Of a stretch of 46,934 nucleotides of DNA, positions 1-46,934 are shown piece after piece (positions within the stretch are counted from its first letter, which is position 1; each line of letters starts with the position of its first letter). The notes beneath the pieces were generated by a model that searched no databases, had not been told where the DNA came from, and saw only the letters and a list, made by a program, of their open reading frames with translations. Origin of the DNA: Candidatus Thorarchaeota archaeon. GTDB lineage: Archaea; Asgardarchaeota; Thorarchaeia; Thorarchaeales; Thorarchaeaceae. Location: positions 1 to 46,934 of the forward strand of contig JACAEL010000072.1 in the NCBI GenBank assembly GCA_013388835.1, in the 5' to 3' direction. Position numbers and translations under genes: made by a program.

Positions 1-131
1 GGGTGATTCTACAAGCATAGCTTTAATCCTGTCAAATATGGCTCAAGAATCTGTCACATGCAAAAAGCTGGCAGGACTAGAATTTTGTTAATGTTGCGTT
101 TTTTGAACAAACTCCACTCAAGAACGAGTTT

Positions 132-233
132 TCATCGACCTTTAGCTGCCAACTTCTGTCTGACAACCTCAAAGCAGAGGTGCCGAAGAAGACGCATGAG
201 CTCCGTTCCCTCAAGAGCAGGAAGTCAGTCCAT
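132..233 (-). pseudogene. hicA: decayed hicA (HicA-family mRNA interferase toxin remnant)
   Basis: Read on the minus strand from the ATG at 233, the frame gives Met-Asp, an in-frame TGA, then LPALEGTELMRLLRHLCFEV followed by VRQ. This matches the N-terminus of HicA toxins, which run roughly LPxLSGxEVIRxLxxxGFEVVRQ. The usual next segment, KGSH with the catalytic histidine, is missing: after VRQK the frame reads LAAKGR and stops at 132. The fragment is about 34 codons against 60 or more for the family. It lies just downstream of the hicB relic on the same strand, as expected for a hicBA operon. HicA toxins cleave mRNA; this copy cannot be functional. Assignment is by motif recognition. Confidence 0.6.
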
Positions 234-265
234 ACCGGATGCCTCGGGGTTATGATGAACGTCTA

Positions 266-493
266 TCATCCGCGTTCTGCGATGTTGACCTCAATCTCCC
301 TCATGTCAAGAAAGCGCGTCGTATCGTCCAGTGGCTGCCCCTCCAGACACATGTCGATGACCTCTCTGACACTTGAGAGGGCCTCGTCTATGGTCTTGCC
401 ATACGCTCGACATGTCCTGACAAGGGGACAGCTGACTATGTACACGCCATCCTCATCCAGTTAGACCATGATTGGAAGATGGACTGTCTCCAT
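266..493 (-). pseudogene. hicB: hicB antitoxin with an in-frame nonsense codon
   Basis: The minus-strand frame starts METVHLPIMV, hits TAA at 463-461, then continues LDEDGVYIVSCPLVRTCRAY and GKTIDEALSSVREVIDMCLE to a TGA at 266. This is the classic HicB partial RNase-H-like fold: a Dx-DGxYxxxxPxLxxC strand pair, then the GxTxxEAxxxxxExI helix. The stop replaces the acidic residue usual before the DEDG turn, so one base change (GAA to TAA) explains it. The total of 75 codons is normal for short HicB antitoxins, which bind HicA and repress their own promoter. A TATA-like gttatgtc near 522-530 on the minus strand fits a leaderless start at 493. The partner hicA is also broken. Confidence 0.7.
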
Positions 494-694
494 GTCCCTT
501 CGATTGCCCTCTATGAGTGAGATGACATAACTCCTTTGAACTCTGTTTCTCCGTGACTCTTGTAGCTGTCGCGTGGCTTTCAGAGCAAGACGCCGTGCCC
601 GAACTCTCCCACCATCTCGGCCAGCTTCGACCGAGCCCCTCCACTCTGGCACGACCGTGCCTCCAACTCGATACGCTCAGCCATAGACGGCAAT

Positions 695-1675
695 GTGGTG
701 ACGCTGGGCGCGGTGACCAACGCCTCGCGGATTGTGAGCTACGTGGTCATCAGGGTGCTCCGGTACGACGATGTGGCGATGGTGGACCTGCGTGTGCAGG
801 ACATGGACCTCGTGGTGGACATGAGAGGGACGCTGCCGTGGGTACCTGCGCCTCCACCGGATGAGGAGCCTGAGCCAGTAGCGGAGAGTGATGGGACGTT
901 TTCACCAACGACGAAGACACTGGGAGAGTCAGACGTTATTCTGACTACTGCCTTTGAGAAGCTCGTCAAATGCTGGTGGACATCAGGATGGCCAGAGCTG
1001 CACTTGGTTGTTCTCAGCCCTGTCAACCTTGCCTTAGAGCTTGTTCACATCACCTTCTCACTTCTTGAGCTCGTCACAGTCCAAGTTCTCGACTTCTTTG
1101 AATGGCTGCAGGACCTCTTTGGATGGACGGATGCACAGCTGGAGATAGTATTGACCATTGTCTGTGAGATGCTCGTGGAGGGGTCCGGGAGGATGGAGTA
1201 CACCGCGGCTCTTGCGCTCTTCAACTTCGGAGTCGGATGTTTCATTGTGGCAGATAGTTTCATATACGCACCGCCTCCCTTTGCATCCGTGCCACTCCTC
1301 ATCGCTGTAGCAGCAGGTGCCGCCGCATCATTGAGCTCGACCGCGCTGATGTTTCAGGCATCCAACATCGCGATTGAGATCACAAGGGGCTACGGGACAT
1401 CTGTCTGGCTGTGGGCGCTGTTGTGGTTCAATGCGGTGGGTTTCCTACTGGGCACATTCGTAACTTGGGCATGGGCTGTGGGCCTTGTGACGAGAGTTGG
1501 CTCCATAGCATCCAGAGTCTTCTCACTTCTCGGCTTGGCACTGACGGGAGCATACGTTCTAGGTCTTTATCCCGCAACCGCCGCCGGTCTATTGACTCGT
1601 GTCTATCTCGTCACTCAGTTGGCCTGCATTGCACTTGTCATATGGAGTTACTGGACGCTTGCTGGAACTACGTAG
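695..1675 (+). CDS. polytopic membrane protein, probably 5'-truncated
   Basis: I do not recognise the family. The first ~60 residues look like an extracellular beta-rich module (VVTLGAVTNASRIVSYVVIR, then YDDVAMVDLRVQD), followed by a low-complexity PPPDEEPEPVAES linker. About five hydrophobic segments follow between residues ~175 and 325, so the C-terminal half is membrane-embedded. The same frame stays open upstream to 566 and reads like protein (SFDRAPPLWHDRASN), yet has no good start and is closed by TAG at 563. I infer that the GTG at 695 is only the first available start and that the gene lost its 5' part next to the hicBA relic. Two degenerate copies of the N-terminal module lie at 3430-3535 and 4785-4925. 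A 21-nt gap separates it from the next membrane gene. Confidence 0.6.
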   Translation: MVTLGAVTNASRIVSYVVIRVLRYDDVAMVDLRVQDMDLVVDMRGTLPWVPAPPPDEEPEPVAESDGTFSPTTKTLGESDVILTTAFEKLVKCWWTSGWPELHLVVLSPVNLALELVHITFSLLELVTVQVLDFFEWLQDLFGWTDAQLEIVLTIVCEMLVEGSGRMEYTAALALFNFGVGCFIVADSFIYAPPPFASVPLLIAVAAGAAASLSSTALMFQASNIAIEITRGYGTSVWLWALLWFNAVGFLLGTFVTWAWAVGLVTRVGSIASRVFSLLGLALTGAYVLGLYPATAAGLLTRVYLVTQLACIALVIWSYWTLAGTT

Positions 1676-1696
1676 AAGAGGAGGTATCATGTCGGT

Positions 1697-2350
1697 TTGA
1701 ACGAAGCTACTCCGGTTCTATTCGTTGGGACACTACTCCTAATCCTTTTCCTCAGTCATGCGTTCATCTTGAATGCCATACAGGTTTCCATGTCCAGTCC
1801 GTCAGCTAGAGTTGGGGCATCTGTGGGCTTCTGGGGCAGATCATACTCCACTCATCCCAGAAGAATCAAACTGATTGTTGATACGATCGGTGCAGCAGGA
1901 TGCTGTACACCTCTACTATCCGTGTCTATCGAAACCCTTCTGTACGGTCCCAATATTCTCACAATCAGCGTGGGACTCTTCAGCATACCTTTTCTTTTCT
2001 GTTTCTTCCGTCCCTTCTGGGGTGGCCGTACCCTTGAGGCACGGTTCAATCGGATGCAGGGGATACTTGAAGCACATGAGTCACAAAACAGGACGGCTGA
2101 GGTGTTCTTTCAAATCAAGTATAACTGGGGCGCCTTTGTCATGCGCTACTCAGTACCGGAGCAGATGGAGTGGCTCGAACGCATGCTTGACTCTATAAAG
2201 CCTGCCAAGAAGGCTCTTGGATTCGTGTTGGCAGTCCTCCGAAAGAACTCCGCTGCTAGGGAGTACCAGATTCAGTTCCTCCAGAGGTTGGTCAATCGCC
2301 CTGACGTAGTAGGTGCGCAAGCACGCAGTTGCCTTGCTGAGAGATCTTGA
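1697..2350 (+). CDS. membrane protein with three N-terminal TM segments
   Basis: Unrecognised 217-residue protein. Hydrophobic helices lie at about residues 5-30, 58-85 and 88-106; the remaining ~110 residues are charged, helical and probably cytoplasmic, including NRMQGILEAHESQNRTAEVF. A strong Shine-Dalgarno (AGGAGGT, 1679-1685) precedes an ATG at 1689 that opens only ATG-TCG-GTT-TGA; the long frame starts at the TTG overlapping that TGA. Either TTG is the true start, coupled to a three-codon mini-ORF, or the sequence has a small indel. It follows the 695-1675 membrane gene closely on the same strand, so the two are probably cotranscribed. No function can be proposed. Confidence 0.6.
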   Translation: MNEATPVLFVGTLLLILFLSHAFILNAIQVSMSSPSARVGASVGFWGRSYSTHPRRIKLIVDTIGAAGCCTPLLSVSIETLLYGPNILTISVGLFSIPFLFCFFRPFWGGRTLEARFNRMQGILEAHESQNRTAEVFFQIKYNWGAFVMRYSVPEQMEWLERMLDSIKPAKKALGFVLAVLRKNSAAREYQIQFLQRLVNRPDVVGAQARSCLAERS

Positions 2351-2576
2351 AAGCATCTCGCGATATAGCAGACACTGCAACCGTTCATTTCTAGTTGGAC
2401 GAAGTTTAACACAGGAGCCCTGTCGCTCCCAGGAAACGGCACTGGGGTCACTCCTCGAGGTCTCATGAGGTGTCGAACCGACCTCGAGCTCTCCGCTCCC
2501 GCACGGAGGTATGTATGCACCACGCAGCGATGTCCAGCCAAGGCCGTCCAACTTCCAAGCAGCTGCTGCCAACCCT

Positions 2577-2585
2577 TGATTTTAT
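2577..2585 (+). promoter_or_regulatory. TATA box of the first HEPN/MNT pair
   Basis: The attttatct stretch sits about 26 nt before an expected transcription start near 2608, just ahead of the ATGs at 2616 and 2622. This is the spacing of a leaderless archaeal transcript. A palindromic AGCAGCTGCT lies just upstream. The other ~230 bases between 2351 and 2577 show no coding potential I can support. Confidence 0.45.
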
Positions 2586-2615
2586 CTGCGGATTCCGTCA
2601 TCTCTTTCTGGATGT

Positions 2616-3053
2616 ATGCGTATGGTCTCAAAGGAACGGATAAGCAGGTACTTGGCGAAGATAGATCACGCCACCACAAGAGCAGCTGTCATCAGAAGAT
2701 GGCTGAGCGAGGGGCCCGCTGCTGATGAGACCATGTACTACCTCGCATTGGCAAAGGCTGCACAAGAGCTTGTGGAAGAGTCGCTGGACCTCCTGTCAAT
2801 GATGCTCCGTGACGTGAAGAGCTTGCCTGTCGACGACTACTCGAACATAGAAAACGGTGTCATGCTCGGCCTGCTGACTTCCAAGAACGCCTCGACTCTC
2901 CGCGAGGCGAAAGGACTGCGCAATCACCTTGTGCATCTGTACAACGGAGTTGACATCCAGAGGTTGAGGGAGAGTCTTGAGAGACTGTTACCTCGGTTGG
3001 TCGATTACACTGAGGATGTGGGAGGATGGACAGCCAAACACTTCAGAGAGTGA
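2616..3053 (+). CDS. hepT: HepT-like HEPN-domain RNase toxin
   Basis: HEPN-domain protein of 145 residues. It carries the HepT signature Rx4HxY as RNHLVHLY (R102, H107, Y109) in GLRNHLVHLYNGVD, preceded by a helical YYLALAKAAQELVEESLDLL segment. HepT toxins are RNA-cleaving and are silenced when the partner MntA AMPylates the motif tyrosine. The next gene overlaps its 3' end by 28 nt and encodes that partner, so translation is probably coupled. The ATG at 2622 (MVSKERI) is an equally good start. Length and domain layout are normal, and nothing looks broken. Confidence 0.85.
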   Translation: MRMVSKERISRYLAKIDHATTRAAVIRRWLSEGPAADETMYYLALAKAAQELVEESLDLLSMMLRDVKSLPVDDYSNIENGVMLGLLTSKNASTLREAKGLRNHLVHLYNGVDIQRLRESLERLLPRLVDYTEDVGGWTAKHFRE

Positions 3054-3406
3054 CTTCGGACCTCATGCCGCTCAACAGCATCGACGGCATCGATGCAGTA
3101 CTGGTCTTTGGCTCACAGGTGACCGGCGATGCCACTGAGCTCAGTGACATCGACATCTGTGTGGTTGCTCCAGAGGTGCGGACTCTCTCAGAACAGGCGT
3201 CCCTGATGGAGAAGATATGGGGGTGCATCAACACGGACGTGTACGATGTCAGGCTGTTCGAAGCGTTGCCGCTCAGCGTCCAGGCAAGTGTGATTGATCA
3301 ACACGTTGCGGTCATGTGCAGAGACCTGCCAGGGCTCTTCGAGTACTTCTACCGCTTCCGCAGAGAGTGGGAGGACGTGAGGGGCCGGCAGGCCACCGCA
3401 CGATGA
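3026..3406 (+). CDS. mntA: MntA-like minimal nucleotidyltransferase antitoxin
   Basis: Minimal nucleotidyltransferase (MNT, polymerase-beta fold) of 126 residues. The catalytic signature GSx10DxD is intact: GSQVTGDATELSDIDI, with G29, S30, D41 and D43. A third carboxylate is likely in the YDVRLFEALP strand. MntA proteins transfer AMP to the HepT toxin and neutralise it. The ATG at 3026 follows a GGGAGG Shine-Dalgarno inside the hepT 3' end. The C-terminal FEYFYRFRREWEDV helix recurs, diverged, in the MNT at 4953-5348, so the two are likely paralogues. Confidence 0.85.
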   Translation: MDSQTLQRVTSDLMPLNSIDGIDAVLVFGSQVTGDATELSDIDICVVAPEVRTLSEQASLMEKIWGCINTDVYDVRLFEALPLSVQASVIDQHVAVMCRDLPGLFEYFYRFRREWEDVRGRQATAR

Positions 3407-3429
3407 CATAGACTGTGTTGTCAACAGTG

Positions 3430-3535
3430 CCACAGCACTCGAATGACTACATGGCTGACAGTCCTTGGCGCATTGGTCACGGTGCCCATCGTCACCACAC
3501 TGTCGTCGATGGCCGACGATGTCGAATTGTTGACG
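3430..3535 (-). pseudogene. degenerate fragment related to the N-terminal module of the 695-1675 gene
   Basis: On the minus strand this stretch encodes SAIDDSVVTMGTVTNAPRTV followed by SHVVIRVLW. It aligns with SAIDGNVVTLGAVTNASRIV SYVVIRVLR encoded at 677-763 on the plus strand; nucleotide identity over about 85 bases is roughly three in four by eye. Stop codons lie shortly on both sides, so it is a relic. The rest of 3407-3800 contains no gene I can support. Confidence 0.6.
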
Positions 3536-3800
3536 ATATCGCATCACAGCGCTGGAGTCATTCGTTGGCGCTCAAGATTACGCCATTGTCTGTTCGGAGG
3601 ACCTGTCCTGCGAAGACAAAGGCTTATTCGTTCGTTCCACCTCATTGGACTGTTGCTTCGACTGACATGATGTTCATGAGCCACCAAATGCAACCATCAC
3701 CAGAAGGATGGTAGACTGCTGAACGTCGGGTGGGAATTACATGCAGACGTCCGGCATAGAATGATTAGTATGAAAGGCGCGAGGACTCAGAGAAGGTTGC

Positions 3801-4219
3801 TTAGGTCGACAGGTTCGAAGTCATGTTGCCTATGTGCATCCATCCTGCATGTGTCCGGCCAATCCTGTCCCTGGTCAGAACTCGTTGAACTCGACTGGAA
3901 AGCCACTCCATCAGGCTGAGACCGTCGTGCAGGACCCGACCCATGGTCACAGCATCCAAGAGGATGCTATTGTGTCTGTCAAGAACGCTGTCAATCTCTT
4001 CTGTCCGGAAAGCGTGGAGGTCAATGTGCCAGTCAGTTGCCAGTTCCAGCAGGTCCGCACCTATGGCACAGTGTGAGATTGCCACCACGTCGTAGTCGCT
4101 CAGATAGTTGGCATGGCCCGCAGCTCGTGAGCCGAAGAGGAGTACGGTGACATGTCCGTCGAGTGAACTGATCAGCCTATCTGTGAAGGCCCTGAAGTGT
4201 GTTGCCTTCTCGCAGTCAT
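3801..4219 (-). pseudogene. frameshifted MNT nucleotidyltransferase, partner of the 4222-4605 HEPN gene
   Basis: The minus-strand frame encodes THFRAFTDRLISSLDGHVTV then LLFGSRAAGHANYLSDYDVV, an MNT domain with a complete GSx10DxD signature, and runs on to 3801. It has no ATG, GTG or TTG before the motif. The natural start is the ATG at 4219, two bases after the HEPN stop (TAG-AC-ATG), but it lies in another frame and ends after 15 codons. A one-base deletion within the first few codons explains this; repaired, the protein would have about 139 residues. Only a short ORF beginning after the catalytic motif (GTG 4088) is left in frame. Alternatives are a sequencing error or an unusual initiation. 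Confidence 0.65.
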
Positions 4220-4221
4220 GT

Positions 4222-4605
4222 CTAGCGAGCGCCGCTACGAACTCTACGAAGGAAATCGAGAATCACCTCCATGCATTCCAGTGCTGTGGTGGACTCCTCC
4301 GAGGTATACGGGTCCAAGCGCGCATCGGGATACCTTGCCTGAAGATAGTGACCACTCAACAGTCTGGTACAGCCGCTTACGTTGTCGGGAACCTTCAGCC
4401 CGGTTGAAGCCAGAGCGGCGAAGAGCTCGAGTAGTGAGTGGGAGTATGCCTTCGCTCCGGTCTTCACAATGAGAAGTCCCTTGACGAAGAATTCGACTGC
4501 TTGTTGCGCTAGGAAGCACGCCGCATCGTGGTGTCCTCTTTGAACAGACACGCGCGCCAAGTCCGCGTATGTGTCACTCTTCGAGAACCATTCCTCAACG
4601 TGCAA
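4222..4605 (-). CDS. HEPN-domain protein (PF05168-type)
   Basis: HEPN protein of 127 residues with the features of the larger HEPN family rather than HepT: FLAQQAVEFFVKGLLIVKTG near residues 31-50, AYSHSLLEL near 53-61, and a YLQARYPDARLDPY segment near 87-100. It precedes a frameshifted MNT gene by two bases on the same strand, the usual HEPN-MNT order. Known relatives pair with MNT proteins as toxin-antitoxin or nucleotide-sensing modules. The start is a TTG (TTG-CAC-GTT-GAG-GAA). It belongs to a different subfamily from the two HepT genes here, so it probably arrived independently. Confidence 0.8.
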   Translation of the reverse strand: MHVEEWFSKSDTYADLARVSVQRGHHDAACFLAQQAVEFFVKGLLIVKTGAKAYSHSLLELFAALASTGLKVPDNVSGCTRLLSGHYLQARYPDARLDPYTSEESTTALECMEVILDFLRRVRSGAR

Positions 4606-4784
4606 GTGCCAGACCTCAACAGACTGAATGAGGGAGCGAACCTAATCTACTTGTTGGAAGTGGGACTCACGACCTGCGCAGGCCATATACACAGTGTAGG
4701 CAGCGGAATGGTCTGGTCAACAAGAAACCGGCTTTCTTCACAGAGGTGCATATTGCGAAGTCCTACGTGGCATGGCGACTGGGG

Positions 4785-4925
4785 ACGGTGTCCTACGCAG
4801 GTTCAATAGAAGAATGACATCCTGCACGCGCATGTCTACCATCGCCGCGTCGTCGTACTGCTCACCACAGAGTAATGAATCACGATCACAGAAAGGGGCA
4901 CTCCGCGTTTCACGATTGTGACAGT
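4785..4925 (-). pseudogene. second degenerate copy of the 695-1675 N-terminal module
   Basis: The minus strand encodes QYDDAAMVDMRVQDVILLLN then LRRTPSP, aligning with RYDDVAMVDLRVQDMDLVVD MRGTLPW at 757-840 on the plus strand. About 36 of 44 bases match in the best block by eye. The region before it resembles the VVTLGAVTNAS part in a different frame, so at least one indel is present. The remaining bases of 4606-4952 hold nothing coding that I can support; a tgtatatgg near 4685-4692 (minus) might be a TATA box for the HEPN gene. Confidence 0.55.
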
Positions 4926-4952
4926 CATCGGATTCAGGATGCTGATCCATGG

Positions 4953-5348
4953 TCATGTGAGGTCTGAGCCTGCAAGTCCCCTTCGGATTTCGTCCATGGA
5001 AGGCAGTTCTAGGCGGTGTGTGTAGTTATCCCACTCCTTCAGGTATCTCCGGAGATACTCACCGATACTTGGAGGGTCCCCGAAGAGGACCTCGTAGTTG
5101 GCGAGGATGGAACCTTGAATGAGTGTGGGCAACGCTTCGAAGACCTGAATATCGTAGTACTCAGGTGCCTGAGACATAGTCTCAATTCGCAGTCGGATTA
5201 TCTCGTCAACATCCTTCGTGTGAGCAATCAGTGCTATGTCTATGTCTGATTCTGCCCGGTATGCCTGCGTGAGAAACGACCCGTATACCAAGACGTCTCT
5301 ATCTGCAAGAAAAGCCAGCTCTCTTCGGACGCGGTCAATGTCCAACAA
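4953..5348 (-). CDS. mntA: MntA-like minimal nucleotidyltransferase antitoxin
   Basis: MNT-domain protein of 131 residues with an intact catalytic motif GSFLTQAYRAESDIDIAL (G23, S24, D35, D37) and a later YYDIQVFEALP strand likely to supply the third carboxylate. By family it AMPylates and inactivates the HepT-like toxin encoded just upstream. It overlaps that gene by 14 nt and starts at a TTG (two in tandem, 5348 and 5345), which suggests coupled translation. It is related to the 3026-3406 MNT protein (shared FEALP and a Yxxx-EW C-terminal helix), though the two pairs face opposite directions. Confidence 0.85.
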   Translation of the reverse strand: MLDIDRVRRELAFLADRDVLVYGSFLTQAYRAESDIDIALIAHTKDVDEIIRLRIETMSQAPEYYDIQVFEALPTLIQGSILANYEVLFGDPPSIGEYLRRYLKEWDNYTHRLELPSMDEIRRGLAGSDLT

Positions 5349-5742
5349 GCCAGCCCTCCACTATCTTCACAAGGCTCTGCAGTGCTGAGTCAACACGCTC
5401 AAATGACCTCAGGACGAGTAGTCTGTCAATGCCATTGTATCTGTGGGCCAGAATGTTCCTGAGATTGTTAGAGAGTACAAGCTCTGCGGCCAGCTCACTG
5501 CTGATGATGCCCTTCTCGGCAAGGCGGTCGATGTTGTACTTGTCTCCCTTGGGTACAAGACCAGAGTCCTTCAGCATCATCGCCATGACGTCCATCGCTG
5601 ACTCAATGGCAGTCATCAGGGAGTAGTATAGGGCCTTTTCGTCGTACTTTCCAGACCTGTGAACAAGCACGGAGCAGTCCTGCAGGTTCTCGGTGATGTA
5701 CTGCATCTTGTCGTAGTATCGAGCACGACGGACTTCATCCAT
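5335..5742 (-). CDS. hepT: HepT-like HEPN-domain RNase toxin
   Basis: HepT-family HEPN protein of 135 residues with Rx4HxY as RNILAHRY (R95, H100, Y102 from this start) in the context NNLRNILAHRYNGIDRL. It shares layout and NxxxRNxLxHxYNGxD with the toxin at 2616-3053, so the pairs are paralogous. I chose ATG 5742 because a GGAGG Shine-Dalgarno lies ~7 nt upstream; a GTG at 5763 would add seven residues including that site. The partner mntA overlaps its 3' end. The promoter is bracketed by a 12-bp inverted repeat, suggesting repression by the complex or by another regulator. Confidence 0.85.
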   Translation of the reverse strand: MDEVRRARYYDKMQYITENLQDCSVLVHRSGKYDEKALYYSLMTAIESAMDVMAMMLKDSGLVPKGDKYNIDRLAEKGIISSELAAELVLSNNLRNILAHRYNGIDRLLVLRSFERVDSALQSLVKIVEGWLVGH

Positions 5743-5792
5743 TTTGCAGCCTCCGTCCGCCACTGCGTTGAATCACCTGACTCGTTTGATGG

Positions 5793-5849
5793 CTGATGCA
5801 ACGGATGTACTGATGATAAGTCTTTGCCAGGTCCGCCCCGTTGCATCAG
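5793..5849 (-). promoter_or_regulatory. TATA box bracketed by a 12-bp perfect inverted repeat
   Basis: CTGATGCAACGG at 5793-5804 is the exact reverse complement of CCGTTGCATCAG at 5838-5849. Between the arms, on the minus strand, lies an archaeal TATA-like acttatc (5821-5815). The predicted transcription start near 5792 then falls at the edge of the promoter-proximal arm. A protein bound to both arms would block TBP/TFB and polymerase. This is the promoter of the hepT-mntA pair that starts at 5742. Confidence 0.55.
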
Positions 5850-6070
5850 TGTCTTTCACGTAGCATTTGGTGAGTGTCTTGAAGGCAACAGTCTCAGAGA
5901 CGTCAGGCTCTTTTAGCGTACTCAGCATTGGGGAGATGACCATCCACTGTAGGCTGGACCAAGTTGGGCATCGAGATGCCGACAGGGTCCGTGCATAAGC
6001 GGCACTAGACTGAAACAGGTTGAGTGCGCATTGAAGTCCGCATGAGCATGGTGTTGCATGACTGGTGCAC

Positions 6071-6232
6071 ATGAACAACCATCCTGATTGTGCAGATTGT
6101 GAAGTGCAGTACTCTGGTGAGCGGCCCCCAAGACGTTCCGCATGGCACCCCAACGAATGCCCAAGATGCCATTTTCACAAATGCCTGATGGTGATAGACA
6201 GGACAAACAGTTATAAGTCCACTTTACCATGA
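6071..6232 (+). CDS. possible 53-residue Cys-rich (zinc-finger-like) protein
   Basis: Short frame ATG 6071 to TGA 6232. It contains HPDCADCEVQY near the start and NECPRCHFHKCLMV near the end, that is CxxC followed about 24 residues later by CxxCxxxxC with histidines, enough to hold one or two zinc ions. No Shine-Dalgarno is obvious, and the TATA box of the next gene lies inside its 3' end, which argues against it. The rest of 5850-6265 shows no gene. I list it because the cysteine spacing is hard to ignore, not because coding is certain. Confidence 0.25.
   Translation: MNNHPDCADCEVQYSGERPPRRSAWHPNECPRCHFHKCLMVIDRTNSYKSTLP
6210..6217 (+). promoter_or_regulatory. TATA box of the GTPase operon
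   Basis: gttataag at 6210-6217 predicts a transcription start near 6240, about 26 nt upstream of the GTG (6266) and 35 nt upstream of the ATG (6275) of the GTPase gene. Confidence 0.55.
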
Positions 6233-6265
6233 TACCATTAAGGGTCATCCTCCGTCGGGACCACG

Positions 6266-6940
6266 GTGATTACGATGATCGCGGGCGAATTCAGAGCAGG
6301 TACGCAGGCGATAGAGAAGTCTTCTGTCTTGGGGCACTTGAAAGAGGAGCGCGGGATCAGAAAGATTCTCGTCGCCGGTTCAGGTGCGGTTGGCAAGACA
6401 ACACTGATAGCGGCACTAACACGCAATCAGGTCATGTCCGGAGGTGTGAATGGCCTCGGTGGCTACCGCCGTACCCTCTTCCTTGATCTTCAGACACTGA
6501 GGGTTCACGACGAGGAGACCTCGGGGAACTCCCAGAGGACTCTGCAGTTCCTTGATGTTGCTGGGCAGCTCAATTCCCCCATACATCCGATTCGCGACAC
6601 TAGCCGGAGCACTCTTGGACTTGTGGACACGGTGTTACTGGTATTCGCCAGCGACAGTGCTCAGTCGCTCATAGATCTCAGAGCGTGGATTACTCTCCTC
6701 GAGACCCAGTGTTCATCCCTTACGAGCCCCGTCTTACCAGAGTATGTGCTTGTGAGAAACAAGACCGACCTTCCTCTGACGGTGGATAGAGAGCTGGTAG
6801 AGGTGCTGCGGACGCGGACACACATCAGCCACTACTTTGAGACTAGCTGCGCAACCGGCGAAGGCATCGACGAACTGCGACTCTGGCTCCTCCGAGGAGA
6901 ACCGTGCACACAGGCAAGAGGAGGCGTTTGTACGAGATGA
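6266..6940 (+). CDS. Ras/Arf-like small GTPase
   Basis: Small GTP-binding protein of 224 residues with a ~30-residue N-terminal extension. Motifs: G1 GSGAVGKTT (38-46), a candidate G2 threonine near residue 70, G3 DVAGQ (97-101), G4 NKTD (165-168) and G5 ETSCATG (192-198). The G3 form DVAGQ with glutamine is that of Ras/Rab/Arf/Gtr-like switches rather than translation factors. Asgard archaea carry many such GTPases, which supports the placement of this genome. The stop overlaps the next start (ATGA at 6937-6940), so the following CxxC protein is probably made in fixed proportion and may be a regulator or effector. The start could also be ATG 6275. Confidence 0.85.
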   Translation: MITMIAGEFRAGTQAIEKSSVLGHLKEERGIRKILVAGSGAVGKTTLIAALTRNQVMSGGVNGLGGYRRTLFLDLQTLRVHDEETSGNSQRTLQFLDVAGQLNSPIHPIRDTSRSTLGLVDTVLLVFASDSAQSLIDLRAWITLLETQCSSLTSPVLPEYVLVRNKTDLPLTVDRELVEVLRTRTHISHYFETSCATGEGIDELRLWLLRGEPCTQARGGVCTR

Positions 6941-7857
6941 GTCAGCAAAGGCAGATGACCGAGTTTCACTGTGCGATTTGCAATGAACCGGTCAGATTCG
7001 TTCCAAGTGATGAGCGCACTTACGAGAACCGGACTGCGGAAGAGCAGTTCTTCGGGATGCAGCTCACGACATATCGTGTCGCTCACAATGCAGGCAGTGA
7101 GAGGCATGTCAACACGGTGATAGTGGATCATATGGGTCTCTTCAGGGGCTACAAAGATGCGTTCTCAGAGAAGACTCGTGTGAAAGGCACGCATAGTGAC
7201 CAAGTGTTTTGGCCCTTGGCCCATGAGCACCGAACACTCTCTATCCATCCGCATGTCGATGTGGCGCTCATCATCGATTTGCAGGACAACTGGGTCATGG
7301 AGCTGGTGAATGCAGTCCGTGTCATGGTGCTGGAAATGGCTCGACTCATCTCTGAACGCATAGATGAGGTCCGGCAGGTGTATGAGTCTATGCCAGATAC
7401 CTTAGCTGTGACAATCGCTGACCATGAGGTCCGAGTCTGGACGCAGGGGTCTCGTTTTTTCTGCGTGAGAATGAAGACACCGACCGCCTATGCTGCAATA
7501 GACAGTCTTGCAAGAGAGGCTCTGACAGCTGACAGTGGTGATGTCATTCCGGACAAGCGCCTCCTCACCCTTGCCTTCCAAGCCATTGGAGCTTCGCCGA
7601 AGCTGGAGCGGCAGTATATCGTGCGACTGCTACGCGACAATCTCCTGTTTGCCCACATAGACTTCCAACACCAGTCGAGAGTACCGGACATTGTGGCTAG
7701 GCTCCAGAACAAGTTCCCGAGATCGGATGGTTTTCTCACCCATCTTCTGAGAGGACACACGACGGTCATCGAGCTCTTGGAGCAGGGGTACATTGAGCAA
7801 CTCGCCTTGGTAATGGACCTGCTGGACTATATTCAGAGGAGAGGTCTCTTGGAATAG
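6937..7857 (+). CDS. unknown protein with N-terminal CxxC, coupled to a small GTPase
   Basis: I do not recognise this 306-residue protein. The start at 6937 overlaps the GTPase stop as ATGA; upstream starts in the same frame would sit inside the GTPase and are unlikely. The N-terminus has a single CxxC (FHCAICNEPVRF), resembling half a zinc ribbon. The middle, HVDVALIIDLQDNWVMELVN, could be a longin/roadblock-like beta-strand platform, but that is only an impression. The C-terminus is helical and repeats the ALVMDLLDYIQRRGLLE pattern of a winged or dimerisation helix. It lies directly between the GTPase and the methyltransferase, one base before the latter. Confidence 0.7.
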   Translation: MSQQRQMTEFHCAICNEPVRFVPSDERTYENRTAEEQFFGMQLTTYRVAHNAGSERHVNTVIVDHMGLFRGYKDAFSEKTRVKGTHSDQVFWPLAHEHRTLSIHPHVDVALIIDLQDNWVMELVNAVRVMVLEMARLISERIDEVRQVYESMPDTLAVTIADHEVRVWTQGSRFFCVRMKTPTAYAAIDSLAREALTADSGDVIPDKRLLTLAFQAIGASPKLERQYIVRLLRDNLLFAHIDFQHQSRVPDIVARLQNKFPRSDGFLTHLLRGHTTVIELLEQGYIEQLALVMDLLDYIQRRGLLE

Positions 7858-7858
7858 G

Positions 7859-8929
7859 ATGCGGAGAGGACATGTCATGATAGTTCGTAAGGCAAAGGCT
7901 TGGCGCGAGCTGATGAAGATTGGGCTGAACGTTGGGCGGCTCAGAAAGGAGATTGACGTATTCTATCGGGGCAACATCCTCGGTGTACTGCGGAATGAGG
8001 GATGGTTCGACTACCTTCAGAGACCTAGGACTGCTGTGGACTTGGCAGCAGCCTTCAGGTATACGGACATGGAGTTCTTGGAGTACATTCTCAATGTTCT
8101 TGTTGATGATGGAGTACTGAGTCGTAATGGTGACGAGTACGTCTTCCAAGAGGGTCAAGTGTCCTTTGAGTGGGACTTCCCAAGCTGCTTTGACATCTCC
8201 ATGAGGGAGCTCTGGGTCGACCATGCCCGGGCCATACCGGACCGACTGCGAGGCAAGTTCATCTCGTTCACTGGTGGGCTGAATCTCTTCAACTGGGACG
8301 ATGCCCTGTCGAATCGCCTGTACGAACAGATTAGGCGAGCGGCCTTCAGCTTTGCAGATGCCCTGGAACGACCCGTACGGTTTCTGGATGTGGGTTCGGG
8401 CAACGGACGAGGTACTGCAGCCATATGGTCCTACTACTATGGGCGAGGCTACTTCCATGATGGAACGAAGATGCATATTGTCGGAATCGATCCGAGCGAG
8501 CGACTGTTATCCATTGCAAGAGCAGAGTTCCCGAAGATGGTCAGCGAGTATAACGGGAACGACCTTCGCATCTGTGACGAGGTGAATCGCTACCCTCCTG
8601 AGTTCAAGACAGGCTACGCCGAGAACATACCCTTTGAAGACGAGAGCTTTGACATCGTCTATGCCTCCCAGATACTTCATTGGACGACACCCAAACAGGC
8701 AATACAGGAAATGTTGCGTGTTGTGAGGCCTGGCGGTTTTCTCTTTGGTACCGAGAACTTCTATCCTGATGCGAATAGGTATAGTGAGATGCACTTCAAG
8801 GTCGTCGAGGGCGCCCACGGCTTCTTCTACAAGACCGATCTAGAGCAGTGGGCTCGCGAGGCTGGCGCGAATGGTGTAGAGACTGCCACACCCATCTCAG
8901 TGTTCAAGATAACCAAAGGGATTGCCTAG
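7859..8929 (+). CDS. SAM-dependent methyltransferase with N-terminal winged helix
   Basis: Class I methyltransferase of ~350 residues. Residues ~30-100 form a winged-helix-like dimerisation domain (AVDLAAAFRYTDMEFLEYIL, then NVLVDDGVLSRNGDEYVF), as in O-methyltransferases. Motif I is FLDVGSGNGRG (175-185), motif II VGIDPSERLLSIA, and the post-motif region PFEDESFDIVYASQILHW is followed by MLRVVRPGGFLFGTENF. The substrate is unknown. It begins immediately after the CxxC protein, so three genes form one operon with the GTPase. The start could be ATG 7859 or ATG 7877. It ends 71 nt from a convergent regulator gene. Confidence 0.85.
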   Translation: MRRGHVMIVRKAKAWRELMKIGLNVGRLRKEIDVFYRGNILGVLRNEGWFDYLQRPRTAVDLAAAFRYTDMEFLEYILNVLVDDGVLSRNGDEYVFQEGQVSFEWDFPSCFDISMRELWVDHARAIPDRLRGKFISFTGGLNLFNWDDALSNRLYEQIRRAAFSFADALERPVRFLDVGSGNGRGTAAIWSYYYGRGYFHDGTKMHIVGIDPSERLLSIARAEFPKMVSEYNGNDLRICDEVNRYPPEFKTGYAENIPFEDESFDIVYASQILHWTTPKQAIQEMLRVVRPGGFLFGTENFYPDANRYSEMHFKVVEGAHGFFYKTDLEQWAREAGANGVETATPISVFKITKGIA

Positions 8930-9000
8930 TCAGACTGGGCGGCTTCTGCACTCGCTATCGCTCAACGTCAAAGATTGCGTGGACGATGGTCCATGTCAAT

Positions 9001-10128
9001 CTAGGCAGACAGCACATCGTCTACCATGAACTTGCGGTCCCCAATCCATCCCCCTCGTGTATCGTTGTACGCGTCAGGGTATATGTAGTACAGCCGAGAA
9101 TTGGCATAGTCGAGCAGACACACGCTCATGCTACCAAGCACAGAGTACAGAGTGTTCAGGAAGGGGGAGATGTGCCCTTGAGGAAGTCGAATGAACCAGA
9201 ACAGGTTGGACTCAGAGACCCTCAGCGTGGACTCGAATGGCGGGGGGTTCTCCTTTGTCCGTGCCGCGAGGACAGCGAGTCCTGTTGCATCGCCCGTGCC
9301 GTAGACAAGTATGTTGCTCAGCGCTTCGAACAAGGCTGTGTCGAATGAAACTCGATATCCGTCGAAACACTCGTTGTTTATCATCTGCAGATGACGGCCA
9401 AACGTCTGAGGAGTGATCTCCACACCACGCTTCTTCAGGCTCTCTATGACTTCGGTGTTCTTTCGTCGCGCGTCCCGCATGAGTTCGGAGATGATATAAA
9501 CATCCTCACGGGTGAGCCACTTGAGAACGGTCCCATCAGTGGTGGCAGATTCTGTCTGTCTCTTCTTGGTTGATGATCTGAACCATGACTCCCAGTCGAA
9601 GGTCCAAGACCTTGACGAGGCGTTCCATCCCGTAATCCTCATGGATGTATAGAGTGGTCTGGTCTGTGACGTCGGAAGGGCCTTGAAACTCCTGATATGG
9701 CCCCCGTCGGTCAGTCTCTCGAATAACGCTTGAATGTGGTCCGATGTACCCAACGGTACTCTGAACTGCATGAAGAGACCGGTGGTCGAACCAAAGCATC
9801 GGGACCGATATGCAGTATACGGGTGTCGTTCGGCGACTCTCTCGAGATAGAGCATCGCCTGCGCGCTGGTTGCTTCAATCAGCATGTCGACCTCTTCTAG
9901 TCCCATCCTGTGGTACTTGAGGATGGGTTTGACTTGAAAGTACTGCTTCCCTGGAGGCAGATACCGCCTCTCGAATTCATCACCAGCTCCCATAAGTGCC
10001 CTGAGCCGCCTCAGGGCGGTGGGTTTGGATATGCCCGCCTTCTCTGCCAGCTCTTCAGCCGTGTCAAACGGGTTCCTCTGAAGGGCGGCGAGAAGGGGTA
10101 TGTATCTCTCAGTCACGGGGTCTACCAT
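9001..10128 (-). CDS. transcriptional regulator with two winged-helix domains
   Basis: 375-residue regulator. An N-terminal HTH is clear: PFDTAEELAEKAGISKPTAL then RRLRALM (residues ~20-46). A second HTH-like unit lies near residues 208-250 (WLTREDVYIISELMRDARRK ... GVEITPQTFGRHLQMI). Between and after them are alpha/beta regions that could bind a ligand, for example FGSTTGLFMQFRVPLGTSDH. The ATG at 10128 has a gagaggagg Shine-Dalgarno upstream. It stands alone, convergent with the methyltransferase and divided from the secreted-protein gene by a short gap. Target and ligand are unknown. An alternative reading is an archaeal regulator fused to an AsnC/RAM-like domain. Confidence 0.75.
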   Translation of the reverse strand: MVDPVTERYIPLLAALQRNPFDTAEELAEKAGISKPTALRRLRALMGAGDEFERRYLPPGKQYFQVKPILKYHRMGLEEVDMLIEATSAQAMLYLERVAERHPYTAYRSRCFGSTTGLFMQFRVPLGTSDHIQALFERLTDGGHIRSFKALPTSQTRPLYTSMRITGWNASSRSWTFDWESWFRSSTKKRQTESATTDGTVLKWLTREDVYIISELMRDARRKNTEVIESLKKRGVEITPQTFGRHLQMINNECFDGYRVSFDTALFEALSNILVYGTGDATGLAVLAARTKENPPPFESTLRVSESNLFWFIRLPQGHISPFLNTLYSVLGSMSVCLLDYANSRLYYIYPDAYNDTRGGWIGDRKFMVDDVLSA

Positions 10129-10201
10129 CTATGCATCCCTCCTCTCTTGGGTGCTCGGATATGGTCACACAGAGATGAATGTGGCTGATGCAAGCCTGTT
10201 C

Positions 10202-10708
10202 CTATGGCGTGATCGTCGTGTTCGATTCAACGAGTACGTCTGTAATCAGCGGAGGACCGGGGTCACCCCCTCCGGGCGGGTCAAAGAGCATCTCAGCCTG
10301 GAGTACTATCGGGCCGCTAAGGGTGATCACAACAGCAAACGCACTGACCTTATACCAACCGGGTTCCTTGGCCGCATTATACCATCCGATTGTAACAGTC
10401 AGCCCGGTGTAGTCTTGGTCTAGAGTAATCACGTTGCCGAGTAATATGCCCGATGGCAGTGTCAGGACTGTTGCTTGTAGCGTGAACCAGACGTCGAGTT
10501 GTCGTGGTACCAGCAGTAGACTCTCAGTGAGTATATCATCAGAGAGTCCGTCGTTGTCTAGGTCAAGGTAGTTAGCATAGGTAATGGACAGACTCGCATT
10601 GCTGTCAATGGGTTCTTCGTCGGTTGCAGCTGATGTCCCGCACGGTAGAGCGAAGAACAATATCACAACGAAAAACCCGATAATGAGGTTCCTTCTGTGA
10701 GTCGCCAT
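10202..10708 (-). CDS. secreted or membrane-anchored protein with a Ca-binding-like loop
   Basis: 168-residue protein with a signal peptide: basic MATHRRN, hydrophobic IIGFFVVILFFAL, then CGTSAATD at the likely cleavage region. The mature part contains DLDNDGLSDD, the DxDxDGxxD loop of thrombospondin type-3/dockerin-like calcium sites, then beta-rich sequence and a Gly-Pro-rich PPGGGDPGPP stretch near the C-terminus. I chose ATG 10708 because the longer frame (10759) would put polar residues before the signal and include the promoter; a ttatttg box at about 10745-10739 gives a start near 10715. It is probably a cell-surface protein. Confidence 0.7.
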   Translation of the reverse strand: MATHRRNLIIGFFVVILFFALPCGTSAATDEEPIDSNASLSITYANYLDLDNDGLSDDILTESLLLVPRQLDVWFTLQATVLTLPSGILLGNVITLDQDYTGLTVTIGWYNAAKEPGWYKVSAFAVVITLSGPIVLQAEMLFDPPGGGDPGPPLITDVLVESNTTITP

Positions 10709-10830
10709 GTCAGTTCTGTGTGATAGTGTGGTAAAACACAAATAAGAACCTTTCTCCATCCTACTATCATCTCGCTATCGGCGTGGCTGAATCGATTGCA
10801 CATGTTGTGGATATGCGTACTGAGTTGCGT

Positions 10831-12183
10831 TCACCACTGCGGGCGCTTGACACCTGCTTTGCCCACTGCACGATACTCGAAGCCTTTCGACTCCACAACG
10901 GTCTTGTCAAACACGTTTCTGCCATCGACAAGTGTTGCTGTCCTCATGACCTTCCTTATCTTGTCAAGGTCAAGAGAGTAGTACATCTTGTGCTTCGTCA
11001 CGAGCACGAGGCAATCCGAACCTTTCGCCGCCTCCATGATGTCCCTCATGATGGGCTGTGACCCGAACTCCCACTCTCTGACGTAAGGGTCGTGAAGTCT
11101 TACGATTGCGCCCTTGGCCTGCAGTGATGCGACAAGTGCCGCCGCAGGTGTGTTTCGTGTGTCGTCGGAGTCCTCCAGATATGCCAGACCCAGCACAGTG
11201 ACTATAGCATCTTGGATTGACAGGCCCTTGTGTGCAAGGGCGTTCTCCACCAGCTCGGACATATGGATTGGCATGTGGTCGTTGATTCGCCGGGCGAGAG
11301 AGATGAACTCGGGCTCAATCTTCCATGTGCCGTACTCGTAGAGGCCGTAGCGCAAGAGCCACGGATCCTTAGGCAGGCAGTGCCCTCCAACTCCAGCGCC
11401 GGGGATGTGCATATGTCTGTCATGACGCGCATTGATTATTCGGATAATCTCATAGATGTCAACTCCGAGGCTCTCGCAGACTAGAGCCATCTCGTTGGCG
11501 AAGGCGATGTTAACGTCCCGGTACGCGTTCTCAATCGTCTTAGCCAGCTCGGCACTCAGGGTATCAGTGACGTATATCTCCTTCTTCACTATCTTTCTGT
11601 ATAGCTCTACTGCTCTGTCGGTCGACCTAGGAGTAATCCCTCCAACGACCCGAGGCATGTCTGTTATGTACTCGAGCAGTTTCCCGGGCATGACACGTTC
11701 ATAAGAGAATGCGAGGTCGAAGTCCTTTCCCCCCCTCATGTTTGACTCCTTCTCCACAATTCTTTGAACTAGGTTCTGTGTTGTCCCAGGTGCGACTGTC
11801 GACTCCACCACTATGAGCACACCCTTCTTCATTCTCTGCCCAATCTGAGTGCTCACCTCACGCAGAGAGGTGTACTGAGGCATGTTCTGTGTGTCCGTGG
11901 GAGTCTGAACATCGATGAGAACAATGTCTGCTACTCGAAGGCACTCTGGGTCGTCCGTAACCCTGAAGGTTCCCTTCTTGACGACCTTCGATATGAGCTC
12001 GTCGAGTTCTGGCTCCTCACCCTCAAATGGTGACCTTCCGCTGTTCAGGGCATCTATCTTCCACCCAGAACGCTTTGACCTCCTCTGGAGTCCGGTCACA
12101 TGGTGCCCTTCAACATCTGCAAGCAGGGCCGCGGCAGGAATACCCACATAGCCCATTCCGACGACAACAATCTCTGTCACCAC
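10831..12183 (-). CDS. wecC: UDP-N-acetyl-D-mannosamine (UDP-hexose) 6-dehydrogenase
   Basis: 450-residue member of the UDP-glucose/UDP-ManNAc dehydrogenase family, which oxidises C6 of a UDP-sugar to a uronic acid with two NAD+. The Rossmann motif is VVVGMGYVGIPAA (6-18), the central region includes FSYERVMPGKLLEYI, and the catalytic cysteine is C269 in GAGVGGHCLPKDPW. The C-terminal domain is complete (TVLGLAYLEDSDDTRNTPA). The ERVMPG segment fits the WecC/UDP-ManNAc or UDP-GlcNAc branch better than UDP-glucose dehydrogenase. It starts at GTG 12183 and is third in a minus-strand run with the epimerase and polyferredoxin-like genes. Its product would feed a surface polysaccharide. Confidence 0.85.
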   Translation of the reverse strand: MVTEIVVVGMGYVGIPAAALLADVEGHHVTGLQRRSKRSGWKIDALNSGRSPFEGEEPELDELISKVVKKGTFRVTDDPECLRVADIVLIDVQTPTDTQNMPQYTSLREVSTQIGQRMKKGVLIVVESTVAPGTTQNLVQRIVEKESNMRGGKDFDLAFSYERVMPGKLLEYITDMPRVVGGITPRSTDRAVELYRKIVKKEIYVTDTLSAELAKTIENAYRDVNIAFANEMALVCESLGVDIYEIIRIINARHDRHMHIPGAGVGGHCLPKDPWLLRYGLYEYGTWKIEPEFISLARRINDHMPIHMSELVENALAHKGLSIQDAIVTVLGLAYLEDSDDTRNTPAAALVASLQAKGAIVRLHDPYVREWEFGSQPIMRDIMEAAKGSDCLVLVTKHKMYYSLDLDKIRKVMRTATLVDGRNVFDKTVVESKGFEYRAVGKAGVKRPQW

Positions 12184-12328
12184 TAGAAGTCACAACCTAG
12201 GTCAAGTGTTTCACTGCTAGCCGGGTGGTCCTCGCTTCAACACAAAAAGGTTGTCACTGTGCGCTGCTCAATCATGCTGGCGAGATGGTCAGAGTGTGGA
12301 ATTGTCTGCCTCTTACGCGGCGTCCGGC

Positions 12329-13156
12329 CTACTCCACGTCGACTACAGCCGACACTCGTCCGACGGCTCGCTCTATTGCATCAGGGTCAGCTATTGTGAG
12401 GGTGATGGCACCCTCGGGACAGACATCCACACAACGACCACAGCCCCTGCATGCATTGCTTATGACCGCTCTGCCATCTACCAGTCGGATGGCGTCCACA
12501 AAACAGACCCCTGCAGTACAGGTCCCACAACCCACACAGTTGTCATTTACTTCGATGCTTATGCCGGGCATTCGGGTTATCTTGTCTCCAATCTCCGGGG
12601 ATATCACAGGTAGGACTCGCCAGAGGCAGCAGCAGGGACAGCAGTTGCATATGGTCAGCAGCTTGTGACCGGGACCTACGTTCAGCCAGACCGAGTCGAG
12701 CTTGTTCCGCCCAATCAGGTGGACAAGTCCTGCCTCGTCACACTTTCTGATGTACTCATGCGCCTCCTCCTTAGTCACTCTCCTTCCCAGATTCGGATTG
12801 ATTCCCATTGCAGCCTCCCCAAGAAACAGACAGCCGTAGTCTATGGGATAGTCCTTGCACTTGGAGGACTCTCGACAGATGCAGAAGTTCATGATCCAGT
12901 GGTAGTTTGCCTTGTCGATGAACCTGTGCACAATCTCCGAGGGCAGCACCGCCTCCTCCGGTCGTTCAAGGGTCTTTCCCACCGATACAGTTCTAGTGAC
13001 GGCACTGTCCTTGGGAAGATAGATGATGTCATCGCCATCGAACAGCATCTTGTCAATCGCTCTGCCCAGTAGGGGAATGCGCGTCATCCTTGCGATTATG
13101 TGCGTGTTTGGGAATGTCTTCTTCAGGAGCGCGACGAACCAGAGGGGTCGAGCCAT
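12329..13156 (-). CDS. 4Fe-4S protein with two ferredoxin clusters and extra cysteine motifs
   Basis: 275-residue iron-sulphur protein. The C-terminus holds two cluster motifs: CVGCGTCTAGVC (C207, C210, C213, C218; spacing 2-2-4) and CRGCGRCVDVCP (C236, C239, C242, C246; spacing 2-2-3). Before them lie CICRESSKC (92-100) with C109, and a dense CNCCPCCC (170-177), giving at least ten further cysteines. The N-terminus is helical with no membrane segment. Electron transfer is likely; the partner is unknown, and the adjacent sugar genes give no obvious redox enzyme except the dehydrogenase. A gttatgag box ~35 nt upstream of ATG 13156 may drive its own transcription. Confidence 0.75.
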   Translation of the reverse strand: MARPLWFVALLKKTFPNTHIIARMTRIPLLGRAIDKMLFDGDDIIYLPKDSAVTRTVSVGKTLERPEEAVLPSEIVHRFIDKANYHWIMNFCICRESSKCKDYPIDYGCLFLGEAAMGINPNLGRRVTKEEAHEYIRKCDEAGLVHLIGRNKLDSVWLNVGPGHKLLTICNCCPCCCLWRVLPVISPEIGDKITRMPGISIEVNDNCVGCGTCTAGVCFVDAIRLVDGRAVISNACRGCGRCVDVCPEGAITLTIADPDAIERAVGRVSAVVDVE

Positions 13157-13247
13157 AGCATTTCATGCTAGAAACGTGACTCATAACACTATCGCGACTC
13201 AATAGGCTGGCCCAGTCACGATGTGGTGGTCGAATCGCTCTCAGAGT

Positions 13248-14198
13248 CTACTGCGACCTGTGTGTTTCATACCATTCCACTGTTCTTCGCAGTCCTTCCT
13301 TCAGCGACACAACGGGTCTGACGCCGAGTATCCGTTCAAGTCTGGTGATGTCGCCCCGGCTCTCCTCTACGTCGCCCAGTCTCGGTGGGCCGTGAATGAC
13401 TTGAGAGGTACACCCGTGCACGGCTGCCCTGATCATCATTGCGAGTTCTAGAACCGTAACTGAGCTGTCTCCTGCAACGTTGAGGGTCGTTCCGGCCGCC
13501 TGGCTCTTCTCTCCCGCTGCGACAGTCGAACTGACGACATCCTCGACATAGACAAGACTACGTGTCTGATGCCCATCACCATCAATCACTATCGGTTCGT
13601 TTCTAAGCGCCCGATTGATGAATATGGACACAACACCAGAGTACTCAGAGTAGGCCTGTCTGGGCCCGTACACGTTGAAGTATCTCAGCACGACTGTCTC
13701 GACACCGTACGTGTTCCCAAAGGCTTGAACGTACTTTTCTCCTGCCGCCTTGGAAGCTGCGTAGGGACTCAAGACGATCAGTTCAGACTCCTCAGTCACA
13801 GGCAGTCTTTTGGGTCTCCCATACACCGCCGCGCTCGATATGAAGACAAACCTTGAGGCATCAAGTCTTCTGGCCGCGTCCAGCATGTTGACAGTTCCTG
13901 TCACATTCACATCGTTGACATAGATTGGGTCTTCAACGCTCTGCTTCACTGACGAGATGGCCGCAAGGTGGTATACTGTGTCTGCCGTTCCATCCAGCCT
14001 CTCTACGAGACTCCGGTCCCTGATATACGCCTCAATGAAGGTGAACTTGGGACTCCTGAGTGCATCCACGATGTTGTCGCTTCTTCCTGTGGTCAGATTG
14101 TCCACACCTGTGACAGTGAGTCCTCCTCCGAGCAGTCTGTCAACAAGGTGGCTGCCGATGAACCCTGCACATCCTGTGACAATGACCGAGCTGCCCAA
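13248..14198 (-). CDS. NAD-dependent nucleotide-sugar epimerase/dehydratase (GalE-like)
   Basis: Extended short-chain dehydrogenase that epimerises or dehydrates a nucleotide sugar. It has the NAD motif VIVTGCAGFIGSHLVDRLL right at the N-terminus, the TDTVYHLAAISSV segment, SSAAVYG (active-site Ser) and YAASK (Tyr-x3-Lys). From the TTG at 14198 it is 316 residues, the usual length. The frame stays open to 14327, but that extension is low-quality sequence and contains a TATA box at 14239-14245, ideally placed for a transcript starting near 14215; hence TTG 14198. The exact sugar cannot be told. It leads a minus-strand group with the 4Fe-4S protein and UDP-sugar dehydrogenase. Confidence 0.8.
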   Translation of the reverse strand: MGSSVIVTGCAGFIGSHLVDRLLGGGLTVTGVDNLTTGRSDNIVDALRSPKFTFIEAYIRDRSLVERLDGTADTVYHLAAISSVKQSVEDPIYVNDVNVTGTVNMLDAARRLDASRFVFISSAAVYGRPKRLPVTEESELIVLSPYAASKAAGEKYVQAFGNTYGVETVVLRYFNVYGPRQAYSEYSGVVSIFINRALRNEPIVIDGDGHQTRSLVYVEDVVSSTVAAGEKSQAAGTTLNVAGDSSVTVLELAMMIRAAVHGCTSQVIHGPPRLGDVEESRGDITRLERILGVRPVVSLKEGLRRTVEWYETHRSQ

Positions 14199-14237
14199 TT
14201 CCGCCGACCTCGGGGAGGGCCCTTCCAGTCTGTCTGG

Positions 14238-14245
14238 GTTTATAG
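14238..14245 (-). promoter_or_regulatory. TATA box of the epimerase gene
   Basis: Minus-strand actataaac at about 14246-14238 predicts a start near 14215, some 17 nt before TTG 14198. It lies inside the longest open frame of that gene and therefore decides the start. Confidence 0.55.
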
Positions 14246-14422
14246 TCCTTCTTGTCTCATACTCCTGAAGCGTTTCAACAGCAGTCGAGGTCGGACGGAC
14301 TTGACCACGCTGTGTGTGGGGATTCATCCATTGGTCAACGACTCTCCCTTCTCAGTGTGCGGACTTGCCAGTGACGGTGGCAATCCTTTTCTGTCTAGGC
14401 ATAGCTGTACCCGGGAGCCGTA

Positions 14423-15382
14423 TTGAAGACACATAGCCGTCGTGTTCAACCGTATCATGCAGCCGACCGCGAGTATCTCCCTCTCGCCTGTTTCACTCTC
14501 CAGTCCGCTCCGCTACTATGGCCGCAGTTTCGACCTCTCCCACAGTGGTCCGAAACTGTTGAGGAACCGGACGGCCGCAGCAGTCTGGTATATGGCAACG
14601 AGCAATTGGGGCTGTTGATCAGGCTCAGCCCATATCGTGGGTCTGGACGAGTGAGCGACACCGATGAAGTCATAGTGGGATGTCAGGGGCTTCCTGATGG
14701 TCTATCTCTAGAGCTTCGGGCCTTCCGAAATGGGCAAGAGCCAAGATCCATAGTTGCATCAGTCACTGGTCCGGAGGACCATGCTCTGACCATACTGGCG
14801 GGTTTCGAGGAATGCTTCAATGTGGACGGTTCTGACCCCGGCTGGCAACGGAGCCACCTGAGACGGTTGACTCGAAGTGCGATTGGGCTCAGTGCATGGC
14901 ACTTGGCTGAGCTAAATGCATCGGAGATGCTGATGAATGACCCGCACGACCCGGAGGCACTCATGTACTTGGGCATAGCGAAGGCTGCTCAGGGATACGC
15001 TCCCGAAGGAGAGGGCCTTCTCCTCGCATCGCTGACAATGGACCCAATGAATGCAGATGCATACTACCACCTCGGGGTCATACTACTGAATCAAGGTAGA
15101 TGTATGACCGCGGTCGACTCGCTACGACAGGTCCTGCAGCTTGTACCGGGGGAGCGTATGGCACTCTACCATCTGGGACGAGCATTGGAACGACTTGGGC
15201 GTCTTCCGGAGGCGCTGAAGTCATATCGTGAGAGCCTGAAGCAAGCTTCCACCACAACCACACTTCTCACCTGTCTTGCTTCTGACATCACGAAGGAGCT
15301 TGAGGACTCTGTAGTGCGTGTTGAGAGGGCAATCGCGGGCGGTGGTGAGTTGCCGCGTGAAGGCGTGTTCTTGAGAGAGTGA
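14423..15382 (+). CDS. TPR-repeat protein
   Basis: 319 residues. The first ~140 are an unrecognised domain (GNEQLGLLIRLSPYRGSGRV region). From ~160 to ~285 there are about three to four tetratricopeptide repeats, clearest in NADAYYHLGVILLNQGRCMT and RMALYHLGRALERLGRLPEA then LKSYRESL. TPRs mediate protein-protein contacts; there is no signal peptide, so it is probably cytoplasmic. TTG 14423 is the first start; codons just downstream offer no better one. It diverges from the epimerase gene. The 168 bases after it contain nothing but the promoter of the next gene. Confidence 0.75.
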   Translation: MKTHSRRVQPYHAADREYLPLACFTLQSAPLLWPQFRPLPQWSETVEEPDGRSSLVYGNEQLGLLIRLSPYRGSGRVSDTDEVIVGCQGLPDGLSLELRAFRNGQEPRSIVASVTGPEDHALTILAGFEECFNVDGSDPGWQRSHLRRLTRSAIGLSAWHLAELNASEMLMNDPHDPEALMYLGIAKAAQGYAPEGEGLLLASLTMDPMNADAYYHLGVILLNQGRCMTAVDSLRQVLQLVPGERMALYHLGRALERLGRLPEALKSYRESLKQASTTTTLLTCLASDITKELEDSVVRVERAIAGGGELPREGVFLRE

Positions 15383-15518
15383 CATTGACTCATTCACAAT
15401 CTCCTCCCGAGTCGATGAATCCGTCTATGCTTGCCATTGTACTGAGGCGGCCTGAATCTCTATGTGCTCTTGGACCACACTGCATGATGGGATTGCTGCC
15501 ATCCCTGTGATGAGATAC

Positions 15519-15526
15519 GCTTAAGA
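15519..15526 (+). promoter_or_regulatory. TATA box of the DUF389 gene
   Basis: gcttaaga at 15519-15526 predicts a start near 15548, three bases before the GTG at 15551, so the transcript would be practically leaderless. Confidence 0.45.
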
Positions 15527-15550
15527 TGCACCCTGTGAGCTGTACAACAT

Positions 15551-16609
15551 GTGAACCGCATTCAGGTCACAGTGCCCTTCGATAGGACCCATGCTGTTTT
15601 CGACATCCTGTCCGCCACGCCCGGCATACAGGAGAACAGACTGCTGAGATTGAGCGCAGACAACGCACTCATGATACAGGCTCACATTTCTAACGAACAC
15701 TTGCACGATGCCATAGACCGTCTGAAGGCAATCGGGGTGGGGGTTGACTTCGGGTATATCGATGTGACTGAGATTCACATGTCACTTCCTCACGAGAGTG
15801 AAGTGGGTGAGTCTGCGCACATTCATCGTGAGCCCGAGTTGATAGTCGAGGAGATATACGAGACGGTACATCGGGGCGTGGTATTGAGCTTCGATACAAT
15901 CACGTTTGGTGTACTGGCCGCCCTGCTCACCGGGCTTGGTTTCCTGATGAACAATGGCACAGTGGTCTTGGCTGCGACACTCCTCTGCCCGCTTATGGGT
16001 CCCATGCTTGGGATTGCCTTGGGCTATGTGATTCACGACCGGTCTCTTCTTATCCATGGAACCAAGAACGAGTTGACTTTACTTGCGCTCCCACTGTGTA
16101 GTGGTCTCTTCTTGGGGCTGGTCGTCTGTATCTTCTGGCCGGCATTCCCACTAACACTGCTTGGGCATATCGAGCATGGAGAGTTGACCGAGATGAGTCG
16201 TTATGCCTACTTCAGCTGGCTTGACGTGTTTGTGGCTCTCTTTTCCGGCGCCGCGGTCGCGGTGTCCATAACTCACGGGGACATGGCCTCATTGGTAGGT
16301 GTAGCCATAGCGGCCACGTTGATGCCTCCCGCTGTGAACTCAAGTGTCGTCATCGTGATGGCGCTCTGGATTGGCTCGGGGACCTTGGTTTCTGTGGCAG
16401 CTGGCGCGTTCTATCTATTGCTGATGAATATTGCCGCAATCGTCTTTGCTGCAGCTCTCATGCTCAAGGTCAAGCGACTGGGTCCACTCAGGTACAGATC
16501 TAGTACTTGGGTGGCCGTGACGAACTACAGACGGCAAAAGTCTGAACAGCTCTACCATAGAGCCGTTCCACGCCGAGAAGACGAAGGCTCCGTTGAAAGC
16601 ACGTCGTGA
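15551..16609 (+). CDS. DUF389 family membrane protein
   Basis: 352 residues. The N-terminal ~100 are a soluble alpha/beta regulatory-like domain (RIQVTVPFDRTHAVFDILSA), then about six to seven membrane helices. The family's two conserved patches are present: ATLLCPLMGPMLGIALGYVI near residues 136-155 and VGVAIAATLMPPAVNSS near 248-264. DUF389/TIGR00341 proteins are widespread in archaea and bacteria, with no firmly established transport substrate. A basic tail of ~35 residues (TNYRRQKSEQLYHRAVPRRE) follows the last helix. It is convergent with the flippase gene, 39 bases away, where a weak TTGAGA/TCTCAA hairpin lies. Confidence 0.8.
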   Translation: MNRIQVTVPFDRTHAVFDILSATPGIQENRLLRLSADNALMIQAHISNEHLHDAIDRLKAIGVGVDFGYIDVTEIHMSLPHESEVGESAHIHREPELIVEEIYETVHRGVVLSFDTITFGVLAALLTGLGFLMNNGTVVLAATLLCPLMGPMLGIALGYVIHDRSLLIHGTKNELTLLALPLCSGLFLGLVVCIFWPAFPLTLLGHIEHGELTEMSRYAYFSWLDVFVALFSGAAVAVSITHGDMASLVGVAIAATLMPPAVNSSVVIVMALWIGSGTLVSVAAGAFYLLLMNIAAIVFAAALMLKVKRLGPLRYRSSTWVAVTNYRRQKSEQLYHRAVPRREDEGSVESTS

Positions 16610-16648
16610 GTCGCGGTTGAGACATCAGTTCTCAATTCACTCAATGAA

Positions 16649-18310
16649 CTACGATGCGTCCTCAGTGGCGGGTGAAGGTGCGGTCAGACCAGCCTCTCTC
16701 TGTTCGGCCACCTTCATTAGTCTTGTCACTAGCGGTCTTGATACCCACCACGCAGGAGGAATCACCTTGAGCACCTTGCTGATGTTCTCTAGGTCTCTCC
16801 TGTTGACCACTTTGGTGGCAGTCCCGACTGCGATGAAGAGATACCAGAATGGAATCGCCATTAGCCCGACCAGCATGGCCTCAACGATGTTCGGTATCGA
16901 AGCCACTGCTACTATTGGTTCCAGTGCCGTGACCACAGCGTACATCACTACTAGGAAGAACAAGCCCATGCCGATTCCACCTGCGACCGTTTGCAGGTCC
17001 ATTGTCACGGAATGGTATTTCTTGGTGTACCAGTGCTGCAGGAAGAAGAAGGGCACATAGGGAATCCAAATCAGAGCCACTGCGATCACCCCAATCAGAG
17101 GTGCCATTAGCATAACCCAACCTACTTGGATGGCCCCTTGTAAGATGCTGGACAGGAGTAGTCCGCGTCTGTCGTCTGCTGCTAGCAGGATGTATAGGTA
17201 GATTGCGGGCACAACCATGAATATCGGGTTCATGGAGAGAAGGCGCAGAAATGGAACCGCACTGACTCCAGCAGCTCCGTAAACGACTCGCAGGATTGGC
17301 TGGGAAAACGCAAACAGTGCCGCAGCTGTGAATGACAGAGTTGGGACCATCATTCTGTAGGCCTCTTTGAACTTCCGTTCCAGATTCCCTCTCGACCCGG
17401 CTGCGTACTCGAGTGCGAGGTTTGGTGCCAACACGCCCAGCGGCGATGTCACAATCTGCATCACCGTTAATGAGGTTGCTCGTGCAATGGAGAAGTTGGC
17501 AACATCCTCATCGGCTCCGAACATGCCCACCAGAATCACCATTCCGTAATCGAATATCGCCTGTACCACCGTGCTTACTAGGAAGACTCCTGCAAGACCT
17601 GCAAGGCTGCCAATCACTGCACTGCTTGGTCTGAAGCACCATGGGACCGAGTTACGTTTCATTTCCGTTGCAAGGATCCTGAGGGCAAGAACGCATGCTA
17701 TCACTGTGAGGAGCAGGTTGAGCCAGAGGATGGTCAGAACCATCACAAGCTGGTATGCATACAGTATGACCAGGCTTGCGATTCTGATGGAGTTGTATAC
17801 AATCTCTGTGGTCAACCCCCTCTTCATCTTCTGCACGCCTGCGAATGCAGCCCGTGCTATGGAGAGATAGCCTGACGGCAACAGGGAGAGCATGACAAAG
17901 AACCATAGGAGCCTTGTTTCGTCCGCGGGTAGTTGGACATCAAGCCCTGAGGCTATGAGCGCTCGGTCAAGACCAAAGAGTGAGCTCAGGGTCGCTGTTG
18001 CTATATAGGCAAATGTGACGATGACAAGTGAGTTGCCCAGTCCTTGACCGACCTTCCTGCGGTCGTTGGAGGACGCAGCGACATATCGCGTCAGTGCTCC
18101 GCTGAAGCCAAGCAGAACAAGAGGAAGAAGCATCTGACTGGCGCTGGACACCATCTTGACCGCTGTGTAGTCCGCCGTACTCCACGACCAGCCTATCGAC
18201 CTATAGAGCACTGCGCTGGAAAGAAGTCCTCCGGCAAACGATAGGATGCGGGATGCTGACTCGGCTACAACATTGAAGCTGAACTTATCCCTTGAGATAT
18301 ACTCCTCCAC
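16649..18310 (-). CDS. polysaccharide/oligosaccharide flippase (MATE/Wzx-like)
   Basis: 553-residue polytopic membrane protein with about 14 helices, of the MOP superfamily (RfbX/Wzx/MurJ-like) that flips lipid-linked glycans across the membrane. Typical elements include an N-terminal SASRILSFAGGLLSSAVLYR helix, the inter-helix basic loop LTRYVAASSNDRRKVGQGLG, and the central SIARATSLTVMQIVTSPLGV region. It begins at GTG 18310 and lies next to a glycosyltransferase on the same strand, 124 nt downstream of it. With the UDP-sugar enzymes and glycosyltransferases nearby it most likely exports a surface glycan or an N-glycan precursor. Confidence 0.85.
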   Translation of the reverse strand: MEEYISRDKFSFNVVAESASRILSFAGGLLSSAVLYRSIGWSWSTADYTAVKMVSSASQMLLPLVLLGFSGALTRYVAASSNDRRKVGQGLGNSLVIVTFAYIATATLSSLFGLDRALIASGLDVQLPADETRLLWFFVMLSLLPSGYLSIARAAFAGVQKMKRGLTTEIVYNSIRIASLVILYAYQLVMVLTILWLNLLLTVIACVLALRILATEMKRNSVPWCFRPSSAVIGSLAGLAGVFLVSTVVQAIFDYGMVILVGMFGADEDVANFSIARATSLTVMQIVTSPLGVLAPNLALEYAAGSRGNLERKFKEAYRMMVPTLSFTAAALFAFSQPILRVVYGAAGVSAVPFLRLLSMNPIFMVVPAIYLYILLAADDRRGLLLSSILQGAIQVGWVMLMAPLIGVIAVALIWIPYVPFFFLQHWYTKKYHSVTMDLQTVAGGIGMGLFFLVVMYAVVTALEPIVAVASIPNIVEAMLVGLMAIPFWYLFIAVGTATKVVNRRDLENISKVLKVIPPAWWVSRPLVTRLMKVAEQREAGLTAPSPATEDAS

Positions 18311-18434
18311 ACCCAGTGTTTCTCCTTTGACTCTCGTTTCGCGAAACTTGCATTCCTGTCAATATGAACATTCTCTTGGTCAAGCCAGTCCGTCAAATAG
18401 CAAGGGGTGAGCTCGTCGTGTTGAGTCGATGACC

Positions 18435-19349
18435 TCACTTCCTCACTACACTTGTCACCAGAATGCGGATGAGATACCATCCCTTTCGCGTAAACAGCAA
18501 GCTCCGTGCAAGAACAAGTGCCCGTCTGAGCATACTCCTGTACTTCAATCGCACTCGGGTGTAGAGCATAGCGTAGTCTACTGGGCGATTATTGCGGACG
18601 AACTCCCTAGCATCAGTTATCACTCTGTCTGGCTCTGCGTCTTGAATCACCTTGCACCCGCATGCGAGCGCCTCCAGTGCAGTCTTGGATAGAACTATCT
18701 TCTCGATGTGACCCTTGAAGTCAAGATAGTACTCGAACTTGGATAGAAACTCAGGCATCTTCTCATAGGGCACTCCTTCCCCCTTACTCCTGTCGATTAT
18801 TGTCAGGTCGAGTCCGCGTTTCCTACACAGATCCTTCGCAAACTGCCTCTGGTCGATTATCACGTACTGGACATAGATCATCAGTGCAGTGTTCGGGACT
18901 CGTCCTCCGCGATAGTAGAATGCGTCACTGATTGGCCTGTCATACCACTCACCGTAGGCCGACAAGTCGTGGGTTGAGACTATGACCTTGTCTGCAAGCT
19001 GTGTCTGATAGTGGGGTCCGAACCCTGCGGCTATTCTCTCTCTGACATCACCGCCGTGGTATTGGTACACGATTGGGGTAAGGGGTGCGGCGGCTCTAAT
19101 CAACGGCAGGTACTCGTATATGGAGTTGACATGGATTATGGTTGGTTTGGAGCGCAGTATCTCCTGTACAACCGCAGTAAGAAAGTCCTCGACGGAGTCG
19201 AGAATCCTCGCATGGGGGGACATTGCTGTCTGTCCGTATGGGTCCCATGCTCGCCTCATCAGAATCCGCGTGAAGACACCTCGCTTGTGCAGCCACTCTG
19301 CAATAGGTACGTACACCCCCGCAGTGTCCCAGACGCAGAGTACTCTCAT
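18435..19349 (-). CDS. glycosyltransferase (GT4/GT-B-like)
   Basis: 304-residue GT-B-like protein. The N-terminal half has RVLCVWDTAGVYVPIAEWLH, then PTIIHVNSIYEYLPLIRAAA and YQYHGGDVRERI, the usual acceptor-domain pattern. The C-terminal half contains LSKTALEALACGCKVIQDAE, the nucleotide-sugar binding E-x7-E-like region of GT4 enzymes. It is shorter than most GT4 proteins (about 350-400), with a compressed middle. The C-terminal basic/hydrophobic end (RALVLARSLLFTRKGWYLIR) could associate with the membrane. It lies upstream of the flippase and divergent from the amidotransferase-like gene; the 219-base intergenic stretch shows no clear TATA box. Confidence 0.75.
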   Translation of the reverse strand: MRVLCVWDTAGVYVPIAEWLHKRGVFTRILMRRAWDPYGQTAMSPHARILDSVEDFLTAVVQEILRSKPTIIHVNSIYEYLPLIRAAAPLTPIVYQYHGGDVRERIAAGFGPHYQTQLADKVIVSTHDLSAYGEWYDRPISDAFYYRGGRVPNTALMIYVQYVIIDQRQFAKDLCRKRGLDLTIIDRSKGEGVPYEKMPEFLSKFEYYLDFKGHIEKIVLSKTALEALACGCKVIQDAEPDRVITDAREFVRNNRPVDYAMLYTRVRLKYRSMLRRALVLARSLLFTRKGWYLIRILVTSVVRK

Positions 19350-19568
19350 CGCTTCATCATCGTCCGTTGCAAGACAGAAGGCTTGGTGCTCTTGGCCTTA
19401 CCTCCCGCGAACGGACCAACCACAAAGGACCCCTAAAGAACCTTTCTCAACTTTGACACAGGACTCCCATTGTCCCATCATCAGTCATGGCGCTGACAGG
19501 GGCTCCGTTGAATGAGTCGCCCAGACCTCTCAACGCAGGAGCAAATCTGATACACGAATCGTCTTTCG

Positions 19569-20927
19569 ATGTCCGTGTTCGAACAGGTCAAGCTACGCGA
19601 TGACCACTCTGCGGACTCCCGACCTGACCTCTTACACAGGGCCGCTGAGACGGAAAGCGAGATAAGTTTCAGTGATCCACTCCGCAAGGCGGAGACTCCT
19701 GTGATGCGGGTCGACAGGAACGCACTTGAGCTTCAGTTTCAGATAGAAGGAGAGCTCTTCGGCAACAGCGTGTTCAAGGATGCTCTCAACATACCTACCC
19801 GTCCCTTCTCGGAGGATCTGTTCACAAACCATCATCACATTGCACTTCATACACAGGAACTGGGACAGCTTTCCAATGAACTGACGTCTGCTATCCAGCG
19901 ATGCTTGGAGCCGCATGCGAACAGACGAGTGGGCCTGCTTCTCTCGGGCGGCATCGACTCTAGCTTGGCCGCATATCATACCAAGAAGGTGTTTCCCAGG
20001 ACTGATCTGGTAGCCTATCACACAGACTGGGGTATTCCCGAGCTCAGCGAGAGAGAATACGCGTCAATTGCCGCGGACTTCGCCGGGGTCGAGCTGAGGG
20101 TCGTTGACACATCCGCAGAATCTCAGTTGTCTGTCCACGATGAGGCTCTGCAGGCCTGCCATACCATATCCTACAGCGTCGTGCCCGTCTTCATGGCGTT
20201 GAAGCGGATGGTGGAGGACGGAGTCGATGTGGCGGTGAATGCTCTGGGTTTGGACGAGCTGTTCGCCGCATACAATGTTCACAGGCTATACTACAGGAGA
20301 CGAAGCCCTCATATCATACCGTACTCTCGACGACTGCTCAGACTGCAGAAGTATCGTGGAGCCGTGCTGCGATGGGGCACCGATAGGTCATGGATGCTCT
20401 CAACGATGGCTCCGAAGGCTTGGATGACATATGTGTTGGACAGCGACCAGACAGTGTCAGAAGTCTATGACAGACACATACGTCGGGATGACCTGTGGAA
20501 CTCACTTCACCTCTACCTCTTAGAGAAGATGGTCAGCACATTTGCAAACATGATGTCGCGTGCAGGCAAGGCTGCGGGAATTGAAGTCTTGTACCCATAC
20601 CTTGACAGACGCCTCATTGAGTTCTGTATGAGTCTCTCTCCGGCTGCCAAGTACAACAAGGCCCCGCTGCGGACGCTGATGCGGACCAAGTATGGTTTCA
20701 GTGAGGCGATTGCCTCAAGTGGTGAGAACTGGGACAAGAGAGGATGGGGTGGCACACCCGTTCCTTACTTTCGAAGCAAGTTGTACATGGAAAAGGTCCG
20801 ACCCGACATGAACCTCGCGCGTGATTGGTTCACCGAGGACGCGCTTCGGCTACTGGACCTTTCAAACAAGCCCACGACCGATGGCCTGCACATGGCTCTG
20901 TTCCTCAAGATGATAGAGCACGGCTGA
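19569..20927 (+). CDS. asparagine synthase-like amidotransferase lacking the glutaminase domain
   Basis: 452 residues. The synthetase (adenylating) domain of the AsnB family is clear: pyrophosphate loop LLLSGGIDSSLAAYH (S126-S132), NALGLDELFAAYNVHR, and YPYLDRRLIEFCMSLSPAAK. The N-terminal 110 residues do not resemble a class II glutaminase and there is no Cys2, so it may use free ammonia or a separate glutaminase. AsnB homologues in polysaccharide clusters amidate uronic acids, and a UDP-hexuronic-acid-producing dehydrogenase is encoded at 10831-12183; amidation of that sugar is my inference. It lies between glycosyltransferase genes, 34 bases from a convergent GT2 gene. Confidence 0.8.
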   Translation: MSVFEQVKLRDDHSADSRPDLLHRAAETESEISFSDPLRKAETPVMRVDRNALELQFQIEGELFGNSVFKDALNIPTRPFSEDLFTNHHHIALHTQELGQLSNELTSAIQRCLEPHANRRVGLLLSGGIDSSLAAYHTKKVFPRTDLVAYHTDWGIPELSEREYASIAADFAGVELRVVDTSAESQLSVHDEALQACHTISYSVVPVFMALKRMVEDGVDVAVNALGLDELFAAYNVHRLYYRRRSPHIIPYSRRLLRLQKYRGAVLRWGTDRSWMLSTMAPKAWMTYVLDSDQTVSEVYDRHIRRDDLWNSLHLYLLEKMVSTFANMMSRAGKAAGIEVLYPYLDRRLIEFCMSLSPAAKYNKAPLRTLMRTKYGFSEAIASSGENWDKRGWGGTPVPYFRSKLYMEKVRPDMNLARDWFTEDALRLLDLSNKPTTDGLHMALFLKMIEHG

Positions 20928-20961
20928 AGGAGCGAGGTGGCCGCAGAAGAACACCACTCAT

Positions 20962-21924
20962 CTAGACGAGTGTGCGGTGTCTTGACATGTGCTGACCGAG
21001 GATCGCGATGGCATCCCGTACAGACCCGCGGAAGGATGTCTCGGAGGCGTAGTGACTTATGACATCTGGATCGGTACATCTCCAAGTGCCCCTCGCCCGC
21101 TCGCTCAGGTATCCTTGCAGCAGTTCACGTCCGCGCTTTCCAGTCAAGAATCTCCAGACTGCTCTGATTAGTACCATCCACAATGAGCGCCCCACATAGA
21201 ATGACAGTCGTCCCTGTCTGAAGGCTCCTTCTCTTGATACCACTGCGGTGGTCGGTCGGTCCAACCGCACAGGCACCTTCACCACGGCAACTCTATACCC
21301 CTGAGCCTCCGCCTTCAGGTTGTAGAACGAGTCTGGACAGTAGTCCCAGAATCGTCCAATGCTTCTCACAATCTGCCAGCGGATCATCTTCCCACTGTTC
21401 ATGGGCCGTCCAGAATACAGCTTGTCTTGCTCTTGGACCGGGTATCCTGCCACTGCCCCCAAGTCACTGTGAGCGTCCATGATGCTGCATAGTCTGGCAA
21501 AGTAGTTGGGGCAGGGCTCAGTGTCAGCATCCAAGATTGCCATATACTGGACACCGAGTCGATCCACCCGGTCAGAGACTCTGGTGAGGACGGTCTCATG
21601 GGTCTTTCCGAGTGTGAAGAAGTTCGGCTTCTGCTTCTTGGGCATCCTCTCCAGCCACACATCCAGTTGTCTGTAGTTTGCCGCCTCCCGTGCTATGACC
21701 TCCGCGGTCTCATCTGTTGAACCATCGTCTACCCACAACCACACGACCGGCTTCTTTGTCTGATGTGCGACGTATCTGAAGAGGGCCGGCACAGAGGCAA
21801 CCTCATTATACACGTTCGTCCACAGAATGTAAGTACTGCTTGACGGAGGCGGGGCAGAACAGGACGCCTTGCAGTAGCCGCAGAAGGCGGCGAACCTGTC
21901 ACGGCGGTCTCCAGACTCTGACAT
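20962..21924 (-). CDS. family 2 glycosyltransferase
   Basis: 320-residue GT-A enzyme. Nucleotide-sugar binding: YILWTNVYNEVASVPALFRY and VWLWVDDGSTDETAEVIARE; metal-binding DxD region AILDADTEPCPNYFARLCSI; acceptor region FWDYCPDSFYNLKAEAQGYR. There is no transmembrane segment. The N-terminal CGYCKASC stretch near residue 15 might bind metal. A minus-strand ttttatatc box (21966-21958) is well placed for a transcript starting near 21933. It is the divergent twin of the gene at 22070-23026: both share the NxFNE/NVYNE start, the ID/VDDGSTD motif and a C-terminal GxWRCTDPDV. Confidence 0.85.
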   Translation of the reverse strand: MSESGDRRDRFAAFCGYCKASCSAPPPSSSTYILWTNVYNEVASVPALFRYVAHQTKKPVVWLWVDDGSTDETAEVIAREAANYRQLDVWLERMPKKQKPNFFTLGKTHETVLTRVSDRVDRLGVQYMAILDADTEPCPNYFARLCSIMDAHSDLGAVAGYPVQEQDKLYSGRPMNSGKMIRWQIVRSIGRFWDYCPDSFYNLKAEAQGYRVAVVKVPVRLDRPTTAVVSREGAFRQGRLSFYVGRSLWMVLIRAVWRFLTGKRGRELLQGYLSERARGTWRCTDPDVISHYASETSFRGSVRDAIAILGQHMSRHRTLV

Positions 21925-21956
21925 CCTGCTGTATCAAGGCCACGCTCCGTGTGTAG

Positions 21957-21966
21957 AGATATAAAA
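21957..21966 (-). promoter_or_regulatory. TATA box in the divergent GT2 promoter region
   Basis: The gatataaaac stretch can be read on both strands. On the minus strand ttttatatc is ~26 nt before a likely start at 21933, close to ATG 21924. A plus-strand role would leave an 80-nt leader for the 22070 gene. Confidence 0.45.
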
Positions 21967-22069
21967 CTAGCCGTCTGCATGACATGCTCCAGTGGTCGAT
22001 GTCTGGTCATGACTGTCAGTTGCAGATTCAAGCTACACTGACATCCCGTCTGGGAGTCGAGTACACGGG

Positions 22070-23026
22070 ATGGTGTCGCGAGCACATGTTCGCCGCTCAA
22101 CGTCATACGAGTGGGCCATGAAGCGGCGCTACTTTCAAAAACAGTTGACCTGCATGAAATGCCCGAGCCTTCCTGTGGTGCACGACTTGGGATACGTACT
22201 GGTGACCAACATCTTCAACGAGGCGGAGCGCATTCAGGGAATCATCGATAACATCCTGCTTCAGTCTATGCGGCCAACTGCCTGGGTCTGGATTGACGAC
22301 GGCTCAACCGATGGAGGAATCAAGATTGTGGAACGATTCGGTGAGACCGGACTGATTCCAATCAAGTCGTTCAGGCTGCCGGCAAAGAAGCGTGGTAACC
22401 TCGACACGATTGGGCGTGCTTGGAATGTCGCTCACCCCTACATCAGACAGAGTCTCAGAACCGATTACCTTGCCGTCACTGATGTCGACACACGCTACCC
22501 CAAGAACTACTTCGAGAGGGTCTGTGACTTCATGGACCGCCACCCCAGTGTCGGTGCGGCAAGTGGCAATGTTCGGGGGCGACCATACTTCAATCCGACT
22601 GCGCCAATGGGCTGCGGGAAGGTGATTCGTTGGAGCATCATCGATGCAATTGAGTCCTACTGGGACATGGCCCCGGACTCGTACTTCAACATAAAGGCGG
22701 CAATCCTCGGATATGGACTCGCATCGTTCAGAGACCTGCTGATCGAGTCACCGCCTGCGACAATGTACTCCAAGAAGGGCCGCCTGAGATACGGACGCTG
22801 CGCCTACTACACATGGCTGCCCTTGCCAAGAGTCTTGGGAAACGGTCTCAAGGATCTTCTGAAGTCTCGCCACGGCAGTGACTACCTGAGGGGCTTCTGG
22901 CAGGAGTGGAGTCGAGGTGAGTGGCGTTGCACCGACCCGGACGTGAAGAGGTACTTCAGTATGTCCTATCTTCTGACGCACGGGAGGAAACTGAAGAAGA
23001 GGTGTTTCTCTTCAATCAAGTCGTAG
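22070..23026 (+). CDS. family 2 glycosyltransferase (paralogue of the divergent neighbour)
   Basis: 318 residues with YVLVTNIFNEAERIQGIIDN, TAWVWIDDGSTDGGIKIVER, the DxD region LAVTDVDTRYPKNYFERVCD, and acceptor region YWDMAPDSYFNIKAAILGYG. CMKCPS near the N-terminus parallels the CxxC of its twin. The C-terminus RGEWRCTDPDVKRYFSMSYL matches the twin's RGTWRCTDPDVISHYASETS. The start may be ATG 22118 (MKRRYFQ), since the first 16 residues are poor. Together they look like an inverted duplication of one gene, now making related linkages of the same glycan; donor and acceptor are unknown. Confidence 0.85.
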   Translation: MVSRAHVRRSTSYEWAMKRRYFQKQLTCMKCPSLPVVHDLGYVLVTNIFNEAERIQGIIDNILLQSMRPTAWVWIDDGSTDGGIKIVERFGETGLIPIKSFRLPAKKRGNLDTIGRAWNVAHPYIRQSLRTDYLAVTDVDTRYPKNYFERVCDFMDRHPSVGAASGNVRGRPYFNPTAPMGCGKVIRWSIIDAIESYWDMAPDSYFNIKAAILGYGLASFRDLLIESPPATMYSKKGRLRYGRCAYYTWLPLPRVLGNGLKDLLKSRHGSDYLRGFWQEWSRGEWRCTDPDVKRYFSMSYLLTHGRKLKKRCFSSIKS

Positions 23027-23093
23027 AGATGCGCCCTCGTATGCTCTTCAGTGTGTGTTCGCTGGAGCCTGCCTGTCACATGGTCTTTGAATG

Positions 23094-23402
23094 CTATCGA
23101 TAGTCCCTTTCTGAAGCGACGACTTCCCGCAGGTCTCGACGCGATCCAACAAGAGACATCCTGAGTTTCCGCTTTCGCTTTATCTCTCGTTCTCTTGCAA
23201 GGGCAGTCTTCCGGTCTGGCACCTCTTCCAGATATACGAGATACATGGGCTTGTGCATCCGCAGGTACGCCGCACCCGAAGCCGCCCCGGACATATGTTC
23301 CCGAAACCTGCGTAGGAGGTCATTTGTCTGCCCAGTGTAGTAGGTTCCGTCGTCGGTCTCTATTATGTATACGAAGTACCGCTGTCCGGGCTTTGAAGTC
23401 AT
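23094..23402 (-). CDS. small GIY-YIG nuclease-domain protein
   Basis: About 102 residues, a stand-alone GIY-YIG domain (UvrC N-terminal/YhbQ-like). Motifs: YFVYIIETDDGTYYTGQTND, where VYI and YTG are the GIY-YIG strands, then LLRRFREHMSGAASGAAYLR with the conserved arginine, and REREIKRKRKLRM near the C-terminus. The start ATG 23402 (MTSKPGQRYF) puts the domain at the usual distance from the N-terminus; 23417 is an upstream alternative. Stand-alone proteins of this type are common and mostly uncharacterised. No restriction-modification or mobile element partner is adjacent. Confidence 0.85.
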   Translation of the reverse strand: MTSKPGQRYFVYIIETDDGTYYTGQTNDLLRRFREHMSGAASGAAYLRMHKPMYLVYLEEVPDRKTALAREREIKRKRKLRMSLVGSRRDLREVVASERDYR

Positions 23403-23459
23403 CCTAATGCCGACCATTCTGCGACATCATACTCCTTTGAAGCTTCTGCGCATACTGCA

Positions 23460-24266
23460 TCACGTCCCACCGACGCAGTATGGTGAGTCTCTGATGAGCT
23501 GAAGCGCAAGGACCAGGTGATCCGTAGCCGGCACATCATTAGCCTGATTGCACAGCGCCCCTCTCTCCACCACTCTCTGGGTCTCGGTTCGGTCTGTAGG
23601 CACAAAGTGCAACGTCGAGTGCTCGTCACCTCTCATTCCTACTGCGTCTGAGGTGACCGATACTGGAACCACGATCACGAAAGTCGTGTCATGGTTGCTC
23701 CCCCATGCGGCCCCAATGAGTGCCATTGCATCTGAGTCGATGTCCTTCAGTTGTATCGTGGACTCTTCCTGCACCTCCCTCACAGCAGTATCAAAGATGT
23801 TCTCAGGAATGAAGTTCCATGAAGAGGGATGGTCACTGTGAACTGAAGTGACTGCATCGATGAACCCGGCACCCAGACTATGCAGTCTGTTTCCCTGGTC
23901 TGGTCCCTGTCTGACTGCCACGGGAATCTTTCTGTCCTCGGTCACAACCAATGAAGTGACACTGGCAGGATTGGGATAGTGTGATGGTGTGGGATACTGC
24001 TGCTCCTTCAGCACGTAGTGCCACTTGTAGCTGCATCGACTCAGTCTGATGTGCAGGTCCTTCCCTGTGGTCAGAACCCCCTCAAAACGCCATACTGGCC
24101 CGTCATACACGACTCTGCTGGCATCCTGCCACGCTCGTTCTACTAGTCTTCGCTGTTCTGCAGTGGGCGCCCATGAAGACGGTACTTCTCGTATGTTGAC
24201 CGCTTCTCTCTTCCACAGACCATTGAGTATCAGTTGGCGTTCTGACAACTCGGTAGCCCTTCGCAA
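23460..24266 (-). CDS. Nudix-like hydrolase with an atypical Nudix box
   Basis: 268 residues. The catalytic helix AVREVQEESTI (about 164-174) holds REVQEE of the Nudix box, and the glutamate seven residues before the arginine is present (PENIFDTAVRE). The box's first glycine is Ser and the last is Thr, so the signature is Sx5Ex7REVxEExTI. The region before it, VWRFEGVLTTGKDLHIRLSR, looks like an extra beta domain; the C-terminus has STLHFVPTDRTETQR. It starts at TTG 24266. The substrate is unknown. Divergent from the FGGY kinase across 120 bases. Confidence 0.6.
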   Translation of the reverse strand: MRRATELSERQLILNGLWKREAVNIREVPSSWAPTAEQRRLVERAWQDASRVVYDGPVWRFEGVLTTGKDLHIRLSRCSYKWHYVLKEQQYPTPSHYPNPASVTSLVVTEDRKIPVAVRQGPDQGNRLHSLGAGFIDAVTSVHSDHPSSWNFIPENIFDTAVREVQEESTIQLKDIDSDAMALIGAAWGSNHDTTFVIVVPVSVTSDAVGMRGDEHSTLHFVPTDRTETQRVVERGALCNQANDVPATDHLVLALQLIRDSPYCVGGT

Positions 24267-24280
24267 TCGTCTGATGAGTA

Positions 24281-24290
24281 CTTTATAGGC
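24281..24290 (+). promoter_or_regulatory. TATA box of the FGGY kinase gene
   Basis: ctttataggc at 24281-24290 predicts a plus-strand start near 24311, giving a ~77-nt leader before GTG 24388. On the minus strand the same box would place transcription inside the Nudix-like gene, so the plus direction fits better. Confidence 0.45.
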
Positions 24291-24387
24291 TTGCCGTCTC
24301 GCGACCGGGTTGTCTTGTCCTCTCGGAACTGACTCCAGTCAGAATCATTCATATCCCGGCGCTCGGCAGTCCAAGAATGGTGAACAC

Positions 24388-25902
24388 GTGTCCAATCCGA
24401 TTGTTGCTATAGACGTCGGGACAACTGGCGTTCGTTCGATGTTGTTCGATGTCAAAGGAGCGGTGCTCTCCAGAGCTTACATGGAGTTTGAGAGCAGATT
24501 CCCGAGTCCCTCTTGGGTTGAACAGGATGCTGAGAGCTGGTGGACCGCGACGTGTGAGACGCTGAAGCGGATGCTGAAGGACGCACCCTGCAGACCCAGC
24601 GAGATTGCTGCTGTGAGCATCACCAACCAACGTGAGACAGTTGTTCCTGTGGACTCGCATGGCAAGCCGCTCCGTAATGCCATCGTGTGGCAGGACCGGC
24701 GCACGACCGCCCAGTGTGAATGGATTCGCAACACAGTCGCTCCTGAAGAGGTGTATCAGACGACCGGTCTCACGATAGACCCGTACTTCACTGCTCCCAA
24801 ACTCCTATGGATGAAGGAGAACGAGCCGGACAAGTTCAGGGCAGCTGAGACCTTCCTGCTAGTGCATGACTACATCGTCTTCCGACTGACGGGACAAAGG
24901 GTCACAGACTTCTCGAATGCGAGCAGAACGATGTTGTTCGACATACGGCGAGGTGACTGGTCTGATCGTATGCTTGATGCTCTTGACATCCCGCGTGACA
25001 AACTGCCGGCCCCCGTAGAATCGGGGACCGTCGTAGGCGAGACGACGCCGGACGCGAGCCGGGCCACCGGGCTGGCAAAGGGGACGCCCGTAGTAGCAGG
25101 AGGCGGCGACCAGCAGTGCGCTGCTCTCGGAGTAGGGGTGGTGCGCCCGGGTTCTATCAAGGCGACCACGGGTACGGGCACATTCATGCTTGCCTATTCG
25201 GAGTCAGTACGACTGGATCCTCTCGCCCGCGTCCTGTGCAGCAGGCATGTTGTCCCCGGTGCCTTTGTGGTGGAGGCAAGCATGTTCACCACCGGCTCCG
25301 CGCTCAGGTGGTTTCGGGACCAGCTCGGCGCAGAGGAGAGAATGCATGCTGACGAGATGGGTGTTGACCCGTATGATGTGATGACTGAAGAGGCCAGTGC
25401 AGTACCTGCTGGGTCCGAGGGCGTCCTCCACTTGCCGCACTTTGTGGGTGCTGGTGCACCGTACTGGAATCCGAACTCGCGCGGTGCGTTTGTCGGTCTT
25501 GCTCTTGGTCACACCAGGAAGCATCTGATGCGGGCTGTGCTCGAAGGTGTTGCGTATGACCTGCGGACGAACCTTGATGTGATGAGCGAACTCGTAATCA
25601 AGGGCAAAGAGCTCAGAGTGACTGGTGGTGCAGCACGGAGCGAGGTCTGGATGCAGATTCAGGCTGATGTGCTGGGCATTCCGGTGATTCGGACCGAGAT
25701 GGAGGAAGCCACTGCAGTGGGCGCTGCCATCCTTGCCTGTAAGGGTGTTGGGCTGTTCAAGTCGGTCGCAGACGCCGCTGAGGGAATGGTCCGTGTCCGA
25801 CCACCGCTAGTACCTACTTCGGCTCACAGGGAAGTATACGACATGGGTTTCAAGAGGTACAAGGCGCTCTACAGCGCCCTGTCTTCACTGTCTCTCTCGT
25901 AG
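24388..25902 (+). CDS. FGGY-family carbohydrate kinase (glycerol kinase-like)
   Basis: 504 residues from the GTG at 24388, which has a ggtga Shine-Dalgarno and puts the first phosphate-binding loop (VAIDVGTTGVRSMLFD) at the normal N-terminal position; the frame is open to 24310, but that extension is unlike the family. Further features: SITNQRETVVPVDSHGKPLR with NAIVWQDRRT (glycerol-kinase-like), GGGDQQCAALGVG, GTGTFMLAYS, and the C-terminal adenosine loop RVTGGAARSEVWMQIQADVL. It phosphorylates a sugar or polyol with ATP; I cannot tell glycerol from another substrate. It ends 18 bases from the convergent larA-like gene, so no operon links them. Confidence 0.85.
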   Translation: MSNPIVAIDVGTTGVRSMLFDVKGAVLSRAYMEFESRFPSPSWVEQDAESWWTATCETLKRMLKDAPCRPSEIAAVSITNQRETVVPVDSHGKPLRNAIVWQDRRTTAQCEWIRNTVAPEEVYQTTGLTIDPYFTAPKLLWMKENEPDKFRAAETFLLVHDYIVFRLTGQRVTDFSNASRTMLFDIRRGDWSDRMLDALDIPRDKLPAPVESGTVVGETTPDASRATGLAKGTPVVAGGGDQQCAALGVGVVRPGSIKATTGTGTFMLAYSESVRLDPLARVLCSRHVVPGAFVVEASMFTTGSALRWFRDQLGAEERMHADEMGVDPYDVMTEEASAVPAGSEGVLHLPHFVGAGAPYWNPNSRGAFVGLALGHTRKHLMRAVLEGVAYDLRTNLDVMSELVIKGKELRVTGGAARSEVWMQIQADVLGIPVIRTEMEEATAVGAAILACKGVGLFKSVADAAEGMVRVRPPLVPTSAHREVYDMGFKRYKALYSALSSLSLS

Positions 25903-25920
25903 ACCGTTCATGTGACGCCT

Positions 25921-27207
25921 CTAGGCTGCGTATACACTCAGCTTGTTCCCCTTGTCGATTACAAGTATCTTGACCTTGGGGTTCTCCGCGATCCACTGGT
26001 CTATCACTGACTGGGCGCTGCTGACCTTCACCAGATGGGCCTTCGCCACAGTCTTTTCGTCAAGGGCGGTGAGCATCTTGACTCTCGACACACGCTTGAG
26101 CATCTCAGCGAACTTGTATGCCTTGTGCTCGTATAGGTGGTATTTGCTCCCGATTGACGACAGCACCTCATCCAGCGGTGCAGTCAGTCTGTTGTAGAAG
26201 TTCTCCACTGCCTCCTGTGGAGCCACGCCGTCTCTGCACTCTGCAAGGAAGAGTATCTCGCCGCCATCAGTCACAGCATTCTTTGTGAGTTCAAGTGCCC
26301 GCTGCGCATGATAGAGGCTCTTGTCCTGGGGATAGCCGCCCGGGGAAACGATGACCCTTGATCTCTGTTCCACTCGGAAGCTCGCAGTCCTGTCCAGCAC
26401 CTCAATTCCTCTCGATGTGACTGGTTCCAATTCACCAGCGTCCGCCCAGACCACCTTTCCGCCGGCGGATATCACAGACAGGGTGAAGGCTTTCGCATGC
26501 ACTGTTATCATCTCCATTGCTTCCCTCATGTCGTCTGCCAGAGGGTTGTCACGCTTGCTCCTATCAGGATGGTACGGGTGCCTGCCGAATGTGGACTTCG
26601 GGTCAAGTGCCATCGCATGGTTCGCTTCGATGGACGCAAAAGCGCAGACTCCAGGAAGGAAGTCCTTCAGTGCATTCGAGTATCCGGCAAAGTAGTGCGC
26701 CTTCATGTCCGCCGCTACCACGTAGACATCGTGGCCGACAGCGAGTCTGTTCACAATCACTGGCGTCCCCCTGCTTGTCTCTCCCAGATCCACCATGTCT
26801 GGGAGGTGACAGTCATGGATTGACACTGACACACTGGTCACCTTCGCGGCGCGTGCTGCGCTCTTGATTGTCTCAACAATCCGAAGGTTGCCCTCGTGCT
26901 CTACCTCGTGAGAGCCTGTCGTGACGATGGCTTGGACTCGCCTGGCTTCCCTGAGCCGGGGCATGATGGCATGAAGCATCTCTGCATGAGGCTCGTCCCT
27001 AGTGTGGTCTTCGACGAGCAGACAGACGCTCTTGCCTGCCACCAATGACTCAAGCCTTGCTCCGTGTGGCTCTCTCATGACCCGCTCAAGTTCTGCTGTC
27101 GGGTCATCGAGCGTCCTCTCCTGCACTGGCTCAATCAGTCTGTCGATGTTCTCGTCTGGAATGTCAAGCTCAACTTTACCATCACCGTATGAGACCTTCA
27201 GTTTCAT
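25921..27207 (-). CDS. larA: LarA-family nickel-pincer racemase/epimerase
   Basis: 428 residues, the length of lactate racemase LarA. Family residues align at nearly constant offset with Lactobacillus plantarum LarA numbering as I recall it: R70 in VEDHTRDEP (R75), H100 in TTGSHEVE (H108), H171 and K181 in HYFAGYSNALKDFLPG (H174 and the cofactor-binding K184), and H197 in ANHAM (H200). All cofactor and catalytic positions are thus kept. LarA enzymes isomerise 2-hydroxyacids with a nickel-pincer nucleotide made by LarB, LarC and LarE, none of which is in this window. The substrate is open; homologues act on lactate, malate and sugar acids. Divergent from the AtpZ-like gene. Confidence 0.85.
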   Translation of the reverse strand: MKLKVSYGDGKVELDIPDENIDRLIEPVQERTLDDPTAELERVMREPHGARLESLVAGKSVCLLVEDHTRDEPHAEMLHAIMPRLREARRVQAIVTTGSHEVEHEGNLRIVETIKSAARAAKVTSVSVSIHDCHLPDMVDLGETSRGTPVIVNRLAVGHDVYVVAADMKAHYFAGYSNALKDFLPGVCAFASIEANHAMALDPKSTFGRHPYHPDRSKRDNPLADDMREAMEMITVHAKAFTLSVISAGGKVVWADAGELEPVTSRGIEVLDRTASFRVEQRSRVIVSPGGYPQDKSLYHAQRALELTKNAVTDGGEILFLAECRDGVAPQEAVENFYNRLTAPLDEVLSSIGSKYHLYEHKAYKFAEMLKRVSRVKMLTALDEKTVAKAHLVKVSSAQSVIDQWIAENPKVKILVIDKGNKLSVYAA

Positions 27208-27304
27208 CGGACTGCCTCAATCATATCAGGTCTGTACATCACAAAAGCGTTCCCCCATGTGCACTTCCAAAAGGGATATCCGGACTCTCTCAGACTACCG
27301 AACC

Positions 27305-27646
27305 ATGTCCGGTGCGAACGACGCATCGCAGTCGGGAAACTCGGAGCTGGGACGCTGGCTTGCCATAGCATCCGAACTTCCATGTGCGGAAATTGCATTC
27401 CTGTTTGCGGGGCAGGTTGTTGGTCAGTCGATTAGTGGAGTTCAGGGGAGTGTCACGGGCGGATTGATTGGAGCACTCCTCGGGTTCCTCATCGGTGCGT
27501 ACAGTGTGTACCTGAGCGTACGGTCCTATGAGCGGAGCTCACAGTCTCCTCCGGTCAGGAAGCCATACATGCCCTCTATGGAGGAGATACTACGAGAGCC
27601 TGACTTTCTGAAGTCTAAAGAGCAAGAGCGTGAGCCACGCGAGTGA
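27305..27646 (+). CDS. small two-helix membrane protein, AtpZ-like
   Basis: 113 residues from ATG 27305. After a polar lead there are two hydrophobic helices, CAEIAFLFAGQVVGQSISGV and GLIGALLGFLIGAYSVYLSV, split by a Gly-rich turn, then a charged tail. This pattern (xxGxxxGxxxG in the second helix, short basic end) is that of AtpZ/ATPase_gene1 proteins encoded beside F-type ATPase operons. Here it sits ~700 bases upstream of the A-type ATPase locus, so an assembly or ion-channel role is attractive but only inferred. A longer frame to 27002 overlaps larA and is not credible. Confidence 0.6.
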   Translation: MSGANDASQSGNSELGRWLAIASELPCAEIAFLFAGQVVGQSISGVQGSVTGGLIGALLGFLIGAYSVYLSVRSYERSSQSPPVRKPYMPSMEEILREPDFLKSKEQEREPRE

Positions 27647-27649
27647 CAC

Positions 27650-28219
27650 TCAGTCCTCGAACGCGGAGTCATCTTTGTCAAGCACTTCAAGCACAATCTT
27701 GGTTGCGGATCGTCCGACGCCTGCGATGATTATCTGGACAAGTAATGCGATGAAGAACACACCCATGGCCACCCCGAATATTCTCAGGGATATCGATGTG
27801 CCAGCGAATGGAATCAAGTAGTTCTTGTCGACCAGATACCACACGTAGACGCCTGTCATGGCCATGAGGGTCACGAGGAGAGCATATGTGTAGACCACCG
27901 TCTTGACGCGTGGGGTATCCATTGGTACCTCTCTCACGCCATGGCCGACGACAGCGTCCCCAATCCTCCTTGAGAACCTGACGAAGACACTAAGAGCTGC
28001 AAGGAAGACAAGAAGTGTCACCACGCTTCCGACGAGCAGCAGAAGTATCTGCAGGTCGATGTCTAGACTCGGTATCAACCCTCCGATACCGTAAGCAACC
28101 AGAGCACCAATCATGACTATGACTGATATGATCTGGAGGACAAAGGTGATTGTGGCCGAGCTTCTGAACAGATTACCAATATCAAAGGAGTCAACTATCC
28201 GTTTCGTCAAGGTCTCCAC
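27650..28219 (-). CDS. four-helix membrane protein of unknown function
   Basis: 189 residues with four predicted membrane helices: ITFVLQIISVIVMIGALVAY (24-43), LQILLLLVGSVVTLLVFLAA, TVVYTYALLVTLMAMTGVYV, and IFGVAMGVFFIALLVQIIIA. A loop of ~25 charged residues (RFSRRIGDAVVGHGVREVPM) separates the pairs, and the C-terminus is acidic. No family recognised. It is convergent with the AtpZ-like gene (3 bases apart) and divergent from the ATPase subunit C gene. Confidence 0.7.
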   Translation of the reverse strand: METLTKRIVDSFDIGNLFRSSATITFVLQIISVIVMIGALVAYGIGGLIPSLDIDLQILLLLVGSVVTLLVFLAALSVFVRFSRRIGDAVVGHGVREVPMDTPRVKTVVYTYALLVTLMAMTGVYVWYLVDKNYLIPFAGTSISLRIFGVAMGVFFIALLVQIIIAGVGRSATKIVLEVLDKDDSAFED

Positions 28220-28299
28220 CGTTCCATCTCTTTGTCCCGCGCGTCTTTTGAACTCTTCTCTGACAGGACTATGCTGACTTGTCGGTTCGGTTCGTCAAG

Positions 28300-28308
28300 C
28301 TTATATCC
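28300..28308 (+). promoter_or_regulatory. TATA box of the ATPase C-K operon
   Basis: cttatatcc at 28300-28308 is a textbook archaeal TATA element, predicting a start near 28330 and a 35-nt leader before ATG 28365. Confidence 0.55.
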
Positions 28309-28364
28309 CGTGTACGGCCGGACTCCTGTATTCCCCTTTGGACCAAAGGGATGAGGTCGAAAGA

Positions 28365-29429
28365 ATGTCCTTCAGGGCTGCTAATGAGTACGCCTTCGTC
28401 AATGCTCGAGTCCGAGGGCTCAAGTTTCGGTTCTTGGGCATAGGCGATTACGAACGGCTCGTGCAGTCTGCAAGCTACGACGAGTTCGTAAGAACTCTTC
28501 TACAGACCTACTATGGACCGGCCATAACCCGTGAGTTTCCATACGGTGAGCCGTCACCAGAGGACCTAGCGCTCATCTTGGGCAGAGAGTTCGCAGGCGT
28601 CATTCATCGGCTCTCACGTTCTCTGACTGGGCGAGTCCGTGAGTTCGCAAGCTCCTACATGAACATGTTCTTGGCAGAGAGTCTGAAGTCGCTCATCCGC
28701 GGGCTGCATGTCGGCCTTGACAAGTCTGAGATTCTTCGCTTCTCGGTTCCAACCTCGCCCTCCCAAGCTGAGGTGTTCTCGCATCTTGTCGAGGCTGGCT
28801 CTGTGATCCGAATGGTGGAGGAGCTGCCCTACCCAGATGTGAAGCTAGCTCTCTTGACCCGGCTGAGCTTCTACGAGGAACTCGAGTCTACTGCCCCTCT
28901 GGAGGTGGCGCTTGAGGAGTGGTATCTCCGGTCAGTACTGAAGTCCATGGACGAGTTTCCTGACATGGACCGACACAGGATTGTGAGTTTGCTTGAGCCC
29001 AGAGTAGTCCTTCGCAACATGATTGCGATTCTGCGAGCGGCAGTCCTACAGTTCAACCCGCGCGCTCTTGACCTCTCACTCGTCAGGTTCACGGCGCGGT
29101 CGAACGCGTTGACCGCAATGCTTCGTTCACGTCCATCGTGGCGTGAGGTGTTCTCTGCTCTTGAGAATACCAGATATGCCCCTCTTGCTGGTAGACTGGC
29201 CAGAATCTATGAGCAGGACCAGAACTTGGCTGAGATTGAGTTGGCTGTAGAGGACCACTTGGCGCAGCGTATGAAGGTCCAGCTCGCAGCATTTCCATTT
29301 CACCCCGGGACGGTGTTTGGTTTCTGTAGCTTGAAGTACATCGAGATCAAGAATCTGAGGTCCATTGCTGTTGGGATTGAACGAGGTGAGTCTGCCGAGG
29401 TGATCCGGCGGATGATTACCATCTGGTAG
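28365..29429 (+). CDS. atpC: A-type ATP synthase subunit C (V-type d)
   Basis: 354 residues. It matches subunit C of archaeal A/V-type ATPases: the N-terminal EYAFVNARVRGLKFRFLGIG, the first-repeat YDEFVRTLLQTYYGPAI, and the C-terminal VFGFCSLKYIEIKNLRSIAV GIERGE, the family's most conserved end. Subunit C is the funnel linking the central rotor stalk to the K ring. ATG 28365 is preceded by ggatgagg; TTG 28338 would include this ribosome-binding site. It is followed 16 bases on by the K subunit. Subunits A, B, D and F are not in the window. Confidence 0.9.
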   Translation: MSFRAANEYAFVNARVRGLKFRFLGIGDYERLVQSASYDEFVRTLLQTYYGPAITREFPYGEPSPEDLALILGREFAGVIHRLSRSLTGRVREFASSYMNMFLAESLKSLIRGLHVGLDKSEILRFSVPTSPSQAEVFSHLVEAGSVIRMVEELPYPDVKLALLTRLSFYEELESTAPLEVALEEWYLRSVLKSMDEFPDMDRHRIVSLLEPRVVLRNMIAILRAAVLQFNPRALDLSLVRFTARSNALTAMLRSRPSWREVFSALENTRYAPLAGRLARIYEQDQNLAEIELAVEDHLAQRMKVQLAAFPFHPGTVFGFCSLKYIEIKNLRSIAVGIERGESAEVIRRMITIW

Positions 29430-29445
29430 TGGAGGAAATCAAATC

Positions 29446-29835
29446 GTGAGAATCGAAACACGGACTAGCAGTCTGAAGATGTTCATCCTTGGTGTTCTGA
29501 CCTTTGGTCTGTTCATGGTAGTCGTACCACTGTCTGTGAGTGCATACTCATTGACGAACGGTGTCGGCCTTGGAGTCATGCAGACCAGTGATGGCGAGGG
29601 ATTCGCAATTCTCGGCATCGCAATTGGTGCTGGATTGGCAGTCGGGTTGGCTGGCTTTGGCGGCGCCATAGGCATGGGGACTGCGTCAGCCGCTGCGCTT
29701 GGTGCAATTACGGAGAAGCCTGAGACGTTCGGGAAGAGCATTCTCTACGTCGTCTTCATCGAGGTCATCGCGATATATGGATTCGTCATCGCCTACATGC
29801 TGCTGGGTCACCTGCCCGCTCAGCTAGCCGGATGA
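29446..29835 (+). CDS. atpK: A-type ATP synthase subunit K (c-ring)
   Basis: 129 residues. An N-terminal signal-like helix (KMFILGVLTFGLFMVVVPLS) is followed by one proteolipid hairpin: GFAILGIAIGAGLAVGLAGF and SILYVVFIEVIAIYGFVIAY. The ion-binding carboxylate is E106 in the second helix, in FIEVIAIYG. The glutamine/proline pattern typical of Na+-dependent rings is not evident, so H+ is the simpler guess. The start is GTG 29446 after a TGGAGG Shine-Dalgarno. Convergent with the E-H pair, 59 bases apart. Confidence 0.9.
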   Translation: MRIETRTSSLKMFILGVLTFGLFMVVVPLSVSAYSLTNGVGLGVMQTSDGEGFAILGIAIGAGLAVGLAGFGGAIGMGTASAAALGAITEKPETFGKSILYVVFIEVIAIYGFVIAYMLLGHLPAQLAG

Positions 29836-29894
29836 TGCATGGACTCACCGAGAGTCGAGGCGGCAGGTCTGTATGACTTGTCGGCCTCTGGCAA

Positions 29895-30512
29895 TCACGA
29901 GTCTTGGAAGAGTGCTCTGGTGACAGCCTCTCTGACCTCTCCGGCCAGTCGGTCCATCCTCGCTTCAAGGGTGTTGTCAACTGACTTCCTCTTGTCCACG
30001 GTGCGTATCACTACTCCACCGGAAGAACGAACAGTTTCCGACGCGATTTCAAGACTGACCGGGCGACCTGTCTTCTCCTTGATTGCCTTCTTCAGTGAGG
30101 CTACGTCCACTTCTCTGCTCGAGCCATCTGGAATGACCAGTTCCAGTTCTTGAGCGTCAAGAGCGACCGCCGCCTCCACGACGAGCCTGGTGAGCGCTTC
30201 CTTTCCCTCTGCCCCCTCGAGAGTCTTTCTGGCCTTCTCCATGACCGCCGCGACCACCTCTCCAACGATTTCCTCCTTGGCTTCCAGTATTCTGTGTTTG
30301 GACTTTAATCGGGTGCTCGCCTCATACTTTGCCAGCTGCGCCTTCGCGTCCGTCTCAGCCTTGGTTGTCATGGACACTTTGAGACGTCCCGCCTTTTCCA
30401 TTGCTTCTCTGAGGAGCTGGTCCTTTACAATCTGGGCTTCGTTGATGATCTTCTCCGCCCTCTCCTCAGTCTTCCTGTTGATTGTTTCGATTATGCTCGT
30501 GACTCCGCTCAC
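29895..30512 (-). CDS. atpE: A-type ATP synthase subunit E (peripheral stalk)
   Basis: 205 residues: a long N-terminal coiled coil (ETINRKTEERAEKIINEAQI onward to about residue 80) and a globular C-terminal domain with GEVREAVTRALF at the end and RSSGGVVIRTVDKRKSVDNT in the middle, the hallmark of subunit E. It forms the peripheral stalk with subunit H/G, whose gene overlaps its start by four bases (GTGA at 30509-30512). The start is that GTG. Confidence 0.9.
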   Translation of the reverse strand: MSGVTSIIETINRKTEERAEKIINEAQIVKDQLLREAMEKAGRLKVSMTTKAETDAKAQLAKYEASTRLKSKHRILEAKEEIVGEVVAAVMEKARKTLEGAEGKEALTRLVVEAAVALDAQELELVIPDGSSREVDVASLKKAIKEKTGRPVSLEIASETVRSSGGVVIRTVDKRKSVDNTLEARMDRLAGEVREAVTRALFQDS

Positions 30513-30859
30513 TTCGACGTTCCCTCCATGAGAAGCCGTCTGACAGCAGCCTCCATCGCGCTCTTTCTATTCTTCTCTGCTCTGCTCCGTATCTCAGCAA
30601 CCGTCCTCTCTGTCTGACTCTGAATGACAGCTTCTATCTCGTTGCGTTTCTGTTCGAACTCGGTCTTCAGATGCTGCATGTGTGCTTTGGCCTCGGCCTC
30701 GGCTCTCCGCAGAATCTCCTCCGCTTCCCTTTCAGCACTCTCTCTGATCTCACGGGCCCTTCTCTCAGCCTCCTCAATTCTCCTCTGCGCCGCTCGCTCA
30801 GCTTCTGCTATCTCTTCCATTTCGTCGCGAGGTTCAGTCACTGCAGCACACCTCTGCAT
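30509..30859 (-). CDS. atpH: A-type ATP synthase subunit H (peripheral stalk, G-like)
   Basis: 116 residues, almost all one Ala/Glu/Arg-rich coiled coil (AERAAQRRIEEAERRAREIR and on to RAEKNRKSAMEAAVRRLLME), as in subunit H/G that pairs with E. ATG 30820 (MEEIAEAERA) is an equally plausible start and gives the usual length of ~103; ATG 30859 would be nearly leaderless from the TATA-like gtttatcag at 30898-30890. Confidence 0.85.
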   Translation of the reverse strand: MQRCAAVTEPRDEMEEIAEAERAAQRRIEEAERRAREIRESAEREAEEILRRAEAEAKAHMQHLKTEFEQKRNEIEAVIQSQTERTVAEIRSRAEKNRKSAMEAAVRRLLMEGTSK

Positions 30860-30888
30860 CTAGTAGAGTCGTCGTGGCCCTCGCCTTG

Positions 30889-30922
30889 CTGATAAACATT
30901 GACCTGCGTCATAATCTTTATC
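30889..30922. promoter_or_regulatory. divergent promoter between subunit H and subunit I genes
   Basis: On the minus strand gtttatcag (30898-30890) points to a start near 30867 for H-E; on the plus strand atctttatc (30912-30920) points to a start near 30944 for subunit I. Two back-to-back TATA boxes within 35 bases suggest co-regulation of the stalk and stator genes. Confidence 0.4.
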
Positions 30923-30998
30923 AAGTCCGCACAGGAGGGCGTCAGGAGACCTGAAGTCAGGTCCCCATTCCCAGCCCATCCTCACGGTGAAAGCAAAC

Positions 30999-33176
30999 AT
31001 GCGTCTCACAATGAGTCCCGCCAAGATGCTTGTCGCCAAGGTTGTAACACACCGCGACTTCGAGAGGGAGGCAATACTGGCGGTCGAGGAGTTTGGGCTC
31101 TTCGAGTTCATTGATGTGCGCCACCAAGCGGGATTCACAGAGGTGAAAAAGACTAGGGACGAAGAGACCGTCTACACGGCCCTCGACAGAGTGTCTAATC
31201 TTGTCACGGCACTTGGGCTTGACCCATCACACGGCACTGGCAATCGTGTTATAGTGGATGACCGGCAGCTCACATCCACTCTGGAAATGGCTGCAGAGCT
31301 GCTGCGGTCGGTTGAGCCTGAGGTGCTGGAGATTGGAAAGACGCTGGCAGCCGCACAGCTTGAGCTTGACCGACAGAGAGGTGCCTATCACGTTGCATCG
31401 TCCGTGCAACCACTCGGGCTTGACCTCGGTCGCATAGGTACTTCTGAGTATACTTACACAGCTGCCGGAGTGTTCATGACTGACAATCTTGATAGAGTGG
31501 AGTGGGGCATAAGAGAAGTCACTGAGAACGCATACATTCTGAAGTCAGTGAAGAGAGACAAGGCCACAGTGGTCGCCCTCAGCGTTCCGGTTGACAAGAA
31601 GAGTGCTGTGGACAGGGTGCTGGCGGCTCTTGGATTCGAACCGTTCAGTGTTCAGCCAGAGTCCGCAGGACCCCCTGAGCAGATAGTGCAGCGGGTCAGT
31701 CAGCGTATCAGCGCTCTCGAGGCGGAGATTGCCAAGCTCACAGCCCGAAGACAGATGATTGCAAGAGAGTGGGGTCCCAGAGTCCTAGCCACACTGGAGG
31801 CCCTCACCATTGAAAAACGCCGTATCGACGTCAAGACTAACATCGTCTACAGCGAACAGGCACTGAAGTTCTGGGGCTGGATTCCCGAGGGTGCCGAAGA
31901 GCGTCTTGAGCGGCTGCTCAGGTCGCGCATCGGTACAGCCCTAGAGGTGAAATTCGAACGACCCGACTTTGCGGAACATGACTCCCCTACGCATCTTGAC
32001 AACCCGTCAATAATGAAGCCCACGGAGGCAGTCATATTCGCTTATGGCGTGCCATCCAAACATGACCTTGACCCGACGAAGATCATGTGGCTGACCTTTC
32101 CATTCATCTTTGGCATGATCTTTGCAGATGTGGGTCAGGGCTTTCTGATTCTCCTCATCGGTCTTGCAGCATGGAGAGCTAAGAGGAAGGGACAGAACTG
32201 GGGCTCCATGCTAGGCTACCTTCAGACTGGCGCAGAGGGCCTTGTATTGATGGGACTCTTCTCAATGCTGGGAGGTCTCCTCTTTGGCAGCTTCTTTGGT
32301 GCAGAGACCGTCATTGAGCCCCTGTGGCCAATCTTTGCTCACACAGACGAGTCGGGTCAGGCAAACCCCTGGCGAACAGCGCATATGCTCAAGCTCTCAG
32401 TGGAGATTGGCGCACTCCAGTTGCTGATGGGCATCGGGCTGAACCTCTATAACAAGCTGAAGCACCGGTCGTACCGCGAAGCCCTCGTATCCCTGTCATA
32501 CATGTGGGTCTATCTGGGTTTCATCAACCTCCTCTTTGGTGTGAGTCTAAACAACATTGGGACTTGGTTCAGCATGGAGGGAAGCATGCATCTGTGGATT
32601 CCGCTGGCAGGTATTGGGTATGGTACCGCGAACAATGGTGTGTATCCTCCTCTGCCGGTGAGCCCGCTTGTCTGGACCGTCGCCACATTCATTGTGCCGT
32701 TCGTCATCATGCTCATGAGTTCTCTCAAAGGTGGGCTGGATGGCGTTGTACAGTTTCTCGAATACACCATCGGGATGATTAGCCACACCGTTAGTTATGC
32801 GCGTATCTTTGCTCTGAACACAGTCCACATGATTCTCAGTGCGGTGTTCCTCTCACTTCCCCCTCTTCTGGTCATAGAGTTCTCCGAATTCTCGCTCTTT
32901 GGTATGGACATCATACCTGCCCATGTGTTCCACGACGGGCATGAGGTGGTGCCTTATCTTCCTCTCCTTGGCGCCGTGCTTGGAACACTTGTGGTTGGTG
33001 TGCTGGAGGGGCTCTTGGCCTTCATGCATACACTGAGGCTCCACTTCGTTGAGTGGTTCTCCAAGTTCTATCACGGCGGCGGTGTCCCGTTTACCCCCTT
33101 CTGCGTCAAGAGACTCCACACTGAAGTGGGGGCAAAGACTCTCACAGTGGCGCTCAGTGTGGGGACTAACGAATGA
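30999..33176 (+). CDS. atpI: A-type ATP synthase subunit I (V-type a, stator/proton path)
   Basis: 725 residues. The N-terminal ~330 are the cytoplasmic domain that contacts the peripheral stalks, with coiled coil VQRVSQRISALEAEIAKLTA. The C-terminal ~390 are membrane-embedded with about seven to eight helices; conserved spots include PTKIMWLTFPFIFGMIFADVG QG and YARIFALNTVHMILS, where the essential arginine of the half-channel lies. I chose ATG 30999, seven bases after a GGTGA; GTG 30987 and ATG 31011 are alternatives. It ends 13 bases from the convergent helical-repeat gene. Confidence 0.9.
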   Translation: MRLTMSPAKMLVAKVVTHRDFEREAILAVEEFGLFEFIDVRHQAGFTEVKKTRDEETVYTALDRVSNLVTALGLDPSHGTGNRVIVDDRQLTSTLEMAAELLRSVEPEVLEIGKTLAAAQLELDRQRGAYHVASSVQPLGLDLGRIGTSEYTYTAAGVFMTDNLDRVEWGIREVTENAYILKSVKRDKATVVALSVPVDKKSAVDRVLAALGFEPFSVQPESAGPPEQIVQRVSQRISALEAEIAKLTARRQMIAREWGPRVLATLEALTIEKRRIDVKTNIVYSEQALKFWGWIPEGAEERLERLLRSRIGTALEVKFERPDFAEHDSPTHLDNPSIMKPTEAVIFAYGVPSKHDLDPTKIMWLTFPFIFGMIFADVGQGFLILLIGLAAWRAKRKGQNWGSMLGYLQTGAEGLVLMGLFSMLGGLLFGSFFGAETVIEPLWPIFAHTDESGQANPWRTAHMLKLSVEIGALQLLMGIGLNLYNKLKHRSYREALVSLSYMWVYLGFINLLFGVSLNNIGTWFSMEGSMHLWIPLAGIGYGTANNGVYPPLPVSPLVWTVATFIVPFVIMLMSSLKGGLDGVVQFLEYTIGMISHTVSYARIFALNTVHMILSAVFLSLPPLLVIEFSEFSLFGMDIIPAHVFHDGHEVVPYLPLLGAVLGTLVVGVLEGLLAFMHTLRLHFVEWFSKFYHGGGVPFTPFCVKRLHTEVGAKTLTVALSVGTNE

Positions 33177-33189
33177 CAACCAGGCAGTG

Positions 33190-35583
33190 CTACTCGCTGC
33201 CGGTGCCGCCTAGGTATAGGGCCGCCAGTTCCGTGTCTCCCTTGTAGGTGGGCGGCTGATTGTTAGCTATCCGCTGCCCGTTCTCCCAGGACACCCTCGC
33301 AAGCAGGTCGGTCGTTCGCGCCTTTGAGTCAACCGCTTGTGCTGTCTGCAGGTCGCCCAGCTGCTGGAAGACCTGTGCCGCCACCGTGTAGTTTCCCACA
33401 GCCTCTCGGAGTAGGTCTGTGGCCTGCGTGAAGTACCTGCGTGCCTTGGTGGAGTCCCCCTTCTTTGAGTGGAACTCGGCTAGAAAGTCACTCTTTGCAG
33501 CCTCAATCCTGGAAATGTCGCCTTTGAGTTTCATCACGACCCCCTGAAGCTGCTTCACCTGATCGTCCACGCTGTTCTTCTTCCGGATGGCCTTCTTCTT
33601 CACACTGTCAAGTTCGTGTGCGGCCGCCTCAAATGAGGCCACACCATGCTTCAGTCTTTCTCCGGTGCTGTCGTGAGAGCGCAGTGCCCTGTCGACAAGC
33701 TCCTCGTCGTTTGCCAGTTCCAGACTCTCCTCCTGTGACTCTATCCTCTTGAAGACGCCCGACCGCTCAAGCTGGGTTCTGAAGGCCCACTGTTCTGACT
33801 GTCTGATGAAGGCCTGTGCTTCGGATGCATATGCGGTCGCGAGCGCCAGCTTGCCCATGTCGGTGAGTTCTTCCGCCTTGTCATTCTCGCCGATGATCTT
33901 GTAGTATGTGGAAGCCTCGTCGGCATGTAGGTTCTCAAGAATGCGGGACATGATGAACTTCACACCCGGCTCAAGTTGAGAACTCAGCTGGAACTGTATG
34001 ACATACTTCGCATTGGCCAGCAATGCGAGTACTCTGTTGCGAAGATTTGCGACCTCTTCGTCCTCCTCCTCCAGACTCAGAAGTATTCCTAGGCTTGACA
34101 GTGCTTCTCTTATCTCTTCCAATGCCTCTGATGCATCCTCTCCCAGAGAGGTCCTAGCATGGTCCATGGCCTTGCTTACGCTCTGAATCAGCCCCTCCTT
34201 CCGGATGCCCTTGGCCAACTCAATCTGATCGATGATGCCACTAGTATTGTCGCCGCCGTTCTTCAACTTCTCCTCCACAAAGGCAAAGATTCGCAGGTTC
34301 TCCTTCAGAGCCGCTGTCAGTTCTCGCGTCTGTGACAGCTTCTCTGCTTTTCTCAGGTCCCTGAATATCTCGCCGAGGACCACCATTGCTTCTGCCTTGT
34401 TGTCGACCCTTAGTAGAGCTGACAGCTCCTTGACAGATGCCTCTGCCTTGCAGAATAGTGACTGGGCCTTCTTGTGGTCGCGGTCTCGTTGCGACTGCTG
34501 CACATTCGACTGGAGCTGTGGCACCTCCGCAAACAGCTTTCCGGCTCGTCCATAGGCCTCTGAGGCCTCCATGTATAGTTTCGAAGCGTCCTCGAGGTTT
34601 CCTGCTCTCATCTGAGCATCTGCGATGTCATTGTACGTCATGGCGATGTAGACCTCGCAGAGACCTGCCGTGTTCTGCTTCCAGGCCCTGATTGTCGGAA
34701 GCATCGTCTCCCCTGCTTGAGTCTTCTCAAGTGCTGCAATTGCCTCGTTGTACAGGTCTGTGGCTTGTTCGTATATGTAGGCGCCAAGAATGTCCTTCCA
34801 CACGAGCTCGTCAAACGGGTTGAATGCCTGTCTGAATGTGCTCTCCAGAGAGATCAGCTCGTTGAGAAACTCATCATGAAACTCTGCCTCAGCCACCTTG
34901 TTCTTGCCCTCTATCTCTGCGAGTTCTTTCTGGTCTGAGAGCCCCGACTGACTCAGCAGCCTGTGCGCCATGTTGCCCAGTGCTACTCTTCTGAGCTTCT
35001 GAGTCCCGTCTGTGCGCCGAGGAACGGCAGCAAAGGGCTTCTCAATCATCGTCATCACGGTGGCCATGAGACGAGATGCACTTCTTTTCTTGTCCTCGTG
35101 CTCGGTCGCCACAAACGGACCGCTTGATGCAGCAGCCTGATGTAGCCACGAGAGCACCCTCGCCATCCATATGTCTGCAAGGTTCCTCTGGGCCTGAACC
35201 TGCAGTTCCTTGAGAGCGTTCTCCAGCTGTTCGCGCGTGTTCTCATCGGCCTGCTGTATTCTCTCTCTCAGGTAAGCGATGTCGAAGTCCTCTCCCATGA
35301 GCTGCTCGGTAAAGTCCGCAACCTCCGCGTAGAGCTGAGTGAAGGTGTCATGCATCTGTATGCGTTTCTGCTCGATGCCCTCCTGGTCATCAATGTCATG
35401 AAGGGCAAACTCTCTTACTGCGTCTTGTGCATCCAGATTGAGACCGAACAGCCGGTGTGTATGTACTTGGATATCATCTGGCGTAGAGGGAGCTGATGCC
35501 TCCGGCTCCTCGTCGTTCGACTTGCGTCCTATCACATTGGGCAACTGCAAGACCTCGTGAGCACACGCTCTGGGCTGTTTCAC
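33190..35583 (-). CDS. large alpha-helical repeat (TPR/SNAP-like) protein
   Basis: 797 residues, almost wholly helical, no membrane segment, no cysteine motifs. TPR-like units are clearest at residues ~325-355 (ASKLYMEASEAYGRAGKLFA), similar to the alpha-SNAP consensus, and at ~715-770 (ARRYFTQATDLLREAVGNYT; AAQVFQQLGDLQTAQAV). Charged coiled-coil stretches include VDDQVKQLQGVVMKLKGDIS. Residues 20-45 are acidic and disordered. The start is GTG 35583. I do not recognise the family; a scaffold or membrane-traffic-like role would be speculation. Convergent with atpI. Confidence 0.75.
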   Translation of the reverse strand: MKQPRACAHEVLQLPNVIGRKSNDEEPEASAPSTPDDIQVHTHRLFGLNLDAQDAVREFALHDIDDQEGIEQKRIQMHDTFTQLYAEVADFTEQLMGEDFDIAYLRERIQQADENTREQLENALKELQVQAQRNLADIWMARVLSWLHQAAASSGPFVATEHEDKKRSASRLMATVMTMIEKPFAAVPRRTDGTQKLRRVALGNMAHRLLSQSGLSDQKELAEIEGKNKVAEAEFHDEFLNELISLESTFRQAFNPFDELVWKDILGAYIYEQATDLYNEAIAALEKTQAGETMLPTIRAWKQNTAGLCEVYIAMTYNDIADAQMRAGNLEDASKLYMEASEAYGRAGKLFAEVPQLQSNVQQSQRDRDHKKAQSLFCKAEASVKELSALLRVDNKAEAMVVLGEIFRDLRKAEKLSQTRELTAALKENLRIFAFVEEKLKNGGDNTSGIIDQIELAKGIRKEGLIQSVSKAMDHARTSLGEDASEALEEIREALSSLGILLSLEEEDEEVANLRNRVLALLANAKYVIQFQLSSQLEPGVKFIMSRILENLHADEASTYYKIIGENDKAEELTDMGKLALATAYASEAQAFIRQSEQWAFRTQLERSGVFKRIESQEESLELANDEELVDRALRSHDSTGERLKHGVASFEAAAHELDSVKKKAIRKKNSVDDQVKQLQGVVMKLKGDISRIEAAKSDFLAEFHSKKGDSTKARRYFTQATDLLREAVGNYTVAAQVFQQLGDLQTAQAVDSKARTTDLLARVSWENGQRIANNQPPTYKGDTELAALYLGGTGSE

Positions 35584-35876
35584 TTCAGGTACTACTTAAG
35601 AGTAGCTGAGACCTCTTGAACCGCACTGCGTATGCGCCTGTTCCCCCGGAAGCGGGCACTCATGGACATCTTATGACTGGGATTGCGCATCCTCAGCCAG
35701 AATCTGTGACGAGGTCTTTCGGTACTTCAACCGGCTTCGAGAAGGCGTCACAGTGCGGTTGCATGGCACTCACACGTCTTCATCTCTGACCGCGTCCATC
35801 TGACAATGAGCTGTCGATATAGCCCAGTCTCCTGTCACCTACATGAGCGACTCGAGTGTGGCTGCGAGCAGCTGCC
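35584..35876. other. intergenic region with nested inverted repeats (possible structured RNA)
   Basis: No coding frame I can support. Perfect arms CTGTGACG (35704-35711) and CGTCACAG (35746-35753) enclose CGGT-ACTTCA-ACCG; a wider pair AACCGCACTG (35619-35628) and CAGTGCGGTT (35751-35760) encloses the whole. A CCCG-GAAG-CGGG hairpin lies near 35646-35658. A cttaagta box near 35600-35593 (minus) may belong to the helical-repeat gene. Confidence 0.35.
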
Positions 35877-36248
35877 CTACTCTCCACTCTTTCTGAACTT
35901 TATCTCTCTCCCATCACGGTACTTGACCAGATGCCCGTCACCGACAAGCTTGTTCAGAACCTCGCTTGTCCTGGACCGGGACTTGCCCCACTTCTCTGCG
36001 AGTTCTGCCGCTGTCAGCCCCGACTTCGCCCCCTCGACCAATCCTACCAGTCTTGCCCATGCGGCGTCGTGTTTCATGCACTCGGTCAGGCTGTCTGATA
36101 TGCTGTACACACCGCTCTCTGGTCTTGCAACACTTCCCCTCTCTTGTAGCCGATTCTTCAACTCGGTCACTGTTTCTCTCAGGGACTGGACTGTCCGTTG
36201 CAGTTCACGTATCTCGTCCTTCAGACGGTTGATCTCGTCATTGGACAG
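35877..36248 (-). CDS. coiled-coil plus winged-HTH regulator part, downstream of an in-frame TAG
   Basis: The DNA-binding half: a coiled coil with unbroken heptads (I, L, I, L, V, L, V, L, L at alternating 3/4 spacing) from NDEINRLKDEIRELQRTVQS onward, then a winged helix (GLTAAELAEKWGKSRSRTSE, VLNKLVGDGHLVKYRDGREI). The only usual start in frame is GTG 36170, but that would cut the coiled coil in half. The frame is open back to the TAG ending the preceding ORF at 36261, in the same frame, with no ATG, GTG or TTG. I placed the start at CTG 36248 as one option; the other is readthrough or a nonsense mutation in one ~250-residue protein. Confidence 0.6.
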   Translation of the reverse strand: MSNDEINRLKDEIRELQRTVQSLRETVTELKNRLQERGSVARPESGVYSISDSLTECMKHDAAWARLVGLVEGAKSGLTAAELAEKWGKSRSRTSEVLNKLVGDGHLVKYRDGREIKFRKSGE

Positions 36249-36260
36249 CTCGTTCGCCCC

Positions 36261-36629
36261 CTAGCACTCGTCGTCCCTTTCAAGTCCGAGAACGTTTCCC
36301 TTCTTGATTCTCAGATAGTTGTTAGCCGACGTCTTGAACTCGAATCTTATGTCAGCTGTCGTCGTGTACTGCTCTGTCCCCCTTCCGTCTTCCATTGCGC
36401 CAGGTACTTGCACAGTTGCTGGTGCTTCGCGCCTCAGTATCTCCTCACTATCCGTCCGTAGAGGGTTAGTGGTGGACTCCTCGGAGAGAATCTCCTCAAA
36501 GGGGCTCCCAACCTTAATGGCCTCGGTTGCTTCAATCAAGGCATACTCAGCACATCGACTTCTTAGCAAATTGGCCAGGATCTCCTTGGTCTCCTTGGCA
36601 CAACTATCTCTCTTGTGATGATAGACCAT
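36261..36629 (-). CDS. N-terminal part of the regulator, ending at TAG
   Basis: 122 residues, not recognised. It begins MVYHHKRDSCAKETKEILAN, has a middle rich in Glu, Thr and Pro, and a basic beta-like end TADIRFEFKTSANNYLRIKK before LERDDEC-TAG. The next reading region (coiled coil plus wHTH) continues in the same frame after the TAG, so this may be the first half of one regulator. Its promoter has a TATA box and four tandem decamers over the transcription start. It lies 64 bases downstream of trmI on the same strand. Confidence 0.6.
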   Translation of the reverse strand: MVYHHKRDSCAKETKEILANLLRSRCAEYALIEATEAIKVGSPFEEILSEESTTNPLRTDSEEILRREAPATVQVPGAMEDGRGTEQYTTTADIRFEFKTSANNYLRIKKGNVLGLERDDEC

Positions 36630-36640
36630 GTGCGCTCACC

Positions 36641-36680
36641 GTCAACAACAGTCGACAACAATCGACAACTATCAACAGTT
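36641..36680 (-). repeat. four tandem 10-bp repeats at the transcription start
   Basis: Plus-strand decamers gtcaacaaca, gtcgacaaca, atcgacaact, atcaacagtt follow one another with no spacer, core TCRACAA. One copy per ~helical turn, spanning about -12 to +28 around the predicted start. This is a likely operator for the regulator encoded directly downstream. Confidence 0.6.
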
Positions 36681-36690
36681 ACTCGTGAGC

Positions 36691-36700
36691 AGTTATAAAG
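36691..36700 (-). promoter_or_regulatory. TATA box overlapping the trmI stop codon
   Basis: Minus-strand ctttataact at 36700-36691 contains the TAA that ends trmI and predicts a start near 36669, ahead of ATG 36629. Confidence 0.5.
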
Positions 36701-37496
36701 CTTCGGTCGTGTCTGAAATGTCTTCTGCCATTGCTCTGGCGAACGTCATGTATCCGGTGTGGCCCACCATCCATGTTGTGGGTCTCGTCTTTCCCTCTCT
36801 GACCAGTATCTCTCTCTCCATGACCTCAAGTGTCTTTATCATTCCCCACTGTCCGCTCTCTGCCAAGGCCTTGCAGGTCTTCATGACCTGCTCAATCGTT
36901 GGACTGTAGCTTGCGAGCACATGGCTTGGCTTGAGCACCCGGTGCGCCTCATTCACCAGTTCCCAAGGTGTGGCAAGGTCAAACACAACAGCATCGACTT
37001 CTGCCTCTTCTATGCCTGACATGACGTCCTTGTGATGCATGGTCACATTATCAAGAAGACCGAATCTCTCAAGGTTCTTCCGTGCGCCCTCATACATGTC
37101 GTCCCTGACCTCGTAGGTGTAAACGCGACCAGTTGGTCCGACATGTCGCGCTAGGATACCAGTGAGTGCCCCTGATCCTGTGCCCGACTCGACCACATGT
37201 GACCCTGCAGAGATGCCCGCCTCAATCAGTATAGTCGCAGCGTCCTTCGGGTAGATTATCTGCGTGTTCCGCCCCATTGCAATCTGGATGTCTGTGTGGC
37301 TGGGTCTATGAATCTGGAATACCTGACCCGAATGGCTGGTGACTCTGATGCCGTACGGCCGGCCGATAATGTCGTCGAACTCTATTATTCCCTTGTTCGA
37401 GTGGAACTTCTCGCCCGCTTTGACACGCTTGATCCAGGTCCTCTTGGCATCAAGGAAGATGAACACAATACTTCCGTCTTGTATGAGGTCAGGCAT
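36693..37496 (-). CDS. trmI: tRNA (adenine-58-N1)-methyltransferase TrmI
   Basis: 267 residues, class I methyltransferase of the TrmI/Trm61 family that makes m1A58 (in archaea also m1A57) in tRNA. A small N-terminal beta domain (GSIVFIFLDAKRTWIKRVKA) is followed by GRNTQIIYPKDAATILIEAG, motif I VVESGTGSGALTGILARHVG, motif II VYTYEVRDDMYEGARKNLER, and VDAVVFDLATPWELVNEAHR. It ends in EREILVREGKTRPTTWMVGH TGYMTFAR, typical of the family. Archaeal TrmI is a homotetramer. Divergent from the HerA-like gene. Confidence 0.9.
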   Translation of the reverse strand: MPDLIQDGSIVFIFLDAKRTWIKRVKAGEKFHSNKGIIEFDDIIGRPYGIRVTSHSGQVFQIHRPSHTDIQIAMGRNTQIIYPKDAATILIEAGISAGSHVVESGTGSGALTGILARHVGPTGRVYTYEVRDDMYEGARKNLERFGLLDNVTMHHKDVMSGIEEAEVDAVVFDLATPWELVNEAHRVLKPSHVLASYSPTIEQVMKTCKALAESGQWGMIKTLEVMEREILVREGKTRPTTWMVGHTGYMTFARAMAEDISDTTEAL

Positions 37497-37595
37497 ACGC
37501 AGGCGACCAGTCGGACTGGTTTTGAGTCTTGCTACGAAACAGTACTCGCGCGCAAAACCTTATCCGCATACTGGTGGCCCCTAGACTGAAAGGAC

Positions 37596-39788
37596 ATGGA
37601 CGAGAACAACCCACCGCCGCATGATGACCTCGGAGCATCGTCTGGAGGCGACTCATCGCTCGGAGAGCTCATTCCCAAGCAGCTGCTGAGTTTTCATCCA
37701 TTAGTCACCGAGCCGCTCGACCTGCTGGTGGACGCGGAAGTCGGAGTGGTGTTGGGAAGGTCTGAGTCGTTGCACCGAAAGTATGGGAAGATTGGTCTCG
37801 GTATGCTGGGCGCTGTGTGCGAGTCTTCCGACGACCCTCTCCTGTCCCTGCTAGGCATGCCAGTCCATCTCGACTTGATTAGTCCACATGTGACCCTTGT
37901 TGCAGGAAAGAGGGGGTCGGGCAAGAGCTATACCCTGGGGATTGTGGGGGAGGAGCTTGCCAGAGCAATGGCCCGCCAGGAGATTGAAGTCGCTGTTGTT
38001 ATCATCGACGCGGTCGATGTGTTCCGTCAGATGGTGGAACCCAACGAAGAGCAACGAGACCTTCTGAGCAAATGGGGGCTTGAGGCATCGGGCTTCAATG
38101 CTTCGGTGTACATCCCAAGGCGGACATACGAAGGCTTGCCCGAAGAAGTGCGGCAGAAGTCGCGTCTGTGTCCTCTGACAATAAGCCCTGCTGAGCTGTC
38201 TACCTCTGACTGGGGCTACGTACTGGAAAAGGAGGGCCAGCTATCCACAGCAATTGACAATCTCATCAGTGACGTCATAGAATCGCTGCGAAAGGGGTAT
38301 GTTCTGGAAGATGGTGAGGTCGTGTCCCCACGGCCTGACTTCAGCATCACTGATATGATCAACTGCATCGAGACTAACTCTCGTATCGAGGAGTTGTACA
38401 AGCCTGCCACGAAGATGGCACTGATTCAGAGGCTGAAGAGAGCACAGCGTCTGGGAGTCTTCCTACCCAGAGGCACAAGCGCTCAAGACTTGGCAGTCCC
38501 CGGTAAGGTGACTATCATTGATGTTGCACCGCTTGGCTCCGATGCCGAAGCGGTCCTGGCCATCCTCACCAGCATATTGTGTCGCCAAGTACTCACGTAT
38601 CGGATGGCTTGGACCGAAGAGGGCACAAGTGCGAGAGAGCAGCTTCCGCCCACATGGTTGATTATCGACGAGGCACATATCCTTGTGCCAAGGTCCGGAA
38701 CGACCCCGGCGAAGGGCGCCATCATCGGGTATGCGAAGCTAGGCCGGAGGTTTGGCTGCAGTCTTGTGCTGTGCACACAACAGCCGTCCGCAGTGGCTGA
38801 TGAGGCGATATCCCAGGCGGACATAGTACTCTCCCATGCGTTGTCTCTGGATGCTGACATCAAGGCCCTCCAGCAGAGAGCGCCCGCCGTAATGCCGAGT
38901 CTGTTCAAGGAAAAGGCGTTCATCAGCGGTCTTCCGAAGGGTGTCGCAGTGGTATTTGACCAAGTCACTGAGAACAAGAGGGGCTTTCTGATGCAGGTGC
39001 GACCTCGAATCTCCAAGCATGGTGGCACCGACAGACTGTCCGCACTGTTTGAGGCCGCGAGCATAGTCGGCCAAGAACCATCGGTCACACCTGAAGGGGT
39101 GCAGGAGGCAGAGTTCGTTGAGGCCGAAGTGACTCATGCTGACGACGACGTGTCATACAGCCTCCCTGCTGTCTCACCACCTCCACTGAGACTGAGCCGT
39201 ACTGACTGGGAACGCCTTGATGAGCACATCAGGGACTACATAGCGGCCATGCTTGACAGGCGTATGCAGGAGCTGCTGCTAACCGACGAGCCCTCGCCTG
39301 TCCGAGAAGTGAGTGCCAGCATGGTCGCCGCTCCTCCAGATACGCGCGAGACCTCCGCTCCCACTCCACAGGCTGAGGAGTCGATACCGTTCGATGCGAG
39401 TCGCGTTTTGGTCAAGAAGTTCGGCCCGCTTACAAGGTCTCTTCTCGAGAGATCTCTGACGCGTACTCTGCTCTACGCAAGAACTCCTCATGAGTATCTC
39501 TTTCCGATGGGCACAATTCATCGAGTGAACTGGTCGATCATGAGCGAGTCTGTGAGTGCTGCGACGCTGGTGGCGGCAGTCATCGCACGTCTTCAGAGCG
39601 CAGGGATGAGTGTGGTGTCGGTGAGAGAGGACTCCGGTGTCACATTCGTCTTCCTCTCCAAGAATGTGACCAAAGCAGCGTTGATGGTTGGTGAGAGTCA
39701 GGGTCTGGTATGTGTCCCGGTCGTGATAGCCGGTCCCGACGCGCGACCTGTGAATGCAGTGGCAGACAAGCTACGCACTCTGACATGA
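37596..39788 (+). CDS. HerA/VirB4-like ATPase (DUF87-type)
   Basis: 730 residues. Walker A LVAGKRGSGKSYTLG (K110), then an inserted region, and Walker B WLIIDEAHILVP near residue 350, followed by AKLGRRFGCSLVLCTQQPSA with the sensor segment. It lacks the N-terminal HAS-barrel of canonical HerA and has a C-terminal extension of ~220 residues with a linker rich in Pro, Ser and Thr and a final alpha/beta domain (VLVKKFGPLTRSLLERSLTR ... LQSAGMSVVSVREDSGVTFV). No NurA nuclease gene is adjacent. It may be a DNA pump or membrane-linked hexamer; the role is unknown. A ccttatcc box near 37557 suits a start close to ATG 37596. Confidence 0.8.
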   Translation: MDENNPPPHDDLGASSGGDSSLGELIPKQLLSFHPLVTEPLDLLVDAEVGVVLGRSESLHRKYGKIGLGMLGAVCESSDDPLLSLLGMPVHLDLISPHVTLVAGKRGSGKSYTLGIVGEELARAMARQEIEVAVVIIDAVDVFRQMVEPNEEQRDLLSKWGLEASGFNASVYIPRRTYEGLPEEVRQKSRLCPLTISPAELSTSDWGYVLEKEGQLSTAIDNLISDVIESLRKGYVLEDGEVVSPRPDFSITDMINCIETNSRIEELYKPATKMALIQRLKRAQRLGVFLPRGTSAQDLAVPGKVTIIDVAPLGSDAEAVLAILTSILCRQVLTYRMAWTEEGTSAREQLPPTWLIIDEAHILVPRSGTTPAKGAIIGYAKLGRRFGCSLVLCTQQPSAVADEAISQADIVLSHALSLDADIKALQQRAPAVMPSLFKEKAFISGLPKGVAVVFDQVTENKRGFLMQVRPRISKHGGTDRLSALFEAASIVGQEPSVTPEGVQEAEFVEAEVTHADDDVSYSLPAVSPPPLRLSRTDWERLDEHIRDYIAAMLDRRMQELLLTDEPSPVREVSASMVAAPPDTRETSAPTPQAEESIPFDASRVLVKKFGPLTRSLLERSLTRTLLYARTPHEYLFPMGTIHRVNWSIMSESVSAATLVAAVIARLQSAGMSVVSVREDSGVTFVFLSKNVTKAALMVGESQGLVCVPVVIAGPDARPVNAVADKLRTLT

Positions 39789-39804
39789 CTCTCAACATGC
39801 TAGA

Positions 39805-39813
39805 ACTTAAAAG
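39805..39813 (+). promoter_or_regulatory. TATA box of the 120-residue protein gene
   Basis: acttaaaag at 39805-39813 predicts a start near 39835, six bases before GTG 39841, so the transcript is nearly leaderless. Confidence 0.5.
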
Positions 39814-39840
39814 CAGAGTCCTCACTAGGCGACATGGGGT

Positions 39841-40203
39841 GTGAAATTGGCAAAGGCAGATGTGAGACCACCAGTCAATCTGAAGATCGCTTCGATGACA
39901 GACCTTGCTCGAATGCTGGTCTCATGGTCACAGAGAGACCGTCCTGCAACCATGCTATACTTCGAACATAAGGGGCAGCACATATTCGGAACTCTCATCT
40001 CGAATCACGGTTATTACGAGATGTATGGACTTCCACTGTGGATATACACCGAGGGCAATGGTCCTCCAAAGGGGAACTTTCTTGTCTATCGATCTCGACC
40101 AAGAGAGGCAGTAGAGTTTGTGGAGACCGTTGACTCGGAACCTCTCGTAGTGTACCTTCCAATCATCCGACTTGATGGTCCACTTGAGATCTTGGACCTC
40201 TAG
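39841..40203 (+). CDS. small uncharacterised protein
   Basis: 120 residues, unrecognised. The composition suggests a compact alpha/beta protein: a helix SMTDLARMLVSWSQRDRPAT, then strands TMLYFEHKGQHIFGTLISNH and YYEMYGLPLWIYTEGNG, ending VVYLPIIRLDGPLEILDL. No signal, helix bundle or metal motif. It has its own promoter 50 bases after the HerA-like gene and ends in a two-tier hairpin shared with the convergent Nudix gene. Confidence 0.65.
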   Translation: MKLAKADVRPPVNLKIASMTDLARMLVSWSQRDRPATMLYFEHKGQHIFGTLISNHGYYEMYGLPLWIYTEGNGPPKGNFLVYRSRPREAVEFVETVDSEPLVVYLPIIRLDGPLEILDL

Positions 40204-40204
40204 T

Positions 40205-40263
40205 CAGCGGAAGACGGCCAGGTTGCAGGTCTGGTATGGTCTACGGTCCTGCAACAGCCGCTG
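40205..40263. terminator. two-tier hairpin between convergent genes
   Basis: CAGCGG (40205-40210) pairs with CCGCTG (40258-40263), and inside GTTGCAGG (40222-40229) pairs with CCTGCAAC (40248-40255). All arms are perfect. It starts right after the TAG of the 39841 gene and lies 14 bases before the end of the convergent Nudix gene, so it could end transcription from either side. There is no clear T-run. Confidence 0.4.
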
Positions 40264-40276
40264 CAAAGTCGGACGG

Positions 40277-40720
40277 TCAATGTCTTGGCCGTGAGGACCA
40301 GAACGTCTGTGTATGGTCCCCTAGCCATGTCCTGAGGTCTTGAATCATCAGTCCGTGGTCAAACGCAAGTTCGTCTGACTGGAGACTGCCGAGTTCTCGC
40401 CACTGTGCTTCCTGTGCATCATCGCCCCCTCTTGCTTCTCCCTCGGTTGGTCTGGCCACGAACGTCACCGTGATGTAGTGACCTCTTGGATCCCTGTCAG
40501 GTGCGCTGTAGACTCCGAGCAGGCCGATGATCTGAGTCTTGACCCCGGTCTCTTCAAGCGCCTCTCGCACAGCCGCATCCTCAACGGTTTCTCCGAGCTC
40601 TACATGTCCCCCGGGTAAGACCCATCGCCCTTTGAACGGCTCGATACCTCGTCTCACAAGTAGTATTCGCTTTCCGTCTGTGATTGCAATATCGACAGTA
40701 GGGGTCGGATTCCTATGCAT
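40277..40720 (-). CDS. Nudix hydrolase
   Basis: 147 residues with a perfect Nudix box, GGHVELGETVEDAAVREALE ETGV (G38, E44, R52, E53, E56, E57, G59). It hydrolyses a nucleoside diphosphate linked to another group; the start VDIAITDGKRILLVRRGIEP and FKGRWVLPGGH are like ADP-ribose or 8-oxo-dGTP-type enzymes, but the substrate is not decidable. It begins one base after the membrane protein gene upstream, so the two are cotranscribed. Confidence 0.9.
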   Translation of the reverse strand: MHRNPTPTVDIAITDGKRILLVRRGIEPFKGRWVLPGGHVELGETVEDAAVREALEETGVKTQIIGLLGVYSAPDRDPRGHYITVTFVARPTEGEARGGDDAQEAQWRELGSLQSDELAFDHGLMIQDLRTWLGDHTQTFWSSRPRH

Positions 40721-40721
40721 G

Positions 40722-41789
40722 TCAGTACATCTCCCTTGGCGATGCTCTCATGAAGTTCGCCAGTATCACTGCAGCGAATATGATGAACGCCAGCCAGACA
40801 ACAAGCGTGACGATGATGAGTTCCGCCTTGAAGAATACCTCTACCACAAGAAACAACGCGACGACAACCACATTCGCTGCACCGCCCATTGTGCTGTTGT
40901 CACGGACTCTCAGGCGCCACTTGACTAACAGCAGGATGCCTACTATTGCGAGAGAGATGTAGTTGATGTAGTTGGTGAAGAGTTCAGACAATCCAAGGAA
41001 CACGTAGAAGCCCAGAGGTGTATAGACTGTAGGTAGGTACGTATACGTGAACACCATGAAGAGGACTGCCTCAAGTATCCTGATACGATTGACGGGTGGG
41101 CTGGTATAGACAACGCCATAGACACCTCTGTCGTACTCCTGTGCCGCGAAGTAGATGAAGTGAAGTGGTGCGCCGAAGCTCAGCGCGTTCACAAGGCACT
41201 GTGACACCCCATAAGTGACCGCAAAACCGTACCCGCTCCACGCTTCCATTACTCCCTCTCCGACCTGCAGGTAGTTGGGTATGAACTGCACCATTATGAG
41301 TATCGGCAGGAGGCAGAGGACCAGCGCCACCAATAGCGCTACTGCAGAAGCAATCTTGCCGACACCAAGCTTTCCCACTCCCAGACGGTAGATGACCGTT
41401 CCTGCAAGAAGCAGTCCACCAATGATAGAGAGCACTGGCGTCGCCAGTGGGAGGATGAAAAACACCAATACGAATGCGGCGTTTGTCCCATAGAAGACAC
41501 GCCATCTGAGTGGTATGGCCGCGGTGGTCTCCCGCATCAGGTGGACTGTGTTGGCCAGTCTGTATCGCTCAATGTATATCGAAGCGACCCACGTGAGGGA
41601 GAAGACGGACGGCACCAGGACCTGATGGAACAATAGGTCCATGAGTGGCTCGCCGAACGGGGTCATCCTGAACGGAAGGATGAACATCAGCAGGAAGAAA
41701 TAGAACGGGGCGAGCACTGCAATCAACACAACGACAACCCTTGTCATCATCCAGTCTGGCAAGGCGAATCCTCCATTCAGTCCGTCCAT
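40722..41789 (-). CDS. polytopic membrane protein (about 10 helices)
   Basis: 355 residues from ATG 41789. About ten hydrophobic helices, for example VVVVLIAVLAPFYFFLLMFI, NAAFVLVFFILPLATPVLSI, ASAVALLVALVLCLLPILIM, and the last two VVVVALFLVVEVFFKAELII and VTLVVWLAFIIFAAVILANF. A small LGVGKLGVGK repeat lies between helices. Unrecognised; it resembles archaeal membrane proteins of unknown function. Upstream starts to 41822 overlap the TATA box of the divergent pyrF and are unlikely. Operonic with the Nudix gene. Confidence 0.75.
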   Translation of the reverse strand: MDGLNGGFALPDWMMTRVVVVLIAVLAPFYFFLLMFILPFRMTPFGEPLMDLLFHQVLVPSVFSLTWVASIYIERYRLANTVHLMRETTAAIPLRWRVFYGTNAAFVLVFFILPLATPVLSIIGGLLLAGTVIYRLGVGKLGVGKIASAVALLVALVLCLLPILIMVQFIPNYLQVGEGVMEAWSGYGFAVTYGVSQCLVNALSFGAPLHFIYFAAQEYDRGVYGVVYTSPPVNRIRILEAVLFMVFTYTYLPTVYTPLGFYVFLGLSELFTNYINYISLAIVGILLLVKWRLRVRDNSTMGGAANVVVVALFLVVEVFFKAELIIVTLVVWLAFIIFAAVILANFMRASPREMY

Positions 41790-41796
41790 CAAATCG

Positions 41797-41804
41797 GATA
41801 TAAG
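41797..41804 (+). promoter_or_regulatory. TATA box of pyrF
   Basis: gatataag at 41797-41804 predicts a plus-strand start near 41828. This excludes ATG 41810 as the pyrF start and favours TTG 41852. Confidence 0.5.
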
Positions 41805-41851
41805 TATGCATGACCTTACCATCGACAGTCCCGTTCAGGAGAGACAATGAC

Positions 41852-42634
41852 TTGTTCAAGAGCAAACTCTCTGCTGCTTCATTTGTGAGAAAGTCGAAAC
41901 TGATTGTGGGGTTGGACTTGACTGCCACGATGAGCACCACGCCCATGGACAACCGGGCAGAGCTGGATCGGATGGAGCGTGAGGCACTCCGCATCATCAC
42001 ACAGACTGCAGACTACGCTGTGGCGTACAAGTTCAATCATCACATCCTTCTTCCTCTCGGGCTGTTTGACCGGATTCCACGGCTGTTGAAAGCAGTTCAT
42101 GACCAAGGTCTTCTTGCCATAATGGATGCGAAAGTCAACGACATCGGGGACACGAACGAGTGGATCGCCCGCTATTACTTTGATGCAGGATTCGATGCGC
42201 TGATTGTGAACCCGCTAGTTGGCTGGGAGGGAGGTCTCCAACCAGTGTTCGAAATGGCCCGGAACAGAGGCCGTGGCATCATAATGCTCTGTTACATGTC
42301 TCATCCGGGAGCATCACAGGGCTACGGACTCACGGTGGCCACCGACGAGAAGATGAAACACCATGAGCCGCTCTATGCCACGTTCGCAAGACGTGCCAAG
42401 GCGTGGGAAGCAGATGGTGTAATTGTGGGTGCAACTTACCCAGACAAGATTCGCGAGGTCAAGAGGATCCTGGGTGATGCGGTCCCCATAATGAGCCCCG
42501 GGGTCGGTGCACAGGGCGGCAGTGCTCGGGAGGCCATTCAAGCGGGTGCATCCTATGTGATTGCGGTCAGGTCTGTGATCAATGCACCAGACCCGGCAGC
42601 GACTGCACGAGCGCTCGTGGAAGAAACACGATAG
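41852..42634 (+). CDS. pyrF: orotidine 5'-phosphate decarboxylase
   Basis: About 260 residues. A TIM-barrel OMP decarboxylase that converts orotidylate to UMP. The catalytic tetrad motif is MDAKVNDIGDTN (D-x-K-x-x-D, residues ~92-97 from this start), preceded by LIVGLDLT with an aspartate at the first strand, and later PIMSPGVGAQGGSAREAIQA and SYVIAVRSVINAPDP at the phosphate-binding loop. The longer variant suggests the archaeal/bacterial large type. TTG 41852 has a gagagac site upstream; the ATG 41810 lies before the predicted transcript start. No other pyrimidine gene is adjacent. Confidence 0.85.
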   Translation: MFKSKLSAASFVRKSKLIVGLDLTATMSTTPMDNRAELDRMEREALRIITQTADYAVAYKFNHHILLPLGLFDRIPRLLKAVHDQGLLAIMDAKVNDIGDTNEWIARYYFDAGFDALIVNPLVGWEGGLQPVFEMARNRGRGIIMLCYMSHPGASQGYGLTVATDEKMKHHEPLYATFARRAKAWEADGVIVGATYPDKIREVKRILGDAVPIMSPGVGAQGGSAREAIQAGASYVIAVRSVINAPDPAATARALVEETR

Positions 42635-42943
42635 TTCCCGCCTTATCACAAGATTGGACGACAGGGCCGTCGCGAAGTCTGTCCGGAGTCGAGCGTTCGT
42701 CGGGAGTGCTGTCCCTCTCGCGGCCCAGTGAAGAGCAGACTCTCAGAGCATGGATGACATTGCGAGCGTGTTCGATGCTCCCGGTACTGGCAATCTGGTG
42801 TCTGCGCATGACTCATGGCACCAGTGCGAGGCATCTGGAGGTCCTGTGCCGTGGATCTCGGAGAAGTTGTATTCCGTCATGACCAGTACGCCTAGCAACG
42901 CGCAACTTCAGAGCCATTCCATGTTGATGGCGGGTGGGGGCTC

Positions 42944-42957
42944 GTACACAAGTGTAC
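42944..42957. promoter_or_regulatory. palindromic operator-like site 1
   Basis: GTACAC-AA-GTGTAC is a perfect inverted repeat, ~40 bases upstream of the caaatatag TATA candidate. The 15-mer ACACAAGTGTACATC (42946-42960) recurs exactly at 43049-43063. Confidence 0.45.
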
Positions 42958-43046
42958 ATCCTCGTCTAGAATGGGTCATTTTGAGTCAGAAACAAATATA
43001 GCGGGATGGCGTCCCTATAGTCCGTGGATTGCACACTTCTGGACAT

Positions 43047-43060
43047 GCACACAAGTGTAC
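43047..43060. promoter_or_regulatory. palindromic operator-like site 2
   Basis: GCACAC-AA-GTGTAC, one mismatch from a perfect palindrome and identical to site 1 over 15 bases. It is 103 bases from site 1 (about ten helical turns) and 65 bases upstream of the aminotransferase start, so looping between bound dimers is possible. Confidence 0.45.
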
Positions 43061-43124
43061 ATCATCCTCCTCATCAGTGGTGGTATAGTGATGTCATTCA
43101 CAGGCTTGACCGGAGCGGCTTACT

Positions 43125-44396
43125 ATGGCTAACAACTCTGGCTATGGTTTTGCCACATGGACCTCCTTCATTGAGGAGAGTCAGATTCGTGCGCTTCTGA
43201 AATACAATGTTCGATACTACTTTGCGGGTGGAAAACCGGGCATAATACCCACGACGGTGTTTGCAGACATCATGAGGGACTTGAGCGAGCAGTACAGGAA
43301 AAACCCTGCATTGGCTGTCGAGGACCTCAATTACGGACCGACGGGTGGCCATCCTTGGTTCTTGAAGACGTTGGCAAAGAGGCTTCATGATGTCAGAGGG
43401 ATTCCGATAGACTGTGAGACCCAGTGGGACCGCGTCTCAATCACCAATGGCTCGCAGCAGGCTCTGTATGCGCTGCTGGACACACTGATCGACCCCGGAG
43501 ACGTGATAATCACTCCCTCTCCATCGTACTTGGGCTTTCTCGTGCCTGCTGTGAAACTCGGTGGGAGAATCGTCACGGTGCCCACAGACCTAGACGGAAT
43601 AATCCCTGAGTTCGTCGAGAAGGCAATCTTCGTATCGAAGATGCGGTTCGGCAAGACTCCAGACATACTGTACGTGGTCCCGGACTCGGACAATCCCAAG
43701 GGCACCACGCTTCCGGCAAAGAGGCGAAAGGAGCTCTTCGATATCTGCGAGAACCACAACGTACTGTTGATTGAGGACTCCGCCTATGCTGAGATCCAGT
43801 TCAAGAAGAACCCGCCGCCGATAAAGACCTTGGACAAAGACAACACGCGAGTTGCCTATCTGGGCACCACCAGCAAGGAGGCTGCTGTGCTTCGGGTCGG
43901 CTACTCAGTACTTCCTGTCAATGTCAGGGAACAGGTCCTCAAGGACAAGGGATACTTGGACCTCTGTACATCCAGTATGGTTCAACGAATACTCGACGTC
44001 TACTACCGCGAGCACATTGACCAAGCAATGCGCGAAGGGATTCCCAAGTACAAGGAGCGATGCGAAGCCATGGCAAAGGCCATTGACAAGTCCTTTCCAG
44101 CCGGAGTCCGGACAGACCCAACTGGCGGCTTCTTCATATGGTGGCAGAGTGAGGACTCCAGCTTCAAAAGCAGCGAGTTCATGATGGAGGTGGCCATACC
44201 CAACGATGTGATGTACGTCCCCGGTGCGCCGTTCTACCCCATCACTGGCTTCTCGCTCACTGAAGACGGCTCTGACGTTGTACCCAGCCGACCTGAGCAC
44301 AACACCATGCGCCTTGGTTTCTCCTATGCATCACCTGAACTCATCGCCGAGGGAATCGAACGTCTTGGAGGGCTTCTGAGCAAGCACCTCAAGTAG
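43125..44396 (+). CDS. class I/II PLP-dependent aminotransferase
   Basis: 423 residues, fold type I. PLP residues: N190 (PDSDNPKG), D218 and Y221 (IEDSAYAE), Schiff-base lysine K251 (LGTTSKEAAVLRVGYSV) and the phosphate-binding R257. The N-terminal YFAGGKPGIIPTTVFADIM and YGPTGGHPWFLKTL, plus a C-terminal MRLGFSYASPELIAEGIERL, place it near the LysN/Kat/MocR-like aminotransferases (2-aminoadipate, aromatic or branched-chain). The exact amino donor is not decidable. The upstream region carries two palindromic sites; downstream a strong hairpin ends it before convergent bshC. Confidence 0.85.
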   Translation: MANNSGYGFATWTSFIEESQIRALLKYNVRYYFAGGKPGIIPTTVFADIMRDLSEQYRKNPALAVEDLNYGPTGGHPWFLKTLAKRLHDVRGIPIDCETQWDRVSITNGSQQALYALLDTLIDPGDVIITPSPSYLGFLVPAVKLGGRIVTVPTDLDGIIPEFVEKAIFVSKMRFGKTPDILYVVPDSDNPKGTTLPAKRRKELFDICENHNVLLIEDSAYAEIQFKKNPPPIKTLDKDNTRVAYLGTTSKEAAVLRVGYSVLPVNVREQVLKDKGYLDLCTSSMVQRILDVYYREHIDQAMREGIPKYKERCEAMAKAIDKSFPAGVRTDPTGGFFIWWQSEDSSFKSSEFMMEVAIPNDVMYVPGAPFYPITGFSLTEDGSDVVPSRPEHNTMRLGFSYASPELIAEGIERLGGLLSKHLK

Positions 44397-44408
44397 GTCG
44401 GGAGAAGT

Positions 44409-44434
44409 GAGAGCCCGGTTGTGGCCGGGTTCTC
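44409..44434. terminator. hairpin between convergent aminotransferase and bshC genes
   Basis: GAGAGCCCGG (44409-44418), loop TTGTGG, CCGGGTTCTC (44425-44434): ten pairs with one G-U. It lies in the 41-base gap between two convergent stops, so it probably acts as a bidirectional terminator. A short CTCTA follows; no long T-run. Confidence 0.55.
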
Positions 44435-44437
44435 CCT

Positions 44438-46138
44438 CTAAGCCATGAAGTTCACGAACAATGTGGAGCCATTCTTGAGCGCACTGTCGTACGCCCTCTC
44501 GTATGGTCCCATGAGGTCTCTGAATCCTGCGTTGACTGCCCACTCAATCCACGACCAAGTGGACTCTTGACCCAGCTTGCCCAGTGTGTACTGCCCGAAC
44601 GCCCAGCTCAAATAGCACTCCAAGTCGAACTTCAGTCTATGGTTCTCCTCATTCGTCATGTCCGCTTGCTCCAAGAGCTGCTTCAGTGTGGAGTTGGCCT
44701 CACTGTGGGCCTGTGAGATCAGTCGCTCAAGTTCACTGACTCTGGAGTTCATGTCATCAGGTCTGCCCTTCTTCCTTGCACGAGCAATCGATCCCAACAG
44801 CCCAAACACCGCCTGTGACTGTATCACACTCACTTTGGCCTCTTTCAGTCTGGCAGCCATGCTCTCTCCCCAAGGCGTGTTGAAGTAGACCCGTGGGTAT
44901 TTCACGAACATCGGAAAGGTGATGCCCAGTTCTCTAGCGACGGGAATGACTTGAGCGTAGTAGGCGGCCTCACCCGGGCCTCCCACATGACACACCGTGG
45001 GTATCAACATGTCCACGACCATCTGACGTGTGTCCACTCGGGGTGCGAGTTCCTTGGCAAACTGACTCAGGTCTGGGTCTTGTGCATCCGCCTCTATCTC
45101 GACGTGCTGTTGACAAACCGGGCACCTTCCTCTGAGTAGGGCGGCCCCATCGCTGCTCTCGTAATGCAGTTCCATTCTGGCCCTGTGGCATTCTCTTCCC
45201 GGGCATTCATAGAAGAACGGCACATAGTCGTCCGGCCTCTTTCCCATTCCAGTGTCCAGCCCTGCCTGAAGAATGGCCTGTGTCGCTTGGTCATGCGCTC
45301 TCAGGAACCTGTCTCTGTTGTCACTTGCAAGGAGGTACTCCATCCCTCCGACCATTGTCTCTCTCACCTGTGGGTCCGAGGCCGGGAGCAGGGGCACACC
45401 AAGGTCGCACTCTATATTGAGCAGCCGTGCAAGTATCTTCTGTGACCACTCGCCCAGCGTCTGGGAGTTGTAAAAGGCCCATCTGACTACGCTCAGGGCC
45501 TGCTCTAGACGTTCTTCAAACATGGTCTTTGCACGGTCGTCGAGGACCTTGAAGAGTGGTCTGTAGCCCGCCCTGACGGACTCCTCCACTCGCACATACC
45601 ACTCGTCTGACGGGGCTGGCAAGACGCTGACTGGAGAGTACTCGTATCCCTCCGGCACAGGAAAGCTCACCAGATTGCCCTCTGCTCCAAGGAGCGGGGT
45701 CCTCATGTTGGTCAGTTCTGGTTGTACCTCGTCGTAGTCTGCGACAAAGAAGAACGGCGCCAGCGAGACTCCCGAGCGCTCGGATATCGCAGCTACTCGA
45801 GCCGCCGTCGCGGCCTTGTTGAGGACATACACAGGGCCTCCCATACAGACTGCCTGATGTGCAGCCTCGACAGCCCCCTCAGACAGCATCTCTATCCTTC
45901 TCTTGACTGACGGTGTCAGTGCACCGAGCCGTCTGTTGGCAGCTGTCAGAATGTCAGCTACCTTGGAGATCCTCTCCTCGGTTAGCCATCCTGTCTTCTG
46001 ATACCTGTCACGAAGTCTTACCGCCCTGGGCGGAATCTCTCCGAGGGTCACGGGTGGTGTGTCGTAGAGTAGCGCTGCAAGTCCTGTATCCGTGCCGCGC
46101 CATATGAATGACTGGTAGACCTCTACGACACTTCTCAC
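44438..46138 (-). CDS. bshC: BshC-like putative cysteine ligase of bacillithiol-type synthesis
   Basis: 566 residues. BshC adds cysteine to glucosaminyl-malate to finish bacillithiol. Family spots: CMGGPVYVLNKAATAARVAA (98-117) with FFFVADYDEVQPEL, equivalent to the BshC GG-P-Y-K-x-A and AxDxH-type region, and HVGGPGEAAYYAQVIPVARE (384-403), then FPMFVKYPRVYFNTPW. A long C-terminal coiled coil follows (SELERLISQAHSEANSTLKQ). Residues ~305-350 form an insertion with C312, C317, C339 and C342 (CPGREC ... CPVC), a zinc-ribbon-like element not found in Bacillus BshC as I know it. It starts 11 bases after bshA. Assignment by family recognition. Confidence 0.75.
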   Translation of the reverse strand: MRSVVEVYQSFIWRGTDTGLAALLYDTPPVTLGEIPPRAVRLRDRYQKTGWLTEERISKVADILTAANRRLGALTPSVKRRIEMLSEGAVEAAHQAVCMGGPVYVLNKAATAARVAAISERSGVSLAPFFFVADYDEVQPELTNMRTPLLGAEGNLVSFPVPEGYEYSPVSVLPAPSDEWYVRVEESVRAGYRPLFKVLDDRAKTMFEERLEQALSVVRWAFYNSQTLGEWSQKILARLLNIECDLGVPLLPASDPQVRETMVGGMEYLLASDNRDRFLRAHDQATQAILQAGLDTGMGKRPDDYVPFFYECPGRECHRARMELHYESSDGAALLRGRCPVCQQHVEIEADAQDPDLSQFAKELAPRVDTRQMVVDMLIPTVCHVGGPGEAAYYAQVIPVARELGITFPMFVKYPRVYFNTPWGESMAARLKEAKVSVIQSQAVFGLLGSIARARKKGRPDDMNSRVSELERLISQAHSEANSTLKQLLEQADMTNEENHRLKFDLECYLSWAFGQYTLGKLGQESTWSWIEWAVNAGFRDLMGPYERAYDSALKNGSTLFVNFMA

Positions 46139-46149
46139 CCTCTGACCTC

Positions 46150-46934
46150 CTATCTTCTGAGTGCCTCCTCAAAGACACTCTCGTACATGGGGACCACCTT
46201 GTCTGAGGAGAAGCTGTCCTCCACTCTCTTTCGCCCAGCCGAAGCGAGCTGTCTTCGCGTCTTATCATCCTCAAGAAGTGCAACTACTGCTTCAACGTAT
46301 TCCTCCTTTTCGAACCCCTCTGTCACAACCCCGTCCTTCCCCGGTCTGACTAGCTCGGGCACGCCGCCAGCCGGGGTGGTGACCACTGGTAGTCTGCAGG
46401 CCATGGCCTCGAGCAGTACGAGTGGCATTCCCTCTAGTGTCGAATTCAACAGGAACATGTCCGCGCAGCACATGAGTTCCTGCATGTTGCTTCTCACGCC
46501 CAGAAGATGCACCTTCTTGCAGAGATTGAGTTCCTCTATTCTCCGTTCCACGTTGACTCTAGTGGGTCCGTCGCCTGCAATCAGTAGTCTGCAGTCAGGT
46601 ACCCTCTCGACTACCCCCTTCATTATGTCCACCAGTTCCACAACCCTCTTGACAGCCCTGAAGTTCGAAGCGTGAAGGAGTATCTTCTCATGCGCACCTA
46701 TTCTCTCAGCCTCCTCTTCCGACCTCCTCGACACGCAACCACTCTCTACCACTAGTCTGACCCCCTGCCGGGGAACGAATTGCTTCACGTCGATGAAGTT
46801 CGGGATCACATGCATGTCTCTCTTCACTCCGAGGAGGTCATGTGCCTTCCGTGCAAGAAACTCGGAGACCACCGTGACCGCGTTGGCCTTCTCTGCGGTG
46901 TGCTTCACAACCGGCTTGTATGCGGGGTCTGACC
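46150..46934 (-). CDS. bshA: BshA-like glycosyltransferase (GlcNAc-malate synthase), cut by the window edge
   Basis: Partial GT4 protein; the first ~110 or more residues lie beyond the right edge. The frame runs out of the window as SDPAYKPVVKHTAEKANAVT VVSEFL, like the BshA segment GxDPxxxxxxxxxxxxSDxVTAVS, so the GTG at 46908 is internal. Then come VIPNFIDVKQF, the BshA hallmark HASNFRAVKRVVELVD, LLIAGDGPTRVNVERRIEEL, and the donor loop LNSTLEGMPLVLLEAMACRL PVVTTPAGGVPE. BshA joins UDP-GlcNAc and L-malate, the first step of bacillithiol synthesis. Adjacent bshC on the same strand strengthens the call; the deacetylase BshB is not visible. Confidence 0.8.
   Translation of the reverse strand, partial: SDPAYKPVVKHTAEKANAVTVVSEFLARKAHDLLGVKRDMHVIPNFIDVKQFVPRQGVRLVVESGCVSRRSEEEAERIGAHEKILLHASNFRAVKRVVELVDIMKGVVERVPDCRLLIAGDGPTRVNVERRIEELNLCKKVHLLGVRSNMQELMCCADMFLLNSTLEGMPLVLLEAMACRLPVVTTPAGGVPELVRPGKDGVVTEGFEKEEYVEAVVALLEDDKTRRQLASAGRKRVEDSFSSDKVVPMYESVFEEALRR

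Follow-up and report, generated by a model that had tools for sequence, protein, structure and literature searches.

A predicted bshB–bshA–bshC gene cluster for synthesis of a bacillithiol-type thiol in Thorarchaeota, with counterparts in other Asgard archaea and in Bathyarchaeia

Introduction

The closest described systems are the bacillithiol (BSH) pathway of Bacillus, comprising BshA, BshB1 and BshC, and the mycothiol pathway with MshA, MshB and MshC. With regard to archaea, an earlier review listed 39 hits for BshA and the same number for BshC, most of them from Asgard archaea, whereas BSH itself had escaped detection in this domain (Rawat and Maupin-Furlow, 2020; PMC7278568). A more recent BLAST analysis with Chlorobaculum queries and an E-value of 1e-20 concluded that no archaea possess the complete bacillithiol pathway (Hammerstad et al., 2025; PMC12719100).

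Here, we analyze a Thorarchaeota locus for which an original prediction, made from the DNA alone, had proposed genes for bacillithiol-type thiol synthesis. This pair of bshA and bshC is not the first hint of archaeal Bsh proteins, because homologues were already noted in 2020 (PMC7278568). The proposal as such gains support, as none of the three findings named in advance as speaking against it was made, i.e., a generic glycosyltransferase in place of BshA, a BshC devoid of the family residues or a genome lacking a BshB-like deacetylase. Together with a third gene, the pair probably makes up a complete Thorarchaeota pathway to a low-molecular-weight thiol of the bacillithiol type.

Results and Discussion

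Organization of the Thorarchaeota gene cluster

The window, i.e., the whole stretch of DNA that was analyzed (46,934 nucleotides), is the entire contig C72 of a 3.0 Mb Thorarchaeota genome that is 97.6% complete. At its right end reside two minus-strand open reading frames with a spacing of 11 bases (Table 1), and profile and PDB matches bear out their initial assignment as bshA and bshC. The bshA frame runs off the end of the contig and the gene is, therefore, incomplete within the window. A search of the genome with TIGR03999 located its N-terminal part right where contig C7 begins. The C7 piece ends with ...MHGSD and the C72 piece starts with SDPAYK..., and comparison of these ends with the corresponding stretch of the relative L128, HGSDVHSLGQDPAYK, indicates that the two contigs nearly touch; the gap amounts to about 12 nt, provided that the loop is as long as that of relatives. 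As a PIG-L gene adjoins the N-terminal part of bshA on C7, the cluster consists of bshB oriented divergently from bshA-bshC.

This arrangement is intact and has the same gene order in 20 out of 20 Thorarchaeota loci from other species, and it recurs in the named Thorarchaeota loci that cover the region. A gene for an archaeal GlmM (TIGR03990, 532 bits) is located next to bshB in all 20 loci, and GlmM feeds UDP-GlcNAc synthesis. A gene for a class I/II aminotransferase (43125-44396(+) in the window) is convergent with bshC in nearly all of these loci. In family f9 (L077:3991-5268(+); L078:6867-8138(-)), bshA and bshB are absent from the neighborhood of bshC, and a similar aminotransferase gene, checked in L078, is likewise convergent with bshC.

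Table 1. Location of the cluster genes and of conserved BshC segments. Positions without prefix refer to the window.
Feature	Position	Strand	Evidence
bshC-like gene, archaeal-type BshC (predicted cysteine : glucosaminide ligase), 566 aa	44438..46138	-	TIGR03998, PF10079, AlphaFold2, 4wbd fold match
bshA, C-terminal 260 residues, GT4 N-acetylglucosaminyl L-malate synthase family	46150..46932	-	TIGR03999, PDB 2jjm
bshA, N-terminal 122 residues	G000:C7:2-367	-	TIGR03999 positions 1-124, 131 bits
bshB, PIG-L deacetylase	C7 450-1133 (L014:450-1133)	+	PIG-L profile search of the genome
BshC residues 94-108, HQ....GGP....NK (bacterial GQQ....GP.....K)	45815..45859	-	Q95, G101, K108 invariant in both types
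BshC residues 134-141, DYD....E (bacterial EDHD..E)	45716..45739	-	D136, E141 invariant in both types
BshC residues 312-342, zinc-ribbon-like insert C312/C317/C339/C342	45113..45205	-	archaeal type only
BshC residues 386-390, GGPGE	44969..44983	-	G387, E390 invariant in both types

BshA and BshB

In the TIGR03999 search, the BshA fragment in the window aligned with profile positions 131-374 at 213.6 bits, and its PDB matches are the solved BshA structures of Bacillus anthracis and Bacillus subtilis (2jjm, 3mbo and 5d00) with E-values down to 1.4e-40 (2jjm). The curated cut-off of 273.7 bits applies to full-length scores, and the two halves of the split protein (213.6 and 131 bits) were each scored alone on separate contigs. 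The intact Thorarchaeota orthologue L128 exceeds the cut-off with 389 bits (E-value 2.7e-81 for 2jjm) compared with 65 bits on MshA models, as do the BshA proteins from Bathyarchaeia with 417-419 bits. A rooted tree unites the BshA proteins of archaea and bacteria in a single clade that is set apart from other GT4 proteins and paralogues with support values of 99/98. The motif residues GGSG, HYAIPH, TLHG, SNFR..KR and EX7E are conserved in the composite protein from C7 and C72, kept only in members of the BshA clade and missing from GT4 paralogues of the same genome. The scores of the orthologues and the supported clade thus distinguish this protein from a generic GT4. In the LIRFG stretch, the arginine of bacterial BshA is replaced by lysine, glutamine or glutamate in most Thorarchaeota; an interpretation of this exchange as the sign of a new acceptor was rejected, as the arginine also varies in bacterial BshA.

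A deacetylase resembling BshB is likewise present: the genome-wide search returned the PIG-L gene next to bshA, the product of which belongs to this family with 77.3 bits (gathering score 28.2). For BshB1 (TIGR04001), its 86.2 bits are below the curated cut-off of 182.5, yet this is the best-matching NCBI family, and the best PDB matches are BshB from Bacillus cereus and B. subtilis. The HPDD motif and the last histidine of the HxDH motif are kept in Thorarchaeota. The first histidine of HxDH, which functions in acid-base catalysis in MshB, is asparagine in all Thorarchaeota BshB inspected, whereas it is kept in most other archaeal BshB. Two further PIG-L genes of the same genome are located on contig C53.

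Archaeal-Type BshC

The 566-residue BshC matches TIGR03998 with 78.3 bits (E-value 5.5e-22), which falls short of the curated equivalog cut-off of 265.8 bits, and for this reason we refer to it as archaeal-type BshC and not as a canonical member of that family. It surpasses the gathering score of 27 for PF10079 with 66.3 bits, and a sequence search against the PDB retrieved 4wbd, the BshC from B. subtilis. The same structure was the top fold match (E-value 1.2e-18, TM 0.66/0.69) for an AlphaFold2 model with a pLDDT of 91.4; a control model of a bacterial BshC gave TM values of 0.85/0.84 with 4wbd. Sequence identity in the structural alignment with 4wbd is 17%, and alignment of archaeal-type with bacterial BshC by hhalign yielded a probability of 99.9% and an E-value of 2.9e-33. 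Leaving out a divergent clade associated with GT2 enzymes and apart from one bacterial exception at P409, twelve residues (Q95, G101, K108, D136, E141, R321, G387, E390, Y393, P409, Q524 and E525) are common to archaeal-type and bacterial BshC, the B. subtilis protein 4wbd included. BshC combines the fold of the family with the residues shared with bacteria. Class I lysyl-tRNA synthetase (1irx) is the second-best fold match for archaeal as well as bacterial BshC models, with partial overlap (TM about 0.36-0.40). A closer relationship of archaeal BshC to this synthetase was rejected, as the bacterial control model matched it about equally well.

A zinc-ribbon-like insert sets the archaeal type apart. 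All four of its cysteines, which putatively bind a metal, occur in 21/21 Thorarchaeota sequences, 3/3 from family f12, 8/8 from Bathyarchaeia type I and 5/5 from families f19/f20, and are lacking in bacterial BshC. A single in-frame TAA or TAG was observed inside the BshC match in the metagenome-assembled genomes (MAGs) G127, G142, G163, G639, G640 and G655, which may reflect a sequence error, a pseudogene or an alignment that extends past the stop.

Proposed Pathway and Comparison With Bacteria

Genes, homology, clustering, conserved residues, fold and co-occurrence are observed; from these we infer substrates, product and use of the thiol as follows. Judging from its homologues, BshA would transfer GlcNAc from UDP-GlcNAc to L-malate (yielding GlcNAc-malate) or a similar acceptor, BshB encoded on C7 would strip the acetyl group off this product, and archaeal-type BshC would couple the free amine with cysteine at the expense of ATP, giving rise to bacillithiol or a close cysteinyl-glucosaminide. 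Proteins of the DinB superfamily probably use up the thiol in conjugation and detoxification.

The archaeal cluster has in common with the Bacillus pathway that three homologous enzymes are present in one cluster, that BshA orthologues score above the cut-off, that the deacetylase is of the PIG-L type and that fold and shared residues of BshC are retained. It differs from it in the separate clade, the insert and the low family score of BshC, in the departure of Thorarchaeota BshB at the catalytic-type HxDH motif and in the lack of bacilliredoxin and usually also YpdA. The mycothiol pathway follows the same logic of a GT4 glycosyltransferase, a PIG-L deacetylase and a cysteine ligase; however, the last archaeal step is assigned to a BshC-type protein and not to MshC.

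Distribution and Phylogeny

Within the Asgard phylum, TIGR03998 matches were present in 121 of 228 genomes. A profile built for archaeal-type BshC gave true or canonical hits in about 120 of these 228 genomes, among them almost every member of family f1 (Thorarchaeota). Outside the phylum, no more than two weak hits were obtained in approximately 165 archaeal genomes searched. The class Bathyarchaeia features BshC matches in 35/257 genomes, and bshB, bshC and bshA with a BshA above the cut-off occur together in two named Bathyarchaeota MAGs. The Bathyarchaeia clusters fall into type I, where the gene for an archaeal-type BshC is convergent with bshA and bshB is nearby, and type II with a bacterial-type bshC-bshB-bshA operon; a third kind is constituted by a few BshC-like proteins next to GT2 enzymes. 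In type I clusters an amidohydrolase gene is located between bshB and bshC (L133:4932-5909(+), PF04909), and an open reading frame of the same length occupies the same place in L131 (626-1603(+)); the enzyme is possibly a hydrolase of thiol conjugates or precursors.

Phylogenetic analysis against bacterial Bsh proteins placed archaeal BshA together with bacterial BshA, as outlined above, and separated BshC into two clades. One comprises the proteins from Thorarchaeota, most other Asgard families and type I Bathyarchaeia, while type II Bathyarchaeia and the Asgard families f11/f24 are nested within the bacterial clade. The BshC tree is unrooted and contains few bacterial sequences, such that it gives no direction for deep transfers. 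The location of Thorarchaeota BshC in a separate deep archaeal clade nevertheless argues against a recent import from Bacillota. Acquisition by transfer, as considered originally, is thus unlikely as a recent event in Thorarchaeota, but some other archaea did acquire a separate BshC of the bacterial type.

That the genes as a whole are a recent bacterial transfer or a binning artefact could be suspected from these nested f11/f24 and type II sequences and from the division of the window's bshA between two contigs. The deep archaeal clade, the constant gene order across 20 species, the location of several type I and type II Bathyarchaeia clusters on contigs of 1.1-2.3 Mb and the presence of archaeal-type PheS, PheT and AMP phosphorylase on the named Bathyarchaeota cluster contig make this explanation extremely improbable. 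A binning artefact in particular is rejected on the basis of synteny in the 20 species and of the chromosome-sized contigs.

Potential Partner Proteins

The DinB/STL superfamily includes proteins demonstrated to act as bacillithiol S-transferases in B. subtilis (PMC5815605). Two DinB/STL-type proteins are encoded in the window genome. Among Asgard archaea, DinB_2 is present in 104 of 120 BshC-positive and 13 of 108 BshC-negative genomes (P 4e-32); 7 of the latter 13 fall into families where nearly all members contain BshC, so that assembly loss is likely in these seven. Co-occurrence extends to genomes G093-G159, which mostly belong to family f20 and rarely contain BshC (DinB in 6/9 with vs. 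2/58 without BshC, P 2e-5), and to the independently tested Bathyarchaeia (33/35 vs. 42/222, P 2e-18), all three P values ignoring phylogeny. In 21 of the 35 Bathyarchaeia genomes, a DinB gene is located at a distance of 6.5 kb or less from bshC. These associations lend independent support to a role of the clusters in thiol metabolism. Type I Bathyarchaeia clusters feature one or two DinB-superfamily genes immediately upstream of bshA (L133:8913-9419(-), L133:9472-9972(-), L212:3406-4464(+), L213:3707-4736(+)).

Bacilliredoxin BrxA/B (PF06491) was found in none of 20 archaeal genomes searched, and among the same 20 only G041 from family f8 encodes a YpdA (TIGR04018) above the cut-off, with 355 bits. 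This YpdA-like reductase resides at L164 (G041:C2:342363-343331) in a genome that also contains BshC and BshA. BrxA/B and YpdA were dropped as supporting partners, since they are largely absent from the 20 genomes. With no bacilliredoxin and YpdA in a single f8 genome only, recycling of the thiol would differ from that in Bacillus.

Clusters With GT2 Glycosyltransferases

The BshC of Asgard families f19 and f20 is of the archaeal type and retains the shared residues, save for a lysine in place of R416. The f20 BshB tested reaches 205.6 bits and thus exceeds the 182.5-bit cut-off. BshA was not found in the f19/f20 genomes searched, where the best GT4 scored about 125 bits vs. more than 400 for true BshA, and a gene for a GT2 glycosyltransferase is instead located directly upstream of bshB-bshC. 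The GT2-BshB-BshC operon is represented by loci L081-L085 (genomes G090, G092, G127, G128 and G147) and L224 (G163), with one f21 genome showing a fragment of this arrangement. The presence of GT2 in place of BshA in two Asgard families suggests a variant thiol: with this replacement, a different glycoside and hence a different thiol are predicted, and the aglycone can evidently vary.

This exchange bears on the product of the Thorarchaeota cluster itself, which might be a bacillithiol analogue with a cysteinyl-glucosamine core and an acceptor other than L-malate or an additional modification. The altered LIRFG arginine, the departure of BshB at HxDH and the extra insert in BshC would fit such an analogue, as would the GT2 enzymes standing for BshA in f19 and f20. 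However, the LIRFG arginine is variable in bacteria, too, BshA retains the remaining motif residues that were checked, and its orthologues score above the BshA cut-off. We consider an analogue a rather unlikely, albeit serious, alternative.

The third kind of Bathyarchaeia protein (L220, L222 and L223), together with L225 from G178 of family f27, constitutes a related clade of BshC-like proteins of approximately 570-600 residues. GT2 genes adjoin the BshC-like gene in L220 and L223, and the one in L225 lies next to genes for a UDP-sugar dehydrogenase, DegT and GFO/IDH proteins. The clade has lost G101, E390, Q524 and E525, it was rejected as BshC on account of these missing residues, and its members probably represent another family of amino-sugar ligases. 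Their position next to GT2 and, in f27, sugar-nucleotide genes could be taken to mean that BshC-like proteins in general attach an amino acid to the amino sugar of a cell-surface glycan or lipid, unrelated to a soluble thiol. For Thorarchaeota this is improbable: the clade that invites the comparison is the one without the BshC residues, the Thorarchaeota cluster contains a true BshA and no adjoining surface-glycan genes, and DinB proteins track BshC. The synthesis of a bacillithiol-type thiol remains the preferred reading of the Thorarchaeota cluster.

Implications

The three-gene clusters in Asgard archaea and Bathyarchaeia contradict the denial of an archaeal pathway in 2025 (PMC12719100). 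That they escaped earlier surveys is probably due to archaeal BshC and BshB not reaching the identity and E-value thresholds applied with bacterial queries. In a limited literature search, we found no report of the complete cluster, its occurrence in Bathyarchaeia, the archaeal BshC clade or the GT2 variant.

Asgard archaea are the closest relatives of eukaryotes, and low-molecular-weight thiols are known from only a minority of archaea. We tentatively put forward the possibility of an old archaeal branch of bacillithiol-type synthesis, common to Asgard archaea and Bathyarchaeia and endowed with its own BshC. The products of this branch would not all be bacillithiol, as families f19/f20 and one f21 genome would make at least one new thiol of the cysteinyl-glucosaminide kind, and bacterial BSH may be a branch of a deeper archaeal diversity. 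A bacillithiol-type thiol is predicted for Thorarchaeota and Bathyarchaeia, and organisms with the GT2 variants would be places to seek a new one.
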